A stretch of 52,801 nt of DNA from Prevotella sp. (GTDB lineage: Bacteria; Bacteroidota; Bacteroidia; Bacteroidales; Bacteroidaceae): the NCBI GenBank assembly GCA_017509155.1, contig JAFWQE010000086.1, positions 1 to 52,801 of the forward strand, read 5' to 3'. This document shows positions 1 through 52,801 of this stretch, one piece after another (position 1 is the first letter of the stretch; every line of letters begins with the position of its first letter). A program made the position numbers and the translations under genes. The notes beneath the pieces are model-generated. The model saw only the letters and a list, made by a program, of their open reading frames with translations, was not told where the DNA came from and did no database searches.

Positions 1-268
1 ATATATTATAATATAAAATAATAAACTACATTTTATAACTATTTTTGCGAAGTTTATTTTTGAAAATCGAGAACGTAAAAAAACGATTTTAGGGAAAAGG
101 GAAAAAAGGGAAAAATGGGAAAAATGGGATGTCTTGAATTATTTATGCAACTATCTGATAGTCAAGTATTTTGTTCAATTAGCAGGATTGACAGCAACTT
201 TTTATTATTGCTTTTTAGTTGCATTGAATCTCTTTTTATACCTTTGCATGGCATCTATGACGCAAGAA
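1..268. other. AT-rich intergenic stretch, no gene seen
   Basis: No convincing coding region is visible. The first 120 bases are A/T rich with runs of GGGAAAA-like words. A TACCTTTG box on the plus strand at 239-246 fits the Bacteroidetes -7 consensus, but it points into the terminator and the antisense strand of the DUF3127 gene, and no clear TTTG -33 box is present. Confidence 0.5.
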
Positions 269-296
269 AAGGGTTGAGCCCGAAGACTCAACCCTT
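269..296 (-). terminator. Rho-independent terminator of the DUF3127 gene
   Basis: A perfect 10-bp stem (269-278 with 287-296) and an 8-base loop lie 25 bases past the stop codon at 322. On the minus strand the stem runs directly into a TTTTC tract. Confidence 0.75.
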
Positions 297-321
297 CATG
301 ATGGGTATTCCACGAAGATGC

Positions 322-768
322 TTAGAATGGCAGGTCGTCGGCAGCGTCTCCACCCTCTGCGGCCGGCTGCGCCGGTGGGAAGGGAGCTGCAGCAGGTGCG
401 GCGGCAGGTGCCACGCCGGGTGCTGGCGGCGGCGGGAAGGCGCCGGGGGCGGGCATCGGCTGGGCACCAGTGGCGGCAGCCTGTGCGGCGGCGGGGTCGT
501 AGCGGTCTACCCGCCAGGCACGAATATCGTTGAACCAACGGCCCTGATACTCATGGGCGTCGATGTCGAAGCTGACACGAAGATTCTCACCCACCTGTAT
601 GTTGAACTGCGCAAGGCGCTCTGCTCCGAACACCCTGAAGACGCATTTCTTGGGGAACTGCTCAATGGTTTCTATTACAAAATCCTGGCTCTTCCAGGCA
701 TTCCCTGTGCGCTGGGACACGCCCCCTTGTTCGGGCATCGCAGCGATGATTTTTCCTTCAATTTCCAT
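322..768 (-). CDS. DUF3127 domain protein, SSB-like acidic tail
   Basis: A 148-residue protein of the Bacteroidetes DUF3127 family, which is thought to have a single-strand-binding-like OB fold. Its function is not established. Residues 1-85 form the conserved domain and include RWFNDIRAWRV. A low-complexity Ala/Pro linker follows, and the chain ends in DDLPF, the same type of acidic tip that SSB proteins use to recruit repair partners. The start at 768 (MEIEGKII) is preferred over upstream codons because it begins the conserved domain and lies just downstream of a promoter at 801-831. The gene stands alone and is divergent from dnaN. A link to replication is inferred from the tail and the neighbour, not shown. 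Confidence 0.85.
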   Translation of the reverse strand: MEIEGKIIAAMPEQGGVSQRTGNAWKSQDFVIETIEQFPKKCVFRVFGAERLAQFNIQVGENLRVSFDIDAHEYQGRWFNDIRAWRVDRYDPAAAQAAATGAQPMPAPGAFPPPPAPGVAPAAAPAAAPFPPAQPAAEGGDAADDLPF

Positions 769-800
769 GTTATTTATTAATAATGTTTGATTTCGGTCTG

Positions 801-831
801 CGAAATTACAAAAATGTTCTAAAATGAGAAA
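801..831 (-). promoter_or_regulatory. Promoter of the DUF3127 gene
   Basis: On the minus strand TAATTTCG (801-808) is one base off the TAnnTTTG -7 consensus, and a TTTC lies about 20 bases upstream. The same TAATTTCG variant, with a perfect TTTG partner, is found before serC. Confidence 0.45.
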
Positions 832-847
832 CTTTTTGACCGAAAAT

Positions 848-879
848 TTTGTTCCCCTTATGTTTTTTTTGTAATTTTG
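848..879 (+). promoter_or_regulatory. Promoter of the dnaN operon
   Basis: TTTG at 848-851, a 20-base spacer and TAATTTTG at 872-879 match the Bacteroidetes -33/-7 promoter exactly. The predicted start near 883 gives dnaN a leader of about 170 bases that contains the 905-1004 hairpin repeat. Confidence 0.7.
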
Positions 880-904
880 GGGGCACAAATTACAAGTGAG
901 AAGG

Positions 905-1004
905 GACCCTCCCCTGCCCTCCCTGTCCAGGGAGGGGGCACAGAGAGCTCTCACCTTCCCCTCCTTGCACTCCCTCCCTGAACAGGGAGAGCGGGGTGAG
1001 GGTC
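905..1004. repeat. Inverted repeat element of the CCCTCCC family
   Basis: A 100-bp element whose ends are imperfect inverted repeats of about 30 bases (GACCCTC...AGGGAGGG). Each end is itself a small palindrome. The core (CAGAGAGC...CTCCTTGCACT) resembles the core of the element at 20344-20532. It lies in the predicted dnaN leader. Confidence 0.75.
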
Positions 1005-1053
1005 TAATTACCTCTTTAATATAAATAGATTCATACTAAAAGCGATATAGAAA

Positions 1054-2178
1054 ATGAGATTTACATTGTCAAGCTCGGCTCTGAGCAGCCGACTCAGCGT
1101 TTTGTCAAGGGTGATCAACAGCAAGAATTCCCTGCCCATCCTCGACTGCTTCCTTTTTGAGGTTTACAACCAGACACTGACGATTACGGCATCGGACAGC
1201 GAGAACGTGATGCGCACGACCATCGTGCTCGACGACCAGGATGGTGAAGGGCGCTTCGCAGTGAAGAACAGCACCATTCTCGACGCGGTGAAGGAGCTGC
1301 CCGAACAGCCTCTGACCATCGACATGGACACGAACACGCTGACCATCAAGGTGATTTATCAGAACGGTATCTATAATTTCACAGCTCAGGATGCCAACGA
1401 GTATCCCACCCTGCAGGGAATGCCCGAGGGCGTGACGGTGCTGACCCTTCCGTCGGCAATGCTCAACGACTGCATCAACCGCAGCATTTTTGCCACGGCC
1501 ACCGAGGAGCTGCGCCCCGTGATGAACGGCATCTACTTCGACCTCACCGCCGACGCCCTGGCCATCGTTGCCAGCGACGGACATAAGCTGGTGCGCAACC
1601 GCATCTACAGCATCAAAAGCGAGACACCCTCGGCATTCATCCTGCCGAAGAAGCCTGCCACCCTGCTCAAGAACGTGCTGGGCAAGGACGAGAGCGACGT
1701 GACGGTGCGCTTCGACGAGCGCAACGCAGAGATCAAGTTCGGCGACACCCTGCTGCTCTGCCGACTGATTGAGGGCCGCTACCCCAACTACAACAGCGTG
1801 ATACCTGCCGACAACCCCAACGAGCTGACCATCGACCGCAAGTCGCTCATCGGTGCCCTGCGCCGTGTGATGCCCTTCGCCAGCGAGAGCAGCCAGCTGG
1901 TGCGCCTGCACATGGAAACAGGACGACTGGTGATTTCGTCGGAGGACATCGACTTCTCCACCAGCGCCAAGGAAGAGATTGCCTGCGACTATCAGGGCAA
2001 CACCATGAACATCGGCTTCAAGGGCCCGTCGCTGGCAGAGATTCTCAACAACCTGCAGGGCGAAGAGGTGACGCTGATGCTGGCAGACCCCAGCCGTCCC
2101 TGCCTGATTGTACCCAACGAACAGCCTGAGGACCAAGACATTCTGATGCTGATCATGCCCATGCTGCTCAACGACTAA
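1054..2178 (+). CDS. dnaN: DNA polymerase III beta subunit (sliding clamp)
   Basis: The clamp forms a ring around DNA and tethers the replicative polymerase, repair enzymes and ligase. The 374-residue length is normal for the family, which has three similar clamp domains of about 120 residues. Recognisable family sequence includes RPVMNGIYFD, the SDGHKLVR motif, LIEGRYPNY in the middle domain, and a hydrophobic C-terminal end (IMPMLLND) that forms part of the peptide-binding pocket. It heads a plus-strand cluster with an exonuclease, DUF4835 and recN, a common arrangement in Bacteroidales. dnaA is not seen in the window. A promoter is predicted at 848-879. Confidence 0.97.
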   Translation: MRFTLSSSALSSRLSVLSRVINSKNSLPILDCFLFEVYNQTLTITASDSENVMRTTIVLDDQDGEGRFAVKNSTILDAVKELPEQPLTIDMDTNTLTIKVIYQNGIYNFTAQDANEYPTLQGMPEGVTVLTLPSAMLNDCINRSIFATATEELRPVMNGIYFDLTADALAIVASDGHKLVRNRIYSIKSETPSAFILPKKPATLLKNVLGKDESDVTVRFDERNAEIKFGDTLLLCRLIEGRYPNYNSVIPADNPNELTIDRKSLIGALRRVMPFASESSQLVRLHMETGRLVISSEDIDFSTSAKEEIACDYQGNTMNIGFKGPSLAEILNNLQGEEVTLMLADPSRPCLIVPNEQPEDQDILMLIMPMLLND

Positions 2179-2226
2179 CAGTAGCGGCCTCTGACAAGAA
2201 CAGACACACACATAAAGCATTTCAAG

Positions 2227-3084
2227 ATGAAACCCAACCTTACAAAGCCCCTCGTGGTCTTCGACCTGGAGACTACGGGGCTTGACCTTGTAAAGGACAG
2301 AATCGTACAACTGTCATACATCAAAGTGTTTCCCAACGGTGACGAGGTGAGAAAGAACATCTTCTTCAACCCCGAGAAACCGATACCGGCGGAAGTGACT
2401 GCACTGACGGGCATCACAAACGACATGGTGAAAGACGCGCCGCGCTTCAAGGAACTGGCCCAGACACTGGCCAACGAGTTTGAGGGATGTGACTTCGCCG
2501 GCTTCAACTCCAACCACTTCGACGTGCCACTGCTTGCCGAGGAGTTCCTGCGTGCAGGCATCGACTATGATTTCGGCAAGTGCCGGCTCATCGACGTGCA
2601 GACCATCTTCCACAAGATGGAGCGGCGCAACCTGGCGGCCGCCTATAAGTTCTACTGCGGACGCAAGATGGAAGAGGACTTTGAGGCTCACCGCGCCGAC
2701 CAGGACACGGAGGCCACATGGCGCGTGCTGCAAGGAGAGCTCGACATGTATGCACCGGGGGTGCAGGAGGAGGAAGAAAGACAGCTCAACAACAACATGG
2801 ACGAGCTGGCCGCCTTCTCGAAGGTGAATGACAACGTGGATTTCGCCGGACGCATCACATGGCAACCCGTCAAGAACGCAAAAGGTGAGGTGATGCTCGA
2901 CAGCAACGGAAATCCTCGCAGGCAGGAGGTGTTCAACTTCGGCAAATACAAAGGATACGTGGTGAGCGACGTGTTGAACCGCGACCCGGGCTATTTCAGC
3001 TGGATGCTCACCAGCGACTTCACCTACAACACCAAACAGGTGCTCACGCGGATTCGACTCCGCGAGATGACGCAGAAGAAATAA
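2227..3084 (+). CDS. DnaQ-like 3'-5' exonuclease
   Basis: A DEDDh exonuclease that removes nucleotides from DNA 3' ends, similar to the proofreading epsilon or PolC-type exonuclease. Exo I is FDLETTGL with D13 and E15. Exo II is the FAGFNSNHFD region. Exo III is HRADQDTEATW with the catalytic His and Asp. The last 50 residues (FNFGKYKGYVVSDV...) form a small domain seen at the end of ExoX/PolC-like exonucleases. At 285 residues it is larger than bare epsilon (about 190-240) because of this tail. It lies 48 bases after dnaN, probably in the same transcript. Whether it proofreads for the replicative polymerase or acts in repair cannot be told from sequence. Confidence 0.92.
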   Translation: MKPNLTKPLVVFDLETTGLDLVKDRIVQLSYIKVFPNGDEVRKNIFFNPEKPIPAEVTALTGITNDMVKDAPRFKELAQTLANEFEGCDFAGFNSNHFDVPLLAEEFLRAGIDYDFGKCRLIDVQTIFHKMERRNLAAAYKFYCGRKMEEDFEAHRADQDTEATWRVLQGELDMYAPGVQEEEERQLNNNMDELAAFSKVNDNVDFAGRITWQPVKNAKGEVMLDSNGNPRRQEVFNFGKYKGYVVSDVLNRDPGYFSWMLTSDFTYNTKQVLTRIRLREMTQKK

Positions 3085-3141
3085 AGGCCGACAATGAGGA
3101 CGATGGCAAGGAAAGACAACGACAGGAAAAGACGGAACAGC

Positions 3142-4062
3142 ATGCACAAGATGCTGGGACGAATGGCCATGGCGTGCCTGATGGGCATCGCGATGGGTAC
3201 AAACGTGTGCCATGCCCAGGAGCTGCAGGCCAGGGTGACCATCAATCACAACCAGATACAGGGAACCGACGCCAGCGTGTTTGAGAACCTGCAGCAAACG
3301 CTCGAGCAGTTCATCAACGACACGCAGTGGACATCGCTGCAGTTCCAGAAGAACGAGCGCATCCAGTGCACCTTCAACATCACTGTCACGAAGTATGACC
3401 AGTCGGACAATGTCTTCACCTGCAATGCGCTCATCCAGGCCAACCGTCCCGTCTACAACTCGTCCTACAACACCACCTTATATAATAATAGGGACAATGA
3501 GTTCGTGTTCAGGTTCGCACAGTTCGACCAGCTGAACTTCAACGAGGAGCAGGTGGACAACCAGCTGACGGCACTCATTGCCTACTATGCCTATCTCATC
3601 ATTGGCTGGAACCTCGACTCGTTCTCGCCGATGGGCGGTGAGGAGGTGCTGCAGCGCTGCCTCTATCTGGCCAACAACGCGCAGAACCTCGACTTCCCCG
3701 GATGGAAAGCCTTCGACAACGACCGCAACCGCTTCGCCATCATCAACGACTATCTGGAAGGAGCCATGAAGCCCTTCAGACAGTTACAGTACGACTACTA
3801 TCGCAAGGGACTCGACGAGATGGCCAACAACGCGGAACGCGGACGCACAGAGGTGTCGGCAGCACTGGAAAACGACCTGAAGAAAGCCCACGAAGACCGT
3901 CCGCTCAGCATGCTGCCACAGATATGGACAGACTTCAAGAAAGACGAGCTGGCCAACATCTACAAAGGAAAGGGGACGCAGAAAGAGAAGGAAACCATCT
4001 ACGACATCCTCTTCTCCATCAATGCCTCGCAGAACAGTTCATGGGACAAGATAAAGGAATAG
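3142..4062 (+). CDS. DUF4835 family exported protein
   Basis: A member of the Bacteroidetes DUF4835 family, of unknown function. The start at 3142 gives a normal signal peptide (MHKMLGRM...NVCHA) with predicted cleavage before QELQARV. An in-frame ATG at 3094 would add 16 very basic residues and is less likely. The body begins with the family hallmark QARVTINHNQIQGTD, and the middle is rich in aromatic and acidic residues. In related genomes this gene usually follows coaBC; here it directly follows the exonuclease. Its envelope or periplasmic location is inferred from the signal peptide. Confidence 0.88.
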   Translation: MHKMLGRMAMACLMGIAMGTNVCHAQELQARVTINHNQIQGTDASVFENLQQTLEQFINDTQWTSLQFQKNERIQCTFNITVTKYDQSDNVFTCNALIQANRPVYNSSYNTTLYNNRDNEFVFRFAQFDQLNFNEEQVDNQLTALIAYYAYLIIGWNLDSFSPMGGEEVLQRCLYLANNAQNLDFPGWKAFDNDRNRFAIINDYLEGAMKPFRQLQYDYYRKGLDEMANNAERGRTEVSAALENDLKKAHEDRPLSMLPQIWTDFKKDELANIYKGKGTQKEKETIYDILFSINASQNSSWDKIKE

Positions 4063-4099
4063 ACAGGACAACGGGCAAAGACCAAAGAAAGCCACGACC

Positions 4100-5797
4100 A
4101 TGCTGAAGCAGCTATATATCAACAACTTCACCCTGATAGACAGACTCGAGATGGAGTTCTTCCCCGGTTTCTCGGTCATCACTGGCGAGACAGGTGCGGG
4201 CAAGAGCATCATCCTGGGCGCCATCTCGTTGCTGATGGGACAGCGAGCCGACACGCGCGTCGTCAAGAACGGCACCGGCAAATGCACCATCGAGGCTCAT
4301 TTCGACATCGGGCGATATGACATGAGGCCATTCTTCGACGACAACGACATAGAATACGACGGCGACGACTGCATCCTCAGACGTGAGCTGTCGGCATCGG
4401 GGAAAAGCCGGTCGTTCATCAACGACACACCCGTGACGCTCGCACAGATGCGGACACTCGGGCAGCAGCTGCTCGACATCCATTCTCAGCATAAGAACCT
4501 GCTCATTCAGGAGGAAGACTTCCAGCTCAACGTCGTCGACATCATCGCTGACAACCGTGACATGCTGAGCGACTATCGGGAGGCCTACGGACAATACCAA
4601 CAGGCAAGGCGAGAGGTGGAACAACTGAAGGAGGCCTTCGCCAGGACGCAAGAGAACGAGGACTACCTGAGATTCCAGTACGGCGAGCTCTGCGACATAC
4701 CACTGGCCGAAGGTCTGCAAGAGGAACTCGAGCAGGAGTCGACCATGATGAGCCATGCCGAGGAAATCAAGGAAGGACTATTCAACGCAACCCGGATGCT
4801 CGAAGAAGACGACAACGGCGTGATGGACCGACTGAAGAACACCACGCGAAGCCTGAGCAGCATCACCGCTCTCCTACCCGACCTCAGCGAGACGGCTGAA
4901 AGACTCGAGAGCTGCTACATAGAGCTGCAGGACATCGCTTCAGACATCGACAGCATGGCCAATAAGGTTGACTACGACCCGCAGCGCCTGCAGAACGTTC
5001 AGGAACATCTCGACCGCATCTACTCTCTCGAGAAAAAGCACCACGTTGACACGGTAGAACAGCTGATGGCGATACGCGAAGACATCAAGACACAGCTCGA
5101 CCAGATAGACAACAGCGACGAGGCCATGAACGAGGCCTTGGAAAAGGAAGAGAAAGCCCTCGACGCCTGCAGGCAGAAGGCTGCCGCCATCACCAAGGTG
5201 AGACAGAAGGCTGCCGCAAGGATAGAGAAAGAGATGAAGGAACGACTCGTGCCACTGGGAATGCCGAACGTGAGGTTTGCCGTGGACATGAAGACGAAAG
5301 AGCTGTCGGCCAATGGCGAAGACAGGGTGAACTTCCTGTTCAGCGCCAACGTCAGCTCGCCCATGCAGCCCGTCAGCGACGTGGCATCGGGAGGCGAGAT
5401 AGCAAGGGTGATGCTCGCACTGAAGGCCATGATCAGCGGAGCCGTGAAGCTGCCAACGATTATCTTCGACGAGATAGACACCGGCGTCAGCGGAAACATC
5501 GCCGAACGCATGGCGCTCATCATGAAGGAAATGGGACAGAACGAACGGCAGGTCATCAGCATCACGCACCTGCCGCAGATAGCAGCGCAGGGCAGCACGC
5601 ACTACAAGGTGGTGAAAGAGGAGACAACCCATGGAACCGTTTCCAACATGGTGCTGCTCAATGCCGAGGAGCGCGTCGAGGAGATTGCCAAGATGCTGAG
5701 CGGCGCCGATGTCAGCGAAGCAGCCATCAGCAATGCGCGCGCCCTGCTCAAGATGAACGTTTCCCATCAAAAGAACATTCAAGAAGAAAAGAAATGA
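4100..5797 (+). CDS. recN: DNA repair protein RecN
   Basis: An SMC-like ATPase that acts early in double-strand break repair and helps hold DNA ends together. The 565 residues have the expected order: an N-terminal ATPase half with Walker A GETGAGKS (29-36), two antiparallel coiled-coil segments (about 150-380), and a C-terminal half with the ABC-type signature near VASGGEIARVML and Walker B IIFDEIDTGVSG, then a switch-region ITHLPQIA. The length matches the family. It overlaps the next gene by 4 bases, so the two are translationally coupled. In many bacteria recN is damage-induced, but no LexA site could be recognised here. Confidence 0.97.
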   Translation: MLKQLYINNFTLIDRLEMEFFPGFSVITGETGAGKSIILGAISLLMGQRADTRVVKNGTGKCTIEAHFDIGRYDMRPFFDDNDIEYDGDDCILRRELSASGKSRSFINDTPVTLAQMRTLGQQLLDIHSQHKNLLIQEEDFQLNVVDIIADNRDMLSDYREAYGQYQQARREVEQLKEAFARTQENEDYLRFQYGELCDIPLAEGLQEELEQESTMMSHAEEIKEGLFNATRMLEEDDNGVMDRLKNTTRSLSSITALLPDLSETAERLESCYIELQDIASDIDSMANKVDYDPQRLQNVQEHLDRIYSLEKKHHVDTVEQLMAIREDIKTQLDQIDNSDEAMNEALEKEEKALDACRQKAAAITKVRQKAAARIEKEMKERLVPLGMPNVRFAVDMKTKELSANGEDRVNFLFSANVSSPMQPVSDVASGGEIARVMLALKAMISGAVKLPTIIFDEIDTGVSGNIAERMALIMKEMGQNERQVISITHLPQIAAQGSTHYKVVKEETTHGTVSNMVLLNAEERVEEIAKMLSGADVSEAAISNARALLKMNVSHQKNIQEEKK

Positions 5798-7461
5798 AAC
5801 CAAGAAGAATCATAACGACCATCCTTCTCGCATTTGCCACGATGACACTGAGCGCACAGCCCTCAGGCGTGAAGAATGTGTCGAAGAGTGTTTTCACGCT
5901 CACCACCTTTCGCCCCGACGGCTCACTCCTTGGCAGCAGCCACGGCGTCTTCATCGGCAACAACGGTGAGGCCATCAGCGACCTGAAGCCTTTCATTGGA
6001 GCGGCATCGGCTGTGGTCATCGACCAGAAAGGTGCACGCATGAAGGTGACCCACATGATGGGCATCAGCGACGCCTACGACGTGGCAAGGTTCAAGGTGG
6101 AAGGCAAGACCACGCCCGCCACGCTGGCATCGGCTCAGGCACAGGGCACGTCGTCGTGGCTCGTCGGCTACTCAACAAAGACGCCGGAGGTTTATCCCGC
6201 TACGGTGAAATCGCTCGAAACCTTCGGAGGACAGTATGCCTACTACATCTTCAGCATGAACGCTCCCGACAACGCCACCTCCTGCCCATTCGTCAATGCC
6301 AACGGCGAGGTGATGGGACTCATGCGCGTCAGCACGACATCGTTCGACACCTACGCCGTGGATGCTCGCTACGTCCATGACCTTTCGGTGAACGCGCTCA
6401 GCTATAACGACCCATCCATTCGGCAGATATCCATTCCACTGGCCATGCCGACAGAGCCACAGCAGGCACAGCTTGCCCTGATGATGGCGCAGCAGAGCGG
6501 CGACTCGCTCAAGTATGACACCGCCATACACGACTTCATGGCGCTTTTCCCATCGAGTGTCGATGGCTACGAGGCCCTGGCACGCTCACACTATGCTGCA
6601 AGCAGATTCAGTGAGGCCGACCGAACGATGGAGGATGCGCTGAAGAAAGCTGAGCCCAAAGACGAGGCGCACTATCAATACAGTCGTCTCATCTACGACA
6701 AGACCGTGTACAGACCCGATGCCGACTTCCCAAAATGGACGCTCGACAAGGCGCTGGAAGAGGTGAAGGCTGCCATCGCCATCAAAGACATGCCGCTCTA
6801 CCAGCACCATCAGGCTCAGGTGCTGTTCTCAAAAGGACAGTTCCAGGACGCACTCACCATCTTCGATATGCTCTACAAGAACAAGGAGTTCTCCAATCCT
6901 GAACTGCTCTACGAACAAGCACAGTGCAAGAAGATGCTGAATGCACCGTCGCCCGAGATCATCCAGCTTCTCGACAGTGCTATCAACACCACCGACACGC
7001 TTCGCTTCGCAGAGGCCGCCCCCTACTTCCTTGCCAGGGCCGAAGCCTATATGCAGACCGACAGTTTCCGGTTGGCGGTGTTCGACTACACACGCTACGA
7101 AATCCTCGTGCAAGGTCGCGTCAACTCTAATTTCTACTACGCCCGTTCGCAAGCTGAGGTCAAGGGACGCCTCTACCAGCAGGCACTCGCAGACATGGGG
7201 CGCGCCATCATCCTGTCGCCCAACGAACCCGTCTATTATGCAGAGATGGCACAACAGCAACTTAGGGTTGGACAAGTGGACCAAGCCTATCAGTTTGCGA
7301 ACAAGTGCACCGAGATAGCACCCGAATACCCTGAAGGCTGGCTACTGCTCGGCCTGTCGCAGGTGAGAAAAGAACAGAAGGCGGAAGCCCTCAGCAGTTT
7401 TGCCAAGGCCAAGGAACTGGGAAGCGAACAAGCTGATGCACTCATAGAGAAATATAAGTAG
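5794..7461 (+). CDS. Secreted trypsin-fold/TPR protein, likely inactive protease
   Basis: The 555 residues begin with a signal peptide (about 1-21, ending LSAQP). Residues about 25-200 follow the layout of trypsin-like HtrA peptidases, but the catalytic set looks lost. The position of the usual TNaHV histidine reads AISDLKPF, and the usual GNSGGP reads ATSCPF; only the Asp-like DVARFKV is kept. Residues about 220-550 are tetratricopeptide repeats, for example YYARSQAEVKGRLYQQALAD. This suggests a binding or scaffold role in the periplasm rather than proteolysis. It overlaps recN by 4 bases. The fold assignment is from motif spacing only. Confidence 0.75.
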   Translation: MKPRRIITTILLAFATMTLSAQPSGVKNVSKSVFTLTTFRPDGSLLGSSHGVFIGNNGEAISDLKPFIGAASAVVIDQKGARMKVTHMMGISDAYDVARFKVEGKTTPATLASAQAQGTSSWLVGYSTKTPEVYPATVKSLETFGGQYAYYIFSMNAPDNATSCPFVNANGEVMGLMRVSTTSFDTYAVDARYVHDLSVNALSYNDPSIRQISIPLAMPTEPQQAQLALMMAQQSGDSLKYDTAIHDFMALFPSSVDGYEALARSHYAASRFSEADRTMEDALKKAEPKDEAHYQYSRLIYDKTVYRPDADFPKWTLDKALEEVKAAIAIKDMPLYQHHQAQVLFSKGQFQDALTIFDMLYKNKEFSNPELLYEQAQCKKMLNAPSPEIIQLLDSAINTTDTLRFAEAAPYFLARAEAYMQTDSFRLAVFDYTRYEILVQGRVNSNFYYARSQAEVKGRLYQQALADMGRAIILSPNEPVYYAEMAQQQLRVGQVDQAYQFANKCTEIAPEYPEGWLLLGLSQVRKEQKAEALSSFAKAKELGSEQADALIEKYK

Positions 7462-7468
7462 TGTACCA

Positions 7469-7604
7469 CAACTTCTGAACTTCTGAACTCCTGCGCTCGA
7501 CCTTTGGTCGCTCTGCTTGCAGAGCGCTCGACCTTCGGTCGCTTTGCTTGCAAAGAACTCCAGAACTCCTGTAACTCCTGTAACTCCTGAACTCCTGAAC
7601 TCCT
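7469..7604. repeat. Array of AACTCCTG words with nested hairpins
   Basis: Repeats of AACTTCTG/AACTCCTG surround two tandem copies of a hairpin unit, CGCTCGACC(T/A)T(T/C)GGTCG... at 7494-7524 and a similar one at 7525-7555. The 31-base first unit is identical to 51947-51977. Only one arm orientation is present here, unlike the full elements at 13458 and 51819. Confidence 0.75.
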
Positions 7605-7616
7605 AAAAAAAAATAT

Positions 7617-8657
7617 ATGAAACAGAAAATCTTAGTAACTGGTGGCACAGGCTTCATCGGAAGTCACACCACCGTAGAATTGCAGCAGGCAGGCTACGAT
7701 GTCGTCATCATCGACAACTTGTCCAACTCTAAAGCAGAAGTCATCGACGGCATAGAGAAAATCACAGGCATCAGACCTGCCTTCGAACGTGTTGACTGCT
7801 GCGACCCTGAAGCCCTCGAGAACGTGTTTCAGAAATATCCGGGCATCAAGGGCATCATCCATTTTGCGGCATCCAAGGCCGTGGGCGAGAGTGTGGAGAA
7901 GCCACTGCTCTACTATCGTAACAACATCAATTCGCTGGTAAACCTCCTCGAGCTCATGCCGAAATATGGTGTCGACGGCATCATCTTCTCCAGCAGCTGC
8001 ACCGTCTACGGTCAGCCCTCCAACGAGAACCTTCCTGTCACCGAAAAGGCGCCCATACAGAAAGCACTCTCGCCATACGGAAACACCAAGCAGATTAACG
8101 AGGAAATCATCAACGACTACATTCATAGCGGTGCACCCGTAAGAGCCATCATCCTTCGCTATTTCAACCCCATCGGAGCTCATCCGTCGGCATATATCGG
8201 CGAGCTGCCCAACGGTGTTCCTATGAACCTTATCCCCTTCGTTACCCAGACGGCCATCGGCTTGCGCAAGCAACTCAAGATCTTTGGCAACGACTACAAC
8301 ACGCCCGACGGCACTTGCATCCGCGACTACATCTATGTGGTTGACCTGGCCAAAGCACATGTGAAGGCCATGCAACGCGTGCTCGACAATCCCGGTGAGG
8401 AGCCCGTTGAGGTGTTCAACATTGGTACCGGAAGAGGACTCAGCACACTCGAAGTGGTGGAAGGCTTTGAAGAAGCCACTGGCGTCAAGCTCAACTGGGA
8501 GTACGCACCACGTCGCGAAGGCGATATTGAGAAAGTCTGGGGAAACGTTGACAAGGCCAATAAGGTTCTAGGATGGAAAGCCGAGGCCGACATCAAGGAC
8601 GTGTTGCGTTCTGCATGGAAATGGCAACAGAAACTCCGCGAAGACGGCATTCAGTAG
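7617..8657 (+). CDS. galE: UDP-glucose 4-epimerase
   Basis: Interconverts UDP-glucose and UDP-galactose using bound NAD, in the Leloir pathway and in supply of precursors for surface sugars. It is a short-chain dehydrogenase of 346 residues, the normal length. The NAD-binding GGTGFIGSH is at 9-17, the catalytic Ser lies in SSSCTVYG, and the YxxxK pair in SPYGNTKQ. The region after RYFNPIGAHPS also fits GalE. It follows a repeat array after the TPR gene and has its own terminator-like hairpin downstream, so it may be transcribed alone. An epimerase acting on other UDP-sugars cannot be excluded. Confidence 0.93.
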   Translation: MKQKILVTGGTGFIGSHTTVELQQAGYDVVIIDNLSNSKAEVIDGIEKITGIRPAFERVDCCDPEALENVFQKYPGIKGIIHFAASKAVGESVEKPLLYYRNNINSLVNLLELMPKYGVDGIIFSSSCTVYGQPSNENLPVTEKAPIQKALSPYGNTKQINEEIINDYIHSGAPVRAIILRYFNPIGAHPSAYIGELPNGVPMNLIPFVTQTAIGLRKQLKIFGNDYNTPDGTCIRDYIYVVDLAKAHVKAMQRVLDNPGEEPVEVFNIGTGRGLSTLEVVEGFEEATGVKLNWEYAPRREGDIEKVWGNVDKANKVLGWKAEADIKDVLRSAWKWQQKLREDGIQ

Positions 8658-8719
8658 TCCCCCACCCCATACACTTGTCCTCCTTGTGAGGGCTTGTGTC
8701 TTTGTGTTTGTGTTGTTAA

Positions 8720-8750
8720 GGGTTCCCGATGCGAATCGGGAGCCCTCTTT
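8720..8750 (+). terminator. Probable terminator of galE
   Basis: An 11-bp stem with one G-T pair (8720-8730 with 8735-8745) and a GCGA loop is followed by TCTTT. The T tract is weak. Confidence 0.6.
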
Positions 8751-8776
8751 AACGCAAACAATGTGATGGGTGGGTT

Positions 8777-8893
8777 GTTAGGGCGTTTGGTCGTTTGGTC
8801 GTTCGGTCGTTTGGTCGTTTAGTTGTTCGGTCGTTCGGTCGTTTGGTCGCTTAGCAGACTTATCACTTGTCACTTATCACTTGTCACTTATTA
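8777..8893. repeat. Left inverted word array beside the rRNA methyltransferase
   Basis: About nine degenerate copies of GGTCGTTT or GGTCGTTC (8777-8850), the junction TTAGCAGACTTATCAC, then a second array of CTTATCACTTGTCA words to 8893. The complete pattern, including the junction, recurs in inverse orientation at 9853-10066 on the other side of the methyltransferase gene. Confidence 0.85.
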
Positions 8894-8925
8894 GAGTTTG
8901 GGAGTGTAGACGATACTTCTCTGTT

Positions 8926-9022
8926 TCCCACATCCCCCTCGGGGGCTTGGGGGGCTTCTCACCTCTCAGTTCTCAGTTTCCCACATCCCCCTCGGGAGTT
9001 TGGGGGCTTCTCACACTCAGTT
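8926..9022. repeat. Two direct copies of a CCACATCCCCCTCGGG unit
   Basis: Two adjacent copies of a roughly 50-base unit beginning TTTCCCACATCCCCCTCGGG and ending in GGGGGCTTCTCAC...CTCAGTT. A related word, CCACATCCC...CGGGGCTTGGGGCTTCTC, occurs near 49660. It lies immediately before the methyltransferase start, so it probably forms part of that gene's leader. Confidence 0.7.
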
Positions 9023-9029
9023 TTCAATT

Positions 9030-9833
9030 ATGTTTCCCATCACCAGTGTTCACAACCCGCGCATCAAGACCCTGCTCGCCTTACAGCAGAAGTCATCGCT
9101 CCGACGTCAGCAAGACCTGTTCGTCGTTGAGGGACAGCGCGAACTCATCCATTGCATGGAAGCCGGCTATCAGATAGACAGCCTTTATGTTTGTAACGAC
9201 ACACAGCAGCCCGACACCCTCTCTGCGCTATTCTCATCGCAGGGACTGGCGGAGTCCTCCATGTTCTCCGTTTCTCCAGCTGTCTATGAGCGTATCGCCT
9301 ATCGTGGCTCCACTGAGGGCGTCATCGCCGTCGTCAGAAGCCGTCATGTCACTCTCTCTCAGCTGCCCCTCTCGTCTTGTCCACTCATCATGGTACTAGA
9401 AAGTGTCGAGAAACCCGGCAATCTCGGAGCTGTGCTGCGCACTGCCGATGCCGCCAAAGCTGACGCCGTCATCGTCTGCGACCCACTCACCGACCTCTAT
9501 AATCCCAACCTCATCCGGGCATCATTAGGAGCCATTTTCACCGTCCCCACCGTTGCCACCAGCACCGAGGAATGCATCCGTTTCCTCAAGGAACGCCACA
9601 TTCAGATACTCACAGCACAGCTGCAGGACTCACACCCCTACTACGCCACGCCAATGGACATTCCCACCGCCATCGTCATGGGAACAGAATCCACGGGGCT
9701 CACCAACCAGTGGCGAGAAGCAGCCGATGCGCACATCCGCATTCCCATGAACGGACAGCTTGACTCCCTCAATGTGTCCGTCTCTGCTGCCATCCTCCTC
9801 TTCGAAGCTGTCAGACAACGACAGATACAATAA
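9030..9833 (+). CDS. SpoU (TrmH) family RNA 2'-O-methyltransferase
   Basis: Transfers a methyl group from SAM to a ribose 2'-OH in RNA, most likely 23S rRNA in the RlmB manner. The N-terminal part (about 1-95) is an RNA-binding L30e-like domain. The SPOUT domain carries motif 1 ESVEKPGNLGAVLRTADA, motif 2 VMGTESTGL and motif 3 MNGQLDSLNVSVSAAILL, the last two forming the trefoil-knot SAM site. The start at 9030 (MFPITSVHNP) is chosen because an upstream TTG at 9000 would begin inside a repeat. The 267-residue length is normal. The gene lies between inverted arrays of short words. The exact nucleotide target is not known. Confidence 0.9.
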   Translation: MFPITSVHNPRIKTLLALQQKSSLRRQQDLFVVEGQRELIHCMEAGYQIDSLYVCNDTQQPDTLSALFSSQGLAESSMFSVSPAVYERIAYRGSTEGVIAVVRSRHVTLSQLPLSSCPLIMVLESVEKPGNLGAVLRTADAAKADAVIVCDPLTDLYNPNLIRASLGAIFTVPTVATSTEECIRFLKERHIQILTAQLQDSHPYYATPMDIPTAIVMGTESTGLTNQWREAADAHIRIPMNGQLDSLNVSVSAAILLFEAVRQRQIQ

Positions 9834-9852
9834 GCCACACCATCATCTTGTT

Positions 9853-10066
9853 CCAAGTGACAAGTGATAAGTGATAAGTAATAAGTGACAAGTGATAAGT
9901 CAGCTAAACGACCAGACGACCAGATGACTAAACGACCAGACGACTAAACGACCAGACGACCAAACGACCAGACGACCAGACGACCAGACGACCAGACGAC
10001 CAAACGACCAGACGACTAAACGACCAGACGACCAAACGACTAAACGACCAGACGACTAAACGACCA
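9853..10066. repeat. Right inverted word array beside the rRNA methyltransferase
   Basis: AAGTGACAAGTGATAAG words (9853-9900), the junction GTGATAAGTCAGCTAAACG, then about 20 copies of CGACCAGA/CGACTAAA words to 10066. It is the mirror image of 8777-8893 and longer, so copy numbers differ between arms. It ends 10 bases before the stop codon of the YigZ gene. Confidence 0.85.
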
Positions 10067-10075
10067 TCTTCATGG

Positions 10076-10666
10076 TCAAGACTCAAAACTGAGCTTTGCA
10101 AGACGTGCCCTCAGCTCTTCTGCGAGCGAGCGTCGGATGGACAGTCGTAGCTGACAGGTGTTGTCGTAGGTCTGGCTGACAATCCTTGGTTCCATCTCCT
10201 TGACGATGCGCATCACGCTGTTCATCATGATGTACGGAAAGTCGAAGACAACCTCTTCTTCTACTTGACGCTCAACGACTTGCGCGTGGTTGATGGCGTC
10301 GAGTGCCGCCTCGCGATAGGCTACAATCAAACCACTGGTACCAAGGTTGACACCTCCATAATAGCGAACCACGACAATGAGAATGTCCGTCAGTTCGTGG
10401 CTGTTGATTTGTCCCAGAATAGGCTTCCCTGCTGTACTGCTTGGCTCACCGTCGTCGTTGGCACGGAACTCGTTGCGTTCTGGTCCAAGCATGTAGGCAT
10501 AACAGACATGGCGCGCATCGTAATACTCTCGACGATAGCGCGCGAGTATCTCCTTCACCTCTTCGATGCGCTCCACATGATGGGCAAAGGAAAGGAAACG
10601 GCTCCGCTTCTCGGTGTAATAGCCTTCAGCGGTCGCAGCAATGGTATGGTAGGTGTCTGTGGCCAT
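10076..10666 (-). CDS. YigZ/IMPACT (UPF0029) family protein
   Basis: A 196-residue member of the YigZ family, which has an IMPACT-like domain (about 20-125) and a C-terminal ferredoxin-like domain. Family hallmarks are KRSRFLSFA near the start, DARHVCYAYMLG, NDDGEPSSTAGKPIL and VVRYYGGVNLGTSGL. Some relatives are linked to translation regulation, but the bacterial role is unclear. The start at 10666 (MATDTYHTI) fits the domain; the upstream Met adds an unlikely hydrophobic stub. It is the last gene of the minus-strand serC-serA-HIT-DUF1015 run, 60 bases after DUF1015. Confidence 0.88.
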   Translation of the reverse strand: MATDTYHTIAATAEGYYTEKRSRFLSFAHHVERIEEVKEILARYRREYYDARHVCYAYMLGPERNEFRANDDGEPSSTAGKPILGQINSHELTDILIVVVRYYGGVNLGTSGLIVAYREAALDAINHAQVVERQVEEEVVFDFPYIMMNSVMRIVKEMEPRIVSQTYDNTCQLRLSIRRSLAEELRARLAKLSFES

Positions 10667-10726
10667 AAAGAAGAAATGCCCCGCAAACCACAAAGGTGCG
10701 GATTGAGGGGCATCGTTAAAAGGGTA

Positions 10727-11974
10727 TTAACTCAGTTTGTGAATGACAAGCCCCGACCTCAGCTTAGGCTCAAACCATGTTGCCTTTGGCGGCATGATCT
10801 TTCCGCTGTCGGCGATGTCCATAATCTGCTGCATGGAGACAGGATAGAGAGCGAGGGCCATGCGCATCTCGCCGCTGTCGACGCGCCGCTTCAGTTCGCC
10901 CAGACCACGAAGACCGCCGACGAAGTCGATGCGCTGACTGCTTCTGAGGTCCTTGATGTTGAGCAACTCGTCGAGAATCAGACGACTTGAGATGTCCACA
11001 TCGAGCACGCCGATGGGGTCGCTGTTGTCGTAGGTACCTTCTTTTGCCTTGAGGCTATACCATTGTCCGTCAAGATAGAGTGAGAACTCATGAAGACAGG
11101 CTGGCTTGTAGATGTCGCTGCCTTTCAGCACCACGTCGAAGTTCTTGCCGAGGGCTTCGAGGAACTCCTCGGAGGTCATGCCGTTGAGGTCTTTCACCAC
11201 GCGGTTGTAGTCGAGAATGGTGAGCTGCGATGCCTGAAAGCATACAGCCATGAAGTAGTTGTATTCCTCGTCGCCACGATGGCTGGGGTTCTGCTTCTGC
11301 TTTTCGGCACCAACAAGGGCTGCGGCGGCAGATCGGTGATGGCCGTCGGCGATATAGAGCGAAGGCATCTTACGGAACTCCTCGGTGATGGTATCCATGT
11401 CGTGCTTGTCGGAGATAATCCAGAACTGGTGACGGAAACCGTCGATGGGTGCGATGAAGTCGTACTCGGGCTCGGTAGCAGCATAGCGAGTGATGAGCTG
11501 GTCGAGCACGTCGTTGTCGGGATAGGCGAAGAACACCGGCTCTATGTTGGCGTTGTTCACTCGCACGTGCTTCATGCGGTCTTCTTCCTTGTCGCGACGC
11601 GTCAGCTCGTGTTTCTTGATAACGCCATTGAGGTAGTCATCTACATAGGCGCCCACGACAAGACCATACTGTGTCTTCCCGTTCATGGTCTGCGCATAGA
11701 TGTAATAATGGTCGTCGGCGTCCTGAACAAGCCAACCTTTTTCCTGGAATTTACGGAAGTTCTCGGCGGCTTTCTCATAGACGCGCGGGTCATACTCGCT
11801 GGTTCCCTCGGGGAAGTCTATCTCTGGCTTGATGATGTGATAGAGGCTCATCTCATTGTCACCAGCTTCCTGACGGGCCTCCTCTGAGTTCAGCACGTCG
11901 TAGGGACGCGACTCCACCCGCTCCACGAGGTCTTTCGGTGGACGGATTCCTTTAAACGGTTTTACTATTGCCAT
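10727..11974 (-). CDS. DUF1015 family protein
   Basis: A 415-residue protein of the DUF1015 family, of unproven function. The family signatures FKGIRPPKD at the start, SRPYDVLN, and YIADGHHRSAAAA in the middle are all present. In many Bacteroidetes and Firmicutes the gene sits next to serA and serC, as here, which suggests a role around phosphoserine or serine metabolism; this is inference from context. The gene lies 15 bases after the HIT gene and is probably cotranscribed with it. Confidence 0.9.
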   Translation of the reverse strand: MAIVKPFKGIRPPKDLVERVESRPYDVLNSEEARQEAGDNEMSLYHIIKPEIDFPEGTSEYDPRVYEKAAENFRKFQEKGWLVQDADDHYYIYAQTMNGKTQYGLVVGAYVDDYLNGVIKKHELTRRDKEEDRMKHVRVNNANIEPVFFAYPDNDVLDQLITRYAATEPEYDFIAPIDGFRHQFWIISDKHDMDTITEEFRKMPSLYIADGHHRSAAAALVGAEKQKQNPSHRGDEEYNYFMAVCFQASQLTILDYNRVVKDLNGMTSEEFLEALGKNFDVVLKGSDIYKPACLHEFSLYLDGQWYSLKAKEGTYDNSDPIGVLDVDISSRLILDELLNIKDLRSSQRIDFVGGLRGLGELKRRVDSGEMRMALALYPVSMQQIMDIADSGKIMPPKATWFEPKLRSGLVIHKLS

Positions 11975-11989
11975 GGTAGATTATTTAGG

Positions 11990-12415
11990 TTAGAGATACT
12001 TCTTTATCTGCTCAATCATCTGCTGGTACTCCTCGTCGGTGAGATACACCTTGCCGGGATTCATCTGGAACGTTCCGCCGTAATCGGGGCCGTCCACATA
12101 TTTGGGTGCAAGATGAAAATGGAGGTGCGAAAGCTTGTCGCTGTAGGCGCCATAGTTGATTTTCTCCGGGTTGAACGCCTTCTGCATGGCTCGCGTAACC
12201 TTGGCTACGTCGCCCATGAAAGCATTACGCTCATCATCGCTCAGTTCGTTCAGGTCGTTCACGTGTCCGTTGTATGCCACGAGGCAACGGCCACGGTAAG
12301 TCTGTTCTTTGAATAGGAAAGCGCGCGACACAGAAAGAGGGGCTATCTCTATCATCAGGTCGTGCAAGGTCTGGTTGTTGGTGCAATAGAGGCACTGTTT
12401 AGGATCGCTCTGCAT
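11990..12415 (-). CDS. HIT family nucleotide-binding protein
   Basis: A small histidine triad protein (141 residues), a class that hydrolyses or transfers nucleoside monophosphates bound through phosphoramide or dinucleotide bonds. The HxHxHxx motif is SHLHFHLAPK. The N-terminal CLYC pair resembles metal-binding cysteines of some HIT proteins. The start at 12415 (MQSDPKQC) is chosen because upstream codons translate a repeat. The gene lies between serA and DUF1015. Its substrate cannot be predicted. Confidence 0.9.
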   Translation of the reverse strand: MQSDPKQCLYCTNNQTLHDLMIEIAPLSVSRAFLFKEQTYRGRCLVAYNGHVNDLNELSDDERNAFMGDVAKVTRAMQKAFNPEKINYGAYSDKLSHLHFHLAPKYVDGPDYGGTFQMNPGKVYLTDEEYQQMIEQIKKYL

Positions 12416-12427
12416 AGGATTGTTTTT

Positions 12428-12510
12428 AAGTGATAAGTGAAAAGAGAGAAGTGAGAGCCACCAAGCCCCCGGAAGAGGTGGTGGATTCTCACTTCTCATT
12501 TTTCTTGGGG
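12428..12510. repeat. Inverted word element between HIT gene and serA
   Basis: AAGTGATAAGTGAAAAG words lead into a perfect 11-bp stem (12446-12456 with 12487-12497) enclosing CCACC/GGTGG pairs. It has the same design as the other word elements in this window and may also act as a hairpin between the two genes. Confidence 0.6.
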
Positions 12511-12516
12511 AAATAT

Positions 12517-13434
12517 TTATTTGTTCACCTGGAAGCGGGTGTCACCGTCCTTGAAGAAGGCGTTGATCTGACGGGCTGCTGCAATGCCGGCATTGATGTT
12601 GGCCTCGGCTGTCTGTGCACCCATCTTCTTAGGCGTGCTGAAGTAGCGACCTTCGAACTGTGCGAATTCAGCGTCGGCATCGGGCTTGATGTCGGTAACG
12701 AACTTCAGGTCTTCGCGCTGCTTCATCAGTTCAATCAGTTCGGGCTCATTGATTACCTCCTTGCGGGCAGTGTTCACCAGCACGCCACCTTTCTTCATCT
12801 TGCCTACGAGTGCGGCATTGATGCTCTGCTTGGTCTCGGGTGTGGCGGGAATATGGAGTGACACCACGTCACAGGTCTCAAAGAGTGCCTCCTGGTTGTC
12901 TACGGCATGCACACCGGCAGACTCTATGGCCTCCTTCGGGCAATAGGCATCGTAGGCATAGATGTCCATGCCGAAGCCTTTTGCGATGCGGGCCACATTG
13001 CGACCGACATTGCCGAAAGCCAGAATACCAAGTTTCTTGCCAAGCAGCTCGCTTCCACTCTTGCCGTTGTAGAATCCACGCACGGCCATAACGAGAAGTC
13101 CGAATACAAGCTCGGCAACGGCGTTAGAGTTCTGTCCCGGTGTGTTCTCTGCTACTACCTGATGAGCTGTGGCAGCTGCGAGGTCGATGTTATCGTAGCC
13201 GGCACCTGCGCGCACAACAATCTTCAGTTGCTTGGCAGCGTCGAGCACTTCTGCGTCAACCTTGTCCGACCGGATAATCATGGCGTCAACATCTTTCACG
13301 GCTTCCAGCAGCTGGGCCTTCTCAGTGTATTTCTCAAGCAGCACCAGTTCGTGGCCTGCTCCTTCTATCTCCTCACGAATTCCATTCACGGCTGCAGCTG
13401 CGAACGGTTTTTCTGTAGCGACTAATACTTTCAT
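12517..13434 (-). CDS. serA: D-3-phosphoglycerate dehydrogenase
   Basis: Oxidises 3-phosphoglycerate to 3-phosphohydroxypyruvate with NAD, the first step of serine synthesis. The 305 residues are the short form without an ACT regulatory domain, so serine feedback may be absent. The NAD-binding GFGNVGRNVARIA region, VVRAGAGYDNID and the catalytic-domain VNTARKEVINEPEL are clear. Where most family members have His followed by a glycine-rich turn, this one reads TPKKMGAQTAEAN, with Lys in place of the catalytic His, a variant I recall from other Bacteroidales. The start at 13434 (MKVLVATEKP) is preferred over the upstream ATG at 13461, which would begin in the repeat's target duplication. It works with serC just upstream. 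Confidence 0.92.
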   Translation of the reverse strand: MKVLVATEKPFAAAAVNGIREEIEGAGHELVLLEKYTEKAQLLEAVKDVDAMIIRSDKVDAEVLDAAKQLKIVVRAGAGYDNIDLAAATAHQVVAENTPGQNSNAVAELVFGLLVMAVRGFYNGKSGSELLGKKLGILAFGNVGRNVARIAKGFGMDIYAYDAYCPKEAIESAGVHAVDNQEALFETCDVVSLHIPATPETKQSINAALVGKMKKGGVLVNTARKEVINEPELIELMKQREDLKFVTDIKPDADAEFAQFEGRYFSTPKKMGAQTAEANINAGIAAARQINAFFKDGDTRFQVNK

Positions 13435-13457
13435 CTTTCTTTTTATTATAATGTAAT

Positions 13458-13626
13458 TCAAGTTTCGTATTCGCTAAACTTCCTGGAGTTCAGGAGTTCA
13501 GGAGTTGCAGGAGTTCAGACGATAGTGCTGAAGGCTCTCTTTTCGTCAGTTTACAGGGGTTGAAAGTATTGTCTGAACTTCTGTAACTCCTGAACTCCTG
13601 AACTCCATCAACTTGCGAAAGTTGAG
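13458..13626. mobile_element. MITE-like element, copy A
   Basis: A 169-bp element between direct repeats TAATGTAAT (13449-13457 and 13627-13635). Its ends are inverted: TCAAGTTTCG at the left and, read backwards, TCAACTTTCGC at the right. Each end continues into GGAGTTCAGGAGTTCAGG words facing each other. The core has GATAGTGCTGAAGGCTCTC and GTATTGTCTGAAC. The same ends and core occur at 51819-52019. No transposase is encoded, so it is non-autonomous. It lies between serC and serA. Confidence 0.85.
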
Positions 13627-13637
13627 TAATGTAATAA

Positions 13638-13666
13638 GGTGTTGGAGACTTTCGTCGACCAACACC
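13638..13666. terminator. Hairpin between serC and serA
   Basis: An 8-bp stem (13638-13645 with 13659-13666) lies 12 bases after the serC stop. On the plus strand it is followed by seven Ts, on the minus strand only by TTATTAC, so for serC it is a weak terminator or attenuator. The MITE copy A begins just downstream. Confidence 0.5.
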
Positions 13667-13678
13667 TTTTTTTATTTA

Positions 13679-14746
13679 TTAGTGATTTGCTTCAAACTCC
13701 TTCATCGTGTCGATGAGTGCCTGCACGCCCTCTATGGTCTGGGCGTTGTAGCAGCTTGCGCGGAAGCCACCCACCGAGCGGTGTCCCTTGATGCCTACCA
13801 TGCCCTTGCTCGTAGCAAACTCGAAGAACGGTTTCTCAAGCTCAGCATATTCTTCGTTCATCACGAAGCAGATATTCATGACCGAGCGGTCCTCTTCGGC
13901 AACGGTTCCGTGGAACAGCTTGTTGCGGTCTATCTCAGCATAAAGCATCTCTGCACGCTGGCAAGCACGCTTGTCCATTGCCTCAACGCCACCCTGTGCC
14001 TTAATCCAACGCAGGTTCTCGAGGGCTGTGTAGATGGGAACTACTGGAGGTGTGTTGAACATGGAGCCTTTCTCCACATGTGTGCGATAGTCGAGCATGG
14101 TGGGGATGGGCCTTGGAGCCTTGCCCAGTGCATCGTTCTTCACGATGACGATGGTGACACCGGCCATCGAGAGGTTCTTCTGCGCACCGGCATAGATGCA
14201 GTCGTACTTGGCAACGTCAACGGGACGGCTGAAGATGTCGGAAGACATGTCGCAGATCTGACGAACGGGAACGTCGAGGTCTACACGGCACTCCGTGCCA
14301 TAGATGGTGTTGTTTGACGTTGTATGGAAATAATCGGCATCCTCGGGAACGGTATATCCCTTAGGAATGAATGTATAGTTTGCGTCAGCAGAAGAAGCCA
14401 CTTCCACGACCTCGCCGAAAAGCTTTGCTTCCTTCATTGCCTTCTTGGCCCACGTACCGGTGTTCAGATAGGCTGCTTTCTTGATAAGGAAGTTGAACGG
14501 CACCATGCAGAACTCAAGTGAAGCGCCACCGCCCAGGAAAAGAACCGAATATCCTTCGGGAACCTGAAGGAGCTCCTTCACCAAGGCCTCGGCCTCATCT
14601 ACTACTGGTTGAAAATCCTTGGCACGGTGGCTGATTTCTGCCAGTGAAAGACCGCTGCCGTTGAAGTCAAGAATCTGTTTTGCCGTATTCTCGATTACCT
14701 CACGGGGAAGCATCGAGGGTCCAGCATTAAAATTGTACTTCTTCAT
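13679..14746 (-). CDS. serC: Phosphoserine aminotransferase
   Basis: A PLP enzyme that converts 3-phosphohydroxypyruvate and glutamate to phosphoserine, the second step of serine synthesis; it can also serve pyridoxine synthesis. The 355 residues match the family. It begins with the typical [13 protein letters not shown], has [11 protein letters not shown], and the PLP lysine lies in [13 protein letters not shown]. It heads the serC-serA-HIT-DUF1015-YigZ run and has a strong promoter at 14783-14814. No phosphoserine phosphatase is seen nearby. Confidence 0.97.
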
Positions 14747-14782
14747 GAAAATCTTAATTTTGTGGATTAATAAAATTCGGCG

Positions 14783-14814
14783 CGAAATTACACATTTTGA
14801 ATGAAATAGCCAAA
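14783..14814 (-). promoter_or_regulatory. Promoter of serC
   Basis: On the minus strand TTTG (14811-14814), a 20-base spacer and TAATTTCG (14783-14790) fit the Bacteroidetes promoter with one change in the -7 box. The predicted start is about 33 bases before the serC ATG. Confidence 0.65.
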
Positions 14815-14854
14815 TATTTTATCATTATTTTCCATTATTCTCGTCTTAAGGTGT

Positions 14855-16165
14855 CTATTTGACAACTTCAATTAGCGTTTTGACACCTTTAATCTTCTCG
14901 CCGTTCGTTTTCTTCAGCACCTGAGAGAGTTTGCCGCTGACGATTGCGACATAGCAATACCGGTCTCTCACATCGATGCGACCAATCTCTTCGTTCTTCA
15001 GTTCGCCTTTCTTGCAGAGGAAGCCCACGACGTCGCCTTTCGATATTTTGTCGCGTTTTCCCTTCCCTATATAGAGTGTCACCATGCGAGGAGCTGCAGG
15101 AGGGGGCAGCTGTTCTTCAATCTCAAACACTGAAGGTTCATCCGCCAGATAGTCGGGCACCGACTCTGTGGGACCTAACACAAAGAACACATTGCCCTGC
15201 TTGTCCCACCGGGCTGTGCGGCCGACGCGATGAACGTAGGCATCCTGAGTCTCAGGAAGATGATAATGGATGATGTTGCCCACATCAGGAATGTCAAGTC
15301 CGCGTGAGGCAAGGTCGGTGCACACCAGCACATTGGCCGAGGCGTTGCAGAACCTGTAGAGGGCATCTTCACGTTGTTTCTGGTCCAGTCCACCGTGGAG
15401 CATGCTCACGGCAAAGCCCTCGGAACGAAGATACGAAGCGGTGCGTTCCACACTGTCTCGGTGATTCAAGAAGACCACACTGCTGCTGCCCACCTGACGG
15501 AGCAATCGCGAAAGCGTCTCGAGCTTGTCTTTCTGCGGACTCTCCACTCGATAAACATGCAGCCTTTCCGGTGTTCCCTCCTTACGATAGTCGAAACGTG
15601 AGGTGCGCCCCATTCTGACAAATCGTGGGATGTCTTCGGCATCGGTAGCAGAAAGAAGCACACGACGCTCCACGGCAGGGAGCTTTCCGATAATTTGCTC
15701 CATTTCATCGAGGAATCCCATCTGAAGACACTTGTCAAACTCATCAATAATCAGCCATTTCACCGACACTGCATCGATGTTGCCTTTCGTCAGATGGTCG
15801 TTCATTCTGCCAGGCGTGGCAAACACCACATGGGGCAGCTCCTTGCGCAGTTGCCTGTGCTCGTCCATCGTCGGCTTTCCGCCATAGAGCGCCATGCCTC
15901 TCACTCCGGCCCCCATCTGCTTGAGCACCTGAGCCGATTGCAAAGCCAGTTCTCTGCCTGGAACCAGCACAACAGCCTGCACTTCGTCCACATCTTTCTT
16001 GAGCAACTGCACCAAAGGCAACAGGTAGGCCAGCGTCTTACCACTACCTGTCGGTGAGAGCACCACCACATCTTTCTTGGTTTCCACTACAGCCCGCTTC
16101 ACGGCCTTCTGCATCTCACTGAGCGTCTCAATGCCCAGCTTTTTCAGTACTTCGTTTATTTCCAT
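14855..16165 (-). CDS. dbpA: DEAD-box RNA helicase DbpA
   Basis: An ATP-dependent RNA helicase of the DbpA type, which is directed to 23S rRNA (hairpin 92) during large-subunit assembly. The 436 residues hold the Q motif (ETLSEMQKAV), Walker A SPTGSGKT, motif II IIDEFD (DEFD rather than DEAD), motif III LLSATD, and motif VI YVHRVGRTAR. The last 75 residues (MVTLYIGKGKRDKISKGD...) form the DbpA RNA-binding domain. The start at 16165 lies only about one base from the transcription start predicted from its promoter, so the mRNA may be leaderless. Confidence 0.93.
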   Translation of the reverse strand: MEINEVLKKLGIETLSEMQKAVKRAVVETKKDVVVLSPTGSGKTLAYLLPLVQLLKKDVDEVQAVVLVPGRELALQSAQVLKQMGAGVRGMALYGGKPTMDEHRQLRKELPHVVFATPGRMNDHLTKGNIDAVSVKWLIIDEFDKCLQMGFLDEMEQIIGKLPAVERRVLLSATDAEDIPRFVRMGRTSRFDYRKEGTPERLHVYRVESPQKDKLETLSRLLRQVGSSSVVFLNHRDSVERTASYLRSEGFAVSMLHGGLDQKQREDALYRFCNASANVLVCTDLASRGLDIPDVGNIIHYHLPETQDAYVHRVGRTARWDKQGNVFFVLGPTESVPDYLADEPSVFEIEEQLPPPAAPRMVTLYIGKGKRDKISKGDVVGFLCKKGELKNEEIGRIDVRDRYCYVAIVSGKLSQVLKKTNGEKIKGVKTLIEVVK

Positions 16166-16169
16166 GGTG

Positions 16170-16200
16170 CAAAGTTACTGAAAAACAAAAGCAGAACAAA
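16170..16200 (-). promoter_or_regulatory. Promoter of dbpA
   Basis: On the minus strand TTTG (16197-16200), 19 bases and TAACTTTG (16170-16177) are a full match to the Bacteroidetes promoter. Placing the last G of the box at -4 puts +1 at 16166, one base before the ATG. Confidence 0.75.
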
Positions 16201-16272
16201 ATAAACTCGATGTTTTTTGTGATATTATAAAGATTCGCATTCGGTTTCAACTGTGTTTTTCCATCTGTGCGC

Positions 16273-16620
16273 AGCCGCTCCCCTCCCCTAAAACAACTCT
16301 TTATACACATTTGTATAAGCATTACTATCGGCAACGAAGGAAACGCTTTCAATGCTTAGCGGAGAAGACGGCCCGAAGGGCCATAAGAAGTCAGCCCAGG
16401 GCAGCGCCCTGGGTATCATATGATGGCCAATGTACGCCCTAGAGGGGCAAAAGAATTGATCATCTTCATCTGGGAAAATGCTTTTGCCCTTCTGCTGGGC
16501 GTTTGCAACACACGACCATAGTACCCAGGGCGTTGCCCTGGGCTGGTTGCTGCTGGCCTTTCAGGCCGATTGTTTCAGATGTGTATAAAGAGTAGTCCCC
16601 TAAAATGGGAGGGGAGCGGC
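16273..16620. repeat. 348-bp near-palindromic repeat element
   Basis: The two halves are inverted copies along most of their length. The outer arms share GCCGCTCCCCTCCC and ACTCTTTATACACAT; inner arms share a GGCCxxxAGGCC palindrome, then CAGCCCAGGGC followed by CGCCCTGGGT, then GGGCAAAAG. A transcript in either direction would fold into one long branched hairpin. The CCCAGGGC-xx-GCCCTGGG word is, from memory, common in Bacteroidetes intergenic DNA. No coding capacity is seen. Together with flanking word arrays it fills the 560-base gap between dbpA and the DUF262 gene. Confidence 0.8.
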
Positions 16621-16728
16621 TAACGCCGACGCTAAACGCAGCAGCCAACTACCATTTCTCTTACCTCTCACCTCCCACCACTTACCTCTAAAACTGAAGC
16701 AAACGGAGCTTGCGAAAGTAGAATAGAA

Positions 16729-17913
16729 CTATCTGTTCCCTTTCGCCCTGTTGTGTGTCTTGCAAAGCATCTGGCAGTTTTCTATATCGGTGCTGCCTCC
16801 CTTGCTCCATGCCGTTACATGGTCGGCATCCATTTCTTCCAGTTTCCAGATGCGACGGGCATTCTGGTCGTTACCGATGGCACAGTAAGGGCAGTTGCTA
16901 ACACCCTCAGCCTTTGCCTTGTCGGTCTGCTTCTGATACACTTTTCTCATCGTGGGCTTGTCGAACAAGCGGACATTCAAGAGCTTGGTATCCTTACAGC
17001 CGCCTAGCACATACTCAAACACCCCTTTGCGGTTACCCACAAAATCATCGCGCATCAGTTCGCGCACCTTTTCCGACAACTCCGTATGATTCATGGAAAG
17101 ATGATGGAAGCGCTCATAGAGTTCGCCCCAGTTCAAGCCCTGCATCTCGTCATACACATCGTCAAACTTGCTGTCCACCCAGTCTATCACGGTGTTGAAG
17201 TAGGTGCGTATTTCGTTGATGTTGTCGTCACGGCGATGGGCTGACATATAGGCACTCACTTTGTCTTTTGCATCCATGTTCCGGCTGACCCATTCCAAAG
17301 CCGTAGCCAGGAACTGCTGCCGGTTGGCTGGCCCTTTCACATAGCTCTCCCAACGCTGAATGTTGGCATTTCCGGAATTTGAGAATTCTTCCTTGCACTT
17401 CGTAACGAATGGTCCGGAGAAGACCGCATTCAGTTCCTCCTGACGATTGAGCGGGATACCTGCTATATTGATGGTCTTAAACCAATCCTTGATTTCTTCT
17501 TCAGCATGCTCGCCCTCACCTTCGCAGATATAGACGAGCAACTTTGTTTGCAGAATCTTCTGCTGCAGGCCTTCATTCAGTCCGTCGAAGATTTGCTCCA
17601 AGTCGTTTATCTTCACGGCAAACTTATTCCGCAGAAAACGTCCAAGCGAAGTGATACGCTGCTGACCGTCAAGCACTTCCAGCCGTCCATCGTCCACTCG
17701 GTTAAAATAAATCAATCCAAGAGGATAACCTTTCAACGCAGAATCAATTACAGCCACATCCCTTTTGCCGTCAGCATAGATATAGTTACGCTGATATTCG
17801 GGTTGAATGGTTAACTGGCCAGCCAAGCCATAAAGACCTTTGCCCTCCAGTTCGTTGTACTCAAAGCCGTCGCAAACCTCTGCAACGGTATAGATTTTCA
17901 ATTCTGTCTTCAT
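16729..17913 (-). CDS. DUF262 domain protein with C-terminal HNH nuclease
   Basis: The 394 residues combine a DUF262 (ParB/Srx-like, nucleotide-hydrolysing) domain with a nuclease. The N-terminal part has IQPEYQRNYIY (36-46) and the signature LDGQQRITSL (81-90), the motif used by GmrSD and SspE defence proteins. The C-terminus is a zinc-type HNH nuclease: CPYC (341-344), DADH with His365, then Asn379, LCKTHNRAKG with Cys384, His387 and Asn388. The start overlaps the methyltransferase stop by 4 bases (ATGA), so both proteins are made from one transcript. I infer that it is the DNA-cutting partner of that methyltransferase, either classical (blocked by methylation) or modification-dependent. 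Not shown experimentally here. The pair sits in an island with repeats on the 3' side. Confidence 0.85.
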   Translation of the reverse strand: MKTELKIYTVAEVCDGFEYNELEGKGLYGLAGQLTIQPEYQRNYIYADGKRDVAVIDSALKGYPLGLIYFNRVDDGRLEVLDGQQRITSLGRFLRNKFAVKINDLEQIFDGLNEGLQQKILQTKLLVYICEGEGEHAEEEIKDWFKTINIAGIPLNRQEELNAVFSGPFVTKCKEEFSNSGNANIQRWESYVKGPANRQQFLATALEWVSRNMDAKDKVSAYMSAHRRDDNINEIRTYFNTVIDWVDSKFDDVYDEMQGLNWGELYERFHHLSMNHTELSEKVRELMRDDFVGNRKGVFEYVLGGCKDTKLLNVRLFDKPTMRKVYQKQTDKAKAEGVSNCPYCAIGNDQNARRIWKLEEMDADHVTAWSKGGSTDIENCQMLCKTHNRAKGNR

Positions 17914-19064
17914 GCTTGTTGCTTTTTGCGGATTAGTATTCTTTGATAAACTTTCACTAGTTGCCCATTATCTAATAGTACACCACTAGCATTTAAGTCA
18001 TAAGTGCCTTGTTTTCCAAACTTTTTCAAATAAGCATCTTTACATTCTTTAGAAGAATAAACTTTGGTTTTTAATGAGTACAAATCAAGATTCTCACACA
18101 TTCCTAAGATTTCATATTGCTCTGGACAATATTTATCAAGGAATGATGCTGGCACGCCCATTACGCCCTTATAATCGGAAGGGATGGCATCTGTATAGGG
18201 TATTTCTATAGCATCATAATTCTCATAATGTATGTATTCTTTCCGCTCTCGAATATCTTTATGCTTGCTATGCTTGAAATTTTCAGCCATTGTCATTAAT
18301 CGGAGTGGCTGATGCCTTCTTCCATGATCAATATTCGTAAACCAACAACAATTGCGAAACTTAACCAAACCTGTCTCTGCATCATAAACACCATCTGCAT
18401 AATCCCTTTCATTAACTATACGGAAGTATGCATTGCCATTTTGGAAACCATTACCCAACCACATTTTGTTTGTCATTATAAGAGGGAACACTTCTTTATA
18501 TGTGATGGCATTCATGCTACCAATAATGATGAATTGTTTTTCCGTTTCCATCAACCAAGCAACGAATTCACGGAACAGCGAGAACGGAGGATTAGTCACA
18601 ATGATGTCAGCCTCGTCGCGGAGTCTGCGTATTTCCTTACTACGGAAATCCCCGTCTCCCTCCAGATACTGCCATTGCAAATCGTTGATGTTGATGCGAT
18701 TGTCGCCCGTCATATCACGGTCAAGCACGAATATCTTGCCGTGCGTCTTACTCTTATCATTATCAAAATATGGCTGTGAAGTCTCAAAGAGAGTCGGCTG
18801 ATACGGCAACTTGTATTTCTTGCTTTCAGGTGCATAGCTGGTAGAAATAAGCTTCTTCAAGCCCAACAGCTCAAAGTTCTGAGCGAAGAACTTCGTGAAG
18901 TTGCTCCACTCCGGGTCGTCGCAAGGCAACAGCACCGTCTTGCCACGAAACACATCCGGATCATAGTCCAGATAGGCGTTTATCTCCTTCTGTATGTCAG
19001 GATACTGCGTGTAGAACTCATCGTTCTTCGCAGTCTTCGCATTTGCTAAGTTTGTATTTGCCAT
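17910..19064 (-). CDS. EcoRI-family adenine DNA methyltransferase
   Basis: The 384 residues resemble the EcoRI modification methylase family, which methylates adenine N6 in a short DNA site. Family marks are the N-terminal NAKTAKNDEFYTQ (to residue 20), VLLPCDDPEWSNF (44-56) and the catalytic motif IV NPPF (158-161). Start 19064 (MANTNLANAK) is chosen over 19097 because it begins the family sequence and because an inverted repeat lies directly upstream. No EcoRI-like endonuclease is encoded; the coupled partner is the DUF262-HNH gene. The middle third is richer in A/T than neighbouring genes, suggesting acquisition. The target site cannot be predicted. Confidence 0.88.
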   Translation of the reverse strand: MANTNLANAKTAKNDEFYTQYPDIQKEINAYLDYDPDVFRGKTVLLPCDDPEWSNFTKFFAQNFELLGLKKLISTSYAPESKKYKLPYQPTLFETSQPYFDNDKSKTHGKIFVLDRDMTGDNRININDLQWQYLEGDGDFRSKEIRRLRDEADIIVTNPPFSLFREFVAWLMETEKQFIIIGSMNAITYKEVFPLIMTNKMWLGNGFQNGNAYFRIVNERDYADGVYDAETGLVKFRNCCWFTNIDHGRRHQPLRLMTMAENFKHSKHKDIRERKEYIHYENYDAIEIPYTDAIPSDYKGVMGVPASFLDKYCPEQYEILGMCENLDLYSLKTKVYSSKECKDAYLKKFGKQGTYDLNASGVLLDNGQLVKVYQRILIRKKQQA

Positions 19065-19070
19065 AGACAA

Positions 19071-19110
19071 CGATTGATAGTTAAAGCTTATTTGCATTGA
19101 CTATCAATCG
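19071..19110. promoter_or_regulatory. Inverted repeat directly before the methyltransferase start
   Basis: CGATTGATAG (19071-19080) and CTATCAATCG (19101-19110) form a perfect 10-bp inverted repeat with a 20-base spacer, ending 7 bases before the start codon at 19064. It could be an operator for autoregulation or an RNA hairpin controlling translation. No T tract follows, so a terminator is less likely. Confidence 0.5.
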
Positions 19111-19383
19111 CTTACGCGCACAAGAAAAGCGTGATACTATTCTTATCGCGTTAAGCACGGGGCGGCCTCGGAATGGTACCCCGGATTCCCTCTCCTAAGA
19201 ATGCATCACGCCTAAGACGTGTGCATCGCATATTGGAGAGGACATCAAGGTCACCAACAGACGTCAGCCACCTTCACATATTATTATCGTGCTTATTATA
19301 CCAATTAGAGTTTCCGAGGCTCTTGGCTTAACGCGAAATAATAGCGAATGCTTTATGGTTGTTCGGATTTCTCCCCGAACCAA
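19110..19383 (-). ncRNA. Structured RNA or long leader upstream of the methyltransferase
   Basis: On the minus strand a -7 box (19387-19394) predicts a 5' end at 19383. The RNA starts with a GUUCGG/CCGAAC hairpin (19361-19380). A 10-bp stem (19326-19335 with 19147-19156) and a 9-bp stem (19312-19320 with 19165-19173) then enclose about 190 nt that contain a strong hairpin (19235-19241 with 19189-19195, extended by 19218-19226 with 19201-19210). No reading frame of note is present. Length and closing stem recall 6S RNA, but the bubble is lopsided. tmRNA, RNase P and SRP signatures were not found. It is either an independent RNA or a roughly 320-base regulatory leader of the methyltransferase mRNA. 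Confidence 0.5.
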
Positions 19384-19386
19384 TTG

Positions 19387-19394
19387 CAAAGGTA
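19387..19394 (-). promoter_or_regulatory. -7 box for the structured RNA/methyltransferase transcript
   Basis: TACCTTTG on the minus strand fits TAnnTTTG. A TTTG at the right distance upstream is not evident. The same octamer precedes the tRNA pair, DUF5715 and the membrane protein at 49497. Confidence 0.5.
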
Positions 19395-19502
19395 CGACTT
19401 TTTTATGAGATAAGGTGCATTGTCGTCAAAAAAGTTTCTTTGTGAGGACTTATTTCAATGTCTTTTTGAAGGGAAAGATGCGGATTATTCCCTTTTTTTG
19501 CT

Positions 19503-19510
19503 TAAATTTG
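19503..19510 (+). promoter_or_regulatory. -7 box of ispE
   Basis: TAAATTTG matches the Bacteroidetes -7 consensus; a -33 TTTG is not at the usual distance. It would start a transcript about 16 bases before the ispE ATG. Confidence 0.5.
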
Positions 19511-19529
19511 CACGCAAAAAGCGAAAGAT

Positions 19530-20339
19530 ATGAAAATAAAGACTTGCTCGAAGATCAATCTCGGACTCAACATCGTTTCCAAAAGACCTGATGGCTACCA
19601 TAATCTGGAAACGGTGTTCTATCCCGTTGAACTGTCCGACTACATTGAGATTACCGAACTCCCCACGTCAGAATGCCAGCTCAGCATCAGCGGCACCCCC
19701 ATAGAGGGTGAGGCTGAAAAGAACCTTGTCGTCAGGGCATACCGGTTGCTCTCGGAGCACTATCAGCTACCTGGTGTGAGAATAGACCTTTGCAAGAATG
19801 TCCCCATACAGGCAGGAATGGGCGGTGGCTCAGCCGACTGTGCCTTCACCATGCGCCTGCTCAACGACATGTTCTCCTTGGGCATCGATGACGACCAGTT
19901 GCGTACCTTCGCCGCACAGCTTGGGGCCGACTGCGCCTTCTTCATCGACCCACGTCCGTCGTATGCCGAGGGCATCGGTGAAAAGCTCCGTCCTGTTGAG
20001 CTCCGTCTTGATGATTACCGACTGGTCATTGTCAAGCCAGACATTGCCGTCAGCACACGAGAGGCTTTTGCCAACATCAAGCCACAGCGGCCTCCGAAGA
20101 ACTGCCTGCAGGTGGTGCAACAGCCCATTGAGACCTGGCGCGAGGAACTGAAGAACGATTTCGAGGAAAGCATCTTCCCGCAATACCCACGCATCGGTGA
20201 AATCAAGGAGGAACTCTATCGTCAGGGAGCTGTCTATGCGGCCATGAGCGGAAGCGGTAGCGCCCTGTTCGGCTTCTTCAGAGATACCGACAATGTGCAG
20301 GAAAAAGCCTTCCACGACTGCTTCTTCAGAGTGCTATAA
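19530..20339 (+). CDS. ispE: 4-diphosphocytidyl-2-C-methyl-D-erythritol kinase
   Basis: Phosphorylates CDP-methylerythritol at the 2-hydroxyl in the MEP pathway to isoprenoids. It is a GHMP-family kinase; the phosphate-binding motif VPIQAGMGGGSAD is at about 91-103. The N-terminus CSKINLGLNIVSKRPDGYHN is typical of IspE, and AAMSGSGSALFGFF near the C-terminus is GHMP motif 3. The 269-residue length is normal. It follows the divergent methyltransferase island and is probably transcribed alone or with the NUDIX gene beyond a repeat. Confidence 0.96.
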   Translation: MKIKTCSKINLGLNIVSKRPDGYHNLETVFYPVELSDYIEITELPTSECQLSISGTPIEGEAEKNLVVRAYRLLSEHYQLPGVRIDLCKNVPIQAGMGGGSADCAFTMRLLNDMFSLGIDDDQLRTFAAQLGADCAFFIDPRPSYAEGIGEKLRPVELRLDDYRLVIVKPDIAVSTREAFANIKPQRPPKNCLQVVQQPIETWREELKNDFEESIFPQYPRIGEIKEELYRQGAVYAAMSGSGSALFGFFRDTDNVQEKAFHDCFFRVL

Positions 20340-20343
20340 GTAG

Positions 20344-20532
20344 AACCCACCCCTGCCCCTCCCCAAGGGAGGGGTTGCAGAGAGCGTTACCTCTCACTCC
20401 TTGCACTTCATCCTAGAACTGGGAGGATCGGGGAGGTCTTGGAGGGCCAAGGGGGCTTTGAGACAGAAGAGGTATTCACTTCTTCTCACCTCTCTGAAGA
20501 ACCCCTCCCTTGGGGAGGGGCAGGGGTGGGTT
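20344..20532. repeat. 189-bp element with perfect 33-bp inverted ends
   Basis: The ends at 20344-20376 and 20500-20532 are perfect 33-base inverted copies, and each contains the small palindrome CCCCTCCC/GGGAGGGG. The core (GCAGAGAGC...CTCCTTGCACTTC) resembles that of the 905-1004 element. No target duplication could be seen. Confidence 0.85.
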
Positions 20533-20567
20533 TCCAAATATAATGTATTACTAACAGACAGAAAGAT

Positions 20568-21071
20568 ATGAAAGACAACCAAAAGGAACTCTTCCCCGTT
20601 GTTGATGAACAGGGGAACATTCTCGGAAGCATCACCCGCGGCGAGGCCCACAACGGCACCAAGGTTCTCCATCCTGTGGTTCATCTGCATGTGTTCAACT
20701 CCGATGGTGATCTGTTCCTGCAGCACCGCCCAGCATGGAAAGACATCCAGCCGGACAAGTGGGACACGGCCTGTGGTGGACATGTGGACTTCGGTGAGAG
20801 TGTGGAACAAGCTCTGCATCGTGAGGTGTTGGAAGAGCTCGGAATAGAAGACTATACGCCTGAGTTCCTTCTGACATACGTTTTCGAAGGCCCCCGCGAG
20901 CGTGAACTGGTGTACGCCTACCGCACCACCTACGACGGAACCATCCATCCAAGTGAGAACGAACTGGAGGGCGGAAGGTTCTGGTCGCCCGATGAAATCG
21001 GCAAAAACATAGGGAAAGGGGTATTCACGCCCAACTTTGAAGACGAGTACCAACGGCTGTTCCTCAAATAA
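20568..21071 (+). CDS. NUDIX hydrolase, isopentenyl-isomerase-like group
   Basis: A NUDIX enzyme of 167 residues that probably cleaves a nucleoside diphosphate derivative. The NUDIX box GX5EX7REVXEELG spans 70-92 (GGHVDFGESVEQ then ALHREVLEELG). The N-terminal part (ELFPVVDEQGNILGSITRGEAH and LFLQHRP) resembles the YfcD/IPP-isomerase-like subgroup. Because it lies after ispE an isoprenoid role is tempting, but the conserved Cys and Glu of true isomerases could not be confirmed. The substrate is unknown. Confidence 0.88.
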   Translation: MKDNQKELFPVVDEQGNILGSITRGEAHNGTKVLHPVVHLHVFNSDGDLFLQHRPAWKDIQPDKWDTACGGHVDFGESVEQALHREVLEELGIEDYTPEFLLTYVFEGPRERELVYAYRTTYDGTIHPSENELEGGRFWSPDEIGKNIGKGVFTPNFEDEYQRLFLK

Positions 21072-21163
21072 TGTATGGCAAGCTTCTCAGCATGCCTGGG
21101 GCGCTACACAAATATGCATGAACAAACATGTAAGCAACGAATCAAAACTAACTGATATTATAA

Positions 21164-21241
21164 ATTGAACACAAAGACTCAGAGGCACGGAGTTTTTTTC
21201 TTTACACAAGAACTCTGCATCTCTGTGTCTTGGTGTTCAAT
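21164..21241. repeat. Inverted repeat hairpin after the NUDIX gene
   Basis: Arms of about 31 bases (21164-21194 and 21211-21241) starting ATTGAACAC at the outer ends pair with a few mismatches around a T-rich loop. The remaining bases of the 21072-21348 gap hold only TTACCTCTCACC words (about 21280-21320). No gene is seen. Confidence 0.7.
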
Positions 21242-21348
21242 AAACAAACTATACTTTTTCATCTATTAAGAGGTATCCTTTTACCTCTCACCTCTCACCT
21301 CTTACCTCTCACTTCTCAACTCTTAATTCTTAACTCTTAACTATAAAC

Positions 21349-21380
21349 AACGCCCGCTACCAAACCAGGTAACGGGCGTT
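21349..21380 (-). terminator. Terminator of the tRNA pair
   Basis: A 13-bp stem (21349-21361 with 21368-21380), AACGCCCG...CGGGCGTT, lies 17 bases past the tRNA-Gly 3' end. The T tract is better on the plus strand (TTATTTTT) than on the minus strand (GTTTAT), so it may work in both directions. Confidence 0.7.
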
Positions 21381-21396
21381 TTATTTTTCAGCTAAG

Positions 21397-21469
21397 AGCG
21401 ATAAACGGGACTCGAACCCGCGACCCTCGGCTTGGGAAGCCAATGCTCTACCAACTGAGCTATTATCGC
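21397..21469 (-). tRNA. tRNA-Gly (anticodon CCC)
   Basis: A complete 73-base cloverleaf: acceptor GCGATAA/TTATCGC, D stem GCTC/GAGC, anticodon stem TTGGC/GCCGA with loop TTCCCAA, and T arm GCGGG-TTCGAGT-CCCGT. The anticodon is CCC, reading GGG glycine codons. The 3' CCA is not encoded. It lies 27 bases after tRNA-Thr in the same direction. Confidence 0.95.
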
Positions 21470-21496
21470 AAGAATGAATCGTGTTTATTCGAATGG

Positions 21497-21569
<73 letters not shown>

Positions 21570-21606
21570 AAGTCCTTTCAGAGGGGTTGCTTTTCAAATG
21601 CGGGTG

Positions 21607-21614
21607 CAAAGGTA
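21607..21614 (-). promoter_or_regulatory. -7 box of the tRNA pair
   Basis: TACCTTTG on the minus strand, about 38 bases before tRNA-Thr. Upstream is an array of GAAGAGTGAA words rather than a clear -33 box. Confidence 0.55.
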
Positions 21615-21706
21615 AGGAAAAAAGTGAAGAGTGAAGAGTGAAAAGTGAAGAATATTCTTCGTGTTAACATTTTTTTATCCTTGCAAGCCTCTTCCCGATT
21701 GCCTTT

Positions 21707-22528
21707 TCATCGTGTCGTGATGTGGAAACAGCCCTGCTTCACTTCGTACTTGATGTAGCAGCGATCGTTCTTCCGCATGTCGTTGAGAACCTCAGAAAGC
21801 ACCCATTTCAACGTGTCACTGGGCACCGTGCGGCGCTGCTCGCCAGGAGCCTTAACAGTGACATATCGGTTGTAGGCTATGTCGAACGTCGTGCCATAGA
21901 GGTGGCAGCTGTTCTCGGTGGCGTTCTTGTTGTAGTTGCGGAGTTTCTCCACGTCCTCACGTGTGCGGAGCACGCTTGTCACGATGAGCTGATGGATGGG
22001 CACTCCCTTCAGCTGCAGGCTGTCGTAGAAGCACCGGCCGATGTCGTGAAGCAGCACGGCAGCGCGCGGCACCAGATAGGGAATGCTCTGTCGCATGGGG
22101 TCGATGTGGTAAAAGGGTGATGCGCCTATGTAGACGAGTTCGTTCTTCCTTGCCTCGGCATCGTTACGATTGGCCACGGGCGACACGCCCCACTGCTGGG
22201 CCGATGCCATCTGCACATAGTTGCTGTCGGGGAAGGCTTCGCTATAGCTGGGGACGCTCAGAATGGTATGGCGCAATGCGGTGTTGTCTGCCCTGAGAAA
22301 CTGAGGTGCCTGCTTATCGGCAACACTCACCACCTGTGGTTCTTTCTTGACGGGCGGTTCCTTTTTCTCCACCTTCACGGTGTCGGCGACAGCCACCGGC
22401 GTTGTCGTTTCCTTGGCCTTGGGCTGACGGTCGTCGTCAATGGAAGGAAACAACAGCCTGACGATGCCCAGTATGAGCACCACCACGGCAAAGCCAGCCA
22501 AAAACTGATTCTTCTTTATCTTGCGCAT
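21707..22528 (-). CDS. DUF5715 family membrane-anchored M15/VanY-like peptidase
   Basis: A 273-residue protein with an N-terminal membrane anchor (about 9-29), a charged Lys/Pro/Val linker (to about 75) and a periplasmic domain. The domain has SCHLYGTTFDIAYNRY, the SxHxxGxAxD zinc-binding signature of D-Ala-D-Ala carboxypeptidase-like enzymes, and a C-terminal CFHIT that may supply another His. SVLRTREDVEKLRNYN also suits the DUF5715 family. I infer a role in trimming peptidoglycan peptides in the periplasm. It is transcribed alone after a repeat-rich leader. Confidence 0.8.
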   Translation of the reverse strand: MRKIKKNQFLAGFAVVVLILGIVRLLFPSIDDDRQPKAKETTTPVAVADTVKVEKKEPPVKKEPQVVSVADKQAPQFLRADNTALRHTILSVPSYSEAFPDSNYVQMASAQQWGVSPVANRNDAEARKNELVYIGASPFYHIDPMRQSIPYLVPRAAVLLHDIGRCFYDSLQLKGVPIHQLIVTSVLRTREDVEKLRNYNKNATENSCHLYGTTFDIAYNRYVTVKAPGEQRRTVPSDTLKWVLSEVLNDMRKNDRCYIKYEVKQGCFHITTR

Positions 22529-22569
22529 CGATATCTTTCGGTTCTCTATATACCTATTTATATTTATTT

Positions 22570-22701
22570 AGAGGTGAGAGGTAAGAGGTGAGAGGTAAGT
22601 GGTAAGAGGATACTCTTCAGCTTCAACGCCCTCCCTCCAAAACCCACCCCGACCCTCCAAGACCCACCCCGACCCTCCCTGTTCAGGGAGGGAGTGGTGA
22701 G
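22570..22701. repeat. GAGAGGTAAG words joined to a CCCTCCC-family repeat
   Basis: The left part is a degenerate array of GAGAGGTAAGAGGT words; the right part is a CCCTCCC-family repeat with the same palindrome as the 905 element. It lies in the predicted leader of the DUF5715 gene. Confidence 0.65.
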
Positions 22702-22771
22702 AGGATCGTTTCGAGCGTTGTATTACCATCCTGTGGTCGCCTACCCGTAGCCTTCCACCCTTACAGCCGTG

Positions 22772-22779
22772 CAAAGGTA
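22772..22779 (-). promoter_or_regulatory. -7 box of the DUF5715 gene
   Basis: TACCTTTG on the minus strand, about 240 bases before the start codon. The long leader would be explained by insertion of the 22570-22701 repeats. Confidence 0.45.
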
Positions 22780-22874
22780 AGCATTTTCCATGGAAAGCGT
22801 GGATGTTTTCGTTAAAAATCAAGAAAACAAGGTTTATAAATCAAATTTTACATTTTTAATCAAACGAAAAGCGG

Positions 22875-22882
22875 TAATTTTG
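22875..22882 (+). promoter_or_regulatory. -7 box of the secreted repeat protein gene
   Basis: TAATTTTG on the plus strand, about 64 bases before the ATG at 22946. Only a TTTT, not TTTG, is found near the -33 position. Confidence 0.5.
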
Positions 22883-22945
22883 GCAGCGAAATCCGAAAAC
22901 GTTTTATCTACTAAGACGATTATTATTCATTTAAAACAATATCCT

Positions 22946-25240
22946 ATGAACAAAAAATCTACATTAAGAATGGTGCTTACTGCCTTATTATTGGCGGTTG
23001 GCGTGAACATTGGCTGGGCTCAGACAACGCTGTATGAGCGCGGTAACGGAACGGCATGGTCTGATGATGACCTGACGGCATGGACCTGGACCTCTGACAA
23101 TACAGATGTCACTTTGGCCATAGACAATGGCCTTAAAGCATCTGCAAACAACTCTGGTTATCAGGTGAAAAAGAGCTTAACTGTGCAATCTGGCTCCAAA
23201 ATTGACATTAAACTAACATGGAGCACCGGAGTGTCAACAGGTAGACCCGGTTCTTACAACTATTTGAAAATAGGTGACGTAGAGTTTCGTGCTTACGGGC
23301 AGGACCAGAAGGGCTCTTGTGTTATTGGAGGAGTGGAAACTACACTGACGCAGGTTAAAGAAGATGTTCGTGGAGGCGTCTGGAAAATCGAAGCGTCAAT
23401 TGACCTGGGCACAAAGAAAGTGTCTGGTACTGTGACTCTTCCGAGTGCTGCAAAAGAGATTAGCGGATCTTCAACATCAAGTACCATATCTAGTTTCGTG
23501 ATGGGTTTCTATAAATCAGGAAGAGTCGTTGACATCAACCAGACCTTGAACAATATTGAAATTAAAGAAACCACACAGAGCATTTCATTAGCCAACTACA
23601 CCATCCGCTATTGGGACTTAGATGACAACGAGCTGAAGACACCGTCAGTGCGCGAAGGCCAGGTTGGAACAGCTGTAGTCATTACCGAAGCAGACAAGGC
23701 CGACTTCTATGGTGAAGACGCGAAATACCATTTGAGTCACATCGATGGCGAGAATGCAACTATCGCTTCTGATGGCTCTACCGTGGTGACACTCTATTTC
23801 GAGGAATTAGGCAAGTTCAAAGCACAGGTAGACGCTTATGACGATGAGACTGGTGACCTGATTCAGGAAGCTGTGGGAACGGCAGAGGGTTACGAAGGTG
23901 ATGCCGTCACCGTATACTATCCCAAAGGTGTGAAGGACAGCAATGGCAACTGGTATTTCATCGACCAGAACAGTGCGGAGCCTTGGTATGGTCTTGCCAA
24001 CTTCGAATATTATGACACTGACCCCGGAGAAGTTTATTACACCCTAAACAGCAACGTGAAGTACTATACCGATGTTGAGAACCTCACTCCTTCACGCGCA
24101 TGGGCTGCCAAAGGAAACTATCCCAACCGCTATAGCGGTGGCGTTGCTCCGCGTCTTGCTACCGGTGCTAGTGTGAGCACCGATGCTATTGAAGAGGCTG
24201 GCACCTACTATCTCTATGTATATGCCCGCAACCAGTCGGCCAGCTCTGCCGGCACGCTGAATGTCTACGTGGTGGACGCTGGCGACGTGGAGACATTGGT
24301 AGAAAACGGCTTCGACAACTGGAACGGCGGCAACTCGATGGCAAAGATGATTGAAGTGACTGTGCCCGCTGGTGGCAAGATCAAGCTTGAGAACCCAAGT
24401 ACAGAATACAACTCGAACCTTGAGCTCGACTACCTCTACTTGGAACTGAAGCCCGAGATGTATCACGCTGTGTTCAACGCCGTTGACGAGCAGGGCACTC
24501 TGCTGGCCGTTGTGAAAGACGTGGAAGTGCAGAAGGGCACAAGCCAGAACATTTTCTTCTCGAAGGGCCTTCAGATCGACGATGTCTGGTACATGGCTCG
24601 CCAGCTCTCTACCACCGACGACACACCCTGGTATGGCGCATTCTTTGAAGATGAGAACGAAGTGGACGTGACCTTCCGCAAGGACGAGACGATTGTCTAC
24701 TTCACTGAGATTGAAGACCTGACACCTTCTCGCGCATACGCTACCACCACTTCTACTGTACCCATGCGCGTTTCTAATGGCGCCATCGGACGTCTTTACA
24801 AAGGAACCACTGTTGAGACCGCTACATTTGCCGAGGGCACTTACAACATCACCCTGTGGGGACGCAACCAGTCTGGAAGCTCTGATGCGAACGTAAATGT
24901 ATATGTAAAGGATGCTTCTGGCAGTGCGACTCTTCTGGATAACGGCTTCGAGGCTTGGGCTGCCGGTGGTGCAGGAACTGGCGAGAAGACCATCTGGGGC
25001 GTGGAAATCCCCGCAGGAGGCAGCATCGTCATAGAGAACCCGAGCGCAGAGTATAACTCGAACCTCGAAATGGACTACCTCTACGTCGACACGAAGCCCA
25101 TTCCCGCCGCTCCTACTGCCATCAAGAACGTGCAGACAGAAAGCGAGGACGGTGCCATCTACAACCTGCAGGGTCAGCGCGTCAGCCAGCCCGAGCGTGG
25201 AATCTTCGTGAAGAACGGAAAGAAGGTCATTGTGAAGTAA
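22946..25240 (+). CDS. Large secreted protein with two ~210-residue repeats
   Basis: I do not recognise a characterised family. The 764 residues begin with a signal peptide (MNKKSTLRMVLTALLLAVG...GWAQ). Residues about 30-210 look like a beta-rich lectin or carbohydrate-binding-like domain. Two tandem repeats follow (about 290-502 and 504-718), each ending with ENPS-EYNSNLE-DYLY and sharing LTPSRA, and with WGRNQS or YARNQS and VNVYVKDA or LNVYVVDA. The C-terminus (YNLQGQRVSQPERGIFVKNG) resembles the end of type IX sorting domains of Prevotella. A cell-surface or secreted role, perhaps glycan binding, is an inference. The start at 22946 is set by the signal peptide. Confidence 0.8.
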   Translation: MNKKSTLRMVLTALLLAVGVNIGWAQTTLYERGNGTAWSDDDLTAWTWTSDNTDVTLAIDNGLKASANNSGYQVKKSLTVQSGSKIDIKLTWSTGVSTGRPGSYNYLKIGDVEFRAYGQDQKGSCVIGGVETTLTQVKEDVRGGVWKIEASIDLGTKKVSGTVTLPSAAKEISGSSTSSTISSFVMGFYKSGRVVDINQTLNNIEIKETTQSISLANYTIRYWDLDDNELKTPSVREGQVGTAVVITEADKADFYGEDAKYHLSHIDGENATIASDGSTVVTLYFEELGKFKAQVDAYDDETGDLIQEAVGTAEGYEGDAVTVYYPKGVKDSNGNWYFIDQNSAEPWYGLANFEYYDTDPGEVYYTLNSNVKYYTDVENLTPSRAWAAKGNYPNRYSGGVAPRLATGASVSTDAIEEAGTYYLYVYARNQSASSAGTLNVYVVDAGDVETLVENGFDNWNGGNSMAKMIEVTVPAGGKIKLENPSTEYNSNLELDYLYLELKPEMYHAVFNAVDEQGTLLAVVKDVEVQKGTSQNIFFSKGLQIDDVWYMARQLSTTDDTPWYGAFFEDENEVDVTFRKDETIVYFTEIEDLTPSRAYATTTSTVPMRVSNGAIGRLYKGTTVETATFAEGTYNITLWGRNQSGSSDANVNVYVKDASGSATLLDNGFEAWAAGGAGTGEKTIWGVEIPAGGSIVIENPSAEYNSNLEMDYLYVDTKPIPAAPTAIKNVQTESEDGAIYNLQGQRVSQPERGIFVKNGKKVIVK

Positions 25241-25245
25241 AACAC

Positions 25246-25413
25246 TTTAGTTTCGGGAGTTGATACAGGAGTGTAGGAGTTTGGGAGTTTAGGAGTTTGG
25301 ACATTAGTTCTGAATTCGGAATCTCAGCAAAGAGAGTTTAAATACCTATTGTCTAAACTCCCAAACTCCCAAACTCCTAAACTCCCAAATGTCAAGAACA
25401 ACCGAAACTTCAA
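25246..25413. repeat. GGAGTTTAGG-word inverted element
   Basis: Left arm words GGAGTTTGGGAGTTTAGGAG (to about 25299) face AAACTCCCAAACTCCTAAAC words (25354-25388). The ends TTTAGTTTCGG and, reversed, TTGAAGTTTCGG recall the MITE ends, and the core ends in TATTGTCTAAAC like the MITE core (TATTGTCTGAAC). It appears to be a diverged relative. It sits between the stop codon and the terminator of the secreted repeat protein. Confidence 0.7.
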
Positions 25414-25449
25414 TAAACATATAGAAAAACAACTGGAAAATGATGGACG

Positions 25450-25483
25450 GAGCCATCGGCGCAATGCCGGTGGCTCTTTTTTT
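25450..25483 (+). terminator. Rho-independent terminator of the secreted repeat protein
   Basis: A near-perfect 11-bp stem (25450-25460 with 25466-25476), loop GCAAT, and seven Ts. It lies 210 bases past the stop codon, separated from it by the 25246-25413 element. Confidence 0.85.
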
Positions 25484-25625
25484 CCACTTAACAACCGCAA
25501 ACCACGGTCATCTCCACATCTACAAAACTGAGGTCTCCACTTCTGTTCCCATTGTCTGCGTCTAACAAACAGGCCATAATGGAACACGCTAGGCAGCAAA
25601 ATCAACGAGCAAAAGCGGCAGATTG

Positions 25626-25713
25626 CTGAAACAAAACCATTGGATTCGTTGAACAAAACCATTGAGATTGTTGAACGAAATCAATGGAATCGTTGAACAA
25701 AACCAATAGGGTT
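25626..25713. repeat. Four tandem 22-bp repeats
   Basis: Units at 25626-25647, 25648-25669, 25670-25691 and 25692-25713 follow GTTGAACAAAACCAATGGAATC with a few differences each. The exact 22-base period, about two helical turns, is the notable feature. Confidence 0.85.
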
Positions 25714-25762
25714 GTTCCGGGAAATTGCCAAAATGACGCCAAATAAACGCAGTTTTTCCGCC

Positions 25763-25803
25763 AAATAAATGTCATTTATTTACCAAACAAACGACATTTA
25801 TTT
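25763..25803. repeat. AT-rich inverted repeat upstream of phoH
   Basis: AAATAAATGTC (25763-25773) and GACATTTATTT (25793-25803) are a perfect 11-bp inverted repeat with a 19-base spacer. It could be a protein-binding site or a hairpin. Confidence 0.6.
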
Positions 25804-25891
25804 GCCGTCAAAAAAAACTTGCGCGCGAAGAAGTGAGAAACAAAAAGAAAAAAACATCTGCAGAAAAGAGGCGTATTCCAATTATTATTCG

Positions 25892-25899
25892 TAAATTTG
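25892..25899 (+). promoter_or_regulatory. -7 box of phoH
   Basis: TAAATTTG, about 23 bases before the GTG start; no clear -33 TTTG. Confidence 0.5.
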
Positions 25900-25921
25900 C
25901 AGAAAAATTCAGAGACTATCA

Positions 25922-26947
25922 GTGTTAGAGAAGCATATTGTTTTAGAAGACATTGACCCCATGGTGTTCTACGGCGTGGGCAATTCGCACTTGCAGATGC
26001 TGAAGGCGCTCTATCCGAAACTGCGCATCATGGGCCGTGACAACGTGTTGCGCGTGCTGGGCGATGAGGAGCAGATGCGGCTTTTCGAGCAGAACGTGGA
26101 AACCATGAGGCGGCACGTGCTGAAGTACAACCGCATCAGCGAAGAAGACATCCTGGCCATCGTGAATGGTGAGAAAACCAAGGACGACGCCGTGAAGGGC
26201 GTGGTGGTGTACAGCATTTCCGGCCGCCCCATCAAGAGTCGCAGCGAGAACCAGCAGAAGCTGATTGACGCCTTCGACAAGGATGACATGATCTTCGCCG
26301 TAGGTCCTGCCGGAACGGGAAAGACCTATCTGAGCATTGCGCTGGCCGTGAGGTCGCTCAAGGAGAAGCAGGCAAAGAAGATTATCCTCAGCCGTCCGGC
26401 TGTGGAGGCCGGCGAAAAGCTGGGATTCCTGCCTGGCGACATGAAAGACAAGATAGACCCTTATCTGCAGCCGCTCTACGATGCGCTCGAAGACATGATA
26501 CCAGCCGTGAAGCTGCAGGACATGATGGAGAAGCACGTCATACAGATAGCGCCACTGGCTTTCATGCGCGGTCGCACACTCAGCGACGCCGTGGTGATAC
26601 TCGACGAGGCGCAGAACACCACATCGGCACAGCTGCGCATGTTTCTCACCCGCATGGGATGGAACACGAAAATGATCGTGACAGGAGACATGACGCAGAT
26701 AGACCTGCCGAGGGAAACCAAGAGCGGACTCCATGAAGCCATGAGGGTGCTGAAAGGGGTTGAGGGCATTTCGTTTGTGGAACTCAACAAGAAAGACATT
26801 GTGCGACACAAGCTGGTGACGCGGATTGTGAATGCCTATGAGGCGTTTGATAAAGGCAAACCCACCACCAGCCCATCCCAAAGGGATAAACCCACCCCCA
26901 ACCCCTCCCAAAGGGAGGGGAGTATAGAGACAGAGACAAAGGAATAA
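25922..26947 (+). CDS. phoH: PhoH family ATPase
   Basis: A PhoH/YbeZ-like protein: a P-loop ATPase with proposed roles in RNA metabolism and stress. The 341 residues have an N-terminal extension, Walker A GPAGTGKT (128-135), Walker B VVILDEAQN and a conserved MIVTGDMTQIDLPR. The start codon is GTG. The tail from about residue 311 (KPTTSPSQRDKPTPNPSQREG) is the translation of two copies of the intergenic CCCTCCCAAAGGGAGG repeat, so the ancestral stop codon was probably lost by repeat insertion. It lies 24 bases before purC. Confidence 0.92.
   Translation: MLEKHIVLEDIDPMVFYGVGNSHLQMLKALYPKLRIMGRDNVLRVLGDEEQMRLFEQNVETMRRHVLKYNRISEEDILAIVNGEKTKDDAVKGVVVYSISGRPIKSRSENQQKLIDAFDKDDMIFAVGPAGTGKTYLSIALAVRSLKEKQAKKIILSRPAVEAGEKLGFLPGDMKDKIDPYLQPLYDALEDMIPAVKLQDMMEKHVIQIAPLAFMRGRTLSDAVVILDEAQNTTSAQLRMFLTRMGWNTKMIVTGDMTQIDLPRETKSGLHEAMRVLKGVEGISFVELNKKDIVRHKLVTRIVNAYEAFDKGKPTTSPSQRDKPTPNPSQREGSIETETKE
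26857..26920. repeat. Repeat units translated in the phoH 3' end
   Basis: Two tandem copies of AAACCCACC...CCATCCCAAAGGG and AAACCCACC...CCCTCCCAAAGGGAGGGG. The second keeps the CCCTCCC/GGGAGGG palindrome of the intergenic family at 20344 and 22641. Confidence 0.8.
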
Positions 26948-26971
26948 TACTAAAATGTTTAGATAAAGAAA

Positions 26972-27922
26972 ATGAAAGCATTGACAAGAACAGACTTCAG
27001 TTTTGAAGGTCAGAAAAGCGTTTATCACGGTAAGGTTCGTGACGTGTACAACATTGACGACGACTTGCTGGTGATGGTGGCCACCGACCGCATCTCAGCA
27101 TTCGACGTTGTTCTGCCCAAGGGAATACCTTTCAAGGGACAAGTGCTCAACCAGATAGCAGCCAAATTCCTCGACACCACCACCGACATCTGCCCCAACT
27201 GGAAACTGGCCACGCCCGACCCCATGGTGACGGTGGGCCTGAAATGCGAGGGCTTCCGCGTGGAAATGATCATCCGCAGCATCCTCACCGGTTCGGCTTG
27301 GCGCGAGTATAAGAACGGATGCCGTGAGCTTTGCGGCGTGAAGCTGCCCGACGGCATGCGCGAAAACGAGCGATTCCCCGAGCCCATCATCACACCGACC
27401 ACCAAGGCCGACGAGGGACACGACATGAACATCTCGAAAGAGGAAATCATCGCCCAGGGCATTGTCAGCCGCGAGGACTATGAGGTGATGGAGGACTACA
27501 CGCGCAAGATATTCGCCCGCGGACAGGAGATTGCCGCCCGTCAGGGACTGATTCTTGTGGACACGAAATATGAGTTTGGCAAGCGCGACGGAAAGGTGTA
27601 CCTCATCGATGAGATACACACACCCGACTCAAGCCGCTACTTCTATGCCGACGGCTACGAGGAAAAGCTCGCAAAGGGTGAGCCTCAGCGTCAGCTCTCC
27701 AAGGAGTTTGTGCGCCAATGGCTCATTGAGCACGACTTCATGAACGAGCCCGGACAGGTGATGCCCGAAATCACCGACGAATATGCCGAAAGCGTGAGCG
27801 AGAGATACATCGAGCTCTACGAGCACATCACAGGCGAGAAGTTTGACAAAGCCACCGAAAGCGGCGACATTGCCGCACGCATAGAGAAAAACGTGACGGA
27901 GTATCTGGCTACAAGAAAGTGA
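26972..27922 (+). CDS. purC: Phosphoribosylaminoimidazole-succinocarboxamide synthase
   Basis: Joins aspartate to CAIR with ATP to form SAICAR in purine synthesis. The 316-residue form with the C-terminal extension is the longer, yeast-like type common in Bacteroidetes. Family marks are [26 protein letters not shown] near the start, and [13 protein letters not shown] followed by [11 protein letters not shown]. Its stop overlaps the ubiE start (TGATG), so the two are coupled. Confidence 0.97.
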
Positions 27923-28659
27923 TGGCTTACCGGCAAGAGGACATAACGCCCTACGAGGACGGCCAGGAGAAAGAGAAGCAGGTGGAACAGATGTTCGACA
28001 ACATCGCCCCCACCTACGACACACTGAACCACCGCCTCTCGTGGGACATTGACAAAGGATGGAGGCGCAAAGCCATCAGGCAGCTGGAGCCATACGCACC
28101 AAAGCAGATGCTCGACATCGCCACCGGCACAGGCGACTTTGCCATCCTTGCCGCCAAGATGCTGAAACCCGAGAGGCTCATCGGAGCCGACATCTCGGAA
28201 GGAATGATGGAGATTGGGCGCCAGAAGGTGGAGCGCGAAGGACTAAGGCAAACGGTCGCGTTCATGAAGGAGAACTGCCTCAGCATGTCGTTTGCCAGCG
28301 AGACGTTCGACGCCGTGACCGCTGCTTTCGGCATTCGCAACTTCCAGGACCTGGACAAAGGGCTGGCCGAGATTTGCCGCGTGCTGAAGACCGGCGGACA
28401 TCTGAGCATCGTGGAGCTGTCGCAACCCGTGAGCTTTCCCATGAAACAGCTGTTCTGGGTCTACTCACACACGCTGCTGCCACTCTACGGACGGATGATA
28501 TCGAAGGACAAGAGTGCCTACAAATACCTCATCGCCACCATCGAGGCCTTTCCGCAGGGCGAGAGAATGGTTGACATCCTGAAGAAAGCCGGATTCAGCC
28601 ACGCCACCTTCAAGAGGCTCACCTTTGGCATCTGCACCATGTATATCGCAACGAAATAA
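27922..28659 (+). CDS. ubiE: Demethylmenaquinone methyltransferase
   Basis: A SAM-dependent C-methyltransferase (also called MenG) that makes the final methylation of menaquinone, the quinone of anaerobic Bacteroidales. The N-terminal [20 protein letters not shown] is the first UbiE signature, [12 protein letters not shown] is the SAM-binding motif I, and [13 protein letters not shown] and SIVELSQP follow as expected. The ATG at 27922 is chosen over the GTG three bases earlier; it gives 245 residues. It overlaps purC by one base. Confidence 0.95.
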
Positions 28660-28670
28660 ACAACAAGAAT

Positions 28671-29417
28671 ATGGACAAATACGGACTGATAGGACATCCC
28701 TTGGGACACAGTTTCTCAAAGAGTTTCTTCAACGAGAAATTCCAGAATGAGATAATCGATGCCGAATACATCAACTTCGACATCCCCGACATCGACGACC
28801 TGCCAGAAGTGCTGGCGTCGAATCCCGAACTGCGCGGACTGAATGTAACCATTCCCTACAAGGAGAAGGTCATCAGTTTCCTCGACTCGCTGAGCCCAGA
28901 AGCGCGGGCGATAGGGGCTGTCAACGTCATTCGTGTGACGTCCAAGGGCAACGGTTTCAAGCTGAAAGGCTTCAACAGCGACGTGATAGGCTTCACAAAG
29001 AGCATTGAACCCCTCCTGGAAAAGCACCACAAGAAGGCGCTCATACTGGGCACGGGCGGTGCGTCGAAGGCCATCGACTACGGATTGAAGGTACTGGGAC
29101 TGGAAACCGTCTACGTGAGCCGCTACGAACGGCCGGGCACCATTCAGTATGAGACCATCACTCCCGAGGTGGTAAAGGAATACAACGTCATCGTCAACTG
29201 CACACCAGTGGGCATGTTTCCGCATACCGATGAATGCCCGAGGCTTCCCTACGAGGCCCTCGACGAGCACAACATTCTCTACGACCTTCTCTACAATCCC
29301 GACGAGACCCTGTTCATGTACAAGGGTCGCAAGCAGGGAGCCACGGTGAAGAACGGACTGGAAATGCTCCTCCTGCAGGCTTATGCCAGCTGGGAGTTCT
29401 GGAACGGAAAAGAGTAA
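28671..29417 (+). CDS. aroE: Shikimate dehydrogenase
   Basis: Reduces 3-dehydroshikimate with NADPH in the shikimate pathway. The 248 residues have the substrate-binding GHPLGHSFSKSFFN, the catalytic Lys in VTIPYKEKV, the substrate-contacting Asp in FNSDVIGF, and the NADP-binding GTGGASKAI. It follows ubiE by 11 bases and is probably cotranscribed. Its length is a little below the usual 270, with no domain missing. Confidence 0.95.
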   Translation: MDKYGLIGHPLGHSFSKSFFNEKFQNEIIDAEYINFDIPDIDDLPEVLASNPELRGLNVTIPYKEKVISFLDSLSPEARAIGAVNVIRVTSKGNGFKLKGFNSDVIGFTKSIEPLLEKHHKKALILGTGGASKAIDYGLKVLGLETVYVSRYERPGTIQYETITPEVVKEYNVIVNCTPVGMFPHTDECPRLPYEALDEHNILYDLLYNPDETLFMYKGRKQGATVKNGLEMLLLQAYASWEFWNGKE

Positions 29418-29455
29418 GCCCACCTCATTAGTAACCCATTAACGACAAGTAAAGG

Positions 29456-30619
29456 ATGAAAAACAGTGGCTGTCTGCCTTATCTGATAGCGATTATCATT
29501 GTCGCCAACATCGTTATCCTGCCTTCGATCATCTATGCGTTGACCGACGGGAGTTCCTCCTATTGGACGGTGCTGATTGTGCTGTGGATGTTGATTGCGG
29601 TGACATTTGGTAGCTGGTACTATGTGGCCATGCACCTGAAGAAGCCGTCGCTTGCCGCACAAGACGAGGCATTCATCGACAAGGAGATGTCTGCAATAGA
29701 CAAGGCCAACACCAAGGCCAACGTCGTGTCCAGAAAAAGAAACAAGCTGAACAAGGAGAAACCGTCGTTCCTATTCAAGAAATTCTTCTATGGTGTCCTT
29801 TTCTGGGCAGGAGCGTCGGCCATCGTTTCCGCCTGCAACTATACGATGATGGACGATGAGGCCGACGATGAGGCCTCGCACATCGTATGGAATGCCGACA
29901 ACATTCCCATGCCCCACCTCTACAATGGCGACCTCTATGTGTCGAATCCCGATAGCGTCATCACTCAGCAAACCGTTGATTCCATGAACGTTGTGCTGAA
30001 AAAGCTCGACAAAGAGTTAGGCATTGAGTCGGTGGTGATTATTGTGAACAACATAGAAAACGGCGACGCCTTCCGCATGGCTCAGGACGTGGGCAACAAA
30101 TATGGCGTGGGCGATAAGGAAACCGACTGCGGCCTGGTCATTGTGGTGGCCTACGACGACCGTAAATACTTTATCGCACCAGGACGTGGACTTGAGGCCT
30201 ACCTCACCGATGCAGAGTGTGGACGTCTGGCCAGAAACTATCTGGTTCCGTTCATGAAGGTAAACAACCCCGACGACGGCATGAAGACACTCATCGAGGC
30301 CACATACGTGCTGGCCAAGGAAAAACGAATGCTCGACGACCCAGAAGTGGTAGAAGGCTATCAAGAGGGCGACTTCTCATCCATTGATTTCATCACCTTG
30401 GTGCTCTTAGGCGGATGGCTGTTGCTGTTCTATGTCATGAACACCATCTACGATTGGGTATCGTTCGACACCAGTTCGGGCTACTCCGGCTATGGCCGCT
30501 CTCGCGCAGGCGGAGGCTCCAGCTCATGGGGCTCCTCTTCGTGGGGAGGCTTCGGAGGCGGAGGTGGCGGCTTCGGAGGCGGAAGCTTCGGAGGCGGCGG
30601 CGCAGGAGGCGGCTGGTAA
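29456..30619 (+). CDS. TPM domain membrane protein, paralogue 1
   Basis: Two N-terminal membrane segments (about 8-30 and 38-60), a basic loop, a third segment (about 108-126), a TPM domain (about 150-305) and a last segment near 310-330, ending in a Gly/Ser/Trp-rich tail (about 340-387). The TPM mark LYVSNPDSVIT is clear. TPM proteins with LemA neighbours are widespread but their role is uncertain; some TPM domains are phosphatases and others link to membrane-protein turnover. It directly precedes lemA, and a second TPM gene follows. Confidence 0.85.
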   Translation: MKNSGCLPYLIAIIIVANIVILPSIIYALTDGSSSYWTVLIVLWMLIAVTFGSWYYVAMHLKKPSLAAQDEAFIDKEMSAIDKANTKANVVSRKRNKLNKEKPSFLFKKFFYGVLFWAGASAIVSACNYTMMDDEADDEASHIVWNADNIPMPHLYNGDLYVSNPDSVITQQTVDSMNVVLKKLDKELGIESVVIIVNNIENGDAFRMAQDVGNKYGVGDKETDCGLVIVVAYDDRKYFIAPGRGLEAYLTDAECGRLARNYLVPFMKVNNPDDGMKTLIEATYVLAKEKRMLDDPEVVEGYQEGDFSSIDFITLVLLGGWLLLFYVMNTIYDWVSFDTSSGYSGYGRSRAGGGSSSWGSSSWGGFGGGGGGFGGGSFGGGGAGGGW

Positions 30620-30678
30620 GACAACGGCCATTCCATTGCATTGATATTCTCACATTATAAACCAAAAAACAATTCATT

Positions 30679-31263
30679 ATGAAAAAAGGACAATTATTTG
30701 GAATTATTGCCGTTCTGGCCGTTCTCGTTCTTTGGGGAATCAGCGCCTACAATGGCATGGTAAAGGAAGAAGAAAAGGCCACTACAGCCTTCGCCAACGT
30801 GCAGTCCGCCTATCAGCGTCGTGCCGACCTCATCCCTAATCTCGTGGAGGTGGTCAAGGGCTATGCCAAGCACGAGGAAGAAACGTTCAAGGGTGTGGTT
30901 GAAGCCCGTGCCAAAGCCACGCAGATTACCGTAGACCCGTCGAACGTCACTCCCGAGAAGCTGAAGGAGTTCCAGGCCGCTCAGGGTGAGCTGTCACAGG
31001 CTCTGGGTCGTCTGATTGCTGTTCAGGAGAACTATCCCGAACTGAAAGCCAACGAGAACTTCAAGGACTTGCAGGTGCAACTCGAAGGAACCGAGAACCG
31101 CATCAATGAGGCTCGCAACACCTATAATGAAGTTGTACAGAGCTACAACACCTATATTCGCAAGTTCCCGAACTCTCTGCTCTCTGGCTTCTTCGGATTT
31201 GAGCGCAAGAACAAGTTCGAGGCCGATGCCGGTGCCCAGAATGCGCCGAAGGTTTCGTTCTGA
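30679..31263 (+). CDS. lemA: LemA family protein
   Basis: A 194-residue protein with one N-terminal membrane segment (about 7-23) and a helical bundle (about 30-180) containing YQRRADLIPNLVEVVKGYA, a strong LemA signature. The function is not settled. It lies between two TPM-domain genes; the lemA-TPM pairing is recurrent, and the two probably act together at the membrane. An inverted-repeat hairpin follows the stop codon. Confidence 0.93.
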   Translation: MKKGQLFGIIAVLAVLVLWGISAYNGMVKEEEKATTAFANVQSAYQRRADLIPNLVEVVKGYAKHEEETFKGVVEARAKATQITVDPSNVTPEKLKEFQAAQGELSQALGRLIAVQENYPELKANENFKDLQVQLEGTENRINEARNTYNEVVQSYNTYIRKFPNSLLSGFFGFERKNKFEADAGAQNAPKVSF

Positions 31264-31273
31264 CCTATCCCAC

Positions 31274-31312
31274 ATGTGCATGGCCCAACTCACAAGGTGG
31301 GGCCATGCACAT
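31274..31312. terminator. Strong hairpin after lemA
   Basis: A perfect 13-bp stem (31274-31286 with 31300-31312) directly after the lemA stop, without a following T tract. It may stabilise the upstream mRNA end or partly attenuate transcription into the second TPM gene. Confidence 0.5.
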
Positions 31313-31374
31313 CTTCACATCAGACAGACGAAAGCACACAAGTATTTATCTGCTATTCACACCTTATTAAAAAT

Positions 31375-32751
31375 ATGACGAAAAAGAAAGACACGGGCAG
31401 CAGCAAGCCCATTTCCAAGACCCTCATTGCCATCATCCTCTTGGTGGTAGCCTGGCCGTTAGGGCGTTTCCTTGGCTCCACAGACATGTCGACTGCCATC
31501 TTCTGGCTGTTGCTTTGTGCTTTTGCCTTTATTACCGCCATCACTCTTTCCACACCCGACAAAGAAAGAAAGCAATACCTTACCGACAAGCAGAAACAAA
31601 TAGACGATGCCTACGACGAACTGAAGGCGCAGTTGAACGGACTCGTTGAACAGCACAAGACAGAAACGAACACGCTCAAGCAGAAATATCAGTCAAAAGA
31701 AATAAGCAAACAGGAAGAAAAGAACGGACGCAGCCAGCTGGACTTCGCCTATTCATCGGAATACACCAAGCTGACAGACAGCTATAAGGAAAAAGCACAG
31801 GAAGCCGCCAAGAATGTGCCTCCAATAAAGAATTCATGGGCTGGATACTTCAAGCTGCTGCCTGTGGCCACCATCGCAGCCTTCTTGTTCTTCCTGGGCA
31901 GCGACCACCGCGAAACCCTGTTGGCCGAGCAACTCTACGAAGAAACCGACACCAAGGCATGGGCCGTGAAGGACGTTCCCATCGTCCACCTCATCGACAG
32001 CATGTGCTATGTGTCAAACCCCGACAGCGTTCTTGACAAGCACACCGTAGAACAGCTCGACTCCATGTATCATGTGCTCGATGCGACGCTCGACATTGAG
32101 GCAGCTGTCGTCGTGGTCAACCACGTGAAAGACAACAACGTGGAAAGCTTCGCCCAAGAACTCGGCAACACGGTGGGCGTAGGACGCCAAGACCGTGGAC
32201 TGGTGCTGGTGCTGGCCTATCGCGACAAACTGTTCCGCATACACACAGGCAGAAGTCTTGAGGCTGAACTCACCGACAAAGAGTGCAGCAACATGCAACA
32301 AGAATTCTTCGTGCCCGCCATGAAGAAAGACATGCCCGACTCTGCCATGATATACGTCACAAAAGCCATCCTGAGCTTCTTCCAGAAGAAAGAAAAACCA
32401 GTGATGGCCTTCCTCGATATTGAAGAAGACAACTCGAAGCCTGCCGGTAACAGTTTCTTCCACTACCTTCTGGTACTCCTCGGATGGCTTGGCTGCTCCT
32501 ACTCCATGCGCAAACGGTTAGGCTGGTCGTCACTGTATACTCATGTGTACGAAAAGCCCATGACCAATCCCTTCCTCGACACCGAGCTCAACAAGCCTTC
32601 CCATTCGTCGAAAAAGTCCAGAAGTTCTGACAACTCCAACGATTCTGACGATTCTGACGATTCCTACGACTCGAGCAGCGATTCCTCGTCGAGCGGAGGC
32701 AGCTACGGCGGTGGCAGTTTTGGCGGCGGCGGGGCTACCACGAGCTGGTAG
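31375..32751 (+). CDS. TPM domain membrane protein, paralogue 2
   Basis: A second copy of the TPM architecture (458 residues): two close N-terminal membrane segments (about 15-60), a coiled-coil-rich Lys/Glu region (about 65-150), a further segment near 160-180, a TPM domain (about 200-345; CYVSNPDSVLDKHTVEQLDS), a weak hydrophobic segment near 365, then Ser/Asp-rich and Gly-rich tails. The start at 31375 is used because the frame upstream crosses the 31274 hairpin. It is clearly related to 29456-30619 but has a longer coiled coil. Inference: a duplication around lemA. Confidence 0.85.
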   Translation: MTKKKDTGSSKPISKTLIAIILLVVAWPLGRFLGSTDMSTAIFWLLLCAFAFITAITLSTPDKERKQYLTDKQKQIDDAYDELKAQLNGLVEQHKTETNTLKQKYQSKEISKQEEKNGRSQLDFAYSSEYTKLTDSYKEKAQEAAKNVPPIKNSWAGYFKLLPVATIAAFLFFLGSDHRETLLAEQLYEETDTKAWAVKDVPIVHLIDSMCYVSNPDSVLDKHTVEQLDSMYHVLDATLDIEAAVVVVNHVKDNNVESFAQELGNTVGVGRQDRGLVLVLAYRDKLFRIHTGRSLEAELTDKECSNMQQEFFVPAMKKDMPDSAMIYVTKAILSFFQKKEKPVMAFLDIEEDNSKPAGNSFFHYLLVLLGWLGCSYSMRKRLGWSSLYTHVYEKPMTNPFLDTELNKPSHSSKKSRSSDNSNDSDDSDDSYDSSSDSSSSGGSYGGGSFGGGGATTSW

Positions 32752-32756
32752 GAGAA

Positions 32757-32824
32757 TTGATGAAGGATGAAGGATGAAGGATGATGGATGAAGGATGATG
32801 GATGAAGGATGAAGGATGAAGGAT
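32757..32824. repeat. GATGAAG tandem array
   Basis: About nine 7-base copies of GATGAAG or GATGATG between the second TPM gene and purM. Only one arm orientation is present. Confidence 0.8.
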
Positions 32825-32884
32825 TGGGTGGAGGAGAATTACAGACTATCATAAATACACATTATTATATATAATAAACAAGAA

Positions 32885-34054
32885 ATGGACAACAGATATA
32901 TGATGCGCGGCGTGAGTGCTGCCAAGGAAGACGTTCACAATGCCATCAAGAACATCGACAAGGGAATCTTTCCGCAGGCTTTCTGCAAAATAATTCCCGA
33001 CGTGCTCGGTGGAGATCCCGACTATTGCAACATCATGCATGCCGACGGTGCCGGCACCAAGTCGAGCCTGGCCTACATGTACTGGAAAGAAACCGGCGAC
33101 CTCAGCGTGTGGAAGGGAATTGCTCAAGATGCCATCGTCATGAACACCGACGACCTGCTCTGCGTGGGAGCTGTTGACAACATCCTGGTCAGTTCCACCA
33201 TCGGACGCAACAAGATGCTCATTCCTGGCGAGGTCATCTCGGCCATCATCAACGGCACCGACGACCTGCTGGCTGAGCTCCGCGACATGGGCATCGGCAT
33301 CTGGCCAACAGGCGGCGAGACCGCCGATGTGGGTGACCTTGTGCGCACCATTATCGTTGACAGCACCGTGACTTGCCGCATGAAGCGTGCAGATGTCATC
33401 GACAATGCCAACATCCGTCCAGGCGACGTCATCGTGGGACTCTCGTCTACTGGTCAGGCCACCTACGAGAAGCAATACAACGGCGGCATGGGAAGCAACG
33501 GGCTCACCTCAGCCCGTCACGATGTCTTTGCCAAATATCTGGCAGAGAAATACCCAGAGAGTTTCGACCACGCCGTCCCCGACGAACTGGTCTACAGTGG
33601 CAAGTACAAACTAACAGATGCTGTCGATGGCACAACGCTCAACGCCGCACAGCTTGTCCTCTCCCCCACCCGCACCTACGCACCGGTCATCAAGAGACTG
33701 CTCGACGAACTGCGCCCCGAAATCCACGGCATGGTGCACTGCACAGGCGGCGCACAGACCAAGGTGCTCCACTTTGTCAACGACAACTGCCGGGTGATTA
33801 AGGACAACATGTTCCCCGTGCCACCGCTCTTCCGTGCCATCCACGATTGCTCGCAGACCGACTGGAAGGAGATGTACCAGGTGTTCAACATGGGACATCG
33901 CATGGAAATCTACGTACGCCCCGAGGTGGCTGAGCAGGTTATCACCATCAGCAAGTCGTTCAACATCGATGCACAGGTGGTTGGCCACATCGAAGAAGGA
34001 GCCAAGAGTCTCACCATCGAGTCTGAGTTCGGCACTTTCAACTATCCATCATGA
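32885..34054 (+). CDS. purM: Phosphoribosylformylglycinamidine cyclo-ligase
   Basis: Closes the imidazole ring of FGAM with ATP to form AIR in purine synthesis. The 389 residues are the extended type, longer than E. coli PurM (345). Family features: HADGAGTKSSLAYMYWK, the VDNILVSSTIGRNKM region, GETADVGDL, and GDVIVGLSSTG. It overlaps the following lipoprotein gene by 4 bases (ATGA). With purC in the window it gives two of the purine genes, not clustered. Confidence 0.95.
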   Translation: MDNRYMMRGVSAAKEDVHNAIKNIDKGIFPQAFCKIIPDVLGGDPDYCNIMHADGAGTKSSLAYMYWKETGDLSVWKGIAQDAIVMNTDDLLCVGAVDNILVSSTIGRNKMLIPGEVISAIINGTDDLLAELRDMGIGIWPTGGETADVGDLVRTIIVDSTVTCRMKRADVIDNANIRPGDVIVGLSSTGQATYEKQYNGGMGSNGLTSARHDVFAKYLAEKYPESFDHAVPDELVYSGKYKLTDAVDGTTLNAAQLVLSPTRTYAPVIKRLLDELRPEIHGMVHCTGGAQTKVLHFVNDNCRVIKDNMFPVPPLFRAIHDCSQTDWKEMYQVFNMGHRMEIYVRPEVAEQVITISKSFNIDAQVVGHIEEGAKSLTIESEFGTFNYPS

Positions 34055-34353
34055 CCACAGGAACAAGAAAAGCAGTGGCCATCATGCTGCTGTCCTTCTT
34101 CTGTATGTCATGCGGGTCCATCATGAGCGACTTACTCAGCTCTGAGGCTGAATACGACATATCGCAGGCCATCAACCACGCCAAGCCCAGTTCCAAGATG
34201 TCCAAGCGACAGAGAGCGGAAAACCAGCGGCAGGCCGAGCAGCTGAAGAAAGAAGGCAAGTGTCCGGCATGCAAAGGTGCTGGCAAGACACCCGATGGCC
34301 GATACGACTGTGTCAGATGCAACGGCACAGGCAAATATACAGACAACAAATAA
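34051..34353 (+). CDS. Small lipoprotein with a DnaJ-type zinc motif
   Basis: A 100-residue protein. The N-terminus (to about residue 23, SFFCMSCGS) looks like a lipoprotein signal with cleavage before Cys. A basic, Gln/Lys-rich helical stretch follows. The C-terminus carries two CxxCxGxG units, CPACKGAG and CVRCNGTG, the zinc-binding repeats of the DnaJ central domain; one pair can form one zinc hairpin. No J domain is present. The function is unknown, perhaps binding of unfolded proteins at the envelope. It overlaps purM by 4 bases and precedes prfA. Confidence 0.75.
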   Translation: MTTGTRKAVAIMLLSFFCMSCGSIMSDLLSSEAEYDISQAINHAKPSSKMSKRQRAENQRQAEQLKKEGKCPACKGAGKTPDGRYDCVRCNGTGKYTDNK

Positions 34354-34362
34354 AATTCATAC

Positions 34363-34423
34363 AGAATCCCCCCTTTCCGCCCGTCAGGCAGCGTCCTCCT
34401 TTGGAGGGTTCTGGGGAGATTCC
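34363..34423. repeat. CCTCCTTTGGAGG-family repeat before prfA
   Basis: Contains GCCCGTCAGGCAG and CCTCCTTTGGAGGG, the same words found in opposite orientation at 37360-37394, between inverted GAATCCCCCC and GGGGAGATTCC ends. It fills most of the gap between the lipoprotein gene and prfA. Confidence 0.65.
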
Positions 34424-34437
34424 AAATACTATCAATA

Positions 34438-35547
34438 ATGGCAGAAAACAGCATACTACAAAAGCTCGACGGTCTGGAGGCCCGCTTTGAGGAGGTGTCG
34501 ACCCTGATTACCGACCCAAGCGTCATCGCCGACCAGAAACGTTTCGTCAAACTCACCAAGGAATACAAGGACCTCGGCGACATCATGGATGCCCGCAAGC
34601 GCTACATCGCCTGTCTGAACAGCATCAAGGAGGCCAAGGACATCCTTGCCAACGAGGACGACCCCGAGATGAAGGAGATGGCACGCGAAGAGCTGTCCAT
34701 CAACGAAGAGCTGCAGCCACAGCTCGAGGAGGAAATCAAGATTGCCCTCATTCCCAAAGACCCGGAGGACGCCAAGAACGTACAGATGGAAATCCGCGCA
34801 GGCACAGGCGGCGACGAGGCTTGTCTCTTTGCCGGCGACCTGTTCAAGATGTACAAGAACTACTGCGAGTCAAAAGGCTGGCAGCTCTCCGTCACCGACT
34901 TCAGCGAGGGAGCTGTGGGAGGCTACAAGGAAATAGACTTCGCCGTCAGCGGTGCCGACGTCTATGGCACGCTCAAATATGAGTCGGGCGTACACCGCGT
35001 CCAGCGCGTGCCCGTCACCGAATCGAACGGTCGCATGCAGACATCGGCAGCCACCGTGGCCGTGTTGCCTGAGGCCGACAAGTTTGAGGTGAACATCAAC
35101 GAGGGTGAGATCAAGTGGGACACGTTCCGAAGCAGCGGCGCAGGCGGCCAGAACGTGAACAAGGTAGAATCGGGCGTCCGTCTGCGCTACATGTGGAAGA
35201 ACCCCAACACCGGCGAGACCGAGGAGATACTCATCGAGTGTACGGAGACTCGCGACCAGCCCAAGAACAAGGAGCGGGCCCTGTCGCGTCTGTACACCTT
35301 TATCTACGACAAAGAGCACCAGAAATATGTCGACGACATCGCCAGCCGACGCAAGAGTCTTGTGTCTACGGGCGACCGCAGTGCCAAGATTCGCACATAC
35401 AACTTCCCGCAAGGTCGCGTCACCGACCATCGCATCGGTTTCACCACGCATGACCTTCAGGGATTCCTCGGAGGCAACATCCAGCCCATGATCGACGCAC
35501 TCATCGTTGCCGAAAACGCAGAACGAATGAAAGAATCACAACTATGA
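34438..35547 (+). CDS. prfA: Peptide chain release factor 1
   Basis: Recognises UAA and UAG stop codons and releases the finished protein from the ribosome. The 369 residues carry the GGQ motif (236-238, in [12 protein letters not shown]), whose Gln contacts the peptidyl-transferase centre, and a PVT tripeptide (in [10 protein letters not shown]) at the place of the RF1 codon-recognition PxT. It overlaps pyrF by 4 bases. Confidence 0.96.
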
Positions 35548-36371
35548 ACAGAGAACAACTTATCCAGCAAATCAGGCAAAAACGCAGTTTCCTCTGCGTA
35601 GGCCTTGACTCCGACCCGAAGAAGATGCCATCGTGCGTGTTCGACCTCTACGACCCGATCTTCGAGTTCAACAAAGCCATCATCGATGCCACAGCCCCCT
35701 ATTGCGTGGCCTACAAGCCCAACCTTGCTTTCTACGAGGCATACGGCATCAAGGGGATGCAGGCATTCCAGAAGACCACCGACTACATCAAGGAGAAGCA
35801 CCCGCATCACTTCATCATTGCCGACGCCAAACGCGGCGACATCGGCAACACGTCCAAGATGTATGCCCGCACATTTTTCGAGGAATATGACCTCGACGCG
35901 CTCACCGTGGCCCCCTACATGGGCGAAGACTCCGTTACGCCCTTCCTTGAATACCCCGATAAGTGGGTCGTTCTGCTGGCACTCACCAGCAATAAGGGTA
36001 GCCACGACTTCCAGTTCATGGCCGATGCCGACGGACAGCGTCTCTTCGAGCGCGTCATCCTCACCAGTCAACAGTGGGGCACACCCGACAACATGATGTA
36101 TGTGGTTGGAGCCACACAAGGCCGTATGTTCGAGGATATCCGCCGCATTGCTCCCGACCATTTCCTACTCGTGCCTGGCGTAGGCGCTCAGGGAGGCTCG
36201 CTACATGAAGTATGCCAATACGGCATGAATGCCGACTGCGGTCTGTTAGTCAATTCCTCGCGTGGCATCATCTACGCTTCGAGTGACGACCACTTTGCCG
36301 AAATAGCAGGCAACAAGGCGCGCGAGCTGCAACAGGAAATGGACCAGGAACTCCGAGCCCACGGCATCTGA
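35544..36371 (+). CDS. pyrF: Orotidine-5'-phosphate decarboxylase
   Basis: Decarboxylates OMP to UMP, the last step of pyrimidine synthesis. The 275 residues belong to the longer type-2 group. The catalytic Asp/Lys set is in [14 protein letters not shown], and the start [14 protein letters not shown] and the VGATQ and VPGVGAQGG loops are typical. It follows prfA with a 4-base overlap and ends before a strong terminator. Confidence 0.95.
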
Positions 36372-36391
36372 TTGATTTTTAATCGCCCAAT

Positions 36392-36446
36392 AAAACCCGA
36401 CGGACGAAGCGCGCAAAGCCCTATCGTCCGTCGGTTTTGTTTTTTA
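36392..36446 (+). terminator. Rho-independent terminator of prfA-pyrF
   Basis: An 11-bp perfect stem (36397-36407 with 36424-36434) flanked by AAAA and TTTT, followed by GTTTTTT. It lies about 20 bases past the pyrF stop. Confidence 0.85.
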
Positions 36447-36501
36447 CGAATCACGACCTTGCATAAAGCTATCAGTTTTCAACTCTCAGTTTTCAGTTAC
36501 G

Positions 36502-37326
36502 TTATTCCTTTGAACCAATACAAAGCTGCTTTAGGTCGTAATAGCTGCCGTTATAGAGGTTGAAGTCTACATAGCCCTTGATGCCTGGCAGACGGCCAGC
36601 ATCGGTGTGCTGCCAGAACTTCCATTGTCCTCGGTACTCAATCTTGTCGACGTAATAGTGGGCTATCCAATAGGGATAGTCGTCGAAGACAGGTGTGCCG
36701 AGATAGGCCATCTTAAATTTATAATAGGTGTAGATGATAGGCTTCACGTGGTATTTGTCCTCAACAATGTGAAGCCATGTGAGTATTTCACGCTGGAAAT
36801 CTTCCACAGACATATCGTCGGGTTTGTGCTCTACATCGAGAACGGGTGGCAAATCGCCATCCTGCAGATGTACGTGCTTAAGGAAGAAGGCAGCCTGATC
36901 ACGAGCACTCGATTTATTGCTCCAGAAATGGTAGGCGCCACGGATGAAGCCGTATTCCTCTGCGTGCTTGAAATTGTCGCGAAACATGGGGTCGAGACGA
37001 GAAGAACCCTCCGTGGCCTTGATCATGATGAAACGAATGGGACACTTCTCAATCATGGCACTCTGCAGCTGTTCCCAGTCAATGTCGTGCTGGTAGTGAC
37101 TGATGTCGATGCCGCGAATCTCATAGCCTTCAGGGTATTTGGCGTCGCCATAGAGGGCACGCCAGCGGAATCCGAAGGGACCGACGAAGAAATAGTAGAA
37201 AACCCAGATGTAAAGCCCGACCAGCAGAAGCACACCTGTCCATCTCATCCATTTAGGATAAGAACGCATGAAGGGAATGTTAAGACGTCCCTTATGCTCG
37301 AGGCGATTTTTCGTTTCGTGGGCCAT
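36502..37326 (-). CDS. GH25 family lysozyme, membrane-anchored
   Basis: A glycoside hydrolase family 25 enzyme that cuts the beta-1,4 bond between N-acetylmuramic acid and N-acetylglucosamine. One N-terminal membrane segment (about 29-49) anchors it, and the catalytic barrel follows: IRGIDISHYQ, FIMIKATEGSS, the acid pair in PVLDVEHKPDD, and WKFWQHTDAGRLPGIKGYVDFN at the end, which is characteristic. The start at 37326 (MAHETKNR) avoids translating the upstream repeat. The likely role is cell-wall turnover. Confidence 0.9.
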   Translation of the reverse strand: MAHETKNRLEHKGRLNIPFMRSYPKWMRWTGVLLLVGLYIWVFYYFFVGPFGFRWRALYGDAKYPEGYEIRGIDISHYQHDIDWEQLQSAMIEKCPIRFIMIKATEGSSRLDPMFRDNFKHAEEYGFIRGAYHFWSNKSSARDQAAFFLKHVHLQDGDLPPVLDVEHKPDDMSVEDFQREILTWLHIVEDKYHVKPIIYTYYKFKMAYLGTPVFDDYPYWIAHYYVDKIEYRGQWKFWQHTDAGRLPGIKGYVDFNLYNGSYYDLKQLCIGSKE

Positions 37327-37340
37327 AGAGAGAACAGTGT

Positions 37341-37448
37341 GTGGGAACCTCCCCCCTGCCCCTCCAAAGGAGGGGAGTGCCTGACGGGCAGAAGGAGAGG
37401 ATTTCAAGTGGTAGATGGAACCTGCACTCCACATGGGAGGGGTTACCT
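37341..37448. repeat. CCCTCC-family element upstream of the GH25 gene
   Basis: Contains CCCCTCCAAAGGAGGGG and GCCTGACGGGC, inverse copies of words at 34381-34409, between loosely inverted GGGAACC and GGTTACC ends. It begins 15 bases upstream of the GH25 start. Confidence 0.65.
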
Positions 37449-37489
37449 AACAGGCGGGGGTGCAGATGAAAGAGTTGCTATTTCATAAT

Positions 37490-37598
37490 GCGAGGTACGG
37501 AGTACGAGGTGCGAGGATACTCATGGAGAGAGACATAGGCGTAAACGCTTTTCTCGTAACTCTCACCTTCGTACCTCGCACCTCGAAGCACCTCGTAC
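37490..37598. repeat. GAGGTACG-word inverted element
   Basis: Left words GCGAGGTACGGAGTACGAGG (37490-37516) face CCTCGCACCTCGAAGCACC words (37566-37598) around a 49-base core. The design is that of the MITE copies with a different word. It ends 12 bases from the phosphofructokinase stop. Confidence 0.75.
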
Positions 37599-37609
37599 AA
37601 CAAAATCAC

Positions 37610-39247
37610 TTACTTAGCCTGCTCGAGAGCCAGCGTCATAGTGGGTTGGTCGCAGACTTCCGTCGGTCCCCAGTACTGGATAGGACCAGGATAGACGAAG
37701 GCTGTCTCACGTGCCCACTCCTCGCGCTGTGCGGCAAATGCCTTGAAGGGTGCGCCGTCGAGCTCTACGAGTGCCTTGCGGATGACAGGCTTCATCTCGC
37801 CATTGCGACGCTCCATGTTCATCATCATGGTGATGGGCACACCGCCAGCCTTCCATTGGTCTGCTGGTGCTGTGGTGTTCTTCACGATGGCCATGTAGCC
37901 GGTCTTGCCATTGGCAATGAGCTGAGCGGCACTTGTACCCAGTGCATAGCAATAGTCTGCGTCGAAGTTAGACGGAGCAGCGCAACGGCCTTCGTAGCCG
38001 AAGAAATGATGCTGCGTGGCGAACTTGCCCTGATATTTGCCTTCTTTCTTCCACTTCTCAATCTTCACGGCTACCATGGTGGAGAGCAGTTTCTCTGTCT
38101 CGATGAGTGACACCTGTACGTTTCCATGCGGGTCGCGGTCGAGTGCGAGCTGACGGGCAACGTCGGTAGGCAGAGAATTGAACACGGCAAGGTTCTCCTC
38201 CGAGAGATGGCTCTTGGCGAAGTCGATGAGCTCTGAGCGTCCCAGGTCTTTGGCCTCGGGCAATGCGAGCACATCGTTGAGCTGAGCGATGAGCTTCTTG
38301 ATAGCCGGGATGAACTCGATAACGCCCTCGGGGATGATGACAGTACCGAAGTAGTTGCCATCGGCAGCACGCTTGGCCACAGCCTCGGCAATGTATTCAA
38401 CAACATCGTCGAGCGACATGTTCTTTTGCTCCACTTCCTCAGAGATGAGGCAGATGTTGGGCTGGGTCTGCAGGGCACACTCCAGAGCGATGTGAGAAGC
38501 CGAGCGGCCCATCACCTTGATGAAGTGCCAGTATTTGCGTGCAGAGTTGCAGTCGCGCTCGATGTTACCGATGAGTTCAGAATAGGTCTTGCAGGCAGTA
38601 TCAAAGCCGAAAGAAGTCTCTATCTGGTCGTTCTTTAGGTCGCCGTCGATGGTCTTGGGACAACCGATGACCTGCACGCCGTAGTTCTTGGCAGCATAGT
38701 ACTCAGCCAGTACACAGGCATTGGTGTTAGAGTCGTCACCACCGATGATGACGATGGCCTTGATATCGAGTTCACGGATGATTTCGAGACCTTTCTCAAA
38801 CTGCTCAACCTTTTCGAGTTTGGTGCGGCCAGAGCCAATCATGTCGAAGCCGCCAGTATTGCGATATTCGTCAATAAAATCTGCTGTTATTTCCTTGTAG
38901 TTGTGGTCCACGAGTCCGCCAGGGCCAAGAATGAAGCCATAGAGACGGTTCTCGGGGTTGATTTTCTTGATGGTGTCGAAGAGACCAGTGATGACGTTGT
39001 GTCCACCAGGAGCCTGTCCGCCACTGAGAATAACACCCACATTGAACTTTGCGTTGTTGGGCTCGTCTGTTTCCTCGAACTCGATGAGAGGCATTCCATA
39101 AGTGTTGGGGAAGAGCGCCTTGATTTCTTCCTGATTGTCTACGCTCTGTGTGGGAGCACCTTCTTTTACCTTAACTGCCCCCTGAAGAGCCTTGGGGAGC
39201 TTGGGCTGATAGGCAGCACGCGCCTGCTGCAATGCACTTTTTTTCAT
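37610..39247 (-). CDS. pfp: PPi-dependent 6-phosphofructokinase
   Basis: Phosphorylates fructose 6-phosphate with pyrophosphate, reversibly, in glycolysis. The 545-residue length and sequence fit the long PFP form rather than the 320-residue ATP enzyme. The phosphate-binding [14 protein letters not shown] region, the GGDDSNTNA loop (Asp in place of the ATP-enzyme Gly) and PKTIDGDL are the markers of PPi use. A -7 box precedes it on the minus strand at 39301-39308. Confidence 0.95.
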
Positions 39248-39300
39248 AAATGGTGTTTTTTATAAATGTAAATTGAACAATGTCGTTGGCAATAATGATG

Positions 39301-39308
39301 CAAAAATA
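39301..39308 (-). promoter_or_regulatory. -7 box of the PPi-phosphofructokinase gene
   Basis: TATTTTTG on the minus strand, about 54 bases before the start codon; no clear -33 TTTG. Confidence 0.4.
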
Positions 39309-39376
39309 CTGTTTTTCCACGAATCGGGGAAAGAAAACGGGGCAAAATAGTTTTTTTTGAGCGTTTTTTTTGATTA

Positions 39377-39411
39377 TTTGTATCGGAATTCACAAAAAAT
39401 TGCTATATTTG
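39377..39411 (+). promoter_or_regulatory. Promoter of the small gene at 39454
   Basis: TTTG (39377-39380) and TATATTTG (39404-39411), spacer 23, slightly longer than usual. Confidence 0.5.
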
Positions 39412-39453
39412 CAATACCGAATGAACAATCAAACATATTAAAAGAGGAACGAT

Positions 39454-39726
39454 ATGACTAACAAAAAGGATTTGAAGAGGACGATCAACTACATTTGCAG
39501 TGATTTGTTTGCCGAATGTGTTGCGGCCTCTCTTTACAGCGGCAAGCCGAACGAGGCAAATGTCAATGCGCTTCTAGCCTGCATATTGCAAACACAGGAG
39601 GACTATGTGAAGAGAATCTCGCATCCTGAACCCGGCATGAAGCCGAAGGAGTATTTCCACGACCTGATCATGAACTTCAACAAGCAAGTGGATGAAATCG
39701 TGGACCAGATATGCAATCTGGACTGA
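39454..39726 (+). CDS. Conserved small helical protein, unknown function
   Basis: A 90-residue soluble protein that I do not recognise beyond its resemblance to short Bacteroidales proteins. It is rich in Lys, Asp and Glu with predicted helices (LKRTINYICSDLFAECVAAS and ALLACILQTQEDYVKRI) and no signal or membrane segment. An AAAGAGG element precedes the ATG. It has its own promoter and is followed by an acyltransferase gene 79 bases later. Confidence 0.75.
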   Translation: MTNKKDLKRTINYICSDLFAECVAASLYSGKPNEANVNALLACILQTQEDYVKRISHPEPGMKPKEYFHDLIMNFNKQVDEIVDQICNLD

Positions 39727-39805
39727 TCGCAGGAAAGATCCATTCCTCACTGAGGGAAGGGAGTAAGGAATGAGGACGAAGTGGTACTAATTTAAAGGAA
39801 TCTAC

Positions 39806-40360
39806 ATGATGAGAAGGTTTTGCCAATGGCTTCTATACCAGTGTCTGGGGTGGAAGAAAGATGTGACTGTCAACCACCCCAGTAAATGCATTATCTGTCT
39901 GGCTCCGCACACGAGCAACTGGGACTTCATGCTTGGTCAGGTGTATATGAGGGCAGAAGGATACCACATCAACTTCATGATGAAGAAGGAATGGTTCAAA
40001 GGACCACTCGGTACAATGTTCCGCAGAATGGGTGGCATTCCCGTCTGGCGGTCGAAGCACACGAGCCTGACTGACAATCTGGCTGAAACGGCTATGAAAG
40101 CGGAACACTTTCAGCTTTGCATCACTCCTGAGGGAACGCGTTCGGAAAACCCAGACTGGAAAAAAGGATTCTACTTCATCGCCATGAAGGCTGGCATTCC
40201 CATCCTGCTCTATGGCATCGACTATGAGAGAAAGCTCATCCAGTGTACACGTAGCTTCGTTCCAACAGGCGACGTGGAGAAGGACATGCGAGACATCAAG
40301 CTGTATTTCAAGGACTTCAAGGGAAAGCATCCCGAGAAATTCTCTATCGGCAATGTTTAG
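39806..40360 (+). CDS. PlsC-like lysophospholipid acyltransferase
   Basis: A 184-residue acyltransferase of the 1-acylglycerol-3-phosphate acyltransferase superfamily. Motif I, HTSNWD (the NHxxxxD type, with catalytic His and Asp), and motif III, PEGTRS, are both present, with GIPVWR between. It is shorter than typical PlsC (about 240) and lacks a long N-terminal anchor, so its substrate may differ from lysophosphatidate. It probably acts at the inner membrane. Confidence 0.85.
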   Translation: MMRRFCQWLLYQCLGWKKDVTVNHPSKCIICLAPHTSNWDFMLGQVYMRAEGYHINFMMKKEWFKGPLGTMFRRMGGIPVWRSKHTSLTDNLAETAMKAEHFQLCITPEGTRSENPDWKKGFYFIAMKAGIPILLYGIDYERKLIQCTRSFVPTGDVEKDMRDIKLYFKDFKGKHPEKFSIGNV

Positions 40361-40440
40361 GTAAATGAGCGCATTCAACTTATATGAACACAGACACAGA
40401 GAAAAGGAGAAGACGTTTGCATAGTTACAGAGAAAACACG

Positions 40441-43158
40441 ATGACACGAAAAAACATTTTCGCCATATTCCTCATCCTGTTGGTTTCCTCATGTGGACTG
40501 AGAGAAAGGTTTGTTGCTGGCCCCGAAACGACGCGGCCGGCAACAAGCGTTGATGCACCGCCCGTGGTGGAAAAGCCGACACCAGCCATTACAGAGATGC
40601 CGACACCAACGCCCAAAGGAAAGAAAGACGAACCGTCGCCCTATCTGTGGGGCAACAACGACTACGACGGCGACCCGTGGGTGAAAAACGTTTCAAACCC
40701 CGTCGAGATTACACAAGGACTACAGAACAGGCATATCACCGTATGGCCCAGCCACGGCATCTACTACGATCAGACAAAGCAGGCATGGAAATGGCAACGT
40801 CCCTACCTGTTTGGCACGACAGAAGACCTGTTCACCCAGACCATCGTGGTGCCTTTCCTCGTTCCAATGCTCGAAAAGGCTGGTGCCAACGTGTTCATCC
40901 CACGCGAACGCGACTGGCAAAGAAACGAGGTGATTGTGGACAACGACGACCAAGGCGCACCCAACTATGTGGAGAAGAATACGTCGAACAGATGGCAGGA
41001 CGCGGAGGTGGCGGGATTCTCGTGGAAACAGCAAGTGTATCAGGATGATGAGAATCCGTTTGAGGCAGGTACGACCCGAAAGGCGAAGACGACCAAGATG
41101 TTCGGAAGCGAGATCGTCTATCAGCCCAACATACCCGAGAACGGCAGCTATGCCGTATACGTGAGCTATCCAACCATCGATAAAAGCGTGACGAATGCCG
41201 AATACACCGTCTACCACCAAGGACAGACCACTGTGTTTCATGTCAACCAGCAGATGGGTGGTGGCACATGGGTTTATCTGGGAACATTCGACTTTGACAA
41301 GGGCTGCAACCAGTACAACCGCGTGGTGCTGAGCAATGTGAGCAACCAGAAAGGCTATGTCACGGCCGATGCCGTCAGGTTCGGCGGTGGAATGGGCAAC
41401 GTGGTGCGCGGAGGAAAGACAAGCGGACTGCCCAGATGTCTGGAAGGTGCCCGTTATTATGCTCAGTGGGCGGGGGCGCCCTACAGCGTCTACAGTTTCA
41501 AGGCAGGAACAGACGACTACAGGGACGACATCTACACACGGTCATACATGAGCAACTGGCTGTCGGGAGGCTCGTGCTATCTGCCTGACAGCACAGGAAA
41601 GAAAGTTCCCATCGAGCTGTCGCTGGCCGTACATAGCGATGCCGGCTTCCATAAAGACTACAAGTCGGTTTACGGAACCCTGTCCATCTGCACCACCGAC
41701 CACAACAATGGCATGTATGATAGTGGCATTGGCAGGAATGCGTCGAAAATATTTGCCCGCTCACTCTTGGACGGTCTGAACGCTGACCTGAGTGCGAAAT
41801 ACGGAAGCTGGGTGATTCGCGAATTGTGGGACAGGAACTATGCCGAGACACGATGCCCGGAAGTGCCGTCAGCAATACTGGAGACACTGTCGCACCAGAG
41901 TTTCCCCGACATGATACTGGCGCAGGATCCCGGGTTCCGCTTTACCATGGCGAGAAGCATTTACAAGACCATTCTGAAGTTCATGAACGAGGCCCACGGC
42001 AAACACTACACAGTGGCTCCCCTACCCCCAAAGGACATACGCTGTGAGTTTACATCGATTGACGAAATCTCGTTGAAATGGGATGCCACTACCGACGAAC
42101 AGGAAAAGACGGCGAAGCCCACATCTTACATCGTATATAAAAAGACGGGCATTGGCTCGTTCGACAACGGAACAGTCGTGAAGAACAACCATTTTAAGAT
42201 GAAACTCGAGCCTGGTGTCATCTATAGCTTCAAGGTAGCGGCGGTTAACAAGGGTGGCGAGAGTTTCCCGTCGGAAACCGTCTCGGCGCTTCACAATGCC
42301 GGAGCCACACGTGCCATCCTCATTGTCAACGGTTTCCACCGTGTGTCGGCGCCTGCCGTCAGAGAGACCCCTACAGAACAAGGTTTCGACTATGACATCG
42401 ACCCGGGTGTGAACTGGGGAAAGACCGCCGGCATGAGTGGCAGGCAGACTTGTTTCGACAAGAAGAAAATAGGAATAGAAGGTCCTGGCGGCCTTGGCTA
42501 TGGCTCAGACGAATGGGTGGGTAAATTTATTGCCGGAAACGACTTCAACTATGCGTACACGCATACCGAGGCCATGAAAGGACTGCTGAAGTATAACATC
42601 TCGAGCTGCTGCTCACATGCCATTGAGAACGGACAAGTAGACATCAAGAAATACCATCTGGTAGACCTCATACTGGGTCTGGAGAAAAAAGACGGCAATA
42701 AGGCAGAAAGCTACCAGGCTTTTTCAAAAAAGATGCAGGAGAAACTGACAGACTACGCACACTCCGGTGGCTCCATGCTGGTAAGCGGTGCCTATATTGG
42801 CAGCGACATGACATCGGCAGCAGACTCTGTCTTCCTCAGCAACGTGCTGAAAGTGAGAAGCGGAGGCTTCATCAGGAATACGCCCAATGCCACCATTAAC
42901 GGAATGGGCACCAGTTTCGAATACTACAACCAACTGAACGAGGAGCACTATGCTGCTACTTCAACAGACATCCTTCTGCCTTCTGCACCGGCATACACAG
43001 CACTTCTTTACGCTGGCGGAACATCGGCAGGCGTCGCCTACAGCGGCAATGACTACCGCACGTTTACCATGGGGTTCCCGTTCGAATGTATCACTTCCTA
43101 CAGGAAACGATTTGCTATCATGAAAGCCATCGTAAGCTTCTTAGTGGAACAAGATTAA
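40441..43158 (+). CDS. Amidase-like lipoprotein with golvesin-like and Fn3 domains
   Basis: A 905-residue lipoprotein: signal and lipobox (MTRKNIFAIFLILLVSSCG), a Pro/Thr-rich linker (to about 60), then the first half of a divergent N-acetylmuramoyl-L-alanine amidase fold. A golvesin-C-like beta domain (about 218-320) interrupts it. The amidase half resumes (about 335-520) with LAVHSDAG and PSAILETLSHQSFPD, which could supply zinc-binding His and the catalytic Glu. A fibronectin type III domain (about 535-620) and a further C-terminal domain follow. The start at 40441 is chosen because of the lipobox; 40384 would hide it. Relatives are often named xanthan lyase without proof. The likely role is in the outer envelope, on peptidoglycan. 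Confidence 0.75.
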   Translation: MTRKNIFAIFLILLVSSCGLRERFVAGPETTRPATSVDAPPVVEKPTPAITEMPTPTPKGKKDEPSPYLWGNNDYDGDPWVKNVSNPVEITQGLQNRHITVWPSHGIYYDQTKQAWKWQRPYLFGTTEDLFTQTIVVPFLVPMLEKAGANVFIPRERDWQRNEVIVDNDDQGAPNYVEKNTSNRWQDAEVAGFSWKQQVYQDDENPFEAGTTRKAKTTKMFGSEIVYQPNIPENGSYAVYVSYPTIDKSVTNAEYTVYHQGQTTVFHVNQQMGGGTWVYLGTFDFDKGCNQYNRVVLSNVSNQKGYVTADAVRFGGGMGNVVRGGKTSGLPRCLEGARYYAQWAGAPYSVYSFKAGTDDYRDDIYTRSYMSNWLSGGSCYLPDSTGKKVPIELSLAVHSDAGFHKDYKSVYGTLSICTTDHNNGMYDSGIGRNASKIFARSLLDGLNADLSAKYGSWVIRELWDRNYAETRCPEVPSAILETLSHQSFPDMILAQDPGFRFTMARSIYKTILKFMNEAHGKHYTVAPLPPKDIRCEFTSIDEISLKWDATTDEQEKTAKPTSYIVYKKTGIGSFDNGTVVKNNHFKMKLEPGVIYSFKVAAVNKGGESFPSETVSALHNAGATRAILIVNGFHRVSAPAVRETPTEQGFDYDIDPGVNWGKTAGMSGRQTCFDKKKIGIEGPGGLGYGSDEWVGKFIAGNDFNYAYTHTEAMKGLLKYNISSCCSHAIENGQVDIKKYHLVDLILGLEKKDGNKAESYQAFSKKMQEKLTDYAHSGGSMLVSGAYIGSDMTSAADSVFLSNVLKVRSGGFIRNTPNATINGMGTSFEYYNQLNEEHYAATSTDILLPSAPAYTALLYAGGTSAGVAYSGNDYRTFTMGFPFECITSYRKRFAIMKAIVSFLVEQD

Positions 43159-43177
43159 GTTTTTCTATCATAAGACC

Positions 43178-43501
43178 ATGACATACAAAATTCAAGCAAA
43201 CACGTCGGGAACACGTTCGATTGACGTTGACGACATTCACATGCAGACATTGGAGAAGTATGGACTTCTTCAGAACCTTACAGACAGTACGGGCATCATC
43301 GATGAGGACGTTCTGGAAAAACTCCGCCTGCACTGCCGTTCCATTCTGGAATCACAGGCAGAGGTCGATCGCGAGCTGATGAACCTTTGTCTGGATGTGG
43401 TCTACCATCCGAACATGAAGGCACTTGGGCTGCAGAACCTCCAGAAGGCCTTTGATGAATGGAAGACAACGACTAAGGAAGAGACGCAAGAAAAACAATA
43501 G
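43178..43501 (+). CDS. Small conserved protein, unknown function
   Basis: A 107-residue soluble protein that I do not recognise. It has no signal peptide; the middle is helical (ILESQAEVDRELMNLCLDVV) and the C-terminus is very acidic and basic (TTTKEETQEKQ). It lies 20 bases after the amidase-like gene and 6 bases before the YgiQ gene, so it is probably translated from the same mRNA. Confidence 0.7.
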   Translation: MTYKIQANTSGTRSIDVDDIHMQTLEKYGLLQNLTDSTGIIDEDVLEKLRLHCRSILESQAEVDRELMNLCLDVVYHPNMKALGLQNLQKAFDEWKTTTKEETQEKQ

Positions 43502-43507
43502 ATCCAC

Positions 43508-45430
43508 ATGGAGTATCGCCTTACGGATTTCCTGCCCACCACGAAAAAGGAGGTGGAGCTGAGAGGATGGGATGAACTGGATGTCATCCTTTTCTCAGGC
43601 GATGCCTATGTAGACCACCCTTCTTTCGGAGCAGCTGTCATCGGAAGAGTGCTCGAAGCCAACGGCTATCGTGTGGCCATCGTGCCACAACCCGACTGGC
43701 ATGGAGACTTCAGGGACTTCAAAAAACTGGGACGACCCAGGCTATTCTTCGGGATCTCTCCCGGTTGCATGGACTCCATGGTGAACAAATACACCGCCAA
43801 CAGGCGTCTGCGATCTGAAGACGCCTACAGTCCTGACGGCCGACACGACTGCCGGCCGGAGTATCCAACCATCGTCTATAGCACCATTCTCCGTCAGCTT
43901 TATCCCGATGTCCCCATTGTGCTGGGCGGCATCGAGGCTTCCTTGCGACGACTCACTCACTACGACTACTGGCAGGACAAGTTGTGCAAGTGCATCCTGT
44001 GTGACAGCCATGCCGACCTCATCAGCTATGGCATGGGGGAGAAGACGATTCTGAGAATTGCACAGGAGCTAAGCGAGGGAAAGCCCGTCAAGGCGCTTCA
44101 TGACCTACCCCAGACGGTTTACCTGTCCACGCTGTCAGAGATTCCCGGTGGCATTCAGGCAGACGACATCGTACTCCACAGCCACGAAGAATGCCTGAAA
44201 GACAAACGGGCCCAGGCAGAGAACATCAGGCACATCGAAGAAGAATCGAACAAGATTCATGCGCAGCGGCTCATACAAAAGGTTGATGGACGGTATGCTG
44301 TTGTCAACCCTCCCTATCCGCCCATGACAACCGAAGAGCTTGATGCTTCTTTTGACCTGCCATACACCCGCCTTCCGCATCCCAAATACAAGAACAAGCG
44401 CATTCCTGCCTACGAGATGATCAAGTTTTCTGTGAACATCCACAGGGGATGTTTTGGCGGCTGCGCTTTCTGCACCATCTCTGCCCATCAGGGGAAATTT
44501 ATCGTCAGCCGTTCGAAGGAGAGCATTCTCAAGGAGGTGAGGCAAGTCATGAGGATGCCCAACTTCAAAGGCTACCTGTCTGACCTCGGGGGCCCTTCTG
44601 CCAACATGTATGCCATGCACGGACGCAACAAGCTGGCTTGCGAGAAGTGCAAGCGACCTTCCTGCATCCATCCTGCCATCTGCCCCAACCTCAATACCGA
44701 CCACACTCCCCTACTCGACATCTATCATGCCGTCGACAGTCTGCCAGGCATGAAGAAGAGCTTCATTGGCAGTGGTGTGCGCTACGACCTGCTCCTCCAT
44801 CGCAGCAAGGACGAAAAGGTGAATGAGGCGGCACGAATCTATACAAGCGAACTGATTTGCAATCACGTGAGCGGCCGACTGAAAGTGGCACCAGAACACA
44901 CTTCCTCCACCGTTCTCAACCTGATGCGAAAGCCACCTTTTGCACAGTTTGAGCAGTTCAAGCGCATCTTCGACAGAATCAACAAGGAGGAAAACCTGAA
45001 GCAGCAGATTATCCCCTACTTCATCAGCAGCCACCCTGGATGCCGCGAAGAGGACATGGCAGAACTGGCCGTCATCACCAAACGTCTCGACTTCCAGCTG
45101 GAACAGGTACAGGACTTCACACCCACGCCCATGACCATTGCCACCGAGACATGGTACACGGGCTATGAGCCATACACACTGCAACCTGTCTACTCGGCAA
45201 AGACGCCCAAGGAAAAACTCGCCCAGCGACAGTTCTTCTTCTGGTACAAGCCCCAAGACCGTCCTGCCATTGAAAGGGAGCTAAGACGCATTGGCAGGCC
45301 CGACCTCATCGGTCAGCTATACACCAACACCCATCACCCGTCACCCAATAGCCATGAACATCGTCGAACAGCAGAGCATCGGCAAGCACAGCCAAGAGAC
45401 AAACGAAGACGGAATCATCGCAACGGCTGA
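43508..45430 (+). CDS. YgiQ family radical SAM protein
   Basis: A radical SAM enzyme of the YgiQ family, of unknown reaction. The B12-binding-like N-terminal region precedes the radical SAM core, where RGCFGGCAFCTISAHQG (about 313-329) holds the three Cys of the [4Fe-4S] cluster. SGRLKVAPEHTSSTVLNLMRKP and QVQDFTPTPMTIATETW are family marks. The last 35 residues or so (from about THHPSPNS onward) are basic and unlike the family, because they are read in a second frame through the first 77 bases of the next gene. The ancestral stop probably lay just before that gene. Confidence 0.92.
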   Translation: MEYRLTDFLPTTKKEVELRGWDELDVILFSGDAYVDHPSFGAAVIGRVLEANGYRVAIVPQPDWHGDFRDFKKLGRPRLFFGISPGCMDSMVNKYTANRRLRSEDAYSPDGRHDCRPEYPTIVYSTILRQLYPDVPIVLGGIEASLRRLTHYDYWQDKLCKCILCDSHADLISYGMGEKTILRIAQELSEGKPVKALHDLPQTVYLSTLSEIPGGIQADDIVLHSHEECLKDKRAQAENIRHIEEESNKIHAQRLIQKVDGRYAVVNPPYPPMTTEELDASFDLPYTRLPHPKYKNKRIPAYEMIKFSVNIHRGCFGGCAFCTISAHQGKFIVSRSKESILKEVRQVMRMPNFKGYLSDLGGPSANMYAMHGRNKLACEKCKRPSCIHPAICPNLNTDHTPLLDIYHAVDSLPGMKKSFIGSGVRYDLLLHRSKDEKVNEAARIYTSELICNHVSGRLKVAPEHTSSTVLNLMRKPPFAQFEQFKRIFDRINKEENLKQQIIPYFISSHPGCREEDMAELAVITKRLDFQLEQVQDFTPTPMTIATETWYTGYEPYTLQPVYSAKTPKEKLAQRQFFFWYKPQDRPAIERELRRIGRPDLIGQLYTNTHHPSPNSHEHRRTAEHRQAQPRDKRRRNHRNG

Positions 45431-46172
45431 CTTCATTGCTGTTGTCGATGGCAGCACAAGCAAGAGCCCGTTTCAGATTCAACAGGGCATGAGCAATGGC
45501 CGCTATGCCATGCTCATGGTGAAAGAAGTTGTTGAGAACACCTCCGCAACAACCTCATTATCTGAACTTTGTGTTCTTTTAATGAACCGTTTCAAAGAGA
45601 TATACCAAAGAAACGGCATTTCCAACGAAACGCTTTTGTCACACCCCGAGACACGGCTCACCGCCAGTGCTGCCGTGTTCAGCCGACATTACCGACAGGT
45701 GTGGCTTATTGGCGACTGTCAATGTCTCATCACTCCAAACGGCGAGACCTTTTCCAATCCCAAGCCTGCGGAAGAACACAACGCCCGTCGACGTGCCGCT
45801 TTCATCAAAAAGGCTCTAAGCGAAGGTAAAACGGTGGAGCAGTTTCAGCAGCACGACGATGGGCGCGACATCATCATCCCCGCCATCATCGAGTCATGCA
45901 GACATCAGAACAGGGACTTCGCCGTCATCGACGGTTTTCCGATTCCCCAACATCTCGTTAAGGTGATAGATTGCCACGATGCCACGGAGATTGTCATGGC
46001 GTCCGACGGCTATCCTTTTCTCAGGTCCACGCTGGCTGAGACAGAAGACCTGTTGGTAGAACTGTTACGAAAAGACCCTTTGTGCATCCACGACTTCAGG
46101 GCCACAAAAGGTCTGATGACTGGCAATAAAAGCTTCGACGACCGCTCATACATCAGGTTCACCTTGCCATAG
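45354..46172 (+). CDS. PP2C-like metal-dependent phosphatase
   Basis: A 272-residue protein with the layout of PP2C phosphatases: NEDGIIATADFIAVVDGSTSK near the start (metal-binding Asp), VWLIGDCQCLI in the middle, and EIVMASDGYPF then SFDDRSYIRF near the end (further Asp residues). It is more divergent than SpoIIE-type members and lacks a sensor domain. The start at 45354 (MNIVEQQSIG) fits the domain; it begins 77 bases inside the YgiQ frame. The likely action is on phospho-Ser/Thr proteins in the cytoplasm; the target is unknown. Confidence 0.8.
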   Translation: MNIVEQQSIGKHSQETNEDGIIATADFIAVVDGSTSKSPFQIQQGMSNGRYAMLMVKEVVENTSATTSLSELCVLLMNRFKEIYQRNGISNETLLSHPETRLTASAAVFSRHYRQVWLIGDCQCLITPNGETFSNPKPAEEHNARRRAAFIKKALSEGKTVEQFQQHDDGRDIIIPAIIESCRHQNRDFAVIDGFPIPQHLVKVIDCHDATEIVMASDGYPFLRSTLAETEDLLVELLRKDPLCIHDFRATKGLMTGNKSFDDRSYIRFTLP

Positions 46173-46180
46173 CCGACACG

Positions 46181-47416
46181 CTATCTCGTACACACCGACT
46201 GATAGCCCACAAGTCTGTCGGTGCGTTCTCCTTGTCCACGATAGTAGACAAGCGCTGTATATCTGTTTTCGGTCTGGTAGAAGTCGCCTTCTGTAGGCAT
46301 GGTGACGAGTGTGCCGTCGGGACGCATCAACAGGAACTGATAGTTATAATAGCCCTGCTTTTGTAATACCGTTGCCTCATAGCACCTGTTTTCCGCATTG
46401 TATTCCATCTTGTATTCCGGCAGGAACCTGTCGTTTGTCCACCGTCCATTCAGGTAGACATCGCCTCGCGGTGGCGTGTCACAGTGCAGCACATAGTGTA
46501 CATACACATATTCCGACAGGCGGTCGTTCTCTATGTTTTCGCTGTTCCTGATGTAGAATGCCCCATTGGCATCTTCATCGTAGACATAGTTCCTGCGCGG
46601 CTCGCATTCAAAGGGAAAAGCGTGATAGTTCTCTCCGTCCCAGTTGATGACATCGATTCCCATTGTGGGATGCGTCACGTCGAGTATCTCAAACTTACGA
46701 TACTCATTGCCTGCCATGAAGATGAAGTCGGCATTATGCTGCCATTCCATGCCGTCGCCAGTGAGGTATTGTGCCTTTGAATTCACGCGGGCATTATCCC
46801 AGCGGTCGTTTTGCATGACAACAGTCTTGATTTGCTGTTCGGGCACCACCACGCGCTGCCCTCCATAGTTAACTTTCATGCTCACCTGCTGCTGACGGTT
46901 GTGAATGTCCTGATCGGTGTTGGCCGTCACTTCCATCGACACGCCCATCAGCGGCTCCAGCACCATGAAGCACACTTGCAACACAGGCTCTTCCCCATTG
47001 TCTTCGTCTATCACAGTCAAACGGTAGTTTCCGCTCATCCGCAACCGACATTGGCGGTTGGGCAGCCTTACCTTGTAATGAGTATAGAGATGGGTGGTGT
47101 TGAGCGATTCCTCCACGTCGTCGATGGTGTTTCCCTCTGCAAACCCTTCCACGAAGTCGCTGGTCAGCAAGTCTTCCGATGTCGTCCAGTCTGCCTCGCA
47201 ATGCTCCACACGATAGGTGTATCTTCGATATTCATGGGTCATATCGTCGAAGCTCACCGTGATGTGTTCGTCGCCATTGAGACGTATGACAGGCAGTTCC
47301 TGCCACCGGTCTCCAGCTACCACCCACAACGAACGTATGTGGGAGCTGAACACCTCGTTTCGCTGAGCCGCCACTATGGTGGGCATCAGCAGGAGCATCA
47401 GGAGCAGTTTCTTCAT
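46181..47416 (-). CDS. DUF5103 family exported protein
   Basis: A 411-residue Bacteroidetes family protein of unknown function. The signal peptide is [18 protein letters not shown]. The early part holds the family-like [21 protein letters not shown] and the C-terminal half ends in a beta-rich region with [13 protein letters not shown], which resembles a carbohydrate-binding-like or Ig-like fold. It overlaps the hisB stop by 4 bases, so the two are coupled, although their functions seem unrelated. Expected to be periplasmic or surface-exposed. Confidence 0.85.
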
Positions 47417-48498
47417 AGTGTTCCTTTCGTACTGGGCAGTTCGTAGTGATAGATGTCGCGACGTACGGCCATACGCAGTGAGCGGGCCAACGCTTTGAAG
47501 ATGCCTTCTATCTTGTGGTGCTCGTTCTGTCCCTCGGCTTTGATGTTGAGGTTCATGCGTGCTGCGTCGGAAAGGCTTTTGAAGAAATGGAGAAACATTT
47601 CGGTGGGCATGTCGCCAACATGCTCGCGATGGAACTCAGCATCCCACACCAGCCAGGGCCGTCCACCAAAGTCGAGGGCTACCTGACAGAGACAATCGTC
47701 CATCGGCAGACAGTAGCCATAGCGCTCAATGCCGCGCTTGTCGCCCAGCGCCTTGAGCAGACACTCGCCCAGTGCCAATGCGGTGTCTTCGATGGTATGG
47801 TGCTCGTCCACATTCAGATCGCCGTTCGTATGGATATAGAGGTCTATCATGCCGTGCTTTCCTATCTGTTCGAGCATGTGGTCGAAGAAGCCAAGCCCCG
47901 TCTGTATGTCGCACTTTCCCGTACCGTCAAGGTTCAGGCGCACGTCGATATCTGTCTCGCGTGTGGTGCGTCTCACCGTTGCCTTGCGCTCACCGGCAAA
48001 GAGCAGTTCTGCAATTTTGTCCCAGTCCATGCCTTCGTCCCCCAGTATAAGCGCCTTGCAGCCAAGGTTCTTCGCCAGCTGGCGGTCGGTCTCACGGTCA
48101 CCGATGACATAGCTGTTGGCCAGGTTATAGCGGTCGCTGTCCATATACTCCTTCAGCATTCCCGTGCCGGGTTTCCGGTCGGGATGGTTGTCCTCGGGGA
48201 AGTGACGGTCTATCTTGAAGTCGTCGAAGGTAATCCCCTCGCCTTCAAGTGTCTGCAGGATGAAGTTGTGCACGGGCCAGAAGGTATCCTCAGGAAACGA
48301 CGATGTCCCGAGGCCGTCCTGGTTGCTTACCATCACGAAGCGGAAATCGAGTTTCTGACGAATGAAGGAAAGGTTGCGGAAGACGCCCTTGACGAACTTC
48401 AGTTTGCTGAAATCGTCAATCTGCTCGTCGGCTGGTTCCTCTATCAGGGTTCCGTCACGGTCAATAAACAATAGTCTCTGCTGTTTCATGAGCTCCAT
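47413..48498 (-). CDS. hisB: Bifunctional histidinol-phosphatase/IGP dehydratase
   Basis: Two steps of histidine synthesis in one chain of 361 residues. The N-terminal HAD domain (about 1-165) begins [13 protein letters not shown] with the nucleophilic Asp of DxDGT and removes phosphate from histidinol phosphate. The C-terminal domain (about 170-361), with [14 protein letters not shown] and [15 protein letters not shown], dehydrates imidazole-glycerol phosphate using two manganese ions. No other his gene is in the window, so hisB is separated from hisGDC, unlike the usual Bacteroidales order. It is 9 bases after the membrane-protein gene and overlaps DUF5103. Confidence 0.95.
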
Positions 48499-48507
48499 AT
48501 TCTTGTT

Positions 48508-49497
48508 TTATGCTTTTTCATTCATCGACAACATACTTCCATAGGCCTGAGCCTTGTCTGCGCCCAGTGCTGCCTCCCTCTCCTTCACTCGCCTTTCTAT
48601 GCTACCATATATATAATACATGACGAACAACGAGAACACCGACAGGAACGAATAGCAGAAGAACGTAACGGCAGCCGTAAAGAAGGTCAGCACACCGATC
48701 GACCCAGGCATTCCGCTCGGGTCGCCGTTCATCACGCCGATGTCGTTTACCCTCACGGCCATGTCGAGCACACTGAGCGGAAGACCGATGATGAGCATCA
48801 CGAAAAAGAGGCAGATGGTGGTCAGCAGCAGTGTCAGGAAGATATACCCCCAATGGCGCAGCCCTGTCTTATAGCCTTTCCACACCAGCTGCATCAGCTT
48901 GCTTTTCGTGTCCACCACGTATTTCGCCACGGCATAGGTATAGGGCAATAGCAGAAGTAACAGAACGACCACGACGAGAGAAACCATGGCAAAGGTCTTC
49001 ACCATCACCATCCGCATCTGCTCTGCCTGCATGGCATCCTGCGGCACTTCGGGCACCGAACCCGTAGCAGGCACCGACAGGAAGATAACGCCAACAATAA
49101 CAACCGACAGAATCAGCACCACCACAAGTTCGGCGACCACTAGCTTAGCGGCGCGGAAGATGTTCCATACGAATGGTTTTTCGTTGACCAGCATATAGGT
49201 GCGTCCTGCCATGACGATTGCCACAAGAAGAAGCAGGAGATATGACGCCACCATGCCTATCACGTCGGTTACGGACGTGTCGGCAGTCGTTGCCCTCAGT
49301 GCGAGCAGCACATACATGGCAGCCACCAGCGACATGCCTACAGCATAGGGCCACAAGTGTTTGAAGATGGTCTTGAAATTGTTGAAGAATGCTTTCCAGG
49401 CCGCCTTCATCGTTGTTGAATAGCCACGGTTCTTTTCCAGCTCATCGAGCTTCATTTGAGGAAACACAACGTTTCCATTACCATTCTGTTTGTTCAT
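48508..49497 (-). CDS. Membrane protein of unknown function
   Basis: A 329-residue integral membrane protein. About six hydrophobic segments can be seen: 45-65, 78-98, 115-145, 170-200, 225-255 and 265-300, in an arrangement like the membrane regions of DUF4013-type proteins, though this is only a guess. The N-terminus (MNKQNGNGNVVFPQMKLDEL) and the charged C-terminus (RRVKEREAALGADKAQA) are cytoplasmic by the positive-inside rule. A TACCTTTG box lies 20 bases upstream. It leads a run with hisB and DUF5103. Confidence 0.8.
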   Translation of the reverse strand: MNKQNGNGNVVFPQMKLDELEKNRGYSTTMKAAWKAFFNNFKTIFKHLWPYAVGMSLVAAMYVLLALRATTADTSVTDVIGMVASYLLLLLVAIVMAGRTYMLVNEKPFVWNIFRAAKLVVAELVVVLILSVVIVGVIFLSVPATGSVPEVPQDAMQAEQMRMVMVKTFAMVSLVVVVLLLLLLPYTYAVAKYVVDTKSKLMQLVWKGYKTGLRHWGYIFLTLLLTTICLFFVMLIIGLPLSVLDMAVRVNDIGVMNGDPSGMPGSIGVLTFFTAAVTFFCYSFLSVFSLFVMYYIYGSIERRVKEREAALGADKAQAYGSMLSMNEKA

Positions 49498-49516
49498 GAT
49501 CTTCTCATTTTGTCCG

Positions 49517-49524
49517 CAAAGGTA
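49517..49524 (-). promoter_or_regulatory. -7 box of the membrane protein gene
   Basis: TACCTTTG on the minus strand, 20 bases before the start codon. Confidence 0.55.
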
Positions 49525-49614
49525 AGAAAAAGAATGAAAAACGAAGAATGATGAATGAAGAATCTTTCTAAAAAGAGTGAAGAACTCTAAACGAAGGGGA
49601 GAGGTTGGTAAGAA

Positions 49615-49652
49615 GAGAAGCCCCCAAGCCACCTAGGGCTTGGGGGCTTCTC
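49615..49652. terminator. Strong palindrome after the beta-propeller gene
   Basis: A perfect 16-bp stem (49615-49630 with 49637-49652), GAGAAGCCCCCAAGCC at the left end. It lies about 40 bases past the beta-propeller stop and shares words with 8926-9022. It could serve as a terminator without a strong T tract. Confidence 0.55.
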
Positions 49653-49691
49653 CACTAACCACATCCCACCACGGGGCTTGGGGCTTCTCTC

Positions 49692-51722
49692 TTACTTCTT
49701 GCCTCTCATCACCTTCCGCACCTCGCCGTTAGCCATCTTCACGATGTTCACACCGTTGGCGATGCTGCTGCGCATTTTTCCGTCTACTGCATAGACGGTC
49801 TTGGCATCGGTGGTCGTCTCTATAGCCTTGACGGCGGTATTGCTATTGTCGTCGGGATTGACGACAGAGCCATGAGGCGCGTTCTGCCAGTCTACTTCAA
49901 CGACTGAGACGGTGCGCTGGTTGTACATACCATGGAACACCCATACGCAGCCATTGCTGTAGTCGAGTTTGATGCCACTGACGCTGTTGGAGCTGATGCC
50001 ACTGTTCGAGGTGTCTATCTTCGTCCAGCCGTTGCCGTCGTACACTGAGATGGCACCATAGCCCGACTTCGACACGCCCCACACGTTGCCGTCTGCGTCC
50101 ACTTCTATCTGCTTGAAGAGACCACCGTCTATCTTGGTCATCGTGCTTCCGTCAAACTTCACCAGCTTGCTCTTCTGGTACTCTCCACAGCTAATCCACA
50201 AGAAGCCGTCTGCAGCGGCCTTCATGCCGACGATGGTGTTGTAGACGCTGTTGGCATCAAGGCTGTAGTATGTCCATACGCCTTCACTGCGCCTGAACAG
50301 GCCTCCTCGGTCATTCGAGCCGGCCCATACATTGCCGTTCTCGTCAATCTCTATCTGCCCCATCGAGCGGTTGCCCGGTGCATTGATGCCGCTTTCCTGC
50401 TTCCATTGTGTACCAGTGTAATGATAGACACCGTTGTTAGTAGCTGCCCAGAGCGTGAGGTCGCTGGCTATCTCCATGTCGTAGACAGCATTGACCTGCG
50501 ACGGGAATGCCTTCACTTCTGTCAGCGTACCGCCATTCTCATCCAGACGCTTCACCTTCATGCCGGCGGAACCTACATTCTGCCCTATCCACACATGTCC
50601 CTCGCAGTCTGTCCTCATCCACTTCGTCTCGCCATTCACAGGCAGCGCCTCTGCTGTTCCTTTGTCCATGTCATAGGCTGTAATGCCCTTGTTTGTAGCT
50701 ATCCACACCAAGCCTTTGGCTACTGCCTCGGCAGCGGGGTTGAAGTAGATGTCGCTGCCAAGACTTTCTGACAGGGCGCCCTGCAGGCTGACGGGCTCAA
50801 AGCTGCCATTCTTAAACCGATAGAGACCATTTGTGGTGCCCACGAAGAGCTCGTCGCCGTCGGTGTCGATGCACTTCACATATTGCAGACGCGTGTCTTT
50901 GTAGATGGTGAACGTGCCGTCTCCTTCATAGTGGCACAGACAGTCGTCAACGGCTGTCCACACGTCGCCGTCTTGCGTAATGGCCAGTGCCTTCACCGCC
51001 TTTCTGGGCAGGTTGGAATTGCTGTTGTTCAACACCTGGAACTCACCGTTCTCGTATCTGACGAGTCCCCCTTCCGATGCCATCCAAAGGACTTTGTCGG
51101 CACCGACCTTAATGGCATGGATGCTTCCGTATGGGAAGACAACGGTCTCAAGGTTGCCATCCTCCACCTTGTTCAGGAAGTATTCGCCACCGGCATCAAA
51201 GCCGCCAGCCCACACGGTGCCGCTCTGGTCGATGGCCAGGTCCTCCACATAGCTGTCGAGATCACTGTGAACCACAAAGGTGCTCTCCACCGTTCCATTC
51301 TTCATTCGGTAGAGATACTTGTCGGCCACCCATACGTTGTCACCGTCGAAAGCAATACCTTTCATGTACTGGCCAGTGAAAAAGCAGTCGTCATAGACGC
51401 TCAGCTGTCCGTCGTGCCAGCAGCCAATGCCACCTTCCTGCCCCATCAGCCAGATGTCACCGCCGTGCACCCTGATACTGCTCAGATTGCTCACGTGTGA
51501 CTTCCCGTTGCTACGGTTCAAGCACTGCTGCTCGCCCGTAAGCTTGTCAATCTGCACGACCCCATCGTCGGCCGTGCTCACGTAGACATAGTTTGCGTCG
51601 TGGTCTATGCCTGTCACGTCAGCCTTCACGGCAAGGCTGTTCCATGCTCCCAGCTGCGGCTGCGCCGAAAGCGAAAGGGCTGTAAGCAGCGCTACACCCA
51701 TCAAAATGACTCTTTTTTTCAT
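49692..51722 (-). CDS. Secreted beta-propeller protein
   Basis: A 676-residue secreted protein with a signal peptide (MKKRVILMGVALLTALSLSAQ). The body is made of repeats of about 45 residues with forms such as DGDVWTAV and ENGNVWAGSNDRGGLF that fit the two-component-regulator-type propeller (Reg_prop or Vgb-like), enough for two propellers. The end (GVNIVKMANGEVRKVMRGKK) resembles the tail of type IX sorted proteins. No kinase domain follows, so it is not a hybrid sensor. An in-frame ATG at 51743 would add seven residues to the signal. The ligand is unknown. Confidence 0.85.
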   Translation of the reverse strand: MKKRVILMGVALLTALSLSAQPQLGAWNSLAVKADVTGIDHDANYVYVSTADDGVVQIDKLTGEQQCLNRSNGKSHVSNLSSIRVHGGDIWLMGQEGGIGCWHDGQLSVYDDCFFTGQYMKGIAFDGDNVWVADKYLYRMKNGTVESTFVVHSDLDSYVEDLAIDQSGTVWAGGFDAGGEYFLNKVEDGNLETVVFPYGSIHAIKVGADKVLWMASEGGLVRYENGEFQVLNNSNSNLPRKAVKALAITQDGDVWTAVDDCLCHYEGDGTFTIYKDTRLQYVKCIDTDGDELFVGTTNGLYRFKNGSFEPVSLQGALSESLGSDIYFNPAAEAVAKGLVWIATNKGITAYDMDKGTAEALPVNGETKWMRTDCEGHVWIGQNVGSAGMKVKRLDENGGTLTEVKAFPSQVNAVYDMEIASDLTLWAATNNGVYHYTGTQWKQESGINAPGNRSMGQIEIDENGNVWAGSNDRGGLFRRSEGVWTYYSLDANSVYNTIVGMKAAADGFLWISCGEYQKSKLVKFDGSTMTKIDGGLFKQIEVDADGNVWGVSKSGYGAISVYDGNGWTKIDTSNSGISSNSVSGIKLDYSNGCVWVFHGMYNQRTVSVVEVDWQNAPHGSVVNPDDNSNTAVKAIETTTDAKTVYAVDGKMRSSIANGVNIVKMANGEVRKVMRGKK

Positions 51723-51760
51723 AATTAATGGCTTTTGTTTCATGATTGTATATTTATTTG

Positions 51761-51792
51761 CAAAGTTAATACTATTTCTATTATTATCCAAA
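51761..51792 (-). promoter_or_regulatory. Promoter of the beta-propeller gene
   Basis: TTTG (51789-51792), 20 bases and TAACTTTG (51761-51768) are a full match to the Bacteroidetes promoter. It lies inside the 3' end of the ancestral small secreted gene upstream. Confidence 0.75.
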
Positions 51793-51818
51793 TTTTCAGA
51801 GTTTTATTATCATAGAAT

Positions 51819-52019
51819 TCAAGTTTCGCATTCGCTCAACTTCTTGGAGTTCAGGAGTTCAGGAGTTACAGGAGTTACAGACGATAGTGCTGAAGGCTCT
51901 CTTAGCGTCAGTTTACAGGGGTTGGAAGTATTGTCTGAACTCCTGTCGCTCGACCTTTGGTCGCTCTGCTTGCAGAGAACTCCTGTAACTCCTGAACTCC
52001 ATCAACTTGCGAAAGTTGA
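51819..52019. mobile_element. MITE-like element, copy B
   Basis: A roughly 201-bp element between direct repeats TCATAGAAT (51810-51818 and 52021-52029), or ATCATAGAAT if ten bases are counted. Ends TCAAGTTTCGC and, reversed, TTCAACTTTCGC, and words GGAGTTCAGGAGTT match copy A at 13458-13626. It carries an extra hairpin insertion (51947-51977), identical to 7494-7524. It is inserted in the 3' end of the small gene 51908-52246. Confidence 0.85.
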
Positions 52020-52246
52020 ATCATAGAATAAATGTTTTCTCCCAATTTCAGCGTTATGGCATATATACCTTTCGGTTCTATATCCCACATATTTGAATCC
52101 AAAATATCAATGCCTGATAAGAAAGACATAGTTTCAACATCGGGAACAGATGTTTCCTGTCCTTCAGTTTCTAATATGTTCTCTGCATGAGAATATGTCA
52201 ACAAGCAAGTGAACAAAGCACAGCAAATGAGGAAAATCTTTTTCAT
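51908..52246 (-). CDS. Small exported protein with transposon-derived tail
   Basis: A 112-residue exported protein with a signal peptide (MKKIFLICCALFTCLLTYSHA). Residues to about 75 (EPKGIYAITLKLGENIYS) end in the form of a type IX-like tail. The last 37 residues (after MIQ) are read through the MITE copy B. Removing the element and one target copy restores the ending GENIYSMIIKL and a stop at 51796-51798, so the original protein had about 80 residues. The function is unknown. It shares a tail style with the neighbour at 52331. Confidence 0.75.
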   Translation of the reverse strand: MKKIFLICCALFTCLLTYSHAENILETEGQETSVPDVETMSFLSGIDILDSNMWDIEPKGIYAITLKLGENIYSMIQLSQVDGVQELQEFSASRATKGRATGVQTILPTPVN

Positions 52247-52330
52247 ATAGATGTTTTTTCTAAGATAGAAAGGAAGAAGCCGCTGGGATGCCTCAGCGTG
52301 CTCCCTCCCAATGATTGAGTAAAAGATTCT

Positions 52331-52513
52331 TTATAGGATTATCTGCCCAGCAAACACGTAGTTACCCATATATATAAATAAGGTATAGGTGCCACTGAGC
52401 GTGGCGGCGATGCCATAAGCGTGCAGGATTGCCCGCGCGTTGGCCATGGTGGCGTCCGCGTGAGCCTGCAACGATAATACCGCTCCAAGGATAAACAAGG
52501 ATAGTTTCTTCAT
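52331..52513 (-). CDS. Tiny exported protein, unknown function
   Basis: A 60-residue protein with a signal peptide (MKKLSLFILGAVLSLQAHA) and a short rest ending SGTYTLFIYMGNYVFAGQII, which looks like the last strands of a type IX sorting domain. It may be a remnant of a larger secreted protein or a real small family. It has a well-matched promoter and its own start, and lies 84 bases from the next small gene. Confidence 0.6.
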   Translation of the reverse strand: MKKLSLFILGAVLSLQAHADATMANARAILHAYGIAATLSGTYTLFIYMGNYVFAGQIIL

Positions 52514-52541
52514 GACGCAAGTGTATGTAATTAAATCTGCG

Positions 52542-52573
52542 CAAAGATATAAAAAAAACGCTTTGCCGCCAAA
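52542..52573 (-). promoter_or_regulatory. Promoter of the tiny exported protein gene
   Basis: TTTG (52570-52573), 20 bases and TATCTTTG (52542-52549) match the Bacteroidetes promoter exactly. Confidence 0.75.
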
Positions 52574-52683
52574 TTTAATTTTACACTTTTTACACTCTGA
52601 AGCTTGTAAAGTACAAGAATACAGGAACTTATAAAAATATTACATTCATTGCGCTGCCGCCCCTGCCACGCCCTTTCGTGCCT

Positions 52684-52801
52684 CTACAACTGCCTCAACG
52701 AGCTGTCCAGCTGCTTCGTGCCCTTCCTCCCGAAGAGCTTTTCATTGATGCTGGAGCAGATGTTCGTCACTTGCTGAGGGCTCTTGTCGAGGAGCGTGCT
52801 G
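52684..52801 (-). CDS. C-terminal end of an unidentified reading frame (partial)
   Basis: An open frame runs in from the window end for 38 codons (STLLDKSPQQVTNICSSINE and on) to a TAG at 52684-52686. The amino-acid mix looks protein-like, rich in Ser, Lys and Leu, but the piece is too short to name. The gene would continue beyond position 52801. Confidence 0.45.
   Translation of the reverse strand, partial: STLLDKSPQQVTNICSSINEKLFGRKGTKQLDSSLRQL

Follow-up and report, generated by a model that had tools for sequence, protein, structure and literature searches.

Organisation of the locus

The window, i.e. the whole 52,801-nt stretch of Prevotella sp. DNA analysed here (contig JAFWQE010000086.1), carries on its minus strand a two-gene unit that the original prediction had correctly placed at 16729–19064. 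The upstream gene, M (17910–19064), encodes an EcoRI-family adenine methyltransferase of 384 residues with NPPF at residue 158 (PF13651 EcoRI_methylase, E = 1.1e-124; PADLOC MTase_II, E = 3.7e-83). Its start was set at the ATG that aligns with homologues; the longest open reading frame would begin at 19097. The downstream gene, D (16729–17913), encodes a protein of 394 residues, which consists of a DUF262 (GmrSD_N) domain (PF03235, E = 2.3e-19) and a C-terminal HNH domain (PF01844, E = 7.4e-10). The stop of M and the start of D overlap by four nucleotides (17910–17913), as originally claimed, and this gap of −4 is the commonest M–D spacing (63 of 156 pairs). The G+C content per kilobase is 0.41–0.49 over the pair vs 0.46–0.55 in the remaining kilobases of 12000–24000.

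Sequence comparison reveals two hypervariable segments in M, presumed target-recognition modules 1 and 2: V1 (residues 205–238; 18351–18452), and the C-terminal tail (residues 318–384; 17913–18113), which begins after the FLDKYxPxQF motif. In D, the previously noted LDGQQR occupies residues 81–86, of which DGQQR (residues 82–86; 17656–17670) is presumed to form a nucleotide pocket. In DUF262 relatives, DGQQR has been proposed or shown to serve as the NTP pocket, with the hydrolysis of NTP gating a nuclease (PMC4619093, PMC10952713). The HNH region spans residues 340–394 (16732–16896; PF01844 match at residues 340–393), and its histidine is indeed His365 (16819–16821). All 178 D relatives keep DGQQR and 175 of them keep DHxxPW, the exceptions to the latter being DHIVEW in locus L184 and the broken reading frames of L009 and L068. 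In Pfam, D additionally shows a weak match to HNH_5 and none to DUF1524. Against PDB sequences, the best of three matches to M has E = 0.7; D matches HNH chains, with a further weak match to 7p9k, a DUF262 chain (E = 0.016). There are no M–D fusions among the scanned loci. An empty site beside ispE was sought in nine relatives; the DEAD-box helicase gene of the window was not found in the ~1.5 kb of flank covered, and no empty site emerged.

The original prediction held that M lacks a classical partner endonuclease. This needs a qualifier, since the PADLOC REase_II model PDLC03418 spans D end to end (E = 7.5e-84). All 17 D relatives of alignment A1 match this model as well, and M is matched at full length by the MTase_II model PDLC03297. 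Public records likewise show an ‘adenine-specific methyltransferase EcoRI family protein’ adjoining a ‘DUF262 domain-containing protein’. On the PADLOC labels, annotation already places the pairing under Type II. The PADLOC assignment is a sequence-family label, for which the accessible parts of the literature searched give no mechanism, and the open-licence literature, as far as its accessible parts go, does not describe an EcoRI-type methylase with a DUF262–HNH partner or with switchable tails.

Conservation of the pair

The genome of the window (229 contigs, 82% complete) contains three M–D pairs, on the contigs C89 (the window), C120 and C193. A survey of 395 genomes from the phylum shows PF13651 in 20 of them, and the D profile finds 23 full-length places above 300 bits, while other DUF262 places score 90 bits or less. 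A same-strand upstream M lies beside 22 of these 23 full-length D genes, and the 23rd D begins 213 nt from a contig end. In one genome (G389), M is found about 1.8 kb upstream of D on the same strand and contig. Conversely, the 32 places with M (35 PF13651 match rows after joining of split genes) comprise 22 with D, two with an EcoRI endonuclease, three at contig edges and five in which M is alone or decayed. The EcoRI endonuclease partner was confirmed as PF02963 in L014 and assigned in L015 by resemblance to L014.

Two further sets, both biased to near relatives, give the same picture. Among the best 80 of at least 379 D-related loci in a species-genome collection, a same-strand M is present in 77, and the other three end upstream of D; among the best 80 of 160 viral loci, M is present in 76, and the remaining four are cut short by sequence ends. 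M and D stand apart in 12 loci of these two sets, mostly with genes in between. Such intervening genes (YhcG nuclease, ORF6N, Bro-N, DUF2806 and others) are seen in L036, L038, L039, L064, L080, L144 and L146. The gene order is reversed in the viral locus L173, where D precedes M and an invertible tail follows M. In L009 and L018, the D beside M is truncated or stopped; the L009 D, which has an in-frame stop, was excluded from the counts.

The record titles of the best 80 of at least 379 loci name Bacteroidota, Patescibacteria groups, Clostridia, Anaerolineae, Actinobacteria, Proteobacteria, Spirochaetes, among others, and many of the records are metagenome assemblies. D relatives also occur in plasmids (91 records, 43 at ≥80% coverage) and in phages (12 records, 4 at ≥80% coverage). 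A 9-kb plasmid of Pediococcus pentosaceus (CP146864) carries an M–D pair, and M and D are adjacent in Flavobacterium phage laban6-1. The M–D pair is a widespread unit: the co-occurrence of the two families, which the original prediction of a two-gene system had named as its check, is seen in every sample examined.

A structured leader RNA upstream of M

M is preceded by a structured leader RNA of about 290 nt (19065–19352, minus strand), which is matched by model R1 at 19062–19352 with 177.3 bits, the window leader being one of the 16 rows of the model. Its terminal hairpin (19071–19110, minus strand), with 11-bp arms CGATTGATAGT and ACTATCAATCG, lies 6 nt before the M start. The octamer TACCTTTG (19387–19394, minus strand) is a possible −7 promoter element of the Bacteroidota type, as it fits TAnnTTTG, which we take to be the −7 motif of this phylum.

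The structure is supported by covariation. In the alignment of 16 leaders (A4), 91.9% of the cells pair, 13 of the 26 pairs change on both sides, and the covariation score is 0.300 vs 0.150 for shuffled alignments (none of 500 reaches it) and no more than 0.091 for slid ones. A further long-range helix, P1, is misaligned in A4; its two sides change together from one leader to another (TCGCGTTAAGC/GCTTAACGCGA, GCGCATAGC/GCTATGCGC and TCACATTCA/TGAATGTGA). Summed over 20 leaders, the lengths of P1 and P2 are 189 and 197 bp vs 127 and 136 bp in chimeras from one random draw. Helix P3 was not used because some of its instances are one stretch pairing with itself (C120, L035, L042).

A search of 83 sources with model R1, which had been built from 16 of them, gives 26 matches at E ≤ 0.01. 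Twenty of the matches end at an M start codon, three weak ones (L040, L041, L099) end upstream of it, and three are reverse echoes of the terminal palindrome. Under strict filters, R1 matches among 198 genomes of the phylum are confined to the genome of the window, in which the leader precedes all three M genes and, once, another gene, a secreted-protein-like ORF on contig C207 that presumably resembles CsgG, as judged by eye. These occurrences correspond to the window, L325, L326 and L334 (1038–1311). Within this assembly, the terminal palindrome GATTGATAG...CTATCAATC is found only at the three M genes. In viral contigs, the palindrome occurs in 30 stretches, none with M or D and all with unrelated loops, which were taken as chance; the 5' leader motif was not found there. 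An Rfam search of 18900–19530 gives nothing above the gathering score, the sole listed match being a microRNA family with E = 0.62. The M–D locus adds a structured RNA that has no Rfam match and perhaps controls M.

Two segments of M vary independently of D

The core of M and D diverge together, and V1 and the tail do not follow them. In 137 intact pairs, a set that leaves out split frames, two-M loci and M proteins without the FLDKYxPxQF motif, the Spearman correlation with D distance is 0.71 for the M core, −0.01 for V1 and −0.04 for the tail. V1 and tail are also mutually independent (−0.05). No part of D behaves differently: 40-residue windows along D correlate with V1 or tail at −0.09 to 0.02, and with the M core at 0.57 to 0.71. 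The correlation between the M core and D may reflect plain co-inheritance.

The segments are exchanged between close relatives. In 45 pairs with a D distance below 0.15, the tail distance exceeds 0.5 in 32, the V1 distance in 25 and both in 21. Loci L144 and L146 have D proteins that are identical at 392 of 393 positions and M proteins that share 97% identity in the N-terminal core and 90% in the middle, with 28% in V1 and 24% in the tail. At 60% identity, 33 V1 types and 65 tail types form 108 combinations; the tail type of the window occurs in nine M proteins, combined with seven V1 types. The three M proteins of the window's genome differ from one another in both V1 and tail.

M proteins partnered by an EcoRI endonuclease serve as a control. 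Thirteen loci with an EcoRI-family endonuclease were examined, 11 of which have a PF13651-like methylase, or ten without the duplicate; left out were L272 (a copy of L271), L274 and L281. In the latter two loci, the endonuclease adjoins a methylase unlike PF13651. The ten control M proteins come from plasmids of Escherichia, Klebsiella, Leuconostoc, Staphylococcus and Rhodococcus, three viral contigs and two further genomes. Despite core distances of 0.16–0.48, all ten have a single V1 type and a single tail type. At core distances of 0.2–0.35, V1 and tail distances average 0.14 and 0.27 with the EcoRI endonuclease (23 pairs) vs 0.76 and 0.68 with D (2781 pairs), and the bins 0.05–0.2 (3 vs 80 pairs) and 0.35–0.5 (19 vs 3765 pairs) point in the same direction.

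Both EcoRI-type segments also occur in D-partnered M proteins, each without the other. The EcoRI-type V1 is found with other tails in L013, L060, L061, L073, L120 and L164/L166, and EcoRI-type tails are found with other V1 segments in L026, L085, L112, L132, L153 and L159; no case of both together was found among the 137 D-partnered M proteins. L006, L012, L164 and L166 have a low tail distance to the EcoRI type, and L164/L166 pass a loose threshold, yet the letters of their tails are not of the EcoRI type. V1 and tail are locked with the EcoRI endonuclease and free with D, and therefore behave as recognition segments should. The pattern suggests segments that are fixed if the partner reads sequence and free if it does not.

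V1 and the tail could instead be surfaces that vary to escape phage inhibitors while the target sequence stays constant, since hypervariability and switchability (see below) would mark escape as well. Such escape does not predict that EcoRI-partnered M proteins keep both segments up to core differences of 0.48, and a C-terminal recognition region is usual for the methylase class of M. We consider escape highly improbable and retain recognition as the more probable role of the two segments.

Switch architectures of M in relatives

M has a switch architecture in 21 related loci, 20 of which have D nearby. Nineteen are among the 180 M loci of the first sets (171 with D; the window copy and duplicates omitted) and two (L225 and L247) are among 36 further loci. 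L247 has no D within 2.2 kb downstream, so switching is not tied to D. In the window pair and the two other pairs of its genome, no inversion, slippage or poly-G switch was found.

In eight loci (L139, L144, L146, L173, L184, L189, L190, L225), the tail is invertible. An exact inverted repeat of 15–21 bp covers the codons of the QFEI(L/I/V) junction, and its second arm stands at the head of a silent tail, which lies on the other strand, keeps the codon phase and has a proper end of its own. Inverted repeats of ≥15 bp with a span of ≤1500 number 36 in 1.29 Mb, including overlapping tandem-repeat entries (8 in L136, 4 in L165), and seven of them touch junctions, which make up 1.0% of the bases. 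L139 and L144 hold an identical set of three tail types and express different ones; the silent tail of L225 is of the type expressed by L173 and L184.

A tyrosine recombinase gene lies 16–36 nt downstream of D in L139 (5207–6172), L144 (4550–5485), L146 (5208–6143) and L148 (1279–2232; M is cut off in this locus), and may be the invertase for the tails of L139, L144 and L146. A recombinase model, built from these three loci themselves, has a match beside 6 of the 144 D genes with enough flank. L184 has a serine recombinase elsewhere on the same record; neither a tyrosine nor a serine recombinase was found on the records of L173, L189 and L190.

Slippage is the second type of switch. In L044, L057, L132, L153, L159 and L247, the tail region contains (GA)n, (CA)n, (GAACA)n or (ACAG)n, and different reading frames terminate in different tails. 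The regions L057:3420–4004, L159:3600–3999 and L247:3800–4499 are possible three-way slippage switches, where three frames lead to three tail ends. In a third type, a poly-G tract at one codon site has nine G and is in frame in L012, L016 and L026, and has ten G and is out of frame in L021 and L028, where D is intact; in L036 and L038, eight G separate two in-frame tails. Runs of ≥8 G or C number 8 in 198 kb of M, 0 in 211 kb of D and 10 in 992 kb of other sequence, and longer-unit repeats number 5 in M, 0 in D and 1 in 883 kb of other sequence. The tract and inverted-repeat counts omit the duplicates L002, L003, L027, L031 and L032 and loci from L194 onward.

A proposed role for D as a partner that does not read sequence

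One alternative is an ordinary Type II system, in which D is an independent sequence-specific endonuclease that reads the site of M and is blocked by its methylation. The PADLOC labels of D and M agree with it, as do the position of M ahead of D with an overlap and the fact that D never occurs without M where flanks allow, as for a toxic nuclease that needs protection. However, no part of D tracks V1 or the tail, whereas EcoRI-partnered M proteins hold both constant, and the nearly identical D proteins of L144 and L146 stand beside M proteins that differ in both segments. Since D stays the same while V1 and the tail both change, it cannot be an independent reader of the target sequence if these two segments determine it. 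Furthermore, L021, L028, L089, L189 and L190 combine an intact D with an M that is broken or out of frame, and two different M genes stand in tandem ahead of one D in L117, L138 and L179. Neither a switched or inactive M beside an intact D nor one D that serves two M proteins suits an ordinary Type II system, which we regard as unlikely; both fit a D that needs M. Translation coupling could also keep D silent when M is off, which would make that state harmless. Counting against a D that needs M and an M that switches its targets are the truncated or stopped D beside M in L009 and L018, the switch of L247 with no D within 2.2 kb downstream, and the absence of switches from the three pairs of the window's own genome.

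The main alternative to an M–D complex is a D that senses the mark rather than M. The DUF262 domain would detect modified or unmodified DNA and gate the nuclease with no M–D contact, as in enzymes of the SspE/GmrSD type, and D would then have no need to read sequence. To our knowledge, there is no case of a DUF262 protein that reads adenine methylation across many sequence contexts, as D would have to do here. In favour of this alternative, relatives of DUF262 are reported to detect modified DNA, with cleavage coupled to the hydrolysis of NTP (PMC10952713), and SspE is reported to depend on the host's own mark (PMC9646914). On the other hand, D has an HNH domain of PF01844, whereas GmrSD, BrxU and SspE have DUF1524. 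We rate mark sensing by D as quite improbable.

The reading that we favour, with a probability of roughly 0.55, is a two-subunit restriction–modification system in which reading and marking would fall to M alone, and D would be a sequence-blind HNH effector gated by NTP. As judged from its family, M would mark DNA by adenine methylation. It would be the only target reader, with V1 and the tail jointly setting the sequence. D would act as a general effector that M recruits, either as such or when bound at unmarked sites; its HNH nuclease, gated by the binding or hydrolysis of a nucleotide at DGQQR, would cut foreign DNA. The segments of M could be swapped or switched without cell death because D, as proposed, does not read sequence. 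From comparative patterns and family membership, we infer the recognition role of V1 and the tail, the dependence of D on M, NTP gating, DNA cutting and a role in defence.

Relation to known systems

The M–D system is Type II by annotation, nearer to Types I and III in logic by its pattern, and neither by its parts. It shares with EcoRI (Type IIP) a methylase of the family PF13651 and, separately, the EcoRI-type V1 and tail that occur in D-partnered M proteins; it differs in that the partner is a DUF262–HNH protein instead of the EcoRI endonuclease (PF02963 in L014) and in that V1 and the tail are not fixed. As in conventional Type II systems, a methylase and a separate nuclease are encoded together (22 of 23 D genes with M in 395 genomes). 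One paper describes the movement of TRDs in Types I, III and IIG and states that R and M of Type II ‘separately recognize a sequence’ (PMC7379913). In the M–D system, the specificities, as judged by inheritance, are not locked, and V1 and the tail are independent of all of D.

GmrSD, BrxU and SspE, as far as the accessible sources go, resemble D in having a DUF262 domain with DGQQR beside a His-Me type nuclease domain, which in D is PF01844 and not DUF1524. Moreover, Type IV enzymes of the GmrSD type act without a cognate methylase, whereas D is always beside a dedicated methylase where flanks allow. In its proposed logic, the system resembles Type III Mod–Res and Type I HsdS–HsdM–HsdR, which combine movable recognition modules with a constant NTP-binding cutter (PMC7379913). 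The protein families are different: neither a helicase nor an HsdS is seen in M or D, and D matches just DUF262 and HNH. Phase-variable Type I, III and IIG methylases, in the sources accessible, likewise show inversion or slippage of repeats, located in the gene for the methylase or for specificity; what alternates in the M–D loci is the C-terminal tail of an EcoRI-family methylase, with three tails in three frames in some loci.

The original claim that the pair fits no described class stands in part. It is weakened by the PADLOC assignment of D as a Type II enzyme and by public records that show the pairing; the swappable and switchable segments of M that D does not track, together with the leader RNA, favour a system that is not ordinary. 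The chances are about even that this is a distinct kind of restriction–modification, in which an EcoRI-type methylase with two freely combining segments would be the sole reader for an NTP-gated DUF262–HNH cutter, with tails switched by inversion or frame-choosing repeats in some lineages and with a structured leader RNA of its own in many Bacteroidales loci.

EcoRI is the textbook case of fixed specificity, and the same methylase family seems to have been turned into a modular, switchable reader by a cutter that does not read. If true, this would explain how a pair that looks like Type II can change its target without suicide, and both V1 and tail of the EcoRI methylase should have a share in the reading of GAATTC. 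DUF262 would gain a testable role as a gate, and the M–D loci would offer natural parts for studying how specificity is assembled.
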